Shown in pieces: positions 1-43,936 of a stretch of DNA of 43,936 nucleotides. Made by a program: the position numbers and the translations under genes. Positions within the stretch are counted from its first letter, which is position 1, and every line of letters begins with the position of its first letter. The notes under the pieces were generated by a model, which was given only the letters and a program-made list of their open reading frames with translations, was not told the origin of the DNA and searched no databases. Origin of the DNA: Acidimicrobiales bacterium (GTDB taxonomy: Bacteria; Actinomycetota; Acidimicrobiia; Acidimicrobiales; JAVJTC01); the NCBI GenBank assembly GCA_040219085.1, contig JAVJTC010000043.1, positions 68,481 through 112,416 on the forward strand. The letters are read 5' to 3'.

Positions 1-50
1 GGTGCGCGACCCACGGTCACCGGCCCGCCGCGCGGCTCTCCCCTTTGCCT

Positions 51-911
51 TCAGGAGTCTCCGGAGAGCACCACACCCATGTTGTCGATGAGGCGGGCGC
101 GGCCGACCCTGGCCGCGACGAGGAGCCGCACCGATCCCGACAGGGTCGCCGGCTCCCGCAACGTGGTCGCGTCGACCACGGCCACGTAGTCGGGCGTGTC
201 GACGAGTGGCTCCGTCGCGAGAACCGAGTCGACGACCGCGCGCACGGCCCCGGGGTCTCGCTCACCGGCTTCGACCGCCGCCACTCCCGCGGCGAGCGCC
301 CGGTTGAGAACGGCCGCCGCGCGCCGCTGTGGGGCGTCGAGATAGACGTTGCGGCTCGACATCGCGAGCCCGTCGGCTTCCCGCACGATCGGACAGCCGA
401 CGATCGTGGCGGGGAGGTCCAGGTCGGTGGCCATCCGCCGTATCACCGCGAGCTGTTGCCAGTCCTTCTCGCCGAAGTAGGCCCGACAGCTCCCGGCGAT
501 CGACAACAACTTGGTCACGACCGTCGCGACCCCGTCGAAATGCCCGGGCCGGTACTCGCCTTCCAGCGGCCCCGACACGCCACCGACGCTCACCGTCGTC
601 TCGATCGGGCGGGGGTACATCTCCGAGACCGAAGGGGCGAACACGGCGTTGGCGCCCGCCGCGGCGCAGGCGGCCCGGTCGCGATCGAGGTCCCGGGGAT
701 AGGCCTCGAGATCGTCGTCAGGGGCGAACTGCAGCGGGTTGACGAAGATCGTCACGACGGTGAGGTTGCATTCCCGCACGGACCGTCGCACCAGGCTGAT
801 GTGTCCGTCGTGCAGGTAGCCCATCGTCGGGACCACACCGATCGTCGCACCGTCCGCACGCGCCTCGTCGAGCCAGACGCGCAGCGCCTGCTTCGTCTCG
901 AAGGTCCTCAT
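51..911 (-). CDS. panC: Pantothenate synthetase (pantoate-beta-alanine ligase)
   Basis: PanC condenses pantoate with beta-alanine using ATP, the last step of pantothenate (coenzyme A precursor) synthesis in the cytosol. The 286-residue product has the usual family length. It carries the nucleotide-binding motif PTMGYLHDGHISLVR near residue 28, then FVNPLQF, GHFDGVATVV, YFGEKDWQQL and the SSRNVYL loop, all at the expected places. The ATG overlaps the stop of the preceding DUF2520 gene in an ATGA junction, so it is the last visible cistron of the folate/pantothenate operon and is probably translationally coupled. The same gene order (folK ... DUF2520-panC) is known in mycobacteria. No missing residue was noticed. 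Function is close to certain. Confidence 0.97.
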   Translation of the reverse strand: MRTFETKQALRVWLDEARADGATIGVVPTMGYLHDGHISLVRRSVRECNLTVVTIFVNPLQFAPDDDLEAYPRDLDRDRAACAAAGANAVFAPSVSEMYPRPIETTVSVGGVSGPLEGEYRPGHFDGVATVVTKLLSIAGSCRAYFGEKDWQQLAVIRRMATDLDLPATIVGCPIVREADGLAMSSRNVYLDAPQRRAAAVLNRALAAGVAAVEAGERDPGAVRAVVDSVLATEPLVDTPDYVAVVDATTLREPATLSGSVRLLVAARVGRARLIDNMGVVLSGDS

Positions 912-1642
912 CCTCGCTCCCCTCCGGAGGTGCCGCCCGCCAGTCGTCGGGCCTCGGCGACCATCGCCTCGTAGCCGGGCCGTTCGTCGAAGGGCAGAGC
1001 CGCGAGATGACGTCGGATCGTATCGACATCACCGCGCGCGGCTGGCCCCGTGAGCGCCGCGGCCGGACCGACTTCGCCCACGTTCGCCACCGTCCCGGCG
1101 ACGAGGTCCAGGTAGGCCTCGAACGGGACGCCGACGATTTCGGCCAGCCTCTCGACCTGACCGAGGAGCGCCACCAGATGATTCGACGCGACACACGCGG
1201 CGGCGTGGTAGAGGACACGATGCTCATCGGAGACCTCGACGGTGCGTCCGCCCAGATCATCGACGACCGCACCCGCCAGGGGGTCCCCCGCCACGGCGAA
1301 GATGCCGCCTCCGAGCAACAGGCGCGCGCCCGCCTCTGGATCCGGGAGACTCATCAGCGGGTGGAGCGCTCCCCGCCGCGGGTGGCCGGCGAGGACGCCG
1401 AGACCCAGTGAACCTGCCACGTGGGCGACGACCGTCTCGGGGTCCGGCTCGATCGTGGCCGCCGTGACCGCGACCGCCGCGTCAGGCGTGGCGATCAGCA
1501 CGAGATCGACGTCGCTCGCGGCATCTCGCGGGTCGTCGTCCCTACCGAGGACGCCGACGACGCTCCAGCCCACCGATCCGAGAGCCAGCGCGAACGCGCC
1601 GCCCGCACGACCGCCCCCGACGATGCGTACGCGACGTCTCAC
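908..1642 (-). CDS. Rossmann-fold DUF2520 protein
   Basis: This 244-residue protein starts with an NAD(P)-binding glycine motif (RIVGGGRAGGAFA) and continues into an alpha-helical DUF2520-type region with the signature HPLMSLPDPEAGARLLLGG and HAAACVASNHLVALL. The fold resembles ketopantoate reductase and pyrroline-5-carboxylate reductase, so an oxidoreductase role is plausible. Its place directly before panC, as in mycobacteria, suggests a step linked to pantothenate supply, possibly ketopantoate reduction; that is inference. The start is taken at the GTG that overlaps the folK stop (GTGA). The open frame continues about 59 codons further upstream, but that part is Arg-rich antisense-like sequence inside folK. 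Confidence 0.85.
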   Translation of the reverse strand: MRRRVRIVGGGRAGGAFALALGSVGWSVVGVLGRDDDPRDAASDVDLVLIATPDAAVAVTAATIEPDPETVVAHVAGSLGLGVLAGHPRRGALHPLMSLPDPEAGARLLLGGGIFAVAGDPLAGAVVDDLGGRTVEVSDEHRVLYHAAACVASNHLVALLGQVERLAEIVGVPFEAYLDLVAGTVANVGEVGPAAALTGPAARGDVDTIRRHLAALPFDERPGYEAMVAEARRLAGGTSGGERG

Positions 1643-2103
1643 CCGTGAGCGAGCGATTCCAGCGGCCCCAATCTCACGACGGCCGCGGACTCGGAGGGCC
1701 AGTCGGTGGCGAGATCGGGGGCGACATCGCGCACGGGGATCATGACGAAGGCCCGCTCGGTCATCCGGGGATGCGGGACGACGAGATCGTCGGAGTCGAC
1801 GGTCTCGCCGTCGACCCACAAGATGTCGACATCGAGGGTACGTGGCCCCCAGTGGACCTCACGGCGGCGGCTCGCGGCCTGCTCGAGACGGCGGGCGACA
1901 CCGAGGAGTTCACGCGCCGACAGGTCGGTCTCCAACAGGGCGACCATGTTGAGGTAGGGGCCCTGGCGGTCGGGCCCACCGACGGGGGCCGTCTCGAAGA
2001 CGTCGGAGGTGGCGACCACGTCGGGCATCGACGCGAGGGCGTCGGCCAGATGCCCGCGCCTGTCACCGAGATTCGAGCCGAGAGCGAGAAGGGCCCTCGT
2101 CAC
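1639..2103 (-). CDS. folK: 6-hydroxymethyl-dihydropterin pyrophosphokinase
   Basis: FolK transfers pyrophosphate from ATP to 6-hydroxymethyl-7,8-dihydropterin in folate synthesis. The 154-residue protein shows ALGSNLGDR at the N-terminus, the PYLNMV segment, the substrate/ATP motif HWGPRTLDVDIL around residue 85 and the closing VPHPRM..RAFVMIPV motif. These are complete and in family order. The GTG start overlaps the folB stop (GTGA), and its own stop overlaps the next start, so it is translated within a tightly coupled operon. The neighbours folB and panC fit B-vitamin biosynthesis. Confidence 0.96.
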   Translation of the reverse strand: MTRALLALGSNLGDRRGHLADALASMPDVVATSDVFETAPVGGPDRQGPYLNMVALLETDLSARELLGVARRLEQAASRRREVHWGPRTLDVDILWVDGETVDSDDLVVPHPRMTERAFVMIPVRDVAPDLATDWPSESAAVVRLGPLESLAHG

Positions 2104-2465
2104 GGTCGGTCCCGGGTGATCCTCACACCGGTCGTCGCCACGTCGTGGGGCAGCGGGGGCCGGACCTTGCGCACCTCGACGGTGACCTCGCTCACGCGCT
2201 CATCGACAAGGACGACCTCGGCGATCACCGCGGCCAACCGCTCGAGGAGCGTGACGTGGCCTGTCGTCACCCGCTCCACCACTGCGGCGGTGAGTTCCCC
2301 GTAATCGATCGTGTCCGCCAGATCGTCGGTCTCCGACGCTCGGGCCATGTCCGTGAACACGTCGAGGTCGATGTCGAAGGGCTGAGGCCGTTCGTGCTCC
2401 TCGGGGAGGGCGCCGCAACGGGCGAGGACCCGCAGGTCCCGTATGAGGATGGCGTCGCCCATCAC
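2100..2465 (-). CDS. folB: Dihydroneopterin aldolase
   Basis: FolB cleaves 7,8-dihydroneopterin to 6-hydroxymethyl-dihydropterin and glycolaldehyde, feeding FolK. The 121-residue product has the usual length. Recognisable are GALPEEHERPQPF near residue 19, the DTIDYGEL substrate-binding tyrosine near residue 54, and the catalytic-lysine segment EVRKVRPPL near residue 100. Two start codons lie in tandem (GTG then ATG at 2462) and I cannot decide between them; neither has a clear ribosome site. The gene follows the pseudophosphatase-like gene by about 10 nt and overlaps folK by 4 nt. Confidence 0.95.
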   Translation of the reverse strand: MMGDAILIRDLRVLARCGALPEEHERPQPFDIDLDVFTDMARASETDDLADTIDYGELTAAVVERVTTGHVTLLERLAAVIAEVVLVDERVSEVTVEVRKVRPPLPHDVATTGVRITRDRP

Positions 2466-2475
2466 AAACAGGAGG

Positions 2476-2991
2476 TCAGTCGCCCGCGCGGGCGATCAGC
2501 CGGGAGCTGCGCGAGACGATCGCCCGCCCGGTCGGACCCATCTGTCGTTCCAGCAGGCGCTCCACGATCGTGATCGCCTCGTGCTCGACCTTTACGATCC
2601 CGTGCCAGACGAGCAGGCCGGCCAGCAGACCAGCGAGGCCGTCGTCGACCGACTGACGGTGCACGAGGACGCGGCGTCCCTGATGCAGGTTCTCACCGAC
2701 CAGCGTGAAGAAGCGGCGCAGCGTCTCGGTGGACGGTTCCGGCATCGGCACCGGACAGTGGATCGCACCCACGTCGAGCTCGGAATAGTTGTGGAGGTTG
2801 GATGGCGCGTTGATGAGGGAGACGACGGGGTCGAAGCCGTTCTCGCGGATCCAGATGATCTCCTCGGTACGACGCACCCGGCGGTGGCTCTCGCCGTAGC
2901 CCCCCGGACGTTCACAGACCGCCAGGCGATCCTTGATCACCCAGTGGAAGTTGCGGGGCACGATCCCTTCGGCCCACTTTCCCTTCACCAT
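2476..2991 (-). CDS. Protein-tyrosine-phosphatase-fold protein with lost catalytic loop
   Basis: This 171-residue protein resembles the dual-specificity/KAP-like phosphatase fold. The sequence before the loop (FDPVVSLINAPSNLHNYSEL, then IHCPVPMPEPS) and the helix after it (LAGLLAGLLVWHGI) follow the phosphatase layout. Where the HCx5R signature is expected the sequence reads HRQSVDDG, so both the nucleophilic Cys and the phosphate-binding Arg are missing. I infer a pseudophosphatase that binds a ligand or partner. The ATG start overlaps the preceding stop by 7 nt (ATGGTGA), and an upstream in-frame extension is rejected because it lies in the neighbour. It occupies the place where folE/folP lie in related actinobacteria. 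Fold assignment is moderate; function is unknown. Confidence 0.6.
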   Translation of the reverse strand: MVKGKWAEGIVPRNFHWVIKDRLAVCERPGGYGESHRRVRRTEEIIWIRENGFDPVVSLINAPSNLHNYSELDVGAIHCPVPMPEPSTETLRRFFTLVGENLHQGRRVLVHRQSVDDGLAGLLAGLLVWHGIVKVEHEAITIVERLLERQMGPTGRAIVSRSSRLIARAGD

Positions 2992-3323
2992 CGCGCAACC
3001 CCTCCACCGTCTGGCGTCAGAACCGACGCCGCAGCAGCGAGGTCGTCGGGGAGATCGGTCCGGACCTCGGCGCCACACGCCAGCGACCACACGCCGTCGA
3101 CCACGCGTTCGACGACATCTCCCGGTGCCCTCGGGTCCACGGCGACGAGATCGACCACGACCCGCTGCGAGATCCCCACGACGGTCTGGGGTAGGGCCGC
3201 CAGCGTCGACACGCCCACCGGCGCTACGAGGAGAACATCTTCGCCACCCGGTTCCGCGGCGGGTGCCACGAGGGCGCCCGCGCGGCTCTGGCAGGCGTCG
3301 AGGCGCAGTACAGGGGCCGTCAC
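2985..3323 (-). CDS. Uncharacterized 112-residue protein, first gene of folate operon
   Basis: I do not recognise this protein. It is 112 residues, rich in Ala, Val and Asp, with no signal peptide or membrane segment. Its C-terminal half (VVERVVDGVWSLACGAEV, then RTDLPDDLAAAASVL) loosely recalls the last helices of dihydropteroate synthase, where an Ala-rich helix is followed by a Gly-Ala-x-hydrophobic strand and an Arg-Thr/Val-His-Asp motif; the His is absent here. That resemblance is weak. The GTG start at 3323 is chosen because a TAGAAT hexamer ends 7 nt before it, the leaderless pattern seen throughout the window. It opens the operon that runs to panC. Confidence 0.6.
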   Translation of the reverse strand: MTAPVLRLDACQSRAGALVAPAAEPGGEDVLLVAPVGVSTLAALPQTVVGISQRVVVDLVAVDPRAPGDVVERVVDGVWSLACGAEVRTDLPDDLAAAASVLTPDGGGVARW

Positions 3324-3330
3324 GCGGCGG

Positions 3331-3336
3331 ATTCTA
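3331..3336 (-). promoter_or_regulatory. -10 element of folate/pantothenate operon (leaderless)
   Basis: TAGAAT on the minus strand is followed by 7 nt and a GTG, so transcription probably starts at or next to the start codon. No good -35 hexamer is visible. Confidence 0.65.
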
Positions 3337-3361
3337 CCGCTTCGGTGGCTCGGCTCCCGTG

Positions 3362-3385
3362 ACCGCCGCAAAGAGATACGGCGGT
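3362..3385 (-). terminator. Possible hairpin after ftsH
   Basis: ACCGCCG and CGGCGGT form a 7-bp stem with a 10-nt loop just downstream of the ftsH stop. There is no T-tract, so this is only a candidate terminator or mRNA end-stabilising hairpin. Confidence 0.3.
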
Positions 3386-3389
3386 GGGA

Positions 3390-5345
3390 TCAACCCCGGT
3401 TGGTCGGTCGCTCACCCCGGTCGGAGTGACCGATGTCCTCCGAGAGCATCGGCGATGTGTCGAGGATCGCGGTTGACTCCTCGGGCACGCCGGAACGGTG
3501 GTGATCGCCGAGGGTCTGACGGTCCCAGGACTCGAGACCCTCGAATATCTCCGCCAGATCCTCCTCGTCGAGGGTCTCGTGCTCGATGAGCGCCGCGGCG
3601 AGGTCGTTCAGCGCGCCCCGGTGGGTCACGAGGATGGCCCGCGCCTCACGATGCGCGATGTCCACGAGTTCGGCGACCTCGGAATCGATCACCGACGCGA
3701 CCTCCTCGGAGTAGTCGCGGTCGTGACCGACCTCCTTGCCGAGGAACACCTCGTCACGGCGGGCCCCGAGTCTGCGGGGGCCGATCCTCTCGGACATGCC
3801 GTGTTCGGCGACCATGGTCCGGGCGAGCTTCGTCACCCGGTCGATGTCGTCGGCGGCGCCCGTCGTCGGGTCACCGAACACCATCTCCTCAGCCGCCCGG
3901 CCGCCGAGGAGCATCGCCATCTCGTCGCGGAGCTCGGACCGTGACTTGAGGTACCTGTCCTCTACCGGCAACGAAAGCGTCCAGCCCAGCGCCCGGCCCC
4001 GCGAGACGATCGACACCTTGTGGATCGGGTCGGTGTTCTGGAGGATGTGGCCGACGAGCGCGTGTCCGGCCTCGTGGAACGCGACGATGCGCCGCTCGCG
4101 TTCCGACATCACCCGGTTCTTGCGCTCGGGACCGGCGATGACCCTGTCGATTGCGGCCTCGAGGTCGACGGTCTCGATGATCTGGCTGCCGCGCCGAGCG
4201 GCGAGGAGCGCTGATTCGTTCATGAGATTCGCGAGGTCGGCGCCGGTGAAACCGGGCGTGCGCCGCGCGACGGTCTCCAGATCGACGTCGTCGCCCAGAG
4301 GCTTGGTCGCGCCGTGCACGTCGAGAATCGACCGACGCCCCAGAAGGTCGGGACGGTCGACGACGATCTGGCGATCGAAGCGGCCCGGACGCAGCAGCGC
4401 GGGGTCCAAGATGTCCGGGCGGTTCGTCGCTGCGATGAGGATGACACCCGTTGCGACGTCGAAACCGTCCATCTCGACGAGGAGCTGGTTGAGCGTCTGT
4501 TCGCGTTCGTCGTGACCGCCGCCGACGCCGGCGCCACGATGACGGCCGACAGCGTCGATCTCGTCGACGAAGACGATGGCGGGCGCGGCCTCCTTCGCCT
4601 GGGCGAAGAGGTCCCTGACCCGGCTCGCGCCGACACCGACGAACATCTCGACGAAGTCCGAGCCGCTCAGCGAGAAGAACGGAACACCGGCCTCTCCGGC
4701 CACCGCACGTGCGAGCAGGGTCTTACCCGTGCCGGGCGGACCGTAGAGAAGAACACCCTTGGGGATCTTGGCGCCCATGGCGAGGAACCGCTGCGGGTTC
4801 GACAGGAAGTCCTTGATCTCCTGGAGCTCCTCGACCGCTTCGTCCGCGCCGGCGACGTCGCTGAAACCGACCGTCGGTTCGTCGGCGGAGATCTTGCGCG
4901 CCTGGGTCTTGCCCATGCGGAACAGCCCGCCGCCGCTGCTCTGCATCTTCTTGAAGATCACCAGGAAGACCGTCAACAAGACGAGGACGGGCAGCAGGGA
5001 CAGGAACACCCCCAGCAGCAGTGACCCACCGGCGTTGCTGATGCGGGTCTCGACCCCGGCGTCGATGAGGTCCTCCGTCAGCTCGTCGCCGAACTCCCGG
5101 GGGTAGGTGACGCGGAACAGGGTGCCGTCGTCCAGCTCCCCCGTGATCACGCTGGCCCGGTCGTCGATCGTGACGGCATCCACGTCGGCGTCGGCTATGG
5201 CGGTCCGGAACTCGTTGAGGGTCAACGGGGTCCGGTCGACCCCGCCGTCGCGGAATCCGAACCACCAGAGACCGCCTGCGATCACCAGGCAGACCGCGAT
5301 GACGGTCCAGACCTGGCCGCGGGTGCGTGGCCGGAGGAGCTTCAC
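3390..5345 (-). CDS. ftsH: ATP-dependent zinc metalloprotease FtsH
   Basis: FtsH is a membrane-anchored hexameric AAA+ protease that degrades damaged membrane proteins and some regulators. The 651-residue product has a first membrane helix at about 12-31, an outside domain to about 105, a second helix at 107-131, Walker A GPPGTGKT at 202-209, Walker B IVFVDEID at about 257-264, the second-region-of-homology arginines around LLRPGRFD at 317-324, and the zinc motif HEAGH at 424-428 with a further acidic ligand in the [10 protein letters not shown] stretch. All active residues are present. The GTG start lies 7 nt after TAGCCT, pointing to a leaderless mRNA. The last 60 residues are a variable acidic tail. 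It sits between hpt and the folate operon, as in mycobacteria. Confidence 0.97.
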
Positions 5346-5352
5346 GGTCGCG

Positions 5353-5358
5353 AGGCTA
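5353..5358 (-). promoter_or_regulatory. -10 element of ftsH (leaderless)
   Basis: TAGCCT lies 7 nt before the GTG start codon of ftsH. This supports the GTG start and transcription independent of the hpt operon. Confidence 0.6.
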
Positions 5359-5441
5359 CCGGTCGGCCGTGACCGAACCCCGGCGGTGGCCGCCGAATGG
5401 GTCGCTCGGACGACCCGGCTCGCAGGATGGCCGGATCGACT

Positions 5442-5984
5442 TCACAGCGGGTCGTACGAGCGGATATCCGGGAGATTCCGGAACCGTTCCGCCACGTCGA
5501 GGCCGTACCCGACGACGAAGTCCGGCGGGACCTCGAAGCCGACGTAGGCGAGCTCGTTGCTCGTCTCCTGTCGGCCCTCGCGCACGAGCAGCGCACAGAT
5601 CTCGAGCGACGCCGGGTTGCGGGCCCAGAGGTTGCGGCGGACATAGGCGAGCGTCAGTCCGCTGTCCACGATGTCCTCCACGAGGATCACGTCGCGATCG
5701 CCGAGGTCGAGATCGAGATCCTTGACGATCCGTACGACGCCCGAGCTCTTCGTCGACTCGCCGTAGGACGACACCGCCATGAAGTCCATCTCGACGGGCA
5801 GGTCGATCGCCCGCGCGAGGTCGGCCATGAACATGAAGGCGCCCTTGAGGACACCAACCAGCAGCGGGGCCCGCCCGGAATAGTCGCGGGTGATCTCCTC
5901 GCCGAGTTCGCTGATCCGGCCGCTGATCACCTCGGCGGGCAACAGGACGGGTCCGGGGTCGGGTGGGGGATGTGAGGTGTTCAC
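5442..5984 (-). CDS. hpt: Hypoxanthine (guanine) phosphoribosyltransferase
   Basis: Hpt salvages hypoxanthine or guanine with PRPP to give IMP or GMP. The 180-residue protein contains the LLVGVLKGAFMFMADLAR segment, the flexible-loop SSYG, the PRPP-binding signature VILVEDIVDSGLTL near residue 100 and the C-terminal purine-binding region PDFVVGYGLDVAERFRNL. The GTG start overlaps the tilS stop (GTGA), the usual tilS-hpt coupling in many bacteria. A TAGGCT sequence 9 nt upstream could give an additional internal promoter, but the overlap argues mainly for operon expression. Confidence 0.96.
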   Translation of the reverse strand: MNTSHPPPDPGPVLLPAEVISGRISELGEEITRDYSGRAPLLVGVLKGAFMFMADLARAIDLPVEMDFMAVSSYGESTKSSGVVRIVKDLDLDLGDRDVILVEDIVDSGLTLAYVRRNLWARNPASLEICALLVREGRQETSNELAYVGFEVPPDFVVGYGLDVAERFRNLPDIRSYDPL

Positions 5985-6895
5985 GGATCGACGAGCCTAC
6001 CGGTCCGGGTCTCGATGATCCGGAGTTCCCCCGCCGTGCGCGCCACGCTGCGGCCGTCACCGATCTCGGTCGCCCGCCAGGTCCCGCGGGCGACGTCGAG
6101 AACCCGGTCCACAGTGGCGAGGTCGGGTCCGTAGCCGTCAGCTGTGGTCTCCATGATCCAGCGACGCACCGCAGCGCGCGCGACCGCCCGGGGCTCGCAG
6201 GTCAGGGCCGCGGCGTCGGTCGGGTCGACCGCGCCGCCGAGGTGATCGGCGAGCGCCGCCAGTTCGGCACTGAGCTCGGCATGGCGCACGATCGCTGCGA
6301 CGACGTCACGACCTGCGACGTCGTCGAGAAGGGGCAACACCTCGTGGCGGACCCTGTTGCGGGTGAAGGCCGGGTCGTCGTTGGTCGGGTCGTGCCGGGG
6401 TTCTATGCCGAGCTCCGCACACAGGGCGCGTGTCTGGGACCTGCGTAGTCCGATGAGCGGATGACGCGCCGACCCGATCATCGGTGACGTACCGGCGGGT
6501 CCCGCTCCCCGCAGGAGATTCCACAGCACGGTCTCGGCGACGTCGTCGGCCGTGTGGCCGAAGAGCGCGTCGGGCCCCACGGCGGCGTGCCGGGCCGCAC
6601 GGGCACGCGCCTCGAGGTCGGGTCCGGGTTCGACGTTCGCCCGGTGCACGACGAACGCGACATCGAGGTCCTCGGCGAGGCTACGAACCGCGGCCGCATC
6701 GTCACCCGAGTCGGCGCGCAGCCCGTGGTCGACGTGGGCGATCGTGACGGTGAGGCCGGACGCCACCGCGAGGATGGCGAGCGAGACCGAGTCGGCTCCG
6801 CCGGAGACGGCACACACCACCCTCGAACCGGGTGCCGGGAAATGGCAACGGGACGCGAGGTCGCCGCAGGCGGCCCTCAGCGCCGCCGGGGTCAA
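5981..6895 (-). CDS. tilS: tRNA(Ile)-lysidine synthase
   Basis: TilS ligates lysine to C34 of tRNA-Ile(CAU) using ATP, changing its anticodon reading to AUA. The 304-residue protein has the N-type PP-loop SGGADS at about 31-36, the IAHVDHGLR strand, the GHTADDVAETVLWNLLRGAG segment and the RNRVRHEVLPLL motif. It is shorter than the E. coli form and seems to keep only a small domain after the catalytic core, as usual in actinobacteria. I place the start at a TTG forming a TTGA overlap with the metalloprotease stop; an ATG 16 codons upstream would overlap that gene by about 50 nt. Start confidence is moderate. Confidence 0.92.
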   Translation of the reverse strand: MTPAALRAACGDLASRCHFPAPGSRVVCAVSGGADSVSLAILAVASGLTVTIAHVDHGLRADSGDDAAAVRSLAEDLDVAFVVHRANVEPGPDLEARARAARHAAVGPDALFGHTADDVAETVLWNLLRGAGPAGTSPMIGSARHPLIGLRRSQTRALCAELGIEPRHDPTNDDPAFTRNRVRHEVLPLLDDVAGRDVVAAIVRHAELSAELAALADHLGGAVDPTDAAALTCEPRAVARAAVRRWIMETTADGYGPDLATVDRVLDVARGTWRATEIGDGRSVARTAGELRIIETRTGRLVDP

Positions 6896-7974
6896 CCCGC
6901 CAGGGCTGCGGGATCCGCCCCGGTGCGAATCCGCTCGATCCACAGCGCCGGCTCACGGATCTCGCTCATCGAGGGGAGGTTCTCGGGGCCCTCCCACGCA
7001 CGGTTGAGCAGCTCGGGCCCGCCGGCTTCCTCGACGGCGGCGATGAACGCCTCACCGGCGGCGTACTGGTTGAGCTTCGCCTCGATCCCGATGAGCTTCT
7101 GGAACAGGCGACTCACTCCGCGGGCGGAGTTGCGGCGACGGCGCAGGACCGATGCGAAACGTTCGGCGTTGGGGACGCGACCTTCACCCGCACGATCCAT
7201 CGTGACGTCACCGTGGCCCTCCAGAAGGCTCATCATCCCCGAGATCCGGTCGAGCACCTCGCGTTGGCGCTCGGTTGCGAGAAGGACGGCGAGACCGCCG
7301 TCGAGAGCGTCCTCTCCCCGCCGGCGTGCCTCGAGAATCTTCTTCGCGGCGTCGAGAAGTCGTTGCGGGTCAGGGTCGATCTCGTCGAGGGTCTCCTCCA
7401 CGAGGGAGAGGAAATATCCCCGTAGCCACGGCACCCCGGTGAACTGGGCGCGGTGGGTGGTCTCGTGCAGGGCCAACCAGAGACGGAACTCACGGGGCGG
7501 GAACCCGTGCTTGCGTTCGAGAGCCAGGATGTTCGGACCGACGTAGTAGACGATGTCCTGGTCGTCGGGCCGTTCTTCTTCGATGATGAGCAGGTCGTAC
7601 TGTCCGAGGACCCGCGTCGACATCCAGCCCAGGACGATGCCGACCTCGGCACCGCCCGCACGTCGGGTCAGACCGGCGAGAGGGCCCTGCTTGTCGAACT
7701 TCTCGGCCATCTTGTCGGTCAGCGGACGCAGGAGACGCTGGAACGAAGCGATGTTCGCTCCGATCCACATGGAGCGGTCGGCGACCCTCGCACGGGCCGG
7801 GCCCGCGTTGGACACAAGGCCTGTCTCCGCTGCGACGAGTTGCTCGGCCTCGGCCGTCAGCTCGTGGAAGTCGGCGACGAGCGTCTCGTGGTGGTAGGCG
7901 TCGGTGGCCTGCTCCCTGCGGGAGAAGCGCTCGGCGACGCGTTGTGCGAAATCCCAGTCGACGGGTGTCGTCAC
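6892..7974 (-). CDS. Zinc-dependent metalloprotease, DUF2342 / F420-biosynthesis-associated family
   Basis: This 360-residue protein belongs to the actinobacterial DUF2342 family, described as a zinc metallopeptidase that co-occurs with coenzyme F420 genes. The HETTH zinc motif lies at about 170-174 within REFRLWLALHETTHRAQF, and the segment VGPNILALERKHGFPP precedes it. No signal peptide or membrane helix is visible, so it is probably cytosolic. The substrate is unknown to me. It is coupled through GTGA to the small membrane-protein gene upstream and through TTGA to tilS downstream; the same tilS-DUF2342 pairing is found in mycobacteria. The family call is firm, the role uncertain. Confidence 0.88.
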   Translation of the reverse strand: MTTPVDWDFAQRVAERFSRREQATDAYHHETLVADFHELTAEAEQLVAAETGLVSNAGPARARVADRSMWIGANIASFQRLLRPLTDKMAEKFDKQGPLAGLTRRAGGAEVGIVLGWMSTRVLGQYDLLIIEEERPDDQDIVYYVGPNILALERKHGFPPREFRLWLALHETTHRAQFTGVPWLRGYFLSLVEETLDEIDPDPQRLLDAAKKILEARRRGEDALDGGLAVLLATERQREVLDRISGMMSLLEGHGDVTMDRAGEGRVPNAERFASVLRRRRNSARGVSRLFQKLIGIEAKLNQYAAGEAFIAAVEEAGGPELLNRAWEGPENLPSMSEIREPALWIERIRTGADPAALAG

Positions 7975-8123
7975 GACTTACGGGCCGCTCGCTGTCGCCG
8001 GTTCGGATACCGCTGCGACGACACGGACTTCAGATAGCCCACGATCGTCCCGAGGACGGCCAGCACGGCACCCGCCGCGAGGAGAGGGGCGATCCACCAG
8101 TGCCAGATGACTGCGATCAGCAT
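7971..8123 (-). CDS. Small single-span membrane protein
   Basis: This 50-residue protein has one hydrophobic segment (about residues 8-30, WIAPLLAAGAVLAVLGTIVG) followed by a strongly basic tail (YPNRRQRAARKS). I do not recognise a named family. The ATG at 8123 is chosen over an earlier in-frame codon because TAGGAT ends exactly 7 nt before it. It is the first cistron before the DUF2342 metalloprotease, coupled by a GTGA overlap, so it may act with that protease, for example by bringing it to the membrane. That role is inference only. Confidence 0.7.
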   Translation of the reverse strand: MLIAVIWHWWIAPLLAAGAVLAVLGTIVGYLKSVSSQRYPNRRQRAARKS

Positions 8124-8130
8124 GGGCGAC

Positions 8131-8136
8131 ATCCTA
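8131..8136 (-). promoter_or_regulatory. Promoter of small protein-DUF2342-tilS-hpt operon
   Basis: TAGGAT sits 7 nt before the ATG. Seventeen nt further upstream is GTGACG, a fair match to the -35 hexamer TTGACA. Together they make a convincing housekeeping promoter with a leaderless start. Confidence 0.7.
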
Positions 8137-8183
8137 GGGTCGCCGTCGTGCGCCGTCACACCCACACGGCCCCGGGCTCGATC

Positions 8184-8375
8184 TCATTCGTCGATGACCC
8201 GTCCACGCATCCGCTGGACGACCATCGGCTGGTGATGGGCGCAGTAGTCCAGGTCGTTGTAGATCGACAACCTGGTGCCGCAGTCCTCCTCGACACACAC
8301 CCGACCTTTCGCCGAACGCGGTGCCGTTCTGGTCTCGCTCGTGGGGCGCTCGCCCCGCACAGCTTCGTAGGCCAC
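8184..8375 (-). CDS. Small Cys/His (zinc-ribbon-like) protein
   Basis: This 63-residue product has the pattern C-x4-C near VCVEEDCGTRLS and C-x2-H in DYCAHHQP, consistent with binding one zinc. The first 25 residues look disordered and the C-terminus is basic then acidic (MRGRVIDE). I recognise it only as a small actinobacterial zinc-finger-like protein. The GTG start lies 8 nt after a GTT that is the -10 part of a GGAAT-N18-GTT promoter, the class recognised by SigR in Streptomyces. With the sigR/anti-sigma pair immediately upstream on the same strand, it is probably part of the thiol-stress response. What it binds is unknown. Confidence 0.6.
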   Translation of the reverse strand: MAYEAVRGERPTSETRTAPRSAKGRVCVEEDCGTRLSIYNDLDYCAHHQPMVVQRMRGRVIDE

Positions 8376-8383
8376 GGATGCGG

Positions 8384-8409
8384 AACCAGCCGGGGTGTCC
8401 GGCTATTCC
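8384..8409 (-). promoter_or_regulatory. SigR-type promoter (GGAAT-N18-GTT) with internal inverted repeat
   Basis: On the minus strand GGAAT (8409-8405) is followed by exactly 18 nt and GTT (8386-8384), matching the known SigR/SigH consensus. The spacer holds a perfect inverted repeat, AGCCGG and CCGGCT separated by 5 nt (8388-8404). This repeat could be an operator, or a hairpin ending the sigR-rsrA transcript. Confidence 0.6.
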
Positions 8410-8463
8410 GTCGCGGTTGCGTCGCCGGCGCGGCGCGCCCGGGTACCCGGACGGACCCGGAGC

Positions 8464-8745
8464 TCAGAGGTCTGTGACCTCGATGCCGCTGAGGTCGATA
8501 CGCGTCAACGCGTCGGAGATCCTCGCCCGCAGTTCGGGCGGTGCCTGCTCATGGCACGACTCCGACAGCGTGTGCTGGATCCGGACCTCGAGACGAAAGG
8601 CCCTGACGCACGGCGCACAGTCGTCGAACTCGGCGAGCAGTTCGCTGATGCGCTGGTCGGTCACCCTGCCGTCGAGGGCCGCGGTGATCCGCTTCATGGC
8701 CCCGTCGCAGTCGTAGGGCACGCCTGGGCAGTCTTCGTGTGTCAC
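8464..8745 (-). CDS. rsrA: RsrA-like zinc-associated anti-sigma factor
   Basis: This 93-residue protein matches the mycothiol-system anti-sigma-R family in length, in its position after a SigR-like sigma gene, and in the sequences [15 protein letters not shown] and [16 protein letters not shown]. In this family a reduced, zinc-bound form holds the sigma factor and disulfide formation releases it. The CxxC of the zinc motif is present (near residue 43), but the His four residues before the first Cys is replaced by Glu. Other Cys/His residues (CPGVPYDC at the N-terminus, SCHE at about residue 63) could complete a site. The GTG start overlaps the sigma stop (GTGA), giving coupled synthesis. Confidence 0.85.
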
Positions 8746-9386
8746 TCCGCTCCTCCCGTCACGCTGGTCGCCGCGGAACCCGCCACGGCGCCGTCCCGAT
8801 CGCGTCGGGGGTCGTCCTCGGTTGCTTCGACCGGTTCGTCGACGAGTCCACGTCGTCGGCCGAACTCGTACAACTGCTCCTGGAGGCGCTTTCTTCCACG
8901 ATGCAGGCGACTCATGACGGTGCCGATCGGGATGTCGAGGATCTCGGCGATCTCCTTGTAGGCGAATCCCTCCACGTCGGCGAGCAGTACCGCGAGGCGG
9001 TACTGGTCCGGTAGAGCCTCGAGCGCGTCGACGATCTCGCCCTCGGTGAGGTGGTCGAGCAGCTCGTCCTCGGCACTGCGGCCGCGCTCGCCATCGTCGA
9101 GTTGGCGGTACAGATAGAGGTCGGGGAGGTCCGCGAGGTCGGTCTCGTCCGGACGCCGCTGCTTGCGCCGGTAGGTGTTGATGAACGTGTTCGTGAGGAT
9201 GCGGAACAGCCAGGCACGCAGATTCGTGCCCTCCTCGAACCGCTCGAATCCCCGGTAGCCGCGCAGGAAGGTCTCCTGGACCAGGTCTTCGGCATCGCTG
9301 GGGTTACGGGTCATCCGCAACGCCGTCGAGTAGAGCTGATCGGTGAACGGCGTCGCCTGCGCCGCGAAAGTCGTGGGATCAGCCAT
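8742..9386 (-). CDS. sigR: RNA polymerase sigma factor, SigR/SigH-type ECF
   Basis: This 214-residue ECF sigma factor has region 2 in the first third ([48 protein letters not shown]) and region 4 toward the end ([36 protein letters not shown]). The [13 protein letters not shown] and [10 protein letters not shown] segments are close to SigR of Streptomyces and SigH of mycobacteria, which direct the response to disulfide stress. The ATG at 9386 is preceded at 7 nt by TACCGT, so I reject a longer in-frame start. The anti-sigma gene follows directly. I found no GGAAT-N18-GTT in front of sigR itself, so autoregulation is not evident here. Confidence 0.93.
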
Positions 9387-9393
9387 GACCTTC

Positions 9394-9399
9394 ACGGTA
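9394..9399 (-). promoter_or_regulatory. -10 element of sigR (leaderless)
   Basis: TACCGT ends 7 nt before the sigR ATG. This looks like a vegetative promoter rather than a SigR-type one. Confidence 0.6.
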
Positions 9400-9444
9400 G
9401 CGGCGACTGTGGGCACCGCTGCGACGGTCCGGAGCGCCGTTCCC

Positions 9445-10311
9445 TCAGCCGCCCATGATCTGGCTGACCCAGATCTGGCCGGATGCGTCCACGACGACAC
9501 CGATGCCGATATGGGTCACGCCGGGATGCAACATGTTGTCGAGGTGACCGGGGCTCGCAAGCCACAGGTCGAACACCGTGTTCACCGAGTCGAAGGCGTA
9601 GCCGACGTTCTCGCCCCAGTTGGGCCAGGCGACGCCGCCGGAGTGCCCCAGGACCCCTGTCGTGGCCATATGCGCCGCCCATGCCCTCGCATGGGCCGTC
9701 AGCGAACCGTCGACGGTCAGCGGACCGAGGCCGGCCGATGAACGTACCGCGTTCGTGCGCGCGACGAGTGCAGCTTCGGACCCCGCGTTCGACGGAGGCG
9801 AAGGCGTAGGTGTCGGCGTGGGGGTGGGTGGCGGGGGCGGCGGGGCCGTCGGCGTGGGGGTGGGCGGCGGGGCCGTCGGCGCGGCGGTCGGCACGGCCAG
9901 AGTCTGCGCCGTCACCGGAGGCGGTGGCGGTGTCGGCATGGGAATCGGCGTCGGGGTGGACACCTCGACGGTTGGCAGTGGCGTGGACTGCGCGGTCGCA
10001 GTTGGCTCGACGGTCGCCGGCACTGTGGGGGTCGGCGTAGGTGTCAGCGTTGCAGTGGCCGTGGGGGTGGCCGTCGCGGACACGGTTGGATCCGGTGAGG
10101 GAGACGCCGTAGGCGTGGGTGTCGTCGGCGCGGTCGGCTCATTGGCCACAGCGGCGAGCCGGGGTAGTACGGTGGGCGTTGCGTCGCCGTCTGCGCCCGA
10201 GTCTCCGCCCGCAGCGGAGACTCCCACTGCGACCGCGATGGTCAACAGGACCAGCCCCAGCGATGCTGCGGATGCGCCCCTCCACCACCGTCGCGCTGCG
10301 TCGGGGCCCAC
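9445..10311 (-). CDS. Membrane-anchored or secreted CAP (SCP/PR-1) domain protein with Pro/Thr linker
   Basis: The 288-residue protein has an N-terminal basic stretch and one hydrophobic helix ([19 protein letters not shown]), then about 120 residues of Thr-Pro/Ala-Pro linker, then a CAP domain of about 110 residues. CAP signatures are [27 protein letters not shown] and HIGIGVVVD, with the His and Glu of the typical cavity visible. CAP proteins are extracellular and variously bind sterols, lipids or act as proteases; the role here is open. The start is taken at a GTG 7 nt after a perfect GAGGAGG, with TAACAT further upstream; an earlier GTG nine codons up lies only 2 nt after that hexamer and is less likely. 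Confidence 0.88.
9787..10155 (-). repeat. Low-complexity Pro/Thr-coding repeat
   Basis: Irregular short repeats encode Thr-Pro and Pro-rich runs of the CAP protein linker. Such tracts commonly vary in length between strains. Confidence 0.75.
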
Positions 10312-10340
10312 CCGACGACCTCCTCGATCGACAATCACCG

Positions 10341-10346
10341 ATGTTA
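10341..10346 (-). promoter_or_regulatory. -10 element of CAP-protein gene
   Basis: TAACAT on the minus strand predicts a start site about 7 nt downstream and a short leader containing the GAGGAGG ribosome site before the GTG at 10311. Confidence 0.5.
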
Positions 10347-10442
10347 CGGATCAGCTACTTCGGAACACAACAGTAACATAGTTGCGCGCAAACCCCTCCG
10401 TCACCCGCGACTTCCCGACCCGGTGGCGCGCGGAGGCGGCCT

Positions 10443-10988
10443 TCACACGTCGATGACACCGTCGACGGTCACGTCGACTGCGAGCCACAGCGTGAACGCC
10501 GTCGCCAGGTGACCGAGCCCCCGCTCGAGGCGCAACGTGACGGGACCTGCTTCGTCGTCCACGACAGCCGCCCATCCGACACACGCCGCGAGACCGATCG
10601 CTGCACCGACAACGACGGCGCCGACGCCCCTGTCGGCGCCTGCGCTGATTGCGAGCACCCCGACATCGGGACGGAAGAGCACCGGGAAGAACGCCGGCGC
10701 GAGAGAGGCGAGCGGGCCGGAAGGGACCGATGCCGGATCCGGCGCCCGTCGGAAGAGGTCGAACACGGCGGCCAGGCCGAGCGTGAGACCTGCGCCGATA
10801 CGGGCGTTGGGCGCGGAGATGTCGAGACCGTCGAGGAGCGGATCCGCGACCGCAGCGAGCACCAGGTAGCCGGCCAGCGCGAGAACAGCTCCGACGGCGA
10901 CGTACAACGGTGTCCCGGGCAGTTCGCGACGACGCCGGAAGGCGTTGAGACCGAACGCGAGTGCGAGAACGGCGACGGCGGTACTCAC
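10443..10988 (-). CDS. Multi-span membrane protein (MarC-like topology)
   Basis: This 181-residue protein has about five or six hydrophobic segments: near the N-terminus (STAVAVLALAFGLNAF), around residue 35 (VAVGAVLALAGYLVLAAVA), a Gly/Ala-rich helix after IGAGLTLGLAAVFDLF, FPVLFRPDVGVLAIS, VVVGAAIGLAACVGWAAVV, and a last one near the C-terminus. The pattern of two related halves and the RIGAGLTL / FFPVLFRPDVG segments recall MarC-family proteins, but this is not secure. The GTG start overlaps the stop of the toroid-protein gene (GTGA), so the two are co-translated and may work together in the envelope. About 130 bp without a gene follow upstream of the next cistron. Confidence 0.6.
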   Translation of the reverse strand: MSTAVAVLALAFGLNAFRRRRELPGTPLYVAVGAVLALAGYLVLAAVADPLLDGLDISAPNARIGAGLTLGLAAVFDLFRRAPDPASVPSGPLASLAPAFFPVLFRPDVGVLAISAGADRGVGAVVVGAAIGLAACVGWAAVVDDEAGPVTLRLERGLGHLATAFTLWLAVDVTVDGVIDV

Positions 10989-12133
10989 GACAGGCTCTCC
11001 AGGATCGGCATCGTCAAGAGCAACGCTGACATGGCGTGTTGCTGGTCGTCCATCTGGGTGACGCCGAACTGGAACCACGCCCCGGCGGTGCGACCCGGGT
11101 CACGCTCGGAGAGCGCCTCGTCGGCATCGACCTGACGCTCGACGAGCATCCCCGCCAGACAGGCGCCGCGCGCTGCGACATCGTCGTCGGGGGCCACCTG
11201 CCAGAGGTTCCCGAGCGCCTCGCCCAGGGTGCCGACGCCGGCACCCAGGGCCCTTCGCCCGCGGGTCAGATAGGTCCACCAGTCCGTGTCGCGTTGGGAC
11301 TCGTAGCGGACCTGGCCGCCGAAGAGCGCCTGTTGGCGTTCGATGTAGTCGGCGTCTCCTCCCCCGAGCTCGACGAAGGCGTAGCTTGCCCAGTGGTCCG
11401 GCAACGGTGGCCAGACCTCCTCGGCCTCGTCACGTTCCTCCACGATGTACATGCCGATCGACTCAGCCGCGTCGCGCCACGGCCCGTCCGGCTCGACCCG
11501 GGCCAGACTCGCCAGCGCCCAGAAGACCTCACCGGTGAAGAACTTCGAGTAGCTGTCAGGGACCGGTAGACCCGTGTCGGGGTCCCACCCCGCGAGCACG
11601 GCACCATTGGCCTCGATCTGACCGATCAGGAACTCGCCCATCTCCACCATCTCCTCGTCGTAGGTGGCGGCCCCGGTCGTGTCGCGCCGGATGACCAGCC
11701 CGGCGACGAGCAGCGCCGTCGCCCCGACCCGCACGTCGGCGCTGCCCCGATGGAACGCGAGCCCGTCGCCGGCGGTGATCAGATTGTCGAGGGCGAAGGC
11801 CGTCCCTGCGTCTGCGATGGACCGGGCGCCCGACACCCCGGCGGCGTCAGCCTGGTAGAGCGACATTGTCACGCCGGCATGCCGGGTGAGGTTGTAGCCG
11901 CCGAGGTCGACGTCGTCGTCCTTGTCGTAGCGGTAGAGCCAGGTGCCGTCGTCGAGTTGGTTGCGCTCGAACCATCCCACCGTCTCGACCACCGCTGCGG
12001 TGACCTCGGCCGGCGTCACCACCGGACACATCTCGGGCTGCACGACGAAGGCGCGCAGCACGACCGCGACGAGGACCCACGCGGCGACACCACCGAGAAG
12101 GCGGTGAGTGATCGTCCTGCGCCCCACGTCCAC
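10985..12133 (-). CDS. Membrane-anchored alpha/alpha-toroid-like protein
   Basis: The 382-residue product starts with a basic N-terminus and a hydrophobic helix (LLGGVAAWVLVAVVLRAFVV) likely to be a signal anchor. The outer part contains segments such as WFERNQLDDGTWLYRYDKD, NLTRHAGVTMSLYQ, DGLAFHRGSADVRVGATALL and FFTGEVFWALASLARVEPD. These recall (alpha/alpha)6 barrels, as in prenyltransferase/squalene-cyclase repeats and some glycan-acting enzymes. No catalytic motif can be assigned. TACAGT lies 8 nt before the GTG chosen as start. It overlaps the downstream membrane-protein gene by 4 nt. Function is unknown; an envelope or polysaccharide role is inference. Confidence 0.65.
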   Translation of the reverse strand: MDVGRRTITHRLLGGVAAWVLVAVVLRAFVVQPEMCPVVTPAEVTAAVVETVGWFERNQLDDGTWLYRYDKDDDVDLGGYNLTRHAGVTMSLYQADAAGVSGARSIADAGTAFALDNLITAGDGLAFHRGSADVRVGATALLVAGLVIRRDTTGAATYDEEMVEMGEFLIGQIEANGAVLAGWDPDTGLPVPDSYSKFFTGEVFWALASLARVEPDGPWRDAAESIGMYIVEERDEAEEVWPPLPDHWASYAFVELGGGDADYIERQQALFGGQVRYESQRDTDWWTYLTRGRRALGAGVGTLGEALGNLWQVAPDDDVAARGACLAGMLVERQVDADEALSERDPGRTAGAWFQFGVTQMDDQQHAMSALLLTMPILESLS

Positions 12134-12141
12134 GGCGCCGC

Positions 12142-12147
12142 ACTGTA
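12142..12147 (-). promoter_or_regulatory. -10 element of toroid-protein operon (leaderless)
   Basis: TACAGT lies 8 nt before the GTG start at 12133, a leaderless arrangement. Confidence 0.5.
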
Positions 12148-12175
12148 GGCAGACCAAGCCGACGGCGTGAAGCCC

Positions 12176-12730
12176 TCAGGGGCGACGACCGGTGAAAGCG
12201 GCGAAGCTCGCCACGGGATCGTGCCAGTCCCCCGGCACCGGATCGGCCATCCGTCCCGGGCCGCGGATGGCGTCGCCGATCTTCACGACGGTGGCCTGCG
12301 CCTCGGCCGCCAGGTCCGCTGCGATGCCATGGGGTTGACCTGTGGCCACCGCGAGATCCCACGTGTGTGTGAGCGGGTCGACGTAGATTCCGGCGAGGAA
12401 GCTGTCGACGGAGATGTGGCCGAACGGCGTGTCACGCTCCGTCCGCAGAACCCCCTGGGTGTCCAGCGCCTCGAGGGTGTGATCGCGAGCTGCCGCCCAG
12501 GTGGACAGCGGGTCGTCGCCCGCCGTCTCGGTGGGCCCCGGACCCCGGGCCTGCGCGCCCGCAGCGGTATCCCCGACCAGCCGAACGACGGTGAGGGCGT
12601 GTCCGAGGACCTCCCGAGCGGTCCACTCGGGACACGGTGACGGGTTGTCCCACGCCTCCACCTCGACGCGGTTGACCACTGCGTCGAGGGCGTAGACGCA
12701 ACGAACGAAACGGCGCAGGTTCTGGCTCAT
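12176..12730 (-). CDS. TIGR03086-type DinB-fold metal-binding protein
   Basis: This 184-residue protein fits the actinobacterial TIGR03086 family, related to mycothiol-dependent maleylpyruvate isomerase and the DinB four-helix fold. It has the N-terminal WDNPSPCPEWTAREVLGHAL segment (first metal-binding His) and the C-terminal DPLTHTWDLAVATGQ motif (further His), which together normally bind a divalent metal. Members are thought to be thiol-S-transferases using mycothiol, but the substrate here is unknown. The ATG lies 7 nt after GGAGG. It is transcribed alone, divergently from the repeat-tail membrane protein gene. Confidence 0.85.
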   Translation of the reverse strand: MSQNLRRFVRCVYALDAVVNRVEVEAWDNPSPCPEWTAREVLGHALTVVRLVGDTAAGAQARGPGPTETAGDDPLSTWAAARDHTLEALDTQGVLRTERDTPFGHISVDSFLAGIYVDPLTHTWDLAVATGQPHGIAADLAAEAQATVVKIGDAIRGPGRMADPVPGDWHDPVASFAAFTGRRP

Positions 12731-12779
12731 CGACAGGCCTCCACGGTCCCCGGGGGCGGACGTTGCCCCCTACCCGGCG

Positions 12780-12785
12780 ACGTTA
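12780..12785 (-). promoter_or_regulatory. -10 element of DinB-fold gene
   Basis: TAACGT on the minus strand would start transcription near 12773 and leave a leader of about 43 nt that carries the GGAGG ribosome site. Confidence 0.45.
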
Positions 12786-12876
12786 GCCGCCGCGCAGGAC
12801 CCGAGCCTCGATTCGTGTCGCCGATTTCGCTGACGTGAAGCCGACCGCGCACAGCGCCCCGCCAGAGCCGGTCAGA

Positions 12877-12882
12877 TAATGT
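12877..12882 (+). promoter_or_regulatory. -10 element of repeat-tail membrane protein gene
   Basis: TAATGT is followed by 8 nt and a TTG codon. The nearby ATG at 12879 lies inside this hexamer, so it is unlikely to be in the mRNA if this promoter is used. Confidence 0.5.
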
Positions 12883-12890
12883 TCAGTTCC

Positions 12891-14051
12891 TTGAAGACAC
12901 CGATAGAACAGCGGCAGCAGCAGACATCCGCGGGCCGTTGGGTCCCGGCCGTCGCGGCCATCGTCATCGTTTCGGCCGGCCTGCTGGCGACCAGCGCGCC
13001 CGCGGCCGCCCAGAACGGCGACGTCACCTTCGATGCCGTCTTCGGGGATCGGTCCCTCGACGACGTCGACAGCGCCAGCCCGCTGAGGGTCGACTCCGCC
13101 GACATCATCGACCTGGAACTGACGGTCACCAATGACGGCGACGAGTCGGTCGAGGTGGGCCAGATCCGGATCGAGTCGAAGCTCCTGTCGTTCACGTTCC
13201 TCACCCAGGCGCTGCGCACCCAGATCGTCGTGGAGCCGGGGGAGTCCGAGTCCGTCACCCTCCCGGTCGACTTCGTCGGCGTCGAGGGGCAGGCGTCCGG
13301 GTACTTCCGGGCCGAGATGCGCCTCCTCGACGGCGAGAACTCCACGCTCGCGAGCCGCGACTTCACACTCGACATCCGCGGCGACGCGTTCGCGGCGGCC
13401 AACACGGTCTTCTACCTGCTGATCGTGTTCGCCGCCGTCGTCGTCCTGCGCAATCTCATCGCGATCCTCCGGCGACGTCTCGAGGTCAACCGCCTCGTCA
13501 GGGCGACGCGTCTGGGGATCGTCGGCCTCCAGGTCGGCGTGGTGCTGGCTATCGCCTCGTCGCTGTTCCGCTTCCGCGCCATGTCCGGCGCCCAGTGGAT
13601 ACCCCTCGTGATCATCGCCGCGCTCATCGGTTTCGGCGTCGGCTACTTCCTCACGCTCGCGCCGAAGGACCTCGACGAAGACGAACGCGACGACCTGGAT
13701 CCCGAGCGGGACCGAGCCACGGTCGTCCTCGACGGCGAGCGCGACGAGCCGACGAAGTCCATGGACCCGGAGGCACTGCGCCCGACCATCGACGAGAACC
13801 GGGCGACCCGCGACACCGTCATGCCGGGAATGGATCCCGAGGCCGACCGCGACACCGTCACCGACACAGGCCGCGAGACCATCGGGCCGGACGACCCGGA
13901 AGCAGTGCGCCCGACCATCGACGAGAACCGGGCCACCCGCGACACCGTCATGCCGGGAATGGACCCCGAGGCCGACCGCGACACCGTCACCGACACAGGA
14001 CGCGAGACCATCGCCGCCGACACCGCCGAGACGACGGCCGACGACGACTGA
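12891..14051 (+). CDS. Membrane protein with extracellular beta domain and repeated cytoplasmic R-x-T-[V/I] tail
   Basis: The 386-residue product has an N-terminal signal-type helix (VPAVAAIVIVSAGLLATSAPA), an outside domain of about 125 residues that reads like a beta-sandwich (LELTVTNDGDESVEVGQIRI, EPGESESVTLPVDFVG), three membrane helices (about 170-190, 205-225, 232-252) and an acidic tail of about 130 residues. The tail holds two almost identical 35-residue repeats and nine R-x-T-[V/I] motifs (RATV, RPTI, RDTV, RETI). Such Arg-x-Thr sites could be targets of a Ser/Thr kinase and bind FHA domains; that is inference. The start is the TTG 8 nt after TAATGT; an alternative is the ATG at 12879. 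I know no named family. Confidence 0.75.
   Translation: MKTPIEQRQQQTSAGRWVPAVAAIVIVSAGLLATSAPAAAQNGDVTFDAVFGDRSLDDVDSASPLRVDSADIIDLELTVTNDGDESVEVGQIRIESKLLSFTFLTQALRTQIVVEPGESESVTLPVDFVGVEGQASGYFRAEMRLLDGENSTLASRDFTLDIRGDAFAAANTVFYLLIVFAAVVVLRNLIAILRRRLEVNRLVRATRLGIVGLQVGVVLAIASSLFRFRAMSGAQWIPLVIIAALIGFGVGYFLTLAPKDLDEDERDDLDPERDRATVVLDGERDEPTKSMDPEALRPTIDENRATRDTVMPGMDPEADRDTVTDTGRETIGPDDPEAVRPTIDENRATRDTVMPGMDPEADRDTVTDTGRETIAADTAETTADDD
13779..14012 (+). repeat. Two near-identical 105-bp direct repeats (period 129 bp)
   Basis: Copy 1 is 13779-13883 and copy 2 is 13908-14012. They differ at three third-codon positions only, so the encoded 35 residues are identical. This indicates a recent duplication or gene conversion within the cytoplasmic tail. 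Confidence 0.9.
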
Positions 14052-14062
14052 GAACGCGTCGG

Positions 14063-14078
14063 GCCGGGGACTCCCGGC
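14063..14078. terminator. Hairpin between convergent genes
   Basis: GCCGGG, a 4-nt loop GACT and CCCGGC form a perfect 6-bp stem between the ends of two convergent genes (14051 and 14103). It could end transcription in both directions, though no T-tract is present. Confidence 0.4.
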
Positions 14079-14102
14079 GACGGCTGAGGTCGCGTCGGTC
14101 CG

Positions 14103-14486
14103 TCAGGATTCGAGCGCCATACTCTCGAGTCGGCCGAGGGCGACCCGGCAGACCGCCAGGTAGGGCGCCGCGACGAACGGCACGCCGAAGCGGACATTGC
14201 ACGACCCGGCATGGACCTCGGAGACGACATGATCGGTCGCGCCGATTCCGGCGACCCTCCACGCCCACCGCCACGGCGGATCCCACGCCGTCACCTCGAA
14301 GGGCAGCGACACGCCCAGTGCGGTGGTCACCGTGCCGCGCGCGCCCGACCGCAACGTCCCGGAACCGACGAGGGTCGCGGACCGCACCGACGGTCCCCAC
14401 CGCGCCCATGCGTCGAGATCGGTGAGCAGGTCCCACAACGTCGACGCCGGTGCGGCGATGTCACGGCCCGTCCACAGCGTCCTCAC
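14103..14486 (-). CDS. SRPBCC-family (START/Bet v 1-like) protein
   Basis: This 127-residue protein begins with the typical entry strand and helix of polyketide-cyclase/SRPBCC proteins (DIAAPASTLWDLLTDLDAWARW) followed by GPSVRSATLVG, FEVTAWDPPWRWAWRVAG and a C-terminal amphipathic helix. The fold forms a hydrophobic ligand pocket; the ligand here is unknown. The start is placed at a GTG 5 nt after GGAGG rather than at earlier in-frame codons. It is divergent from the acyl-CoA ligase gene, and the 116 bp between them should hold both promoters. Confidence 0.8.
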   Translation of the reverse strand: MRTLWTGRDIAAPASTLWDLLTDLDAWARWGPSVRSATLVGSGTLRSGARGTVTTALGVSLPFEVTAWDPPWRWAWRVAGIGATDHVVSEVHAGSCNVRFGVPFVAAPYLAVCRVALGRLESMALES

Positions 14487-14602
14487 CGAGTCCTCCGGTC
14501 CATGGCACAAGCCTCGCCCACAGCGGCGACCTCCGCCTGATCGCAGTCGGTATCGGGCCGATGGCGAGCGGGACGCCGCCGGTAGCGACTAGTAAGTGGG
14601 CC

Positions 14603-16189
14603 ATGCGACACGTCTATGGAGGACCGCCCGAACTCGCCGCCCTGATCGACGATCGCGGCACCTCGATGGGTGAGGAGGTGGCGCTCCACAGCGAGAGCGG
14701 CGAGCTGACGTACGGGGAGTTGCGTGACAAGGCCGCGCGCGTGGCCCGATCCCTGGGCGAACTGGGCATCCAGCCGGGCGACCGCGTCGCCACCATGCTC
14801 GAACCGGCACTGCACACCTTCGAGTCGTGGTTCGGCATCGCCTGGGCGGCCGGCACCGAGGTGCCGGTCAACACCGACTACAAGGGCGAGTTCCTCCGCC
14901 ACATCCTGACGAACTCGGGGGCGAAAGCGATGGTGGTCCGTGACCGTTGGGCCGATCGCCTCGCGGGTCTCGACCTGCCGTCCCTCGAGAACGTCATCGT
15001 CGTCGGCGACACGGACGGGGTCGACCTCGACTGGCCCGTGACCCCGTTCTCGGAGATCGTCGCCTCGGACCCGACCGGCCGCATCGAACGGACCCCCACC
15101 GACCTCGCCTACATACTGTTCACATCGGGCACCACCGGGCCCTCCAAGGGCGTCATGCAGTCGAGTCGGACCATCTTCCAGGCGGCCGTCAACACGGCGA
15201 TCCACCTGATGGGCGTCGGTCCCGGCGACGTGGCCTACTCGCCGTTCCCGATGTTCCACATCGTCGCCCGCAACGTGATCGGAGCAACGGCCTTCGCAAC
15301 GGGCGGAAAGGTCGCCATCCGCGAGACGTTCTCGGCGGGGTCGTGGTGGGACGACGTGCGCTCCGAGGGCGCCACGTGGAGCATCTACATGGGTGCCCTG
15401 CTGCATGTACTGATGGCGGCGGACGAGAAGCCGAACGACCTGGACAACCCGATGACGCGCCTGTTCGGCGCAGCACCGGTCGAACACCTCATGGAAGCCT
15501 TCGAGAAGCGCTTCGGACTCGAGTTGATCCAGGGGTACGGGTCGACCGAACTCGGCATCGCAACGGCGACCGAACCCGGCAACCGCAAGGCCGGCACGAA
15601 CGGCACGGCACTTCCCCACGTAGAGATCGCCATCCACGACGAGAACGACGACCCGTGCCCCCCCGGCGTGAGCGGTGAGATCGTGGCGCGGCCAGCGGTC
15701 GCGTCCGGCATCTTCTCGGGCTACTGGGAGATGCCCGACGCCACGATCAACGCGTTCCGGAACCTCTGGTTCCACAGCGGTGACCGGGGCTACCTCACCG
15801 ACGAGGGCGACCTGATCTTCGTCGACCGGATCAAGGACTCACTGCGACGCCGGGGCGAGAACATCTCGAGCTTCGAGGTGGAAGCCGCTGTCGGTGCGCA
15901 CCCGAACGTGGCGGAGTGCGCCGCCTACGCCGTGGAGTCCGATCTCGCCGAAGACGACGTCATGGTCGCGGTCGTCCTGGAAAGCACCACCGGTTTCGAT
16001 GCCGCAGAACTGTTCGCGTTCTGCATCGAGACGATGCCGCGCTTCACGGTGCCCCGCTACATCCGGGTCATGGACTCGCTGCCCAAGACGCCGACGCACA
16101 GGGTCCAGAAGCACCTCCTGCGCGCCGACGGCGTCACCGACGAGACGGCCGACCGCGACGCACTGGGGATCGTCGTGCCGAGGTCCTGA
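14603..16189 (+). CDS. Acyl-CoA ligase of the AMP-binding (ANL) superfamily, CaiC-like
   Basis: The 528-residue enzyme should activate a carboxylic acid to an acyl-adenylate and then to a CoA thioester. It shows the P-loop YILFTSGTTGPSKGVMQSS at about 171-189, the A5 motif GYGSTELGIATATEPG, the A7/A8 region WFHSGDRGYLTDEGDLIFVD and DRIKDSLRRRGENIS, and the terminal VQKHLLR carrying the A10 lysine. The overall pattern resembles crotonobetaine/carnitine-CoA ligase and related ATP-dependent acyl-CoA ligases; the true substrate cannot be read from sequence. A weak TAGTAA lies 7 nt before the ATG. The SulP gene follows after 7 nt, so both are probably co-transcribed. Confidence 0.9.
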   Translation: MRHVYGGPPELAALIDDRGTSMGEEVALHSESGELTYGELRDKAARVARSLGELGIQPGDRVATMLEPALHTFESWFGIAWAAGTEVPVNTDYKGEFLRHILTNSGAKAMVVRDRWADRLAGLDLPSLENVIVVGDTDGVDLDWPVTPFSEIVASDPTGRIERTPTDLAYILFTSGTTGPSKGVMQSSRTIFQAAVNTAIHLMGVGPGDVAYSPFPMFHIVARNVIGATAFATGGKVAIRETFSAGSWWDDVRSEGATWSIYMGALLHVLMAADEKPNDLDNPMTRLFGAAPVEHLMEAFEKRFGLELIQGYGSTELGIATATEPGNRKAGTNGTALPHVEIAIHDENDDPCPPGVSGEIVARPAVASGIFSGYWEMPDATINAFRNLWFHSGDRGYLTDEGDLIFVDRIKDSLRRRGENISSFEVEAAVGAHPNVAECAAYAVESDLAEDDVMVAVVLESTTGFDAAELFAFCIETMPRFTVPRYIRVMDSLPKTPTHRVQKHLLRADGVTDETADRDALGIVVPRS

Positions 16190-16196
16190 CGCGCCC

Positions 16197-17936
16197 ATGA
16201 GCGGGTCACCGATGCGCCGAAGTGCCACCCGGTGGTTCCCCGGTCTCGCCATCCTCGCCGGCAGGGAGGGCCGGGGCTCGCCCCGCGACGCGCTCGCCGG
16301 CCTGGCGCTCGCCGCGCTGTTGATCCCCCAGGGCGTGGCCTACGCCGAGCTCGCCGGGCTCCCTGCCGTGACAGGGCTGTACACGACCGTCGTCGGGCTC
16401 GTGGCCTACGCGGTGTTCGGGCCGTCGAGGGTCCTTGTCATCGGTCCCGACTCCTCGCTCGCCCCGCTGATCGCGGCCGCTGTCCTCCCCCTGGTCGCGA
16501 TCGACGCGAGCCCCGCCGAGGCCGTCGCGCTCGCGGCGATGCTCGCTCTGTTCGCCGGTGCGCTGTGTGTGATCGCGGGCCTGGCCGGCGTTGGGATCAT
16601 CGCCGGGGTTCTCTCGCGACCCGTGCGCACCGGCTACCTCAACGGGATCGCGCTCGTCGTCCTCGCAGGGCAGCTGCCGAAGCTCCTCGGCTTCGGAACC
16701 AGCGGGGAGGTGCTGCCCGAACTGATCGACGGCCTGATCGACGGACTCCGCGACGGCGGCGTCGTGTGGGAATCGGCGGTGATCGGGGTCGGCTGCATCG
16801 CGGCGATCGAGGCAGCCCGGGCGCTGGGGACCATCGCCGTCGGCTTCGCCGTGAGCATCGTGACAGCGACGCTCGTCGTCTCGAGCGCCGACCTCGCCGA
16901 CCGCGGCGTGTCGGTGATCGGCGACGTCCCGTCGGGTCTACCGACGCCCGCCTGGCCCGACGTCTCCGGCGGACAGGCACGGGACCTCGCCATCGCCGCC
17001 ATCGGGATCGCGTTCGTGACCATCGCGGACACCGCGGCGCTGTCGCGTTCGATCGGGCCGAAGGTCGGTGAACGCACCGACACCGACGACGAGATCGTCG
17101 CCATCGGGATCGCCGACATCGCCTCAGGAGTCTTCGGAGGATTTCCCACAAGCGCCAGTTCGTCGCGCACCGCCGTCGCCGCCGCGGCCGGGGCCCGCAG
17201 CCAGATGGCCGGCCTCGTCGGTGCGCTCCTCGTGGCCGCTGTGCTCCTGTTCGGCGCCGACCTGGTGGCCGACATCCCCTCGGCCGCCCTCGCCGCCGTC
17301 GTGATGGTGGCGGCCGTGTCGCTCATCGACGTCGGCACCCTGCGGTGGCTCGCACGCGTCAGCCCCTCCGAGGCGGCGCTGTCCCTCGCCGCCACCGCCG
17401 GCGTCGCGTTCGTGGGTGTCCTCGAGGGAATCGTCATCGCGGTGGGCCTGTCACTGGCCGCCTTCGTACGGCGGGCGTGGCGGCCCTACGACGCCGTCCT
17501 CGGTCGTATCCGGGGCCGGAAGGGCTACCACGACGTCGACCGCCATCCGGAGGCCCGCCGGGTTCCCGGTCTGGTTCTCTACAGGTTCGACGGCCCTCTC
17601 TTCTTCGGCAACGCCGAGTACTTCGACGAGAGGATCCGCGGGATCGTCGACGATGCCGACTCAGAGGTCCGACGCGTCGTCATCGCCGCGGAACCCATCA
17701 CCGACATCGACTCGAGCGGCGCCGAGATCCTCAACGACCTGATCGACCACCTGACGGGAATCGGTGTCGGTTTCGCGTTCGCCGAACTCAAGGGACCGGC
17801 CAAGGACAAGCTCGCAGCGTTCGGGGTCATCGACCAGCTCGGACCGGACAGACTCCATCCGACGATCGGCACCGCGGTCAGCGCGTACGTGGCCGAGACA
17901 GGCGTGGACTGGACCGACTGGACCGCAGAGACCTGA
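16197..17936 (+). CDS. SulP (SLC26-type) anion transporter with STAS domain
   Basis: The 579-residue protein has the SulP membrane domain with about 11-14 helices. The signature GVAYAELAGLPAVTGLYT lies near residue 45 and GPSRVLVIGPDSSLAPL near 80. A C-terminal cytosolic STAS domain starts at about residue 450 (VPGLVLYRFDGPLFFGNAEY) and contains TDIDSSGAEIL. SulP members move sulfate, bicarbonate or other anions, often with sodium or protons; the substrate is not decided by sequence. The start is the ATG 7 nt after the ligase stop; a second in-frame ATG five codons later is possible. Confidence 0.9.
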   Translation: MSGSPMRRSATRWFPGLAILAGREGRGSPRDALAGLALAALLIPQGVAYAELAGLPAVTGLYTTVVGLVAYAVFGPSRVLVIGPDSSLAPLIAAAVLPLVAIDASPAEAVALAAMLALFAGALCVIAGLAGVGIIAGVLSRPVRTGYLNGIALVVLAGQLPKLLGFGTSGEVLPELIDGLIDGLRDGGVVWESAVIGVGCIAAIEAARALGTIAVGFAVSIVTATLVVSSADLADRGVSVIGDVPSGLPTPAWPDVSGGQARDLAIAAIGIAFVTIADTAALSRSIGPKVGERTDTDDEIVAIGIADIASGVFGGFPTSASSSRTAVAAAAGARSQMAGLVGALLVAAVLLFGADLVADIPSAALAAVVMVAAVSLIDVGTLRWLARVSPSEAALSLAATAGVAFVGVLEGIVIAVGLSLAAFVRRAWRPYDAVLGRIRGRKGYHDVDRHPEARRVPGLVLYRFDGPLFFGNAEYFDERIRGIVDDADSEVRRVVIAAEPITDIDSSGAEILNDLIDHLTGIGVGFAFAELKGPAKDKLAAFGVIDQLGPDRLHPTIGTAVSAYVAETGVDWTDWTAET

Positions 17937-17951
17937 CGGCGGCGTGTGGAG

Positions 17952-17975
17952 CCGGTCCCGGGATCTCCGGACCGG
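17952..17975 (+). terminator. Possible terminator hairpin after the SulP gene
   Basis: CCGGTCC and GGACCGG form a 7-bp stem with a 10-nt loop 16 nt after the SulP stop codon. It has no T-tract. Confidence 0.35.
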
Positions 17976-17984
17976 GCGGTCGGG

Positions 17985-17990
17985 TACCGT
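17985..17990 (+). promoter_or_regulatory. -10 element of alpha/beta hydrolase gene
   Basis: TACCGT would start transcription near 17998, leaving a leader of about 28 nt with a GGAG ribosome site before the ATG at 18026. Confidence 0.45.
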
Positions 17991-18025
17991 CTGGGGGCCC
18001 TGACAGGTGAACGAACGGAGCGGCG

Positions 18026-18811
18026 ATGACCGACGCGATCGACCACGTCACCCTGTTCGGCGAGCGGAACGGGGCCCCACCCGTCGTCCTCGGCCACGCT
18101 GTGACCACAGACCGTTCCACCGTCGAACCGACCGCCGTCCTCCTTGGGAGAGATCGCCACGTCCTGACCTGGGATGCACGCGGCCACGGGGGACGATCTG
18201 CCCCCGAGGGCGGATTCTCCTACGCGGACCTCGCTGGGGACCTGCTCGCCGTGCTCGACCACTTCGAAATCGAGTCCGCGGTGGTGGGCGGTGTCAGCCA
18301 GGGGGCGTTCGTCGCGCTGGAACTCGGCCTCGCCCACGCCGAGCGGGTCGCCGGCCTCGTCCTCATCGCGTGCCAGGCCGCGACCGAACCGCCGGAGGTG
18401 ATCCCGCCGCAACGCGCGGCGGTCCGGCGATGGGCGGCGGAGGGGCTCGACCACGCACACGCCCACTGGATGGCCGAAATGAACTTCGGGGCCGATCACC
18501 CCGGCAACCCGGCCTGGGTCGAGTACTGGATGGCCCGCGACGGCAGTCTCTACATCGAGGCGTTCGAAGCACTGTTCAACCGCCCGGATCGTCGGGCGGA
18601 TCTCCGGCGGGTCAGAGCTCCCGCTCTCGTCATCCGGGGTGAGAACGACGGATGGATTTCCGCCGAACGCGCCACGGAACTCGCCGACGGGCTCACAGGC
18701 GCTGGTCCCCTCGTCACCATCCCCGGGGCGGCCCACATCCCCACGCTCACCCATCCCGTCGAGGTGGCCGCCACGATCGGTTCCTTCCTGGAGGACATGG
18801 ACACGCGCTGA
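18026..18811 (+). CDS. Alpha/beta-fold hydrolase
   Basis: The 261-residue protein has the alpha/beta-hydrolase layout: oxyanion-hole strand VVLGHAVTTD, the TWDARGHGGRSAP segment, the nucleophile elbow GGVSQGAFVAL with Ser at about residue 91, the acid near GENDGW, and the late His in AAHIPTLTHP. These complete the catalytic triad. It resembles carboxylesterases and the 3-oxoadipate enol-lactonase group, but the substrate is open. It stands alone, with its own promoter and GGAG ribosome site, and ends 18 bp from the convergent YeeE operon. Confidence 0.88.
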   Translation: MTDAIDHVTLFGERNGAPPVVLGHAVTTDRSTVEPTAVLLGRDRHVLTWDARGHGGRSAPEGGFSYADLAGDLLAVLDHFEIESAVVGGVSQGAFVALELGLAHAERVAGLVLIACQAATEPPEVIPPQRAAVRRWAAEGLDHAHAHWMAEMNFGADHPGNPAWVEYWMARDGSLYIEAFEALFNRPDRRADLRRVRAPALVIRGENDGWISAERATELADGLTGAGPLVTIPGAAHIPTLTHPVEVAATIGSFLEDMDTR

Positions 18812-18829
18812 CCGACGACGGCGACCCCC

Positions 18830-19294
18830 TCAGCGACCCGAGGCGACGATCTCGCGGTGCTCCCCGTCGCCGGCAGGAGCGAGCCCCGCCGAGGTCTGGA
18901 CGTCGCGGATGTACAGCCCGACGAACAACCCGACGACCGCGATTCCGCCGTAGAACGCACCGGACGCGAGCATGGCCAGCGCCGGAGCGGGGCACGTCCC
19001 CGCGAGCGCCCATCCCGTCCCGAACAGGGCGCCGCCGATGATGTGGTGCCGTTCGACCTTCGAGCGCGAGAGCTTGAGTTGCCCGCCATAGATCGTCCTG
19101 AGGGACCGCCGGTCGAGGATCATCAGCAGCGGCAGGGACACGCCGATCGCGAGCCCCATGAGGAGGAAGACGTCGGGCTCGTCGAGCCGCAGCGTCTTGT
19201 GGATGGTGTCGTACTCATGGAGTTGGGCTGCGACGAGGACGAATCCGAATGCGGCGCCGAAGACCCCACCGACGAGGTTCATGCGCAGCTTCAT
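18830..19294 (-). CDS. YeeE/YedE family transporter, second subunit (DUF6691 type)
   Basis: This 154-residue membrane protein has four helices (VFGAAFGFVLVAAQ, VFLLMGLAIGVSLPLLMIL, ALFGTGWALAGTCPAPAL, FYGGIAVVGLFVGLYI) and the conserved cysteine in GTCPAPAL. Together with its partner it makes the equivalent of one full YeeE/YedE protein, a family that includes the thiosulfate transporter TsuA, where cysteines carry the substrate across the membrane. The ATG overlaps the upstream stop (ATGA), so the two halves are made together. Transport of thiosulfate or another sulfur species is inferred from the family. Confidence 0.87.
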   Translation of the reverse strand: MKLRMNLVGGVFGAAFGFVLVAAQLHEYDTIHKTLRLDEPDVFLLMGLAIGVSLPLLMILDRRSLRTIYGGQLKLSRSKVERHHIIGGALFGTGWALAGTCPAPALAMLASGAFYGGIAVVGLFVGLYIRDVQTSAGLAPAGDGEHREIVASGR

Positions 19295-19800
19295 GACTTC
19301 ACCAACACACCGTCGACGAGGTCCAGATCGCCGAGGCTCGTGAGCGACGTGAGGATGAACGTCACGACGACGGCCGTTCCGACGAACGTCGCGGTGGCGG
19401 CCCAACTCGCCGGTGACCGCTGGGCCGTGCCGCAGATCCCGTGGCCCGAGGTGCAACCTCCGGCCATCCGGGCGCCGTACCCCATCACGATGGCGGCGAG
19501 GAAGACGACGATGGCGATGACCGGTTTCGACCAGCCTGCCTCCTTCATCGCGTCGTAGCCGGTGCGGGCGTCCACGCCCGCACCCAGTGCCGCCGCCAGC
19601 ATTCCCCCGGCGAAGATCCCCCCGAAATACCACACCCGCCACGACACGGTGTCGACGTCATGGCGGGCCGCCTTGATCGTCTGGAGATAGGCGCCGCTGG
19701 CGCCGAGCGGCTGGTTCGCCACGACGAACAGTCCAACCACAAGTAGGCCGAGGAGCGGTCCCGTGATGTACCACTCGAGTCTGTCGGGGAGGAGTTCCAT
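19291..19800 (-). CDS. YeeE/YedE family transporter, first subunit
   Basis: The 169-residue membrane protein has four to five helices and the family motif ARMAGGCTSGHGICG near residue 123, with two cysteines that in TsuA-type transporters line the sulfur path. It precedes the second half, coupled by an ATGA overlap. The ATG at 19800 lies 9 nt after GGAGG, so I reject the longer frame. No TANNNT hexamer is visible upstream; that region has no TA dinucleotide for about 100 bp, so the promoter may belong to another sigma class. Confidence 0.87.
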   Translation of the reverse strand: MELLPDRLEWYITGPLLGLLVVGLFVVANQPLGASGAYLQTIKAARHDVDTVSWRVWYFGGIFAGGMLAAALGAGVDARTGYDAMKEAGWSKPVIAIVVFLAAIVMGYGARMAGGCTSGHGICGTAQRSPASWAATATFVGTAVVVTFILTSLTSLGDLDLVDGVLVKS

Positions 19801-19904
19801 GGCGACGATCCTCCACCCGCGTCGTGACTTCCGCAAGGGCCAAGGTCCCCCGCCCGTCGCCAGACACCCGGCACACCGTCACACCCCGGCGACACCATGG
19901 CCTC

Positions 19905-20432
19905 ATGTGCAGAATCTGTGACGGCTACTCCGATGAAGAACTCACGCGGGAACTCGACCTGGCCATCCGGGTCCACGGCTTCACACGGGTCGGCGTCGAG
20001 AACCCCGACGGCACCGGGTGGACCTACACCATCGGCCTCGCCGAGAACTGCGGCCAGCCCGACCTGGTATGCATCGACGTCGAGCCCGACTTCCAACAGA
20101 GGCTCGTGCAGGCCATCGCCGCGACGGTCGTGGAAACGGGATCCCCACCGGATGCCCGGTCGCTCGCCCAGCTGGATGTCGAGCTGGTGCAGGTCCACCC
20201 CCGACACCTCGACGGTGACCTCGTGAATCTCTGGGCGGAGCGCTATCGGCGCAGACCGGGCGAGGGAGACTTCCTCCAGGTGCTGCCGGGTTCGTCCCAC
20301 TTCTGCGCGTGCCACGCCAGGGCCGCACGACGCCTCGACGACCCGCGACCGGTCACCACTCCAGGCCCCAACCGGGCTCAGCGTCGAGCCCGGGATCGCA
20401 ACTCTGGGAGGCACGGCCGCCCACCCCGCTGA
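19905..20432 (+). CDS. DUF4262 domain protein
   Basis: The 175-residue protein matches the DUF4262 type: ICDGYSDEEL at the N-terminus, then GWTYTIGLAENCGQPDLVC, HPRHLDGDLVNLW and the late YRRRPGEGDFLQVLPG. The role of the family is not known to me. A basic, Pro/Arg-rich tail of about 35 residues follows. The start is an ATG without a clear ribosome site or TANNNT hexamer. The stop codon lies in the loop of a GC-rich hairpin. Confidence 0.8.
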   Translation: MCRICDGYSDEELTRELDLAIRVHGFTRVGVENPDGTGWTYTIGLAENCGQPDLVCIDVEPDFQQRLVQAIAATVVETGSPPDARSLAQLDVELVQVHPRHLDGDLVNLWAERYRRRPGEGDFLQVLPGSSHFCACHARAARRLDDPRPVTTPGPNRAQRRARDRNSGRHGRPPR

Positions 20433-20469
20433 GCGGGGCACCCCCATTCCCGGCCGGATCGCCGGGGAA
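20424..20469. terminator. Tandem hairpins between DUF4262 gene and tRNA-Thr
   Basis: Hairpin 1 (20424-20438) is CCCCGC, loop TGA, GCGGGG, and its loop is the DUF4262 stop codon. Hairpin 2 (20447-20469) pairs TTCCCGGC with GCCGGGGAA, with one bulge. The pair separates two convergent units and could end transcription in both directions. Confidence 0.45.
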
Positions 20470-20514
20470 CTGGCAGGCGGACGGTCCCGGAGGGTACACA
20501 GCTGTCGAGTCGAG

Positions 20515-20587
20515 AGCCCGAGGTCGGAATCGAACCGACGACCTATTCATTACGAGTGAATTGCTCTGCCGACTGAGCTACTCGGGC
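20515..20587 (-). tRNA. tRNA-Thr (anticodon CGU)
   Basis: The 73-nt minus-strand sequence folds as a full cloverleaf: acceptor GCCCGAG/CTCGGGC, D stem GCTC/GAGC, anticodon stem ATTCA/TGAAT with loop CTCGTAA, T arm GTCGG TTCGATT CCGAC. Anticodon CGT reads ACG (Thr). The discriminator base is U and no CCA is encoded. Confidence 0.96.
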
Positions 20588-20598
20588 GACGGCGACTC

Positions 20599-20604
20599 AC
20601 GTTA
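20599..20604 (-). promoter_or_regulatory. -10 element of tRNA-Thr gene
   Basis: TAACGT lies 11 nt before the mature 5' end of the tRNA, so a short 5' extension would be removed by RNase P. Confidence 0.5.
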
Positions 20605-20707
20605 CCAAGCCGCGCGCACGGCCCGACCCTCCCGTTCACACGCGACAAAGAGCGGGCCCGCCGACAGCTTCGGGTCAGCTTCGACAGTCGTGGAACGGGC
20701 GAACCGC

Positions 20708-20713
20708 TAGCGT
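20708..20713 (+). promoter_or_regulatory. -10 element of cNMP-binding protein gene (leaderless)
   Basis: TAGCGT is followed by 7 nt and the ATG at 20721, indicating a leaderless mRNA. Confidence 0.55.
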
Positions 20714-20720
20714 CGCCGCG

Positions 20721-21209
20721 ATGACCTCGCCGCTGCTGCAACGCTGTCAGGGCCTTCCGGTTCTCGAGCTCGCCGAAGGCGAGACCCTCGTGACCGAGGG
20801 CGGCCGCACGGGGCGTCTGTTCGTCGTGGTCGACGGCACCTTCGAGGTCTCCTTCGCCGGGTCACGGATCGCCATGATCACCGAGGCCGGTACCCCCATC
20901 GCCGAAATGTCGATCCTGTTGGACACTCCGCACGGGGCCACGGTCACCGCCGCACGACCGTCGAAGGTCCACGTGGTGGAGGACGCCGCGGAGTTCCTGC
21001 TCAGCGACCGCGAGATCCTGCTCGAGATCTCACGCGTGCTCGCCCGACGTCTCAACCGTCTCGTCGGCTACCTCGCCGACGTCAAAGCCCAGTACGGCGG
21101 CGAGGACGGCCACCTCGGTCTGGTGGACGAGGTCCTGTCGCAGCTCACCTTCGGCGAGCAGGCCACCGTCGAGCCCGGCTCCGAGCGCGACCCGGACCCG
21201 CTCTACTGA
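20721..21209 (+). CDS. Stand-alone cyclic-nucleotide-binding domain protein
   Basis: The 162-residue protein consists of one cNMP-binding beta-barrel (LAEGETLVTEGGRTGRLFVVVDGTFEVSF, then GTPIAEMSILLDTPHGATVTA) and a C-terminal helical region (ILLEISRVLARRLNRLVGYLAD). The phosphate-binding cassette position reads IAEMSILLDTPHGATV, with Glu present but Arg replaced by His-Gly, so ligand binding may be altered. There is no DNA-binding HTH, unlike CRP. It may work as a small effector or subunit. The gene is monocistronic and leaderless. Confidence 0.85.
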   Translation: MTSPLLQRCQGLPVLELAEGETLVTEGGRTGRLFVVVDGTFEVSFAGSRIAMITEAGTPIAEMSILLDTPHGATVTAARPSKVHVVEDAAEFLLSDREILLEISRVLARRLNRLVGYLADVKAQYGGEDGHLGLVDEVLSQLTFGEQATVEPGSERDPDPLY

Positions 21210-21215
21210 ACCGGC

Positions 21216-21959
21216 TCAGGCCCCGGCGGGCACCCGCGGCGGCCAGAGCTGTTCGGTCCCCTGCCGTTCGAACGAGAACCACTCCGCGGACCCCGCGTCG
21301 GTGTCCACCACGACGTGCGCCGGCAGTGGGCCCATCTGGCGACCGGCGTTCATGACCCAGGTCTCGCCGATCCGCCCGACCCAGTCCCCGCCCTCCTTGA
21401 AGGGTGAGTCGTGGATGTGCCCGGTGAGAACGAGATCCGGCTGGTGCTTGTCGATCCAGGCGTTCAAGTCCTTGTCGCCGATATGGCGTTTGCCGATCCA
21501 GGACACGGGGGACTCGTCGGGCGGGTAGTGGTAGACCCAGATCCACACGGGTGGCCGGTCGACGGCGTCCTTGTCGAACTGGGCGTCGACGTCGGCCCGG
21601 GTCGCCGGACCGTCCCACCACGGACAGATCGTGACCCTGACGTCGCCGCGGTCCAGGCGACCCCAGTCCACGTGGGCGCCCACCTCGTCGGCCGTCTCGA
21701 TCCACGGTGCGCTCTTCTCGTCGTGGGAGTTGCGCGCCGTGAGATCGTGGTTGCCCGAACAGGCGATCACATCGGTCACCGCCGCCATCTTCTCCAGATA
21801 GGTCCGGATGACCACGATCTGGGATTCGAGCGGAACCGACGACGACAGGTCGAGATGGTCCCCGGCCAAGACGACCGCGTCGAACTCGGGGGCCTGGGCC
21901 AGGATCCAGTCGAGTTGGGGCAGCGTGTAGTGCAGGTCTGACGCGACGAGGAGTTGCAA
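21216..21959 (-). CDS. Calcineurin-like metallophosphoesterase
   Basis: The 247-residue enzyme shows the full metallophosphoesterase motif series: SDLHY (D-x-H), AGDHLD, SGNHDL, VYHYPP and TGHIHD, which bind two metals. The substrate could be a phosphodiester, a protein or a nucleotide. The start is taken at a TTG that follows TAGGTT by 7 nt; the first motif then lies only 6 residues from the start, which is normal for the family. A GTG eight codons upstream lies before the hexamer and is unlikely. Confidence 0.88.
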   Translation of the reverse strand: MQLLVASDLHYTLPQLDWILAQAPEFDAVVLAGDHLDLSSSVPLESQIVVIRTYLEKMAAVTDVIACSGNHDLTARNSHDEKSAPWIETADEVGAHVDWGRLDRGDVRVTICPWWDGPATRADVDAQFDKDAVDRPPVWIWVYHYPPDESPVSWIGKRHIGDKDLNAWIDKHQPDLVLTGHIHDSPFKEGGDWVGRIGETWVMNAGRQMGPLPAHVVVDTDAGSAEWFSFERQGTEQLWPPRVPAGA

Positions 21960-21966
21960 GGCCCCG

Positions 21967-21972
21967 AACCTA
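21967..21972 (-). promoter_or_regulatory. -10 element of metallophosphoesterase gene (leaderless)
   Basis: TAGGTT is followed by 7 nt and TTG, supporting a leaderless TTG start. Confidence 0.55.
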
Positions 21973-22061
21973 CAACGCAGCACCGATGCCAGCTGCGCCG
22001 GCTGACGGCAGTCTGAACGACACGGCCACGTCGACGGCCACCTGGAACCGCTCGCGTGGGG

Positions 22062-25000
22062 CTAGCCGAAGAGCCTCCTACGACGTCGACCGAGCGCGAA
22101 CAGTGCGAGCCCGGTGGCGATGAGAATCGCCGCGAGCGTAACGGCCGCCAGCGGCGAGGCGCCGGTGAAGGCGAGGCCACCGCCGACGTCGCCGTCGGGT
22201 CCCGGCGCGACCTGCGGGTCATCGGGGGTGTCGGTGGCGGGCCCGACGGCGTCGTCGGGTTCGGGTGAGGGAGTCGGCGCGGGCTCGTCGGCAACCACGC
22301 CCACGTAATGACTCGGGTCCGAGTCACGCACAGGGAGCAGCGGGAACCTCGCCATCGCGCCGACCGTGGCCATGTTTGCGTACTGGCCCTCGACGACGAC
22401 GCCGGTCGCGACGCAGGTCACCGTCTCACCCGGGGTCATGACGGCGATCACGTTGTCGCCGTCGTCATCATCGTTGAGCGGATCGCACGAGATGTCCTCG
22501 TCGGGGATCTGGTTGTCCGTGACGGTCACCGAGAAGAGATTCGTGTTGCCTGTGTTGGTGACGACGTAGGTCCACGTCACAGTTTCACCGACGACGAGTT
22601 CGGGACCGGTCGGCGAGTCCGCGTCTTCACCGTTGGTCGACTTCTCGATGTCGATGGCAGGGGATCCGCCGAAGTAGTGAGAGGGGTCTTCGTCGGTGAC
22701 GTCGTCGAATGGTGTCTCCGTCTCGGGGTCGATGATCGGCCCGTAGGAACCGGGGTCGGTCGGGTACGTCGCGGGGTCCGAAGGGTCAAAGGAGGGATCG
22801 GGCTCGGTCGGCAGCGCGGGTGATCCGATCACGTCGGCGAGGTTCTCGTACGAGCCGACCACCGCAGGAGCGCTCGCCGTGCAGATCACCGACTGGCCGG
22901 GCAGGAGCAGATCCACCACGTTGTCGCCACCCGCGTCGCCGTTCACCGGGTCACACGAGATGGCCGCTCCGTCGAGTCGATCATCGGACACGACGACAGC
23001 GCTCAACGCCACATTCCCCGTGTTCGTCACCACATAGGTCCAGGTCACTGAGGAACCGGGGGCGACGACGGGCCCGGACGGGTTGTCCGCGTCCTCACCG
23101 TTGGTCGACTTCTCGATGTCGATAGACGCCACCGGAGTGAAGTAGTGCGACGGATCGTCGTCGACAACGGGTTCGGACACCTCGCCGGAATCGTCATCGA
23201 CGATGTCGCCGTAATCGGCCGGATCACTCGGATAGGTCCCCGGATCAGCCGGATCGAACCCCTCACCGGGAGCAGACGGATACGCCGGCTGACCCTCGAC
23301 ATCGGAGAGGTTCTCATAGAGCCCCTCCACCGCGATCCCCGTCGCCGAACACGTCACCGACTGGCCCGGCACGAGCAGATCCACCACGTTGTCGCCACCG
23401 GCGTCGTCGTTCACCGCAGCACAGGAGATGTCACCCTCAGCGATCACATCGTCGGACACGACCACACCGGTCAACGCCACATTGCCCGTGTTCGTCACCA
23501 CATAGGTCCACGTCACCGTCGAACCCTCGCGGGCGATCGGCGCCTCCCAACGGCCGTCGGCATCGGTGCCGTTGGTCGCCTTCTCGATGTCGACCGACGG
23601 CGTGTACCCGAAGTAATGCGACGGATCCTCGTCGGTGGGTGCCTCGAGGATGCCAATCGGCGCGCCGTCGGGATCCACGGGATCACCGGTCGCGCCGGCG
23701 AGGTTCTCGTAGACCCCCTCGACGGCGTCGGCGGTGGCGGTGCACGTCACCGACTCGTCCGGGCCGAGGAGGTCGACGAGATTGTCGTCGTCGGTGTCGC
23801 CGAGTGCCGATGCGTCGCAGCTGATGTCCGTGTCGTCGAGCCGGTCGTCGGTCACGGCGACGTCCGCCAGGTCGACGTTGCCGGTGTTCGTCACCACATA
23901 GGTCCAGGTCACAGTCGAACCAGGCGCCACGAACGGGCCGGGCGCATCATCAGCATCGGTGTCGTTCGTCGCCTTCTCCACGTCGATGGAGGTGGCAGCG
24001 CCGAAGTAGTTCGAGGGGTCGGCGTCGGTCGGGCGCTCCATGAGCGTCGAGTCGGGGTTCTCGATCGGGACACCGTCGGGAGTCACGGGACGGCCCGAGA
24101 CGTCGGCCTCGTTCGAGTACTGGCCTTCCTGCGCGGACGCCGTCGAGCCGGCCTCGTACTGCCAGGTCTCGTCGAGATCGAGGATCCCGTCGGTGTCGGT
24201 GTCGCCGACGTTGAAGCCGCCGGAAGTGACGGGCATGATCGTGCCCGCTCCCGTGGAGAGATCGTCGCCGGTGTCCCCCGGTGTGCCGGCGTCGTCGACG
24301 ATCACGATGTCATCGAGACCGACATTGGCGCCTGCGGGGATCGTCACGACGTAGGTCCACGTGATCGTCTCGCCCGGCTCCACGTAGAAGCCGGGTGCGG
24401 TGTCGGCGTCTACCCCGTTCGTGGCCTTCTCGATGTCGATGTCGGCGACCGCCCCGAAGACGTTGGCCGGGTCCGAATCGGTCACCGGGATCGGGTTACC
24501 GTCGCCGTCGAAATACGGCGAGCCGTCGATCCGGACGAGTTGGTCGTAGGTGCGCTCGTCCCAGGGGATCTCAGGCAGCACCGGGTCGGCCGTGACGTCG
24601 GCCACGTTGGTGAAGACGCCCTCGGTGGGAGTCGGGACGGTCTCGGCTCCGTCGACGAGTGCAAGACACGTCATGGTCTGGGGCGTGTCGGCGGTGTCCT
24701 GGCTCGCGGGATAGAGAGTCGTCTCGGGGCAGTCGATGGCAACGAGGCCCGGGAACTCCGTTTCCAGGTCGCCGTCGTTCAGCGTGACGTTCTCGAGGAC
24801 GACGTTGCCGGTGTTCGTGACATCGAAGGTCCAGCCAACGTCCAGCCCGAACGGCACGTAGACGCCCGGCGCGACGTTGGCGTCCTCACCGTTGACGAAC
24901 TTCGTGATGTCGATCGCCGGATCGGGCCGCCACAACCCGGCGTCGAAGGTGATGTCTGACTCGGTGAGGTCCACCGGCACCTCCCACAGCTCCTCGTACT

Positions 25001-28000
25001 CGCTGCCGAGCGCTGTGACGAAGTCACCGAAGTCACCGAGGTCGCCAAGGGTAGTCCCGATCGGCGAAAGCGGAGCGATGTCGCTGTCGGAGGCGTCGTC
25101 GGTCGCGTCCTTCGGCGAGACCACATAGGAGGTCGGCGGCGCGAAAACAAGGACGTACTTCCCCTCGGGGAGGTTGTTGAAGATATAGCGACCGAGGTCA
25201 CCACCCGGGTCGTCGGTGACGGTCCAGCTGACGAGCGTGTCGCCAGCGGTATACCCGCCGCTGGCGTCCTCGTCGACGAACAGCCCGACAGGCACGCCGG
25301 CGACGCCGTCCTCTTCGAGGTCCTGATCGCCTGCGTAGTCGTAGTCGAACCAGACGAAGTCGCCGAGCGTCAGCGGGAGGAGCTCCTGCACCTGAACGTC
25401 GACCGGTGGCGGCGCCGAGCGGTTCCGGGCGTCCGACACCGTCGACTTGGCCGCCCACCCGAAAGCGTTGGTTGCGATGTCCAGCGGCGCTGCACTGGTG
25501 GTGGCGCGCATCGGCCACGTGAAGTCGAAGGAGTCGTTGACCGCGAGGATCCCGTCATAGGTGATCCTCACACCTGTGATGTCGGTGGATGGCGTCGGGA
25601 AGTCCGTGGTCCAGCCGGCGGGCTGGCAGCCCGGCGGGGAGGGCAACGGCGGCTGCGGGGCAGTCGGATAGAAGTCCTCGCCGCGACATGGCTCGTCGAC
25701 CGTCGTGTACTCGATGATGAGCGGGTCGGTACCGGGATCGATCTCCCCGACCAGGTTCACGTCGAACTCTGACCCCCGTGCGGACACGGCGCCCGTCGTC
25801 TGGTTGGGGACGATGAACGTGTCGCCGACCCGGGGGAACAGATCGATCACGACGATGTCCTCGAGAGGCACATTCCCGTCGTTGGTGAGCACGACCCGGT
25901 AGTCCACGCGATCGCCCGGTCGGGTGCAGCGATCGAGTCCGAAGCTGACGTTGTCGACGAGAGCGTCGCCGTAGATCTCACAGGTCGGCTCCGAGGGGAG
26001 ATTCGGGCCGGCAACGAGCTTCTCGGAGCTCATCACGACGAAGTCGACGATCTCGGCGGTTCGGGACGCCCTGCGCACCTGGTCGTCGGTCGCTGTGTCG
26101 TCATCGACGTCGTCGACGTCGGTCTGCCAGGTCCCACTGCCCGCTGTGGATGTGAACCGCTGTCCCTGACTCGTTCCGTCCAGCGCGTTGGTGGTGACCC
26201 AGGCGTCGTTCGTGAACGACTGGGGCGGCGTGAACTCCGCCACGTCGGTGTCGAATGTGACGGTTATCGCCTCGCCGAGCGCCAGGTCACCGCTGAACTC
26301 CCACAAGAGAAGCTGCTCGCCGCCGCGATCCTGCGTGTCGTCGGTCACGTCCGTGCCGGGAGTCGCCCCGACGTCGAGGTTCACCCCCGCGGGCGCCGTT
26401 GCCGTGAAGTTGTACGGGGCACTCAGGCCGGCGCCCGTCAGGACGGGGACGAGGTCGGCGATCACCGGGTCGGGCAGGACGGCGGTACCCCCGTTGGCTC
26501 CTCCGGCGAGATTGCGAATCGTGATGGCCCACGTGAGCGTGGTGGTGACGTCGGCGCTGGACGGACGCACGGTGTCGTTGTCGATGCGGTTCCCGACGCT
26601 CGTCACAGCCTTGGTGATCGAGACGTGGGGCTGGGGGTCCTCCACCCGCACCGTCACGGTGGCGCAGTCATCGGTGTCGATCGTGTCGCCCAGCGCGTCG
26701 ACGGTGGTCCCCCCGAAGCAGGCCGTGTTGGGAACCGCCTCGTTGGAGTTGGTCGCCAGGTCGAAGGTGCCTCCGGAGCGACCCGGGTCGATGAAGTAGC
26801 CCGTGAGGGTGATCGCCGTGGTCGGATCCCAGTCGGCAGGCACATCGCCGTACTCGACCGTGACGTCGACGACCGTGGTGGCCGCCGATGTGGGGTCGAT
26901 GTCGGGCGTCGTCACCGTTGTCGGCGCCGTCCCGTCGGATGTGCGGACGAGCGATCCGCCGCTCTCGAGATCGAAGGTGAAGCGGACGTCGCCGTCGTTC
27001 GAAGGTCCGGTGGGGCCCGACGCCCAGGTGCCGAGCGAAATGCTCGTCACCGCAAAGTGGTCGGGGATGGTGTCGGTCAGGGTCGCGTCGAGGATCGTTC
27101 CTCCACCCGTGTTCGCCGGCGTGATCGAGTACGTGACGACGCTGTCGCCCTCCCCGTCGGCGTCGTCGAGGTCGACGTAGCCCCGCGACGCCGACTTCGC
27201 AACGTCCGCGACACCGGGCGTCGGGTTGACGACCTCGATGGAGCGGGAGGCAGTCGTGTCGAATTCCGACCCGGCCGGCGGCGTGCCACCCGCCTCGACG
27301 TCGTTGGACGTCTCGAGGGGTGGCACGAGGTCGGCCGGGTCGATACCGGTGAACCGGATGGTGACCGTCTCGGACAAACAGGTCGCAGCCGGGATGGTGA
27401 CGTCCCCGAAGTCCCACGAGACCGTTCCGGACGAACCCACCGCCGGCGTGGTCGGTGTTGCGTTGTTCGCGCTGGCACTCACGAACTGGGCCTCGGGCGG
27501 CAGTGTGTCAGTGAGCGTCGCCCCTAGAAGATCACCGTCGAGGGGACCGAAGTAGGGGTCCGCCGGGGCGACGTTGCAGATCTGCACCGTGTACGTGGCG
27601 TCGGTGTCCTGCTCCACGCTCGCGGGCCCGGTCTTGCGGGTGTCGAAAGCCGTCTTGGCCCTCGCGGTGGCGACGACCTCCGCGACCGCACTGACCGGAC
27701 CCCCGTCGAAGACCCCGAACTGCGCCTGGTTGGTGACGATCGTGTTGTCCGGAGTGATTCCGGGCGGAAAGCGAAAGGTGAGCCGCAGGAGTGCGCTGTC
27801 ACCGGCATCGAAGCTGTCGTCACCGAACACCGCCACCCAGTCGTCGATGGTCACATAGGTCCCATCGTCGGCGGCGGCGACAGGAACCCCACCGTTGGTC
27901 GCCCCCACGAAGACCATCTTGGCGGTTGCGCCGTCGATGTCGGTGAAGGTCGGAATCGTGTCGCGCAGGTCGAAGGAGTTGCAGTCCGAGGGCCCACCGG

Positions 28001-28202
28001 TGGTGAAGCTGCAGCTGGGAGTGACGTCGAAGTTGACCTCGCCGCCCGAGGGGAATGTCCCGTCGCCGTTACGGTCCGCGTTGACGAGAGACACCGCCTT
28101 GCCGACCGATGGTTCCGTCGCGCCTGCGGGCGACATGGAAACACCCGCCACGACGGCAAGAAGAGCAGCGGACACGATGAGGGCGACAACGCGGGCAGGC
28201 AC
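22062..28202 (-). CDS. Giant DUF11/SdrD-type repeat surface protein with LAFTG anchor
   Basis: The 2046-residue protein has a signal peptide (ALIVSAALLAVVAGVSM, cleavage near SPAGA), a first half of about 900 residues with several DUF11-like beta domains, a Cna-B/SdrD-like domain near residue 950 (LGDFVWFDYDYAGDQDLEED), and then six tandem DUF11/DUF7507-type units at about 1090-1960. Each unit has forms of IEKxTNGxDAD, VTWTYVVTNTGN and ISC...VTCTA, and the cysteine pair may form a disulfide. The C-terminus is LAFTG at about 2010-2014, a hydrophobic helix and RRRRR, a sortase-class-E-like signal. It should be cell-wall linked and could serve adhesion or surface structure. GTG is the start, after CGGAG. 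No sortase gene is in the window. Confidence 0.9.
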   Translation of the reverse strand: MPARVVALIVSAALLAVVAGVSMSPAGATEPSVGKAVSLVNADRNGDGTFPSGGEVNFDVTPSCSFTTGGPSDCNSFDLRDTIPTFTDIDGATAKMVFVGATNGGVPVAAADDGTYVTIDDWVAVFGDDSFDAGDSALLRLTFRFPPGITPDNTIVTNQAQFGVFDGGPVSAVAEVVATARAKTAFDTRKTGPASVEQDTDATYTVQICNVAPADPYFGPLDGDLLGATLTDTLPPEAQFVSASANNATPTTPAVGSSGTVSWDFGDVTIPAATCLSETVTIRFTGIDPADLVPPLETSNDVEAGGTPPAGSEFDTTASRSIEVVNPTPGVADVAKSASRGYVDLDDADGEGDSVVTYSITPANTGGGTILDATLTDTIPDHFAVTSISLGTWASGPTGPSNDGDVRFTFDLESGGSLVRTSDGTAPTTVTTPDIDPTSAATTVVDVTVEYGDVPADWDPTTAITLTGYFIDPGRSGGTFDLATNSNEAVPNTACFGGTTVDALGDTIDTDDCATVTVRVEDPQPHVSITKAVTSVGNRIDNDTVRPSSADVTTTLTWAITIRNLAGGANGGTAVLPDPVIADLVPVLTGAGLSAPYNFTATAPAGVNLDVGATPGTDVTDDTQDRGGEQLLLWEFSGDLALGEAITVTFDTDVAEFTPPQSFTNDAWVTTNALDGTSQGQRFTSTAGSGTWQTDVDDVDDDTATDDQVRRASRTAEIVDFVVMSSEKLVAGPNLPSEPTCEIYGDALVDNVSFGLDRCTRPGDRVDYRVVLTNDGNVPLEDIVVIDLFPRVGDTFIVPNQTTGAVSARGSEFDVNLVGEIDPGTDPLIIEYTTVDEPCRGEDFYPTAPQPPLPSPPGCQPAGWTTDFPTPSTDITGVRITYDGILAVNDSFDFTWPMRATTSAAPLDIATNAFGWAAKSTVSDARNRSAPPPVDVQVQELLPLTLGDFVWFDYDYAGDQDLEEDGVAGVPVGLFVDEDASGGYTAGDTLVSWTVTDDPGGDLGRYIFNNLPEGKYVLVFAPPTSYVVSPKDATDDASDSDIAPLSPIGTTLGDLGDFGDFVTALGSEYEELWEVPVDLTESDITFDAGLWRPDPAIDITKFVNGEDANVAPGVYVPFGLDVGWTFDVTNTGNVVLENVTLNDGDLETEFPGLVAIDCPETTLYPASQDTADTPQTMTCLALVDGAETVPTPTEGVFTNVADVTADPVLPEIPWDERTYDQLVRIDGSPYFDGDGNPIPVTDSDPANVFGAVADIDIEKATNGVDADTAPGFYVEPGETITWTYVVTIPAGANVGLDDIVIVDDAGTPGDTGDDLSTGAGTIMPVTSGGFNVGDTDTDGILDLDETWQYEAGSTASAQEGQYSNEADVSGRPVTPDGVPIENPDSTLMERPTDADPSNYFGAATSIDVEKATNDTDADDAPGPFVAPGSTVTWTYVVTNTGNVDLADVAVTDDRLDDTDISCDASALGDTDDDNLVDLLGPDESVTCTATADAVEGVYENLAGATGDPVDPDGAPIGILEAPTDEDPSHYFGYTPSVDIEKATNGTDADGRWEAPIAREGSTVTWTYVVTNTGNVALTGVVVSDDVIAEGDISCAAVNDDAGGDNVVDLLVPGQSVTCSATGIAVEGLYENLSDVEGQPAYPSAPGEGFDPADPGTYPSDPADYGDIVDDDSGEVSEPVVDDDPSHYFTPVASIDIEKSTNGEDADNPSGPVVAPGSSVTWTYVVTNTGNVALSAVVVSDDRLDGAAISCDPVNGDAGGDNVVDLLLPGQSVICTASAPAVVGSYENLADVIGSPALPTEPDPSFDPSDPATYPTDPGSYGPIIDPETETPFDDVTDEDPSHYFGGSPAIDIEKSTNGEDADSPTGPELVVGETVTWTYVVTNTGNTNLFSVTVTDNQIPDEDISCDPLNDDDDGDNVIAVMTPGETVTCVATGVVVEGQYANMATVGAMARFPLLPVRDSDPSHYVGVVADEPAPTPSPEPDDAVGPATDTPDDPQVAPGPDGDVGGGLAFTGASPLAAVTLAAILIATGLALFALGRRRRRLFG
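22320..24915 (-). repeat. Six tandem coding repeats of about 390-475 bp
   Basis: Copies can be aligned on the segment coding DIEKxTNGxDAD, near 24.90, 24.43, 23.98, 23.59, 23.11 and 22.65 kb. Copies between 22.65 and 23.6 kb share long stretches of almost identical DNA, for example around 22907-22952 and 23380-23420. Nearby copies appear to have been duplicated or homogenised recently. Confidence 0.85.
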
Positions 28203-28332
28203 GGGACTCCGATCGGAAAACGGAACATCATCCGCCCGTTGTCCCCGACGCGAGCGCCGGCGACCTACCCCGACGATGATTCAAACAGAGGCGGAGCGCA
28301 CCACTGGTGATCCGATGCCTACGCCCGGCATT

Positions 28333-29397
28333 TCAACTCGGGTGTTCTACTGACGGCAGCCTTAGAAGCAGCGCCTCCAACAGCAGCGCCTCGTTCGGAT
28401 TCCTCACCATCGCCTCGTTGGCGGCACGCAACTCGTCGATCGCAGCGGCCGCCGCAACCGCGCCGGGCCCGTCGAGGGCCGTGCGGTACTCGCTGGCCAG
28501 AACCCTCAGCCCGTAGCGCAGTTCGTCGCCACGGAGGCGTCGCGTCTCGCGCTTGTGGCGGGCCTCGATGTCGGCGCGGCCCGACCCCCGCGTGCCGAGT
28601 CTCTCCTCGCGTTCGGCCAGATCCTCGCGCTCCTGCGCGTGGCGGGCGTCCAGGGGGCCCTGGGCCTCGTCGATCAGACCCCGGATCTCGTCGACCACCT
28701 TCATGACCGTCGCACCGGACCCGTCGAGGCGACGCGGGACGCTGCGCCACGCATCGGCCCGTGCGCCGAAACGTTCGTCGGCGGCGAGGAGCTCCGCCCG
28801 GCGCAGGTCACCGAGTGACGCGGGCGCCACCGCCTCGGCACGCGCGGCATCGACGCCGATCGCGACGAGGTGGTCGACCACGAACCCGTCGGGGACGGGC
28901 CCGAACGGCACCCGGACACAACGCGATGCGATCGTTGTGAGCTCCGGCGGGACCTCCTCGGCGAGAATCAGGACGATGCCGGTCCGGGGTGGTTCCTCCA
29001 CGACCTTCAGCAGCTTCCCGATCGCCGTCGGGTTGGCGGTGTGGAACCGGTGACACACGACCACCCGGCGGCTCGCCTCGGTGGGCGAGCGGGAGAGTTC
29101 GGAGATGACGACCGACGCGTCCACATCTCGCAGCTGCGCGCCCTGGGGCTCTACCTCCACGAGGTCGGGATGGTGACCCTCTCGTGTCAGCTCGACGTGC
29201 CTTCGGGCCGCGCCCGGGTCCGCCGCCTCCGATGCGAACAGCGCGCCGGCGAAGGCGCGCGCCGCGGCCGTGCGCCCCGAACCGTGGGGCCCGACGAGGA
29301 GGTAGGCGTGCACCGGCGCGGCGACGGCGCCGCGGAGCACGGCCAGAGCGGCGGTCTGCCCCGGGACCGCGCCCCACACGTCGTCGGCGACCGTCAC
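28333..29397 (-). CDS. holB: DNA polymerase III delta'-like subunit
   Basis: The 354-residue clamp-loader AAA+ subunit has a P-loop-like GPHGSGRT at about 36-43 where the normal Lys is Arg, consistent with delta' subunits that do not hydrolyse ATP. It also has RRVVVCHRFHTANPTAIGKLLKVVEEPP and IASRCVRVPFGPVP. The zinc-binding cysteines of DnaX/HolB proteins are missing. The long C-terminal helical part (EREDLAEREERLGTRG) is charged and typical of actinobacterial forms. The GTG overlaps the tmk stop (GTGA); tmk-holB coupling is common. Confidence 0.92.
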   Translation of the reverse strand: MTVADDVWGAVPGQTAALAVLRGAVAAPVHAYLLVGPHGSGRTAAARAFAGALFASEAADPGAARRHVELTREGHHPDLVEVEPQGAQLRDVDASVVISELSRSPTEASRRVVVCHRFHTANPTAIGKLLKVVEEPPRTGIVLILAEEVPPELTTIASRCVRVPFGPVPDGFVVDHLVAIGVDAARAEAVAPASLGDLRRAELLAADERFGARADAWRSVPRRLDGSGATVMKVVDEIRGLIDEAQGPLDARHAQEREDLAEREERLGTRGSGRADIEARHKRETRRLRGDELRYGLRVLASEYRTALDGPGAVAAAAAIDELRAANEAMVRNPNEALLLEALLLRLPSVEHPS

Positions 29398-29993
29398 CAG
29401 CCCAGCCTCTCGGCAACGATCGCGTCGACGCGTGCGGCGACCTCGTCGATGGATCCCGCCCCGTCGACCACGACCCAGCTCGGATCCCCCGCGGCCAGGG
29501 CGAGGTACCCCGCCCGCACCCGCTCGTGAAAGGCCCGGGACTCGGCCTCGAGGCGGTCCGGGTCCGCCCCCGAGCGGACCGCGCGCACGCCGGGGTCCAC
29601 GTCGAGGAGGATGACGAGGTCCGGGCGGAGGCCGACCGTCGCGAACGCCGACAGAGCCGCCACGGGCTCGACGCCGAGTTCCCGGCCGTGGCCCTGGTAG
29701 GCCAGCGACGACCCGGTGTGGCGGTCACTCACGACGTCACTCCCGGCAGCGAGCGCCGGCTCGACGATCTCCGCGACGTGCTGGGCCCTGTCGGCAGCCA
29801 TCAACAACGCCTCGGTGGTCTCGGCGATGTCCACGTCGGCATCGAGGAGCAGTTCCCGAAGTGCCAGCCCCAGAGCGGTCCCGCCCGGCTCCCGGGTGGA
29901 CACGGCACCGCGCCGCTCGGCCAGTCGGCGGGCCTGGGTGGACTTGCCGCCCCCGTCGGGCCCCTCGAAGACCACGAAGTGCCCCCGCGTCAC
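29394..29993 (-). CDS. tmk: Thymidylate kinase
   Basis: Tmk phosphorylates dTMP to dTDP. The 199-residue protein carries the P-loop FEGPDGGGKSTQAR near the N-terminus, STREPGGTALG (the Arg-Glu-Pro motif), LLMAADRAQHV and the DRHTGSSLAYQG segment (DRY in most relatives, DRH here). The GTG start overlaps the MFS stop (GTGA) and the stop overlaps the holB start, so the MFS-tmk-holB genes form one coupled operon. Confidence 0.95.
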   Translation of the reverse strand: MTRGHFVVFEGPDGGGKSTQARRLAERRGAVSTREPGGTALGLALRELLLDADVDIAETTEALLMAADRAQHVAEIVEPALAAGSDVVSDRHTGSSLAYQGHGRELGVEPVAALSAFATVGLRPDLVILLDVDPGVRAVRSGADPDRLEAESRAFHERVRAGYLALAAGDPSWVVVDGAGSIDEVAARVDAIVAERLGW

Positions 29994-31423
29994 CGCACCG
30001 CCCTCAACGAAGCCGGACGCCCGGACCGCAGTGACCATGCGGCACCGACACCCGCTCCCATGATGATCAGACCGGCGAGCCACAGGGTGAGGCGCACGCC
30101 GGGCAGATAGACATCGAGACCGAGCACGTCGACTCCCCTGTCGACGAGCCGGTGCGAGGCGCCGTCGAGTCCCGCCGCCAGCAGCGGCCCGATGACGAAC
30201 GCTGCCACGACACACAGGCGCACGACGCTGTAGAGCGCAGCGAAGACACGACCCCGTAGGTCCTCGTCCACCTCCTCGTGCAGCAGTGTGAAGCCCAGTA
30301 CGTAGACGCCACCGGCGAACATGCCCAGGACGCCGATTGCGATGATCACGAGAGCGAGTGTGCCCAGCGACGCCGCCACGAGCAGCGCGGCCCCCGCGCC
30401 GACCACCGACCCGGCGAAGAGGCGGTGTTTGGAGACGTGCTTCTTCAGCAGTGTGAGGACCAGCACGCCGAGCCCGAGTCCCACGCCGAGAGCGACCTGC
30501 ATCCCGGCGAATCCCGCCGGGCCGGCACCCAGGACCTCTTCGGAGTAGACGATCCCGAGCGGAACCATCATCCCGCCGCCCAACAGCGCGGTGGCGAGAC
30601 CGATGTTGACCGCCCGCACAGTCGGGTTGATCACGATGAAACGCACGCCCTCCCCCATCTCGCGGAAGGTGCCGACGAAGTCCAGTCGGCGTGTCTCACC
30701 ATCGTCGACCCGGCCACTGTGGTGGAAGGGGATCGAGGCCACCAGCACCGCCGACAGGGCGAAGGTGAGCGCGTCGACGTAGAAGCCGAGCGACTCCTGG
30801 TCGATCCGCAGGAAGTCCAACGCCTCGACATCGGCGATGGCGTCGGCTCCCCGGGCGAGTCCGACGAAGACGAGCGCCGCAATGGGAAAGGTGCCGTAGG
30901 TGGCGACCATCGACAGCGAGTTGGCCGTCGTCAGGTGCTCACGCGGGACGATGCTGGGAACCATCGACTCCTTCGCCGGGATCCACAGCAGCGTGAAGGC
31001 CTCGAGCGCGAGCGAGACGAGGACGAGTTGCCACACAGTGTCGACGAAGGGCAGCACGAGCAGCACGGCCGCCCGCGAGATGTCGCACACGACCATCAGA
31101 CGGCGCTTGTCCCAGCGGTCGGCGAGCACCCCCGCCACCTGCGCGAAGAAGAACCCGGGGATCAGGCGGGCGGCCATGACGATCCCGACGGCGGTCTCCG
31201 GGCTCCCACCGCCGACGCGCGCAGCGGTGACCGTGATGGCCAGGAACCCGAGCCAGTCGCCGAGGCCGGTGGTGAACTGCGCCGCCCAGAGGCGGAAGAA
31301 CGCGTTCGTCGCGAAGAGACGCCGCTCGATGTTGCTCCAGAGCCCGTCCGGGTCGAGGGGAACGGCGCCGCCCGTGTCGGGCGGTACCGGGGGCTCTGCG
31401 CCGTCTGGGTGGGCCGACGTCAC
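29990..31423 (-). CDS. MFS transporter (DHA3-like)
   Basis: The 477-residue protein has twelve predicted helices and the MFS loop signature GVLADRWDKRRLMVVCD between helices 2 and 3. The sequence ERRLFATNAFFRLWAAQFTTGLGDWLGFLAI at the N-terminus and the general pattern fit the DHA3 group, which exports drugs or siderophores; the substrate is unknown. The first 40 residues are a Pro/Asp-rich cytosolic extension. The GTG start follows TAGCCT by 6 nt, and that hexamer includes the TAG stop of topA. It is the first gene of an operon with tmk and holB. Confidence 0.9.
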   Translation of the reverse strand: MTSAHPDGAEPPVPPDTGGAVPLDPDGLWSNIERRLFATNAFFRLWAAQFTTGLGDWLGFLAITVTAARVGGGSPETAVGIVMAARLIPGFFFAQVAGVLADRWDKRRLMVVCDISRAAVLLVLPFVDTVWQLVLVSLALEAFTLLWIPAKESMVPSIVPREHLTTANSLSMVATYGTFPIAALVFVGLARGADAIADVEALDFLRIDQESLGFYVDALTFALSAVLVASIPFHHSGRVDDGETRRLDFVGTFREMGEGVRFIVINPTVRAVNIGLATALLGGGMMVPLGIVYSEEVLGAGPAGFAGMQVALGVGLGLGVLVLTLLKKHVSKHRLFAGSVVGAGAALLVAASLGTLALVIIAIGVLGMFAGGVYVLGFTLLHEEVDEDLRGRVFAALYSVVRLCVVAAFVIGPLLAAGLDGASHRLVDRGVDVLGLDVYLPGVRLTLWLAGLIIMGAGVGAAWSLRSGRPASLRAVR

Positions 31424-31429
31424 CCGCTC

Positions 31430-31435
31430 AGGCTA
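31430..31435 (-). promoter_or_regulatory. -10 element of MFS-tmk-holB operon, overlapping the topA stop
   Basis: TAGCCT begins with the TAG stop codon of topA and ends 6 nt before the MFS GTG. A leaderless promoter for the MFS operon is thus built into the end of topA. Confidence 0.5.
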
Positions 31436-34159
31436 GGAGGATTCCTGCGCCTTGTCCGCCGCGGGCGCCTTGTCCGCCGCGGGCTTCTTCCTGGCAGCCG
31501 GCTTCTTGGCAGCCGGCTTCTTCTTGGCGGCCGGCTTCTTCTTCGCGGCTGGCTTGCGCTTCGCGGCAGGCTTCTTCTTGCCCCCGCCCGCCGCCTCCTT
31601 GTCACGCCGCATCTGGAGGAGCTCTGAGGCGCGCTCGTCGGTCAGCTCCTCGACGGTGTCGCCCTTGCGCAGCGAGGCGTTCACCTCTCCGTCGGTGACA
31701 TAGGGGCCGAATCGGCCGTCCTTGACCACCATCTTCTTGCCGCTGACGCCGTCCTCGCCGAGCTCGCGCAGCGGTGGCTTGGTGGTCTGGCCACGGCGGC
31801 GCTTCGGCTGGGCGTAGAGCGCGAGCGCCTCCTCGAGCGTGACCGTGAACAATTGGTCCTCGGTCTCGAGGGAACGGCTGTCCTTCGCCTTCTTGATGTA
31901 GGGCCCGTAGCGGCCGTTCTGGGCCGTGATCTCCTCACCGTCCGCGGGGTCCACGCCGACGACCCTCGGAAGCGACAGCAGTTTCATCGCGTCCTCGAAG
32001 GTCACCGTCGGCAGTTCCATGGACGACAGCAGCGACGCGGTCTTCGGTTTGGGGCCGTCGTCGGTCATCTCGCCCAGTTGGACATACGGTCCGAAGCGGC
32101 CCGCCTTCGCGATCACCGGAAGGTCCGTCTCGGGGTCGTTTCCGAGGACGCGTTCGTCAGAGGGGGCCTCGATGAACTCGACGGCCCGGGCGATCGTCAA
32201 CTCGTCGGGGGGGATCTCGTCGGGTACCGACGCCGTGTCCTCACCGCGCTGCACATAGGGGCCGTACCGACCGACCCGCGCCACCACCGGCCGCCCCTCG
32301 GCGTCCAGGCCGAGCGGGATGGAGTTGATGTCGCGGGCATCGATCTCGCCGAGGCGCTCGGACACCATCGCCTTGAGACCGGGACCGTCGTTCTCGCCGA
32401 AGTAGAAGAGGCGCAACCACGGGATGGCCTGGGTCAGGCCACCGGCGATGCCGTCGAGGTCATCCTCCATCCGCGCCGTGAACTCGTAGTCGATGAGATC
32501 GGGGAAGTGGCGTTCGAGCAGGGTCACCACGCTGAACGCCGTGAACGTCGGCACGAGGGCGGAGCCCTTCTTCCACACGTAGCCACGGTTCTGGATGGTT
32601 CCCATGATCGAGGCGTAGGTGGACGGACGACCGACGCCGAGTTCCTCGAGCCGCTTCACCAGCGACGCCTCCGTGTAGCGCGCCGGTGGCTGGGTCTCGT
32701 GACCGTCGACGGTGACATCGCCGACTCCGGCGGTGTCACCCTCGACGAGTGCAGGCAGCGCCCGCTCGTTCTCGTCAGGGGCGTCGCCGTCCACGTCCTC
32801 GACATACACACGCCGGAATCCCTGGTGGCTGATCACCGTGCCCGACGCCGACACGGTGGCGACCTGCCCCGTGGTGGCGGGGGCGTCGGCGCGCACCTGG
32901 ACGGTCTCACCGGTGGCGTCCGTCATCTGTGAGGCGATCGTGCGCTTCCAGATCAACTCGTAGACGTCGGCCTCGGACCTGGGCACCTCGGCGCGCACCG
33001 CGTCGGGGTCCCGGAACGAGTCACCCGCCGGGCGGATCGCCTCGTGGGCCTCCTGGGCGTTGCGGACCTTGCGGTTGTAGACGCGTGGGGCGTCGGGCAT
33101 GTGGTCCCGGCCGTACCGGTCGGCGATGGTCGCCCGGGCGGCCTTGACCGCGGTCTCCGACAGCGTCGTCGAGTCGGTCCGCATGTAGGTGATGTAGCCC
33201 TTCTCGTAGAGAGACTGGGCCGAGCGCATCGCCATCGCCGACGAGAGCCGCAACTTGCGGCCGGCTTCCTGCTGGAAGGTCGACGTCATGAAGGGGGCGG
33301 CGGGCCGACGGCGGTAGGGCTTGGCCTCCACGGACGTGACCACGGCGGTTGCGTCGGCGAGACCCTCGGCGAGCGACCGCACGGCCGCCTCGTCGAGGAC
33401 GACGACGTCGTCGCTGCGGAGCTGACCGTCCTGAGCGAAGTCACGGCCGCTCGCGACCCGGGTCCCGTCGACGGCCTGCAGCGACGCGGCGAAGCTGCGG
33501 GGCTCGTGGTTCTCTCCAGCGTCGAGGGTCACATCGAGATCCCAGTAGGACGCCGAGACGAAGGCCATGCGCTCTCGTTCGCGCTCGACGACGATGCGCG
33601 TGGCGACGCTCTGCACGCGGCCGGCGGACAGCCCCGGCAGGACCTTCTTCCACAGCACCGGCGAGACCTCGTAGCCGTAGAGGCGGTCGAGGAGCCGGCG
33701 GGCCTCCTGGGCGTCGACGAGGCGGCGGTCGATCTCGCGTGGGGAGGCGATGGCCTCCTGGATGGCCGCCGGGGTGATCTCGTGGAACACCATGCGTTTG
33801 ACGACGACCTTCTCCGGCGGCGAGAGCACCTCGAGGAGATGCCACGCGATCGCCTCACCCTCGCGGTCCTCATCAGTCGCGAGGTAGAGCTCGTCGGCGT
33901 CGGCGAGCAGCTTCTTCAGCTTGCGGATCTGGTCCTTCTTGTCGGCGTTGACGACGTAGAGCGGCTTGAAGTCGTTCTCCGTGTCGATCCCCAGCCGCGC
34001 CCACGTCTCGCCCTTGTGGCTGGCGGGGACCTCCGCTGCGCTACCGGGCAGATCACGGACGTGTCCGATCGACGACTCGACGACGAAACCGTCGCCGAGG
34101 TAGCCCGCGATGGTGCGGGCCTTGGCGGGGGACTCGACGATGACGAGGGAGGTTGGCAC
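31433..34159 (-). CDS. topA: DNA topoisomerase I
   Basis: TopA relaxes negative supercoils through a transient 5'-phosphotyrosine. The 908-residue protein starts with the Toprim segment LVIVESPAKARTIAGYL (Glu at about 9), has ATDEDREGEAIAWHL at about 94-108, the active tyrosine in GYITYMRTDSTTLS (Tyr about 325), and four C-terminal repeats with GRYGPYV-type cores instead of zinc fingers. A Lys/Pro/Ala-rich tail of about 45 residues closes it, as in actinobacterial enzymes. The GTG start 7 nt after TACCCT gives VPTSLVIVES; an ATG seven codons upstream lies inside the promoter. Confidence 0.97.
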   Translation of the reverse strand: MPTSLVIVESPAKARTIAGYLGDGFVVESSIGHVRDLPGSAAEVPASHKGETWARLGIDTENDFKPLYVVNADKKDQIRKLKKLLADADELYLATDEDREGEAIAWHLLEVLSPPEKVVVKRMVFHEITPAAIQEAIASPREIDRRLVDAQEARRLLDRLYGYEVSPVLWKKVLPGLSAGRVQSVATRIVVERERERMAFVSASYWDLDVTLDAGENHEPRSFAASLQAVDGTRVASGRDFAQDGQLRSDDVVVLDEAAVRSLAEGLADATAVVTSVEAKPYRRRPAAPFMTSTFQQEAGRKLRLSSAMAMRSAQSLYEKGYITYMRTDSTTLSETAVKAARATIADRYGRDHMPDAPRVYNRKVRNAQEAHEAIRPAGDSFRDPDAVRAEVPRSEADVYELIWKRTIASQMTDATGETVQVRADAPATTGQVATVSASGTVISHQGFRRVYVEDVDGDAPDENERALPALVEGDTAGVGDVTVDGHETQPPARYTEASLVKRLEELGVGRPSTYASIMGTIQNRGYVWKKGSALVPTFTAFSVVTLLERHFPDLIDYEFTARMEDDLDGIAGGLTQAIPWLRLFYFGENDGPGLKAMVSERLGEIDARDINSIPLGLDAEGRPVVARVGRYGPYVQRGEDTASVPDEIPPDELTIARAVEFIEAPSDERVLGNDPETDLPVIAKAGRFGPYVQLGEMTDDGPKPKTASLLSSMELPTVTFEDAMKLLSLPRVVGVDPADGEEITAQNGRYGPYIKKAKDSRSLETEDQLFTVTLEEALALYAQPKRRRGQTTKPPLRELGEDGVSGKKMVVKDGRFGPYVTDGEVNASLRKGDTVEELTDERASELLQMRRDKEAAGGGKKKPAAKRKPAAKKKPAAKKKPAAKKPAARKKPAADKAPAADKAQESS
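31443..31590 (-). repeat. KPAAK-type coding repeats in the topA tail
   Basis: Short degenerate repeats code for Lys-Pro-Ala-Ala-Lys units forming the basic tail of topoisomerase I. Such tails in actinobacterial TopA aid DNA binding and processivity. Confidence 0.8.
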
Positions 34160-34166
34160 GAGTCGA

Positions 34167-34197
34167 AGGGTATGAGGCACCCGGACGAAAATGTCAA
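34167..34197 (-). promoter_or_regulatory. topA promoter (TTGACA-N19-TACCCT, leaderless)
   Basis: A perfect -35 TTGACA (34197-34192) is 19 nt from TACCCT (34172-34167), which lies 7 nt before the GTG start. This is the clearest full promoter in the window, though the spacer is slightly long. Confidence 0.7.
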
Positions 34198-34207
34198 GGC
34201 GTGGCGG

Positions 34208-35659
34208 TCAGCGGTCCTCACGATCGGCGTGGCCGTGCCGCTTCGCCGCCTGCGCCAGCACCCCGAGACCGACCACCGCGGCGACCGTCGATGCCGCGAG
34301 GATCCCGATCTTCGCCTCGTCGGCGGCGCGGGCCAGCTCGGCCTCTTCGCCCGCCGCGACCTCCCCGCCTTCGGGGAGGTCCCGGGCGACCTCGAAGACC
34401 TCGCCCGCGGCCACCTCCGCCTCGATCGGCTCCCTGTCGCCCTCGAAGGCGAGCGTGGTGACGAAGATGGAGACCGTGAAGCCGATCCCCGCCACGATGG
34501 CCAGACCGAGGAGATGGATTCGGGTCATCGAGCGAGGCCTGGTGGCGATACGGAGACGCTCGGCGAGCAGCGTGAACGCGGTGACGCCGATGGTCTTGCC
34601 GATCACGAGTCCGAAGGCCACGCCGAGAGTGACCCGCGAGGACACCGCTCCCCGCAGCACGTCGTTGGAGAGCACGACACCCGCGTTGGCGAGCGCGAAC
34701 AGCGGGATGATCACGTAGGCCGTGAAGGGATGCAGAGCGGTCTCGAGTCGCTCGGCCACCGATCGTGACTCGACGATGTTGAAGTTCGCCCACCTCACGT
34801 CGACGAGGAACACCTCGGCCTTGTCCCTCAGCCACTCCGCCACCCGTCGGGCCTCGTCCTCGGTCTGCAGAGGTCGAGCCGGGGTCATGAGGCCGAGAGA
34901 GACGCCGGCGATGGTGGCCTCGACGCCGGACTTGAGCGTCGCCCACCACACGAACGCGCCGACGAGCACGTAGGCCGGGATGGCCCAGATGCGCAGGCGC
35001 TTCATGATCTGCACAAGGACCAGCAGACCCGCCGCGGTCGCCAGCCAGCCGAACGCGAGGTTGTCCGTGTAGAAGACGGCGATGACGAGGATCGCGAGGA
35101 CGTCGTCGACGATCGCGAGGGTCAGCAGGAACAGCTTCAGGGCCCGGGGGATCCGCGTCCCGAGTAGCGACACCACCCCGACAGCGAACGCGATGTCGGT
35201 CGCGACGGGGATGCCCCAGCCGTCGGCGAAGTCGCCCCCGATGTTGAAGCCGGTGTAGATCAGCGCGGGGACGATCATCCCGCCCACTGCGGCGATGGCC
35301 GGGAGTGCCGCGGCCCGGGGGTTGCGGAGCTGACCGGTGACGAGCTCGCGTTTGATCTCGAGTCCGACGACGAAGAAGAACAGAGCCATGAGCGCGTCGT
35401 TGACGAGCGCTCCGAGCGGATCGGCGAAGACCTCGACGCCGCCGACGGCGATGTCGACCGACGCTCCCCAGAAGTCGAAGTAGGAACCCTGGGCGGGCGA
35501 GTTGACCCACACGAGCGCGGCCACGGTCGCCACCAGGAGAAGGATGCCGCCGGCCGCCTCGACAGCCAGGAAGCGATTGACCGGTCGCCCGATGTAGCGG
35601 GCCAGCGCGCTGTCGCGCCCGAGGAACGTCAGATCAGAAAGTGGGGTCTCGCCAGCCAA
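34208..35659 (-). CDS. nhaA: Na+/H+ antiporter NhaA
   Basis: NhaA exchanges protons for sodium across the membrane. The 483-residue protein has the NhaA core: FFFVVGLEIKREL near 94-106, PVATDIAFAVGVVSLLG with Asp at about 154, and LAIVDDVLAILVIAVFY with Asp-Asp at about 185-186, the ion-binding site. Compared with E. coli NhaA it has an acidic insertion of about 35 residues (FEVARDLPEGGEV, AAGEEAELARAAD) between the last two helices. The start is a TTG 6 nt after GAGG; the nearby ATG is out of frame. It may share function with the other ion transporters in halotolerance. Confidence 0.94.
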   Translation of the reverse strand: MAGETPLSDLTFLGRDSALARYIGRPVNRFLAVEAAGGILLLVATVAALVWVNSPAQGSYFDFWGASVDIAVGGVEVFADPLGALVNDALMALFFFVVGLEIKRELVTGQLRNPRAAALPAIAAVGGMIVPALIYTGFNIGGDFADGWGIPVATDIAFAVGVVSLLGTRIPRALKLFLLTLAIVDDVLAILVIAVFYTDNLAFGWLATAAGLLVLVQIMKRLRIWAIPAYVLVGAFVWWATLKSGVEATIAGVSLGLMTPARPLQTEDEARRVAEWLRDKAEVFLVDVRWANFNIVESRSVAERLETALHPFTAYVIIPLFALANAGVVLSNDVLRGAVSSRVTLGVAFGLVIGKTIGVTAFTLLAERLRIATRPRSMTRIHLLGLAIVAGIGFTVSIFVTTLAFEGDREPIEAEVAAGEVFEVARDLPEGGEVAAGEEAELARAADEAKIGILAASTVAAVVGLGVLAQAAKRHGHADREDR

Positions 35660-35687
35660 TCCATGCCTCGCTCAGCGTCGACACGAC

Positions 35688-35693
35688 ACGGTA
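35688..35693 (-). promoter_or_regulatory. -10 element of nhaA
   Basis: TACCGT lies just after the end of the preceding gene and gives a leader of about 20-25 nt with the GAGG ribosome site before the TTG. Confidence 0.45.
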
Positions 35694-35699
35694 CCGGTC

Positions 35700-36239
35700 T
35701 CACTCGAAGTAGCGGATCTCTCCGTCCGAGCCCCTGACCACCGCCTCCAGCGCGAGGTGCACCGCATGGTGCAGTTCCCGGAAGTGCACCACTGCCAGGT
35801 CGAAGTCGTCCACGTCGGAGCTGTCGTCGGAATCTCCGTCGCCCGGCGCCTCCGGCATCGCGTCATCGAGATCGGCGAGGTCAGCGAGGGCCCGGTCCCA
35901 GTCGGTCGAGGACGCCTGGACGCTCAGCGCCATCGACGGCGCCTGGAGCAGGGCCCGGTCCAGGTCCTGGATGATGGCGATGACGACGTCGGTGGAGGTC
36001 CTCACGCCGGGGGTGGCGATCAGGTTCAGAGCCTGCAGTTTGCGCATCGCCATGGCGGCGATCATCTGTGGATCGCCGAGCTCGGCCACGGCCGAATCGA
36101 TCGACGTCAGATCGAGTGACACCACGGACTCCACGGCGAACCAGTCACGGAGGAGTTCGAAGAGCTCTGTGGTCACCCCGTCGAGGGCCAGCAACTCGTC
36201 GGGTTTCGGTTGCGCCGCCGGGCGCGCCGCGTCATCCAT
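35700..36239 (-). CDS. Uncharacterized acidic protein of the STAS/HATPase operon
   Basis: I do not recognise this 179-residue protein. It is acidic, mostly helical by composition, with segments LLALDGVTTELFELLRDWF, SIDSAVAELGDPQMIAAMAM, VVIAIIQDLDRALLQAPSM and a Ser/Asp-rich stretch (GDGDSDDSSDVDDFD) before the last helix. No membrane helix or signal is visible. The ATG overlaps the anti-sigma gene stop by 8 nt (ATGGATGA), so it is coupled to the partner-switch pair and may be its third component or output. No sigma factor or PP2C phosphatase is visible close by. Confidence 0.7.
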   Translation of the reverse strand: MDDAARPAAQPKPDELLALDGVTTELFELLRDWFAVESVVSLDLTSIDSAVAELGDPQMIAAMAMRKLQALNLIATPGVRTSTDVVIAIIQDLDRALLQAPSMALSVQASSTDWDRALADLADLDDAMPEAPGDGDSDDSSDVDDFDLAVVHFRELHHAVHLALEAVVRGSDGEIRYFE

Positions 36240-36687
36240 CGACGATCGTCGACGGCTCAGGGCGGTGCCGCGAGGTGTAGACGACGAGACGAACCGCCGT
36301 CCCCTTCTCCGAGCTGCGGATCTCGTGATGGTCCGCGAGCACCCGCATGAGCGGGATGCCGAGGCCGCGTTCGAAGTCCAGACGGTCCGGCGAGCTGACG
36401 TGGGGAAGGGTCTCCAGGGCGTCGGGCTCGAAGCCCGCCCCCCGATCGGTGACCTCCACCTCGATCCGGTCCTCACCGAGGTCGAGGCGGATCAGCACCC
36501 GCTCGTCGCTGTCCACCCGGGTGTGGGCCTCCATCGCGTTCGTCGTGGCCTCCGAGACGATCAGACGCAGGTCGTCGACGCGCTCGTCGCGGCGCATCGG
36601 TTCGAGATCCGCGGCGGCAGCCACCACGGCGCGCACGAGCGACAGGTATTCGGGACGGGCGGGAACATGCAACTCTACGTGACTCAA
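36232..36687 (-). CDS. RsbW-like anti-sigma / HATPase kinase
   Basis: The 151-residue protein belongs to the GHKL ATPase group that includes RsbW and SpoIIAB. It has the N box IVSEATTNAMEAH at about 43-55, the G1 box TDRGAGFEP at about 80-88, the G2 box ERGLGIPLMRVLADH at about 106-120 and the GTAVRL segment. Such proteins bind a sigma factor and phosphorylate an STAS antagonist. The start is a TTG in a TTGA overlap with the STAS stop, preceded by GGAGG about 10 nt away. The STAS gene upstream is the expected partner. Confidence 0.9.
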   Translation of the reverse strand: MSHVELHVPARPEYLSLVRAVVAAAADLEPMRRDERVDDLRLIVSEATTNAMEAHTRVDSDERVLIRLDLGEDRIEVEVTDRGAGFEPDALETLPHVSSPDRLDFERGLGIPLMRVLADHHEIRSSEKGTAVRLVVYTSRHRPEPSTIVDG

Positions 36688-37055
36688 CGCGGTGGCACCT
36701 CCGCGTCGGGCGAGCTCGGAACCCGCTCGCAGGCCGAGGCGACGTCGTCGTAGATGGCGAAGACAGCGGTGAGCCGGGTCATGCGGAACAACTCGAGGAT
36801 GTTCTCGCGGCCACAGACGACCGTCATCTCCCCTGCGGCCGATGTCACCCGCTTGAGCGCACCCACGAGCACGCCCAGGCCGGTGGAATCCACGAAACCG
36901 ACGTCGCCGAGATCGAGCACGAGCCACCGGATGCCGCCGCCGACCAGGTCGACGACCGCGCGTCGCACGGCGGGGGCACTGGCCATGTCGATCTCACCGT
37001 GGACGTGGAGGACGGTCCACGGCCCACTCTCCGAGATCCTGAACGTCGGGTCCAC
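36684..37055 (-). CDS. STAS-domain anti-sigma factor antagonist
   Basis: The 123-residue protein is a single STAS domain: WTVLHVHGEIDMASAPAVRR near the N-terminus and DLGDVGFVDSTGLGVLVGAL around residue 48-67, with Ser at about 57 as the likely phosphorylation site. It is the expected partner of the HATPase kinase encoded next. The start is a GTG 5 nt after GGAGG. An adjacent promoter (TACGGT at 37099-37104) gives a leader of about 37 nt, so this operon is not leaderless. Confidence 0.92.
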   Translation of the reverse strand: MDPTFRISESGPWTVLHVHGEIDMASAPAVRRAVVDLVGGGIRWLVLDLGDVGFVDSTGLGVLVGALKRVTSAAGEMTVVCGRENILELFRMTRLTAVFAIYDDVASACERVPSSPDAEVPPR

Positions 37056-37098
37056 TCCGTCCTCCGTGTCCGGCAGCGCCGCGATGTGCGCCCGCACA

Positions 37099-37104
37099 AC
37101 CGTA
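37099..37104 (-). promoter_or_regulatory. -10 element of STAS/HATPase operon
   Basis: TACGGT lies about 44 bp upstream of the STAS GTG and diverges from the helicase promoter 50 bp away. Confidence 0.45.
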
Positions 37105-37153
37105 CCGGCTCCGGGGAGGCGGGCCGGGCTGGGCGGAACCCCGGGAATGTAAT

Positions 37154-37159
37154 TACGCT
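37154..37159 (+). promoter_or_regulatory. -10 element of helicase gene
   Basis: TACGCT would give a leader of about 25 nt containing GGAGG. The same region also holds GGAAT-N18-CTT (37145 onward), one base from the SigR-type consensus. Confidence 0.45.
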
Positions 37160-37190
37160 GACGGAACTTCCCGCGGCGACTGGAGGGCCG

Positions 37191-39449
37191 GTGGCTCTCA
37201 CCACGAGCACCCTCGACGACGTCATCGGCCGGCTCGCCGACGACGGGCGTCTCGTGCACGTCGAGCACCTCCCCGCGCGACCGGCGCGCCACGGACGCCC
37301 CGAGACTCCGGTCGACCCCGCGCTGCTCGCCCGGGCCGGTGTCGACGAGCTGTGGAGCCACCAGGCCGAGGCGGTCGACCTGTTGCGCGCGGGAACCTCG
37401 GTCGTCGTCGCCACGGGCACGGCGTCGGGCAAGTCGCTGTGTTACCAGATCCCCGTGGCCGAGGCGGTCGGCGCTGACGACCCCGGTACGGCTCTGGCGA
37501 TCTACCCGACGAAGGCCCTGGCCCAGGACCAGCTGCGGTCCTTCGCCCGGATCCTGCCGTCCCGATCCGTGGTGGCCACCTACGACGGCGACACCGCCGG
37601 CGAACAACGGGGTTGGCTGCGCACCAACGCCGACGTCGTGTTGACGAACCCCGAGATGCTCCACTCGTCGATACTGCCGAACCACCCCCGCTGGGGGCGT
37701 TTCCTCGCACGGCTGCGCTACGTCATCGTCGACGAGCTCCACGTCCTGCGGGGCGTCTTCGGGACCCACACGGCACACGTCCTGCGCCGGCTCGCCCGCA
37801 TCTGCGCCCTGCACGGCACCGAGCCCACCTTCGCGTTCACCTCCGCGACCATCGGCGAACCCGCCCGGCTCGCGGCCGACCTCTGCGGGAACGCGGTCAC
37901 GTCCGTCGACGGCGACGGCTCGCCGCGTGGACCCCGGATGTTCGCCCTGCTCGACCCGCCGGTCCTCGACCCCGCCAGCGGCGTGCGGTCTTCGGCCAAC
38001 AGCGAGACGGGTGCCGCCGTGGCGGACCTGGTCGACGCCGGCCACAGGACCATCGCCTTCTGTCGCAGCCGCAAGGGCACGGAACTCGTTGCGGCCGACA
38101 TCCGGCGTCGCATCCCCGGCCGCGCCGACGAGGTCCGCTCGTACCGCAGTGGCTACCTCGCCGAGGAGCGCCGGGCGATCGAAGACGAACTCGCCGCCGG
38201 CACGGTCTCCGCGGTGGTCGCAACGAGCGCGCTCGAGCTCGGCGTCGACATCGGCGGCCTCGACGCGTGCGTCCTCAACGGATTCCCCGGGACCATCGCC
38301 GCCATGTGGCAACAGGCCGGTCGTGCCGGCAGGTCCAGCGGCGAGTCCATCGCCGTGCTCGTCGCCGGCGAGGACCAGCTGGACCGGTGGCTCGTCGAGC
38401 ACCCCCACGAGGTCTTCTCACGGCCACCCGAGCCGGCGGTCGTCAACCTCGCCAATCCCTTCGTCCTCGATCCCCACCTCGCCTGCGCCGCGTTCGAGGC
38501 ACCGCTCAGCCACGACGACGAACGCTGGTGGCCCGGCATGCTCGACGACGGCGTGCGCCGCCTGGTGTGCGACGACCAGCTACGGACCAGGCGACGCGCC
38601 GCCGGCCCCTTCGCCGTGTGGACGGGACACGGCCGACCGGGGACCAACCTGAGCCTGCGCAGCGGCTCCGCGGGCGAAGTGAGGATCGTCACAAGCGACG
38701 GGACGCTGATCGGCACCGTCGACGAGGCGCGCTCGCACACCTCGGTGCACGACGGTGCCATCTACCTCCACCGCGGAGCGACATACCGCGTCCAGACCCT
38801 CGACCTCGACGGGCGCGAGGCCGTCGTCGAACCGTGCGACGGCGACGAGTACACCCAGGCACGGTCGGACACGACCATCGTCGTGACGGGTACCGAGTCC
38901 ACCCGACGTGCGGGCCGGGCGGAACTCTGCCTCGGCTCGGTCGAGGTCCGCACCCATGTCACCGGCTATCAGCGTCGCGAGGTCCGCAGCCGCAGAATCC
39001 TCGGCAACCACGTTCTCGATCTGCCCCTGCAGCGCCTGGCGACGCGGGCGTTCTGGTACACGGTCGACGACGACCTCGTGGAGGCGGCGGGTTTGGGCGA
39101 CGGCGCCCTGGGCGGCACCCTCCACGCGATCGAACACGCGGCGATCGGCATCCTGCCCCTGTTCACGATCTGTGACCGTTGGGACGTGGGTGGCGTCTCG
39201 ATCGCCCTGCATCCCGACACGGGACTCCCGACGATCTTCGTCTACGACGGCTACCCGGGCGGAGCGGGGATCGCCGAGTTGGGGTACGAGGCGGCAGACC
39301 GCCACCTCGCCGCGGCCCGCGACGTCATCGCCGCCTGTGGCTGTGACGACGGCTGCCCCTCCTGTGTTCAGTCACCGAAGTGCGGAAATGGGAACGACCC
39401 GTTGGACAAGGCGGGCGCGCTCGCGCTACTCGCCCGGATCCTCGACTGA
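37191..39449 (+). CDS. MrfA-like DEAD/DEAH-box helicase with DUF1998 domain
   Basis: The 752-residue superfamily 2 helicase has the Walker A GTASGKSLCYQIPVA, DELHVLRG (motif II), FTSATIG (motif III), TIAFCRSRKGTEL, then ATSALELGVDIGGLDACV and QQAGRAGRSS (motifs V and VI). The C-terminal DUF1998 part ends in CGCDDGCPSCVQSPKCG, four cysteines that bind zinc in MrfA. MrfA of Bacillus removes mitomycin lesions; a repair role is inferred. GTG 37191 follows GGAGG by 4-5 nt. The gene is convergent with the tad operon, the same layout as in mycobacteria. Confidence 0.92.
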   Translation: MALTTSTLDDVIGRLADDGRLVHVEHLPARPARHGRPETPVDPALLARAGVDELWSHQAEAVDLLRAGTSVVVATGTASGKSLCYQIPVAEAVGADDPGTALAIYPTKALAQDQLRSFARILPSRSVVATYDGDTAGEQRGWLRTNADVVLTNPEMLHSSILPNHPRWGRFLARLRYVIVDELHVLRGVFGTHTAHVLRRLARICALHGTEPTFAFTSATIGEPARLAADLCGNAVTSVDGDGSPRGPRMFALLDPPVLDPASGVRSSANSETGAAVADLVDAGHRTIAFCRSRKGTELVAADIRRRIPGRADEVRSYRSGYLAEERRAIEDELAAGTVSAVVATSALELGVDIGGLDACVLNGFPGTIAAMWQQAGRAGRSSGESIAVLVAGEDQLDRWLVEHPHEVFSRPPEPAVVNLANPFVLDPHLACAAFEAPLSHDDERWWPGMLDDGVRRLVCDDQLRTRRRAAGPFAVWTGHGRPGTNLSLRSGSAGEVRIVTSDGTLIGTVDEARSHTSVHDGAIYLHRGATYRVQTLDLDGREAVVEPCDGDEYTQARSDTTIVVTGTESTRRAGRAELCLGSVEVRTHVTGYQRREVRSRRILGNHVLDLPLQRLATRAFWYTVDDDLVEAAGLGDGALGGTLHAIEHAAIGILPLFTICDRWDVGGVSIALHPDTGLPTIFVYDGYPGGAGIAELGYEAADRHLAAARDVIAACGCDDGCPSCVQSPKCGNGNDPLDKAGALALLARILD

Positions 39450-39460
39450 GGCGGTCCGGC

Positions 39461-39841
39461 TCACCCCTCGGCCAGCATCGTCACCGAGTCGGTGAGGACG
39501 ACGTCGTCGAGCAGCGCTCCGACGAGGGGCACCTCGGTGGGGGCCCGGTAGGTGACCGTCACCGTCACGTCCGAACCGGGCGAGGCCGAACCCGAGACCG
39601 ACACCGTCAGCCGGGCAGGGTCGAGGTCCGCCGCACCCAGCGCAGCGGAACGGGCGGCGCCCGCATCATTGTGGATCGCCACCACCCGGGCCGCCTCCCG
39701 CGCGGCGTGAGTGGTCATGATCCGGGCGTGGACGACCAGCCCGACCTGCACCACGAGCAGCGCCGCCAGGGCCACGACGGGGAGAACGAGCGCGAACTCC
39801 ACGGTGGACTGCCCCCGCTCGCCTCCCCGCCGATGCCTCAC
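39461..39841 (-). CDS. tadE: TadE-like pseudopilin
   Basis: The 126-residue protein begins with a basic leader and the TadE signature RGQSTVEFALVLPVVALAALL, which a prepilin peptidase may cut, then a hydrophobic helix and an extracytoplasmic domain (LDPARLTVSVSGSASPGSDV). TadE/F proteins are minor pilins of tad pili. The GTG overlaps the preceding pilin stop (GTGA). It is the last gene of the tad operon; no TadF, TadG or prepilin peptidase is visible. Confidence 0.85.
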   Translation of the reverse strand: MRHRRGGERGQSTVEFALVLPVVALAALLVVQVGLVVHARIMTTHAAREAARVVAIHNDAGAARSAALGAADLDPARLTVSVSGSASPGSDVTVTVTYRAPTEVPLVGALLDDVVLTDSVTMLAEG

Positions 39842-40053
39842 GCGACGAGCCCGGTGATGGACCGCATCACCGCATCGAAGAGCGCGCCGATGCGGTTGCT
39901 CTCGCCCGCCCACGCGACGAGGAGCATCGCGACGGTGGCAGCACCGAGAAGCACGAGGGCGTACTCCGCGGTGGTCTGCGCCGACGTCGACCGCAGCGAT
40001 GTGAGCAGGCGCCGCAGGCGGTCCGGGATTGCAGGTGAGTCTTCGGTTGTCAT
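39838..40053 (-). CDS. Flp/DUF4244-like pilin
   Basis: The 71-residue protein has a basic leader (IPDRLRRLLTSLRS), then STSAQTTAEYALVLLGAATVAMLLVAW, a helix with the Glu-Tyr of Flp pilins, and a short outer tail (ALFDAVMRSITGLVA). DUF4244/Flp pilins are cut after a Gly before the xxxxEY motif; here that place has Ala-Gln, so processing is uncertain. It is the major-pilin position between tadC and tadE. The start codon ATG is preceded by AAGGGA at about 12 nt. Confidence 0.82.
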   Translation of the reverse strand: MTTEDSPAIPDRLRRLLTSLRSTSAQTTAEYALVLLGAATVAMLLVAWAGESNRIGALFDAVMRSITGLVA

Positions 40054-40110
40054 GACGAGGTGTTTCCCTTCGCTGTGAGAGTTCGCGGGGAAGTGGGGGC
40101 GCCGAGGGCT

Positions 40111-40878
40111 TCAAGCGCCGAGGACCTCGAGCGAGGCGACGAGGGCCGGCACGACGGTGAGGAGCGCGAACGCGGGGAGCAGGCACACGACCAGCGGGAA
40201 GACGAGACGCACGCTCGTACGGCGGGCCCGGATCTCGCCGCGGCGGCGGCGCTCCGCGCGACCGTCACGGCTGAGGCGCTCGAGACCGGCGATGACCGGT
40301 GCCCCGTGGCGCAGGCCGTCGACGAGGACACGTGCGAGCGGGCGGACGGACTCGCCGAGGAGGTCGGGGATCGCCTCGAGCGCGGAGACCACGTCGCCGT
40401 GCCGGGATCGTGACACCGTCTCCCCCAGCGCGCGCGACACGGGACCTTCCGCGAGACCGGCCACCACCTCGATGGCCGCCGTGACCGACAGCCCCGCCGA
40501 GACGGCAGCGAGGAGCAGGTCCACCACGTCGGGTAGTTCCGCGCGCACGGTGTCGGCGGCGCGCCGCGCCTCGCGCCTGCGCCGTCGGACGTCGAGCCCG
40601 TAGACCCCCAGCGCCGCAGCGGCGCCGGCGGGCAGGCCGAGCGGCGCGACGAGGACACCGGCGAGCACCGACCTCCCGGTCCGCCGGTCCCCATCCGGAT
40701 CCGGGGGACGACCGGCGACGCGCCGACAGCGGCGGCCGAGTCCCGCCGCCAGACCCGGCCTCGGTGGTGTCGGGCCGCTCGCGGTTCGCTGCGGGGGGCG
40801 GCGTCCCGGGGCGGGTCGGGTGCGCACGCCCACCACGGCGCCGCACCCGACCACCACCAGGGCGATCCACGGGATCAC
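40111..40878 (-). CDS. tadC: TadC-like type II/IV secretion inner-membrane protein
   Basis: The 255-residue protein is of the GspF/TadC type with helices at the N-terminus, at about 75-95 and near the C-terminus (RLVFPLVVCLLPAFALLTVVPALV). The cytosolic part carries ELPDVVDLLLAAVSAGLSV and the LLGESVRPLARVLVDGLRHGAPV segment. It is paired with TadB in the platform on which TadA works. The GTG overlaps the tadB stop (GTGA). An unusual Arg/Pro-rich stretch (RTRPAPGRRPPQR) follows the first helix. Confidence 0.88.
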   Translation of the reverse strand: MIPWIALVVVGCGAVVGVRTRPAPGRRPPQRTASGPTPPRPGLAAGLGRRCRRVAGRPPDPDGDRRTGRSVLAGVLVAPLGLPAGAAAALGVYGLDVRRRRREARRAADTVRAELPDVVDLLLAAVSAGLSVTAAIEVVAGLAEGPVSRALGETVSRSRHGDVVSALEAIPDLLGESVRPLARVLVDGLRHGAPVIAGLERLSRDGRAERRRRGEIRARRTSVRLVFPLVVCLLPAFALLTVVPALVASLEVLGA

Positions 40879-41696
40879 CGCGCGTCCCGCACGATCCGGT
40901 GCATCCACACCGCCCCGGCCGCGTCCAGAGCGAGACCTGCGACGAGACAGACCCTGCCGACCGCGGTGCCCAACAGCGTGTCGGCGACACCGGAACCGCC
41001 GACCGATCCCAACACTGCGAACGCGAGGGGCAACAGCGCGACCACAGCGGCCGATGCCTTGGCCTGCGCGGAGGAGGCCCCGATCTCCCCATCGATCGCC
41101 TGGCGTTCCCGCAGCGTCGCGGCGACACCGTCCAGACCGCGGGCACGATCACCGCCGCCGCTCGAACCGAGCGTCAGCGCGGCGACGGCGAGACGGACCT
41201 CCGCACCCGGTCGGCGGTCACGCCACCGGGCGAGCGCCTCCGCGAACGAAACCCCTGCGCGTAGCTCGGTCACGACCGGGTCGAGGTCCCGGCGGAGCGG
41301 CGCAGACACCGCCGCGCGCGCCTCGACGAGCGCGGTCGGCGGTGAGGCCCCCGACCGCAGTGACCGCGCCATCGCCTCGACGAGGTCGGGGATCGCCGCC
41401 GCCGACAGCCGCTCACCCCTGTCCCGCAGCGTCCAGGCTGTGATGACGGCGGCGACCATGAGGAGCAAGACGCCGCCGAGCGCGCCCGGGACGCCGGCGA
41501 TGCCGGCGCCGACCACTCCGGCGGCGGCGAGTGCGGCCCCGGCCGTCACGATCACTTCGCGTGGTTCCGTCTCGATCCCGAGCCGGTGCAGCACGGTGCG
41601 CGGCGTGGACGCCCGGGCGGCACCCGGGCGCAGAGTGTCGACCAGGGAGCCGGCCCGTACGTGCGCCCTCAGCACCTGCGGGGTGGGCGCTCTCAC
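40875..41696 (-). CDS. tadB: TadB-like type II/IV secretion inner-membrane protein
   Basis: The 273-residue protein is the second GspF-type platform subunit, with helices around 50-90 and near the C-terminus, the central AIPDLVEAMARSLRSGASP segment and VRLAVAALTLGSSGGGDRARGLDG, common in actinobacterial TadB. The GTG overlaps the TadA stop (GTGA). With TadC it forms the inner-membrane base of the tad pilus. Confidence 0.88.
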   Translation of the reverse strand: MRAPTPQVLRAHVRAGSLVDTLRPGAARASTPRTVLHRLGIETEPREVIVTAGAALAAAGVVGAGIAGVPGALGGVLLLMVAAVITAWTLRDRGERLSAAAIPDLVEAMARSLRSGASPPTALVEARAAVSAPLRRDLDPVVTELRAGVSFAEALARWRDRRPGAEVRLAVAALTLGSSGGGDRARGLDGVAATLRERQAIDGEIGASSAQAKASAAVVALLPLAFAVLGSVGGSGVADTLLGTAVGRVCLVAGLALDAAGAVWMHRIVRDAR

Positions 41697-42757
41697 CCGT
41701 CGGCCTTCCACACGACGTGGATGCCCCGCTCCCGGGACGCCTCGGCGACGGCGCTCACCCGGCGCGCCCCGTCGCCGCGCCGCTCGACGTGGACGAACAG
41801 GTCCAGCGACGCGAGCACGTGCTCGGTCGCGAGTTCCACGGTCAGGTTGGCGTCGGCCGCGACGATCATCGTCACCAGGCGACGGAGGGCATCGGTGGGA
41901 CTGTTGGCGTGGCAGGTGGTGAGCGAACCCTCATGACCGGTGTTCATCGCCTGGACCATGTCCAGCGCCTCCGGGCCGCGGACCTCACCCACGACGAAGC
42001 GGTCGGGCCGCATGCGCAGCGCCGTCCGCACGAGGCGACGGATGGAGACCTCGCCGACGCCATCCACGTTGGCCGGCCGGGCCTCGAGTCGCACGACATG
42101 AGGGTGGTCCAGCGCGAGTTCGGCCGCGTCCTCCACCGTGACGATGCGTTCGCCGTCGTCGACCTCCGCGGCGAGGGCGTTCAGCAGTGAGGTCTTGCCG
42201 GCACCGGTCCCTCCGGTCACCACGATGTTGCGGTGTCGGGCCACGGCCCGACCGAGTTGCGCGGCCACCTCCGGTCCGGTGAAGTCGGCCACGGTGAGCG
42301 GGAGCGGGGCGAAACGTCTGATGGTCACGTAGGGCCCGTCCACGGCGAGCGGCGGCACGACGACGCACACGCGCGAACCGTCACCGAGGCGGGCGTCGAC
42401 GATGGGGACGGAGCGGTCCACGCGCAACCCGAGCGGTCCCACGATCCGCTCGATCACGATCCCGATCGTCGCGGCGTCGAGCTCGATCGACGTGCGCTCG
42501 ACCCGCCCGGCCCGCTCGACCCACACCGGGCCCGGACCATTGACCATCACCTCACTCACGTCGGGCGCGGCGAGCAGGACCTCGAGGGGGCCCAGACCTC
42601 CCACCCGGGCGAGGACGTCGGCCACGACTCGGGCCCGTTCGTCCTCTCCCAGCAGCGGACGGCGCCGGGCAACCTCCGAGATGAGCCGTTCGGGGTCCAC
42701 GGGCGCGTGCTCGGCGGCGAGGTCGTCGTGCAACTCGGCGACGATGGACGCGTTCAT
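41693..42757 (-). CDS. tadA: TadA/CpaF secretion ATPase
   Basis: The 354-residue hexameric ATPase powers pilus assembly. It has the N-terminal [20 protein letters not shown] segment, [17 protein letters not shown], Walker A GGTGAGKT at about 182-189, the Asp-rich [20 protein letters not shown], Walker B in [19 protein letters not shown] and the His-box [11 protein letters not shown]. The ATG overlaps the cpaE-like stop (ATGA). All active residues seem intact. Confidence 0.95.
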
Positions 42758-43437
42758 GTCGTCGCCAGTGCCCGCTCGAGCACGCGTCGCGCCCCGTGGG
42801 GGATGCGGGTGCCCAGGAGTCCGGCATCGACGGCGCGGGCGATGGCCGGATCCACGTCGAGTTCGAGGACCACCGGCGCGCCGATGACATCGGCGACATC
42901 GGCGGCGCCGAGCGCCCGACCGGGTTCGGACATCACCACGACACCGTCGGGGACCGCCCCCGATCCCCGCGAGGCCCTCAGCGCCAGATAGCAGGGTCGG
43001 GTGACCAGCCAGGCCCGGGACGCGGCGGCCACGAAGGCCCGCCGTAGCGCGGCGGCGGCATCGGCCAGGTCCGCCGACGCGATGTTGCCGACATCGACGA
43101 CCACGGGGCGCGGATCGGAAAGGAGGTGGCGGGTGAGCAGCGCGGCGCGCGACGACACCGTGATGGCGACGGCGCCGCGGGGCAGCAGGGACAGACCCGG
43201 GCGGGCGGAGACCTCGAGGCGGGCCAGTGCGTCCGGAGGTGGGTCCTCCTCTGCCCCCAGCCACTCAGCGAGGCCGGGGCCGGCCGGATCGGCGATGCCC
43301 AGGGCGGCGGGTAGATCACCGCCGAGATCCACCGCCAGGACGCCGGGACCGTCGCCGGTACGGGCGAGCGCGAGTGCAGTCAGGGCCGAGAAGACGGTGC
43401 AACCCGACCCTCCCTTCGTTGTGAAGCAGGCGAACAC
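42754..43437 (-). CDS. CpaE/Ssd-like MinD-ParA-family protein with altered P-loop
   Basis: The 227-residue protein heads the tad operon, the position of CpaE-like septum-site-determining proteins in actinobacteria. It has a MinD-like start, FTTKGGSGCTVFSALTALAL, where the deviant Walker A reads KGGSGCT: the Lys/Thr frame is kept but the P-loop Lys before Thr is replaced by Cys. Further segments are VLAVDLGGDLPAALG and RPVVVDVGNIASADLADA. It probably binds a nucleotide poorly or not at all and may localise the pilus machinery. The GTG is 5 nt after GAGGAGG. Confidence 0.82.
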   Translation of the reverse strand: MFACFTTKGGSGCTVFSALTALALARTGDGPGVLAVDLGGDLPAALGIADPAGPGLAEWLGAEEDPPPDALARLEVSARPGLSLLPRGAVAITVSSRAALLTRHLLSDPRPVVVDVGNIASADLADAAAALRRAFVAAASRAWLVTRPCYLALRASRGSGAVPDGVVVMSEPGRALGAADVADVIGAPVVLELDVDPAIARAVDAGLLGTRIPHGARRVLERALATT

Positions 43438-43512
43438 GGTCGCCTCCTCTCCGTTGGCTGGTCGCGGGGAAGCGTCAGTTGCGGAGGGGAAGCAGGGGCC
43501 GTGGTCGGCGGA

Positions 43513-43587
43513 TCAGACCTCTGTGACCTTGCGGACGAGGAGGGCGATCAGCGCCGCTGCGACGACGATCAGCAGGATCTTCTTCAT
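43513..43587 (-). CDS. 24-residue hydrophobic mini-protein A
   Basis: The frame starts with Met-Lys-Lys, continues with about 15 hydrophobic residues (ILLIVVAAALIALLV) and ends with RKVTEV. It would form a single short membrane helix. TAGTGT lies 6 nt before the ATG, giving a leaderless mRNA. It resembles the mini-protein encoded on the other side of selC, and it recalls short actinobacterial Met-Lys-Lys membrane peptides such as the DLW-39 group, though it lacks that motif. It lies 75 bp before the cpaE-like gene on the same strand and could lead into the tad operon. Confidence 0.5.
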   Translation of the reverse strand: MKKILLIVVAAALIALLVRKVTEV

Positions 43588-43593
43588 GGACCC

Positions 43594-43599
43594 ACACTA
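43594..43599 (-). promoter_or_regulatory. -10 element of mini-protein A (leaderless)
   Basis: TAGTGT on the minus strand lies 6 nt before the ATG at 43587. Confidence 0.45.
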
Positions 43600-43633
43600 G
43601 GAGGTCCGCAGGCCGCGTGGACGGCGAGGAGAG

Positions 43634-43729
43634 TGGCGGAGGTGGACGGGAATCGAACCCGCCGGACGGGGATCGCCCGTCCCAACCGCTTTGAAGGCGG
43701 CGGAGCCCACCAGGTACTCGGACACCTCC
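43634..43729 (-). tRNA. selC: tRNA-Sec (selenocysteine, anticodon UCA)
   Basis: The 96-nt minus-strand sequence has the tRNA-Sec features: length close to E. coli selC (95 nt), a long variable arm (GGACGGG paired with CCCGTCC), an extended D arm with a 4-nt loop TGGT, anticodon loop CTTCAAA with anticodon TCA (43692-43694 on the plus strand), T arm GCGGG TTCGATT CCCGT, discriminator G and encoded CCA. The acceptor pairs GGAGGTG with CACCTCC; the eighth pair is a T-C mismatch. It reads UGA as selenocysteine, so the organism should have SelA, SelB and SelD and at least one selenoprotein, none of which is seen here. Confidence 0.93.
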
Positions 43730-43741
43730 CGGGGGAGGCCG

Positions 43742-43747
43742 AACCTA
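43742..43747 (-). promoter_or_regulatory. -10 element of selC
   Basis: TAGGTT lies 12 nt before the mature tRNA 5' end, a usual distance for a tRNA promoter with a short leader. Confidence 0.5.
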
Positions 43748-43769
43748 CAGGCCCGTCAGGACCGCGGCC

Positions 43770-43775
43770 TACGCT
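43770..43775 (+). promoter_or_regulatory. -10 element of mini-protein B (leaderless)
   Basis: TACGCT is followed by 8 nt and the ATG at 43784. The promoter diverges from that of selC, about 22 bp away. Confidence 0.45.
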
Positions 43776-43783
43776 GCGCGACC

Positions 43784-43858
43784 ATGAAGAAGCGGATCCT
43801 CGTCATCGCCCTCATCGTGCTGGCAGTCGTAGCCGCCAAGAAGGCGCGCCACGTGTGA
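43784..43858 (+). CDS. 24-residue hydrophobic mini-protein B
   Basis: The frame begins Met-Lys-Lys-Arg, has a hydrophobic core (ILVIALIVLAVVAA) and ends KKARHV. Codon third positions are mostly G or C, as in real genes of this genome. Length, order of charges and helix match mini-protein A, although the two are on opposite strands with selC between them. TACGCT lies 8 nt before the ATG. The function is unknown. Confidence 0.5.
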   Translation: MKKRILVIALIVLAVVAAKKARHV

Positions 43859-43936
43859 CGAGAGCGTCGAACCACGACTTGGGGGGCGGCGCCGGCTTCG
43901 TGCGCTCGCGCCACAGCCAGTAGCCCGCACCGGCCG
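43812..43936 (-). CDS. Possible 3' end of a gene entering from the right edge
   Basis: A minus-strand frame open to the edge encodes AGAGYWLWRERTKPAPPPKS and WFDALVTR before a stop at 43812. The first 25 codons have strong G/C at the third position, as in real genes; the last 12, which lie opposite mini-protein B, do not. It may be the end of a membrane protein, but either this end or mini-protein B is probably mis-assigned. No function can be named. Confidence 0.3.
   Translation of the reverse strand, partial: AGAGYWLWRERTKPAPPPKSWFDALVTRGAPSWRLRLPAR

Follow-up and report, generated by a model that had tools for sequence, protein, structure and literature searches.

The Sec-decoding trait of bacteria consists of selA, selB, selC, and selD, and the two most common bacterial selenoproteins are FdhA and SelD (PMC1794560). 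Bacterial tRNA-Sec (RF01852) has a UCA anticodon, an 8/5 layout, a long variable arm, a 6-bp D stem with a 4-nt loop, G73, and CCA. The Secmarker paper (PMC5330540) describes variant structures, namely 7/5 folds, a combined acceptor and T stem length of 12 bp, and a bulge in the D stem that is specific to Clostridiales. For Acidimicrobiia and Acidimicrobiales, a literature search for selenocysteine or selenoproteins returned passing mentions only. Two groups of small actinobacterial proteins are also close to what is described below. In the leaderless small proteins of mycobacteria, the start codon lies at or next to the predicted 5' end of the mRNA and there is no Shine-Dalgarno sequence (PMC4633059). 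The DLW-39 small proteins (NF038356), for which our search found no literature, are short actinobacterial peptides with an MKK-like start and one hydrophobic stretch. The stretch of DNA analyzed here (43,936 nucleotides; "the window") lies at a contig end in an Acidimicrobiales genome of 3.77 Mb in 45 contigs, and it carries a selC gene flanked by two very short genes.

ARAGORN calls a tRNA-SeC (tca) at positions 43634 to 43729 on the minus strand, and the Rfam model RF01852 matches positions 43638 to 43729 of the same strand over its full length (model positions 1 to 91) with 64.9 bits (E value, 4.3e-11), well above the gathering score of 47 bits. Positions 43634 to 43637 are G73 and CCA, i.e., the CCA end is encoded in selC. 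The UCA anticodon, the long variable arm, and the 4-nt D loop (UGGU) reported in the original prediction are all present, and the gene shares the 8/5 geometry and the 6-bp D stem of bacterial tRNA-Sec. It departs from the standard at three points: following the pairing of GGAGGTG with CACCTCC, the eighth acceptor layer is a U x C mismatch, the first T-stem pair is G.U, and one A in the D stem is bulged (unpaired). The acceptor and T stems together keep the length of 13 layers, but with U x C in one layer and G.U in another, pairing is incomplete. Apart from selC, the window has a single tRNA gene, a tRNA-Thr (CGT) at positions 20514 to 20587 on the minus strand.

The comparison set comprised 136 distinct tRNA-Sec genes from this order and 33 from Actinomycetota outside it. 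Of the 136, 132 have U x C at the eighth layer, a count in which the 5' U was free, while the pattern used to fetch part of the set fixed the 3' base; loci fetched by the covariance model likewise have U x C at this layer. The D region is as long as that of the window gene (25 nt) in 131 of the 136, the bulged D stem is found in approximately 131, and G73 is present in all 136. Of the 33 genes from elsewhere in the phylum, 20 also have A x C or U x C at the eighth layer. The original prediction had treated the mismatch and the bulged A as departures of this gene. Both are real, but they are a conserved trait of the lineage and not an oddity of the gene in the window. One genome of the order (G090) has two different tRNA-Sec genes (L026 on contig C125 and L060 on contig C66); the former differs in its acceptor (GGGGATG) and its D arm, yet it too has the U x C eighth layer. 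This pair could be due to a contig of a second lineage in the bin.

Like selC, the remainder of the Sec-decoding trait is found in the same genome, and we detected no difference from the standard set. The search for selA, selB, and selD that had been proposed together with the prediction found all three. SelB scores 283.8 bits (cut-off, 242) and SelD 341.5 bits (cut-off, 125), and selA, named by its sequence and operon position and not by a family search, lies directly upstream of selB in the same direction. Our search for selenoproteins covered SelD and the molybdopterin oxidoreductases, and it gave one in-frame TGA at a known Sec position in each of two genes. In selD, the single in-frame TGA is at the catalytic Sec/Cys position (GAG-U-ACK), and in the molybdopterin oxidoreductase, which is a formate dehydrogenase alpha subunit, the single in-frame TGA is in the formate dehydrogenase motif (SCNRT-U-HAPSV). 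By the look of their sequences, NuoE/NuoF-type genes follow the formate dehydrogenase gene. Hairpins form after both TGAs, and they are not significant as bSECIS elements (z scores of -1.9 for SelD and -0.6 for the formate dehydrogenase; overall, -1.9 to 0.6). As judged from its genes, the Sec system is complete and ordinary, and the reading that UGA is decoded as selenocysteine stands; such decoding would be expected in vivo.

Selenocysteine use had been described as patchy in actinobacteria. Of 396 genomes sampled from the phylum, 206 have a tRNA-Sec, as do 176 of the 298 from the order, i.e., it is not rare. The named contigs that share the tRNA-Sec core are mostly from Acidimicrobiales or Acidimicrobiia, including Ilumatobacteraceae and Candidatus Microthrix. 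Two contigs with an Acidimicrobiia-type selC are assigned to a Gammaproteobacteria and an Acidobacteria metagenome-assembled genome (L181 and L191); L181 also has a divergent short gene of the kind described below beside selC. These two contigs are likely mis-binned.

The surroundings of selC are those of a tad locus, as had been noted. The tad operon extends over approximately positions 39838 to 43437 on the minus strand and includes a TadA/CpaF ATPase (T2SSE domain match; 41696 to 42757), TadB- and TadC-like proteins (two T2SSF domain matches; 40111 to 41711), and a DUF4244 pilin-like open reading frame. The gene at positions 42754 to 43437, also on the minus strand, has no Pfam or NCBIfam match; from its position we infer a CpaE-like ATPase, which is a conserved neighbor of selC in the order. 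On the other side of selC, positions 43812 to 43936 (minus strand) encode the C-terminal end of a HAD-IB hydrolase that is cut by the contig end and is 55% identical, in the same frame, to the proteins of loci L151 and L087. The open reading frame of L151 used for this comparison is a HAD-IB protein, and TIGR01490 identifies the family. Next to the tad genes, positions 36999 to 39449 (plus strand) and the C-terminal part of 36684 to 38408 (minus strand) present a MrfA/Hrq1-like DEAD-box helicase (PF09369 and PF22982) divergent from an apparent STAS-type anti-anti-sigma sequence.

Protein clustering of the selC loci gave as recurrent neighbors an RpoD/SigB-type sigma factor, the HAD-IB hydrolase (TIGR01490), the CpaE-like ATPase, and TadA. 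Of 72 long loci, 47 have the sigma factor at a distance of ≤3 kb from selC and 23 the CpaE-like ATPase. The order in the window (tad, mini-gene A, selC, mini-gene B, HAD) is a variant of the usual one.

The least ordinary part of the locus is the pair of short genes, which the original prediction mentioned as two divergent mini-genes and passed over. They are real open reading frames transcribed away from each other. Mini-gene A (positions 43513 to 43587, minus strand) is codirectional with selC and downstream of it, and it encodes the 24-residue peptide MKKILLIVVAAALIALLVRKVTEV. Mini-gene B (positions 43784 to 43858, plus strand) lies 5' of selC and is transcribed divergently from it, and it encodes the 24-residue peptide MKKRILVIALIVLAVVAAKKARHV. 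Both peptides follow the same pattern of MKK, 14 to 15 hydrophobic residues, K/R-K, and a short polar tail. With a family profile built from 29 such peptides, the genome has only these two copies (A, 32.7 bits, E value of 3.9e-6; B, 35.0 bits, E value of 7.7e-7); the next match has an E value of 1.2 and lies inside a long open reading frame. In the order, 171 of 298 genomes have a match at an E value of ≤0.01, nearly always as a single copy, and in the phylum sample of 396 genomes, matches at an E value of 1e-4 occur in genomes of this order only. A mini-gene lies within 450 bp of selC in 71 of 172 distinct selC loci, some of which were included in the training of the profile, while most of the pattern-fetched loci were absent from it. 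In 48 of these 71 loci the mini-gene is upstream and divergent and in 22 it is downstream and codirectional; the window is the only locus with mini-genes on both sides. Of 20 copies fetched from other orders of the class, 17 have as a neighbor at least one of selC, the HAD-IB hydrolase, the CpaE-like ATPase, TadA, and the sigma factor.

The start codon and the 24-codon length are conserved. Related copies differ in the proportions 26%, 16%, and 58% at codon positions 1, 2, and 3, with a pN/pS of 0.34, which shows purifying selection on the encoded peptides. Since a side branch of 25 to 26 residues (MSKNRKFLFVALAALLAVLARKVRDV), found beside selC in loci L079, L155, L166, and L230, scores low with the main profile, the family is larger than counted. 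None of the models in Pfam and NCBIfam reaches its cut-off for the mini-peptides tested. Judging from their sequences, these 24-residue peptides of membrane type apparently form a family that extends over the class and has not been described before.

The regions upstream of the mini-genes have a conserved element at a fixed distance. A -10-like TAGTGT (positions 43594 to 43599, minus strand) precedes the ATG of mini-gene A by 6 nt, and a -10-like TACGCT (positions 43770 to 43775, plus strand) precedes the ATG of mini-gene B by 8 nt. In 71 of 79 distinct upstream regions of the order, including both of these, a TAnnnT ends 5 to 9 nt before the start, compared with 0 to 2 in control windows of equal width. 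The conserved element is a -10 alone, with no -35, and a generic promoter scan near the mini-genes found no full sigma-70 site. All of the other 8 regions have a Shine-Dalgarno sequence (AAAGGA or AGAGGA), and nearly all of the 20 copies fetched from other orders of the class are preceded by one, such as AGGAGG. At this spacing of TAnnnT, transcription would begin on the start codon or immediately beside it, which is most naturally read as a leaderless mRNA, and the mini-gene mRNAs of this order, those of the window among them, are predicted to be mostly leaderless. Like the small proteins of mycobacteria, they would begin at or next to the start codon and have no Shine-Dalgarno sequence. In contrast to the mycobacterial case, a single family appears, from its upstream sequences, to be leaderless in one order and to use Shine-Dalgarno sequences in sister orders.

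Several simpler accounts of the locus have to be weighed against these observations. That selC is a relic and that selenocysteine is not made is barely credible: the U x C mismatch and the bulged D stem that would suggest decay are present in 132 and approximately 131, respectively, of the 136 tRNAs of the order, and the genome retains the full set of sel genes and two Sec codons at conserved positions. A tie of the mini-peptides to selenium, as regulators or accessories of selC or of Sec synthesis, would account for how closely they adjoin selC in many families; among the matches listed, from which the 23 genomes with the weakest mini-gene matches are left out, a mini-gene and selC on one contig are ≤500 bp apart in 63 of 68 genomes (median, 167 bp). 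However, among the same listed matches, 84 genomes have both genes and 64 have the mini-gene only (odds ratio, 0.83; P = 0.48), and in several genomes that lack selC (L112, L117, L120, and L125) the order sigma factor, mini-gene, HAD hydrolase is maintained, which makes such a tie very improbable. The presence of the mini-gene is independent of that of selC, and therefore their adjacency reflects shared ancestry of the locus and no role in selenium metabolism. We conclude that the mini-gene is a syntenic neighbor of selC and not a selenium gene.

The mini-genes could also be no genes at all but a by-product of the HAD-IB gene encoded opposite them or of a G+C-rich composition. In the window, the end of the HAD-IB gene and that of mini-gene B share 47 bp tail to tail, and L151 has the same overlap; in some loci the HAD gene covers the mini-gene on the other strand, and antisense frame 1 has a lowish pN/pS of 0.43. 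Against this, the pN/pS of the sense frame is lower, mini-gene A is not at the HAD gene, copies in L028 and L112 do not overlap it, and 0 of 5911 open reading frames from shuffled flanks reach even 8 bits. The start codon, the spacing of the -10 element or the Shine-Dalgarno sequence, and the length are moreover all conserved, including the Shine-Dalgarno sequence in sister orders, and the by-product account, which we consider highly improbable, is largely refuted. It is unlikely that the mini-peptides are truncated members of the DLW-39 or SE2200 small-protein families. Of the 29 profile members, 20 match DLW-39 weakly (best E value, 0.0028) and 23 match SE2200 (best E value, 0.0011), over the first 20 to 21 profile positions, but only MKK and the hydrophobic stretch are matched, features common to many unrelated short peptides. 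In the DLW-39 test, mini-gene A gave 13.6 bits and the search of its own genome 15.4 bits, both below the cut-off of 24, and for the two families the scores are well under the curated cut-offs (13.6 versus 24 bits and 15.4 versus 30 bits). The mini-peptides have 24 residues, compared with the 38 positions of the DLW-39 model, the C-terminal half of which is absent from them. A short hydrophobic helix with basic ends, with the HAD protein encoded on the opposite strand in some loci, would also suit the small toxic membrane peptide of a type I toxin-antitoxin pair; such a toxin is quite unlikely for a gene that has stayed at one locus throughout the class and is almost never present in more than one copy.

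Three further ideas were tried and rejected. Mini-gene A as a leader peptide of the tad operon is not general, as the downstream copy in L041 points away from cpaE. No tRNA gene lies within approximately 1.5 kb of the copies examined in genomes lacking selC, so the mini-genes are not general flankers of tRNA genes, and with normally one copy per genome they are not a dispersed repeat.

The explanation that we favor with considerable confidence is a working selC with a complete Sec system in an old, vertically inherited locus that also holds a family of 24-residue peptides with mostly leaderless starts in this order. In this explanation, selC would operate with selA-selB, a Sec-containing SelD, and a Sec-containing formate dehydrogenase. 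It would sit in an old class neighborhood, passed on vertically, of RpoD/SigB-type sigma factor, selC, mini-gene, HAD-IB hydrolase, and tad pilus genes. Most mini-genes of the order would start from a -10 box, with transcription beginning at or next to the start codon, and a minority, like those of sister orders, would use a Shine-Dalgarno sequence. The mini-peptides are predicted to insert into the membrane, and the functional clue they offer is limited to hydrophobicity. We tentatively consider it possible that the peptide spans the membrane once, binds and modulates a larger membrane complex as a small protein, and is unrelated to selenium, a reading that fits because of the single short helix, the basic ends, the single copy, and the steady conservation.

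For annotation, the unusual acceptor and D stem of these tRNAs are not to be mistaken for signs of a pseudogene, and the SelD and formate dehydrogenase of this organism need to be annotated through TGA. The mini-gene family is conserved across a bacterial class and is too short for the usual gene finders. With its conserved address (sigma factor, selC, HAD-IB hydrolase, and tad), its Shine-Dalgarno sequences in sister orders, and its putatively leaderless starts here, this class-wide family of membrane peptides probably constitutes a natural experiment on the evolution of leaderless translation. Sister orders have versions of this gene that differ in having or lacking a leader-type start, and this difference would make that evolution directly testable.
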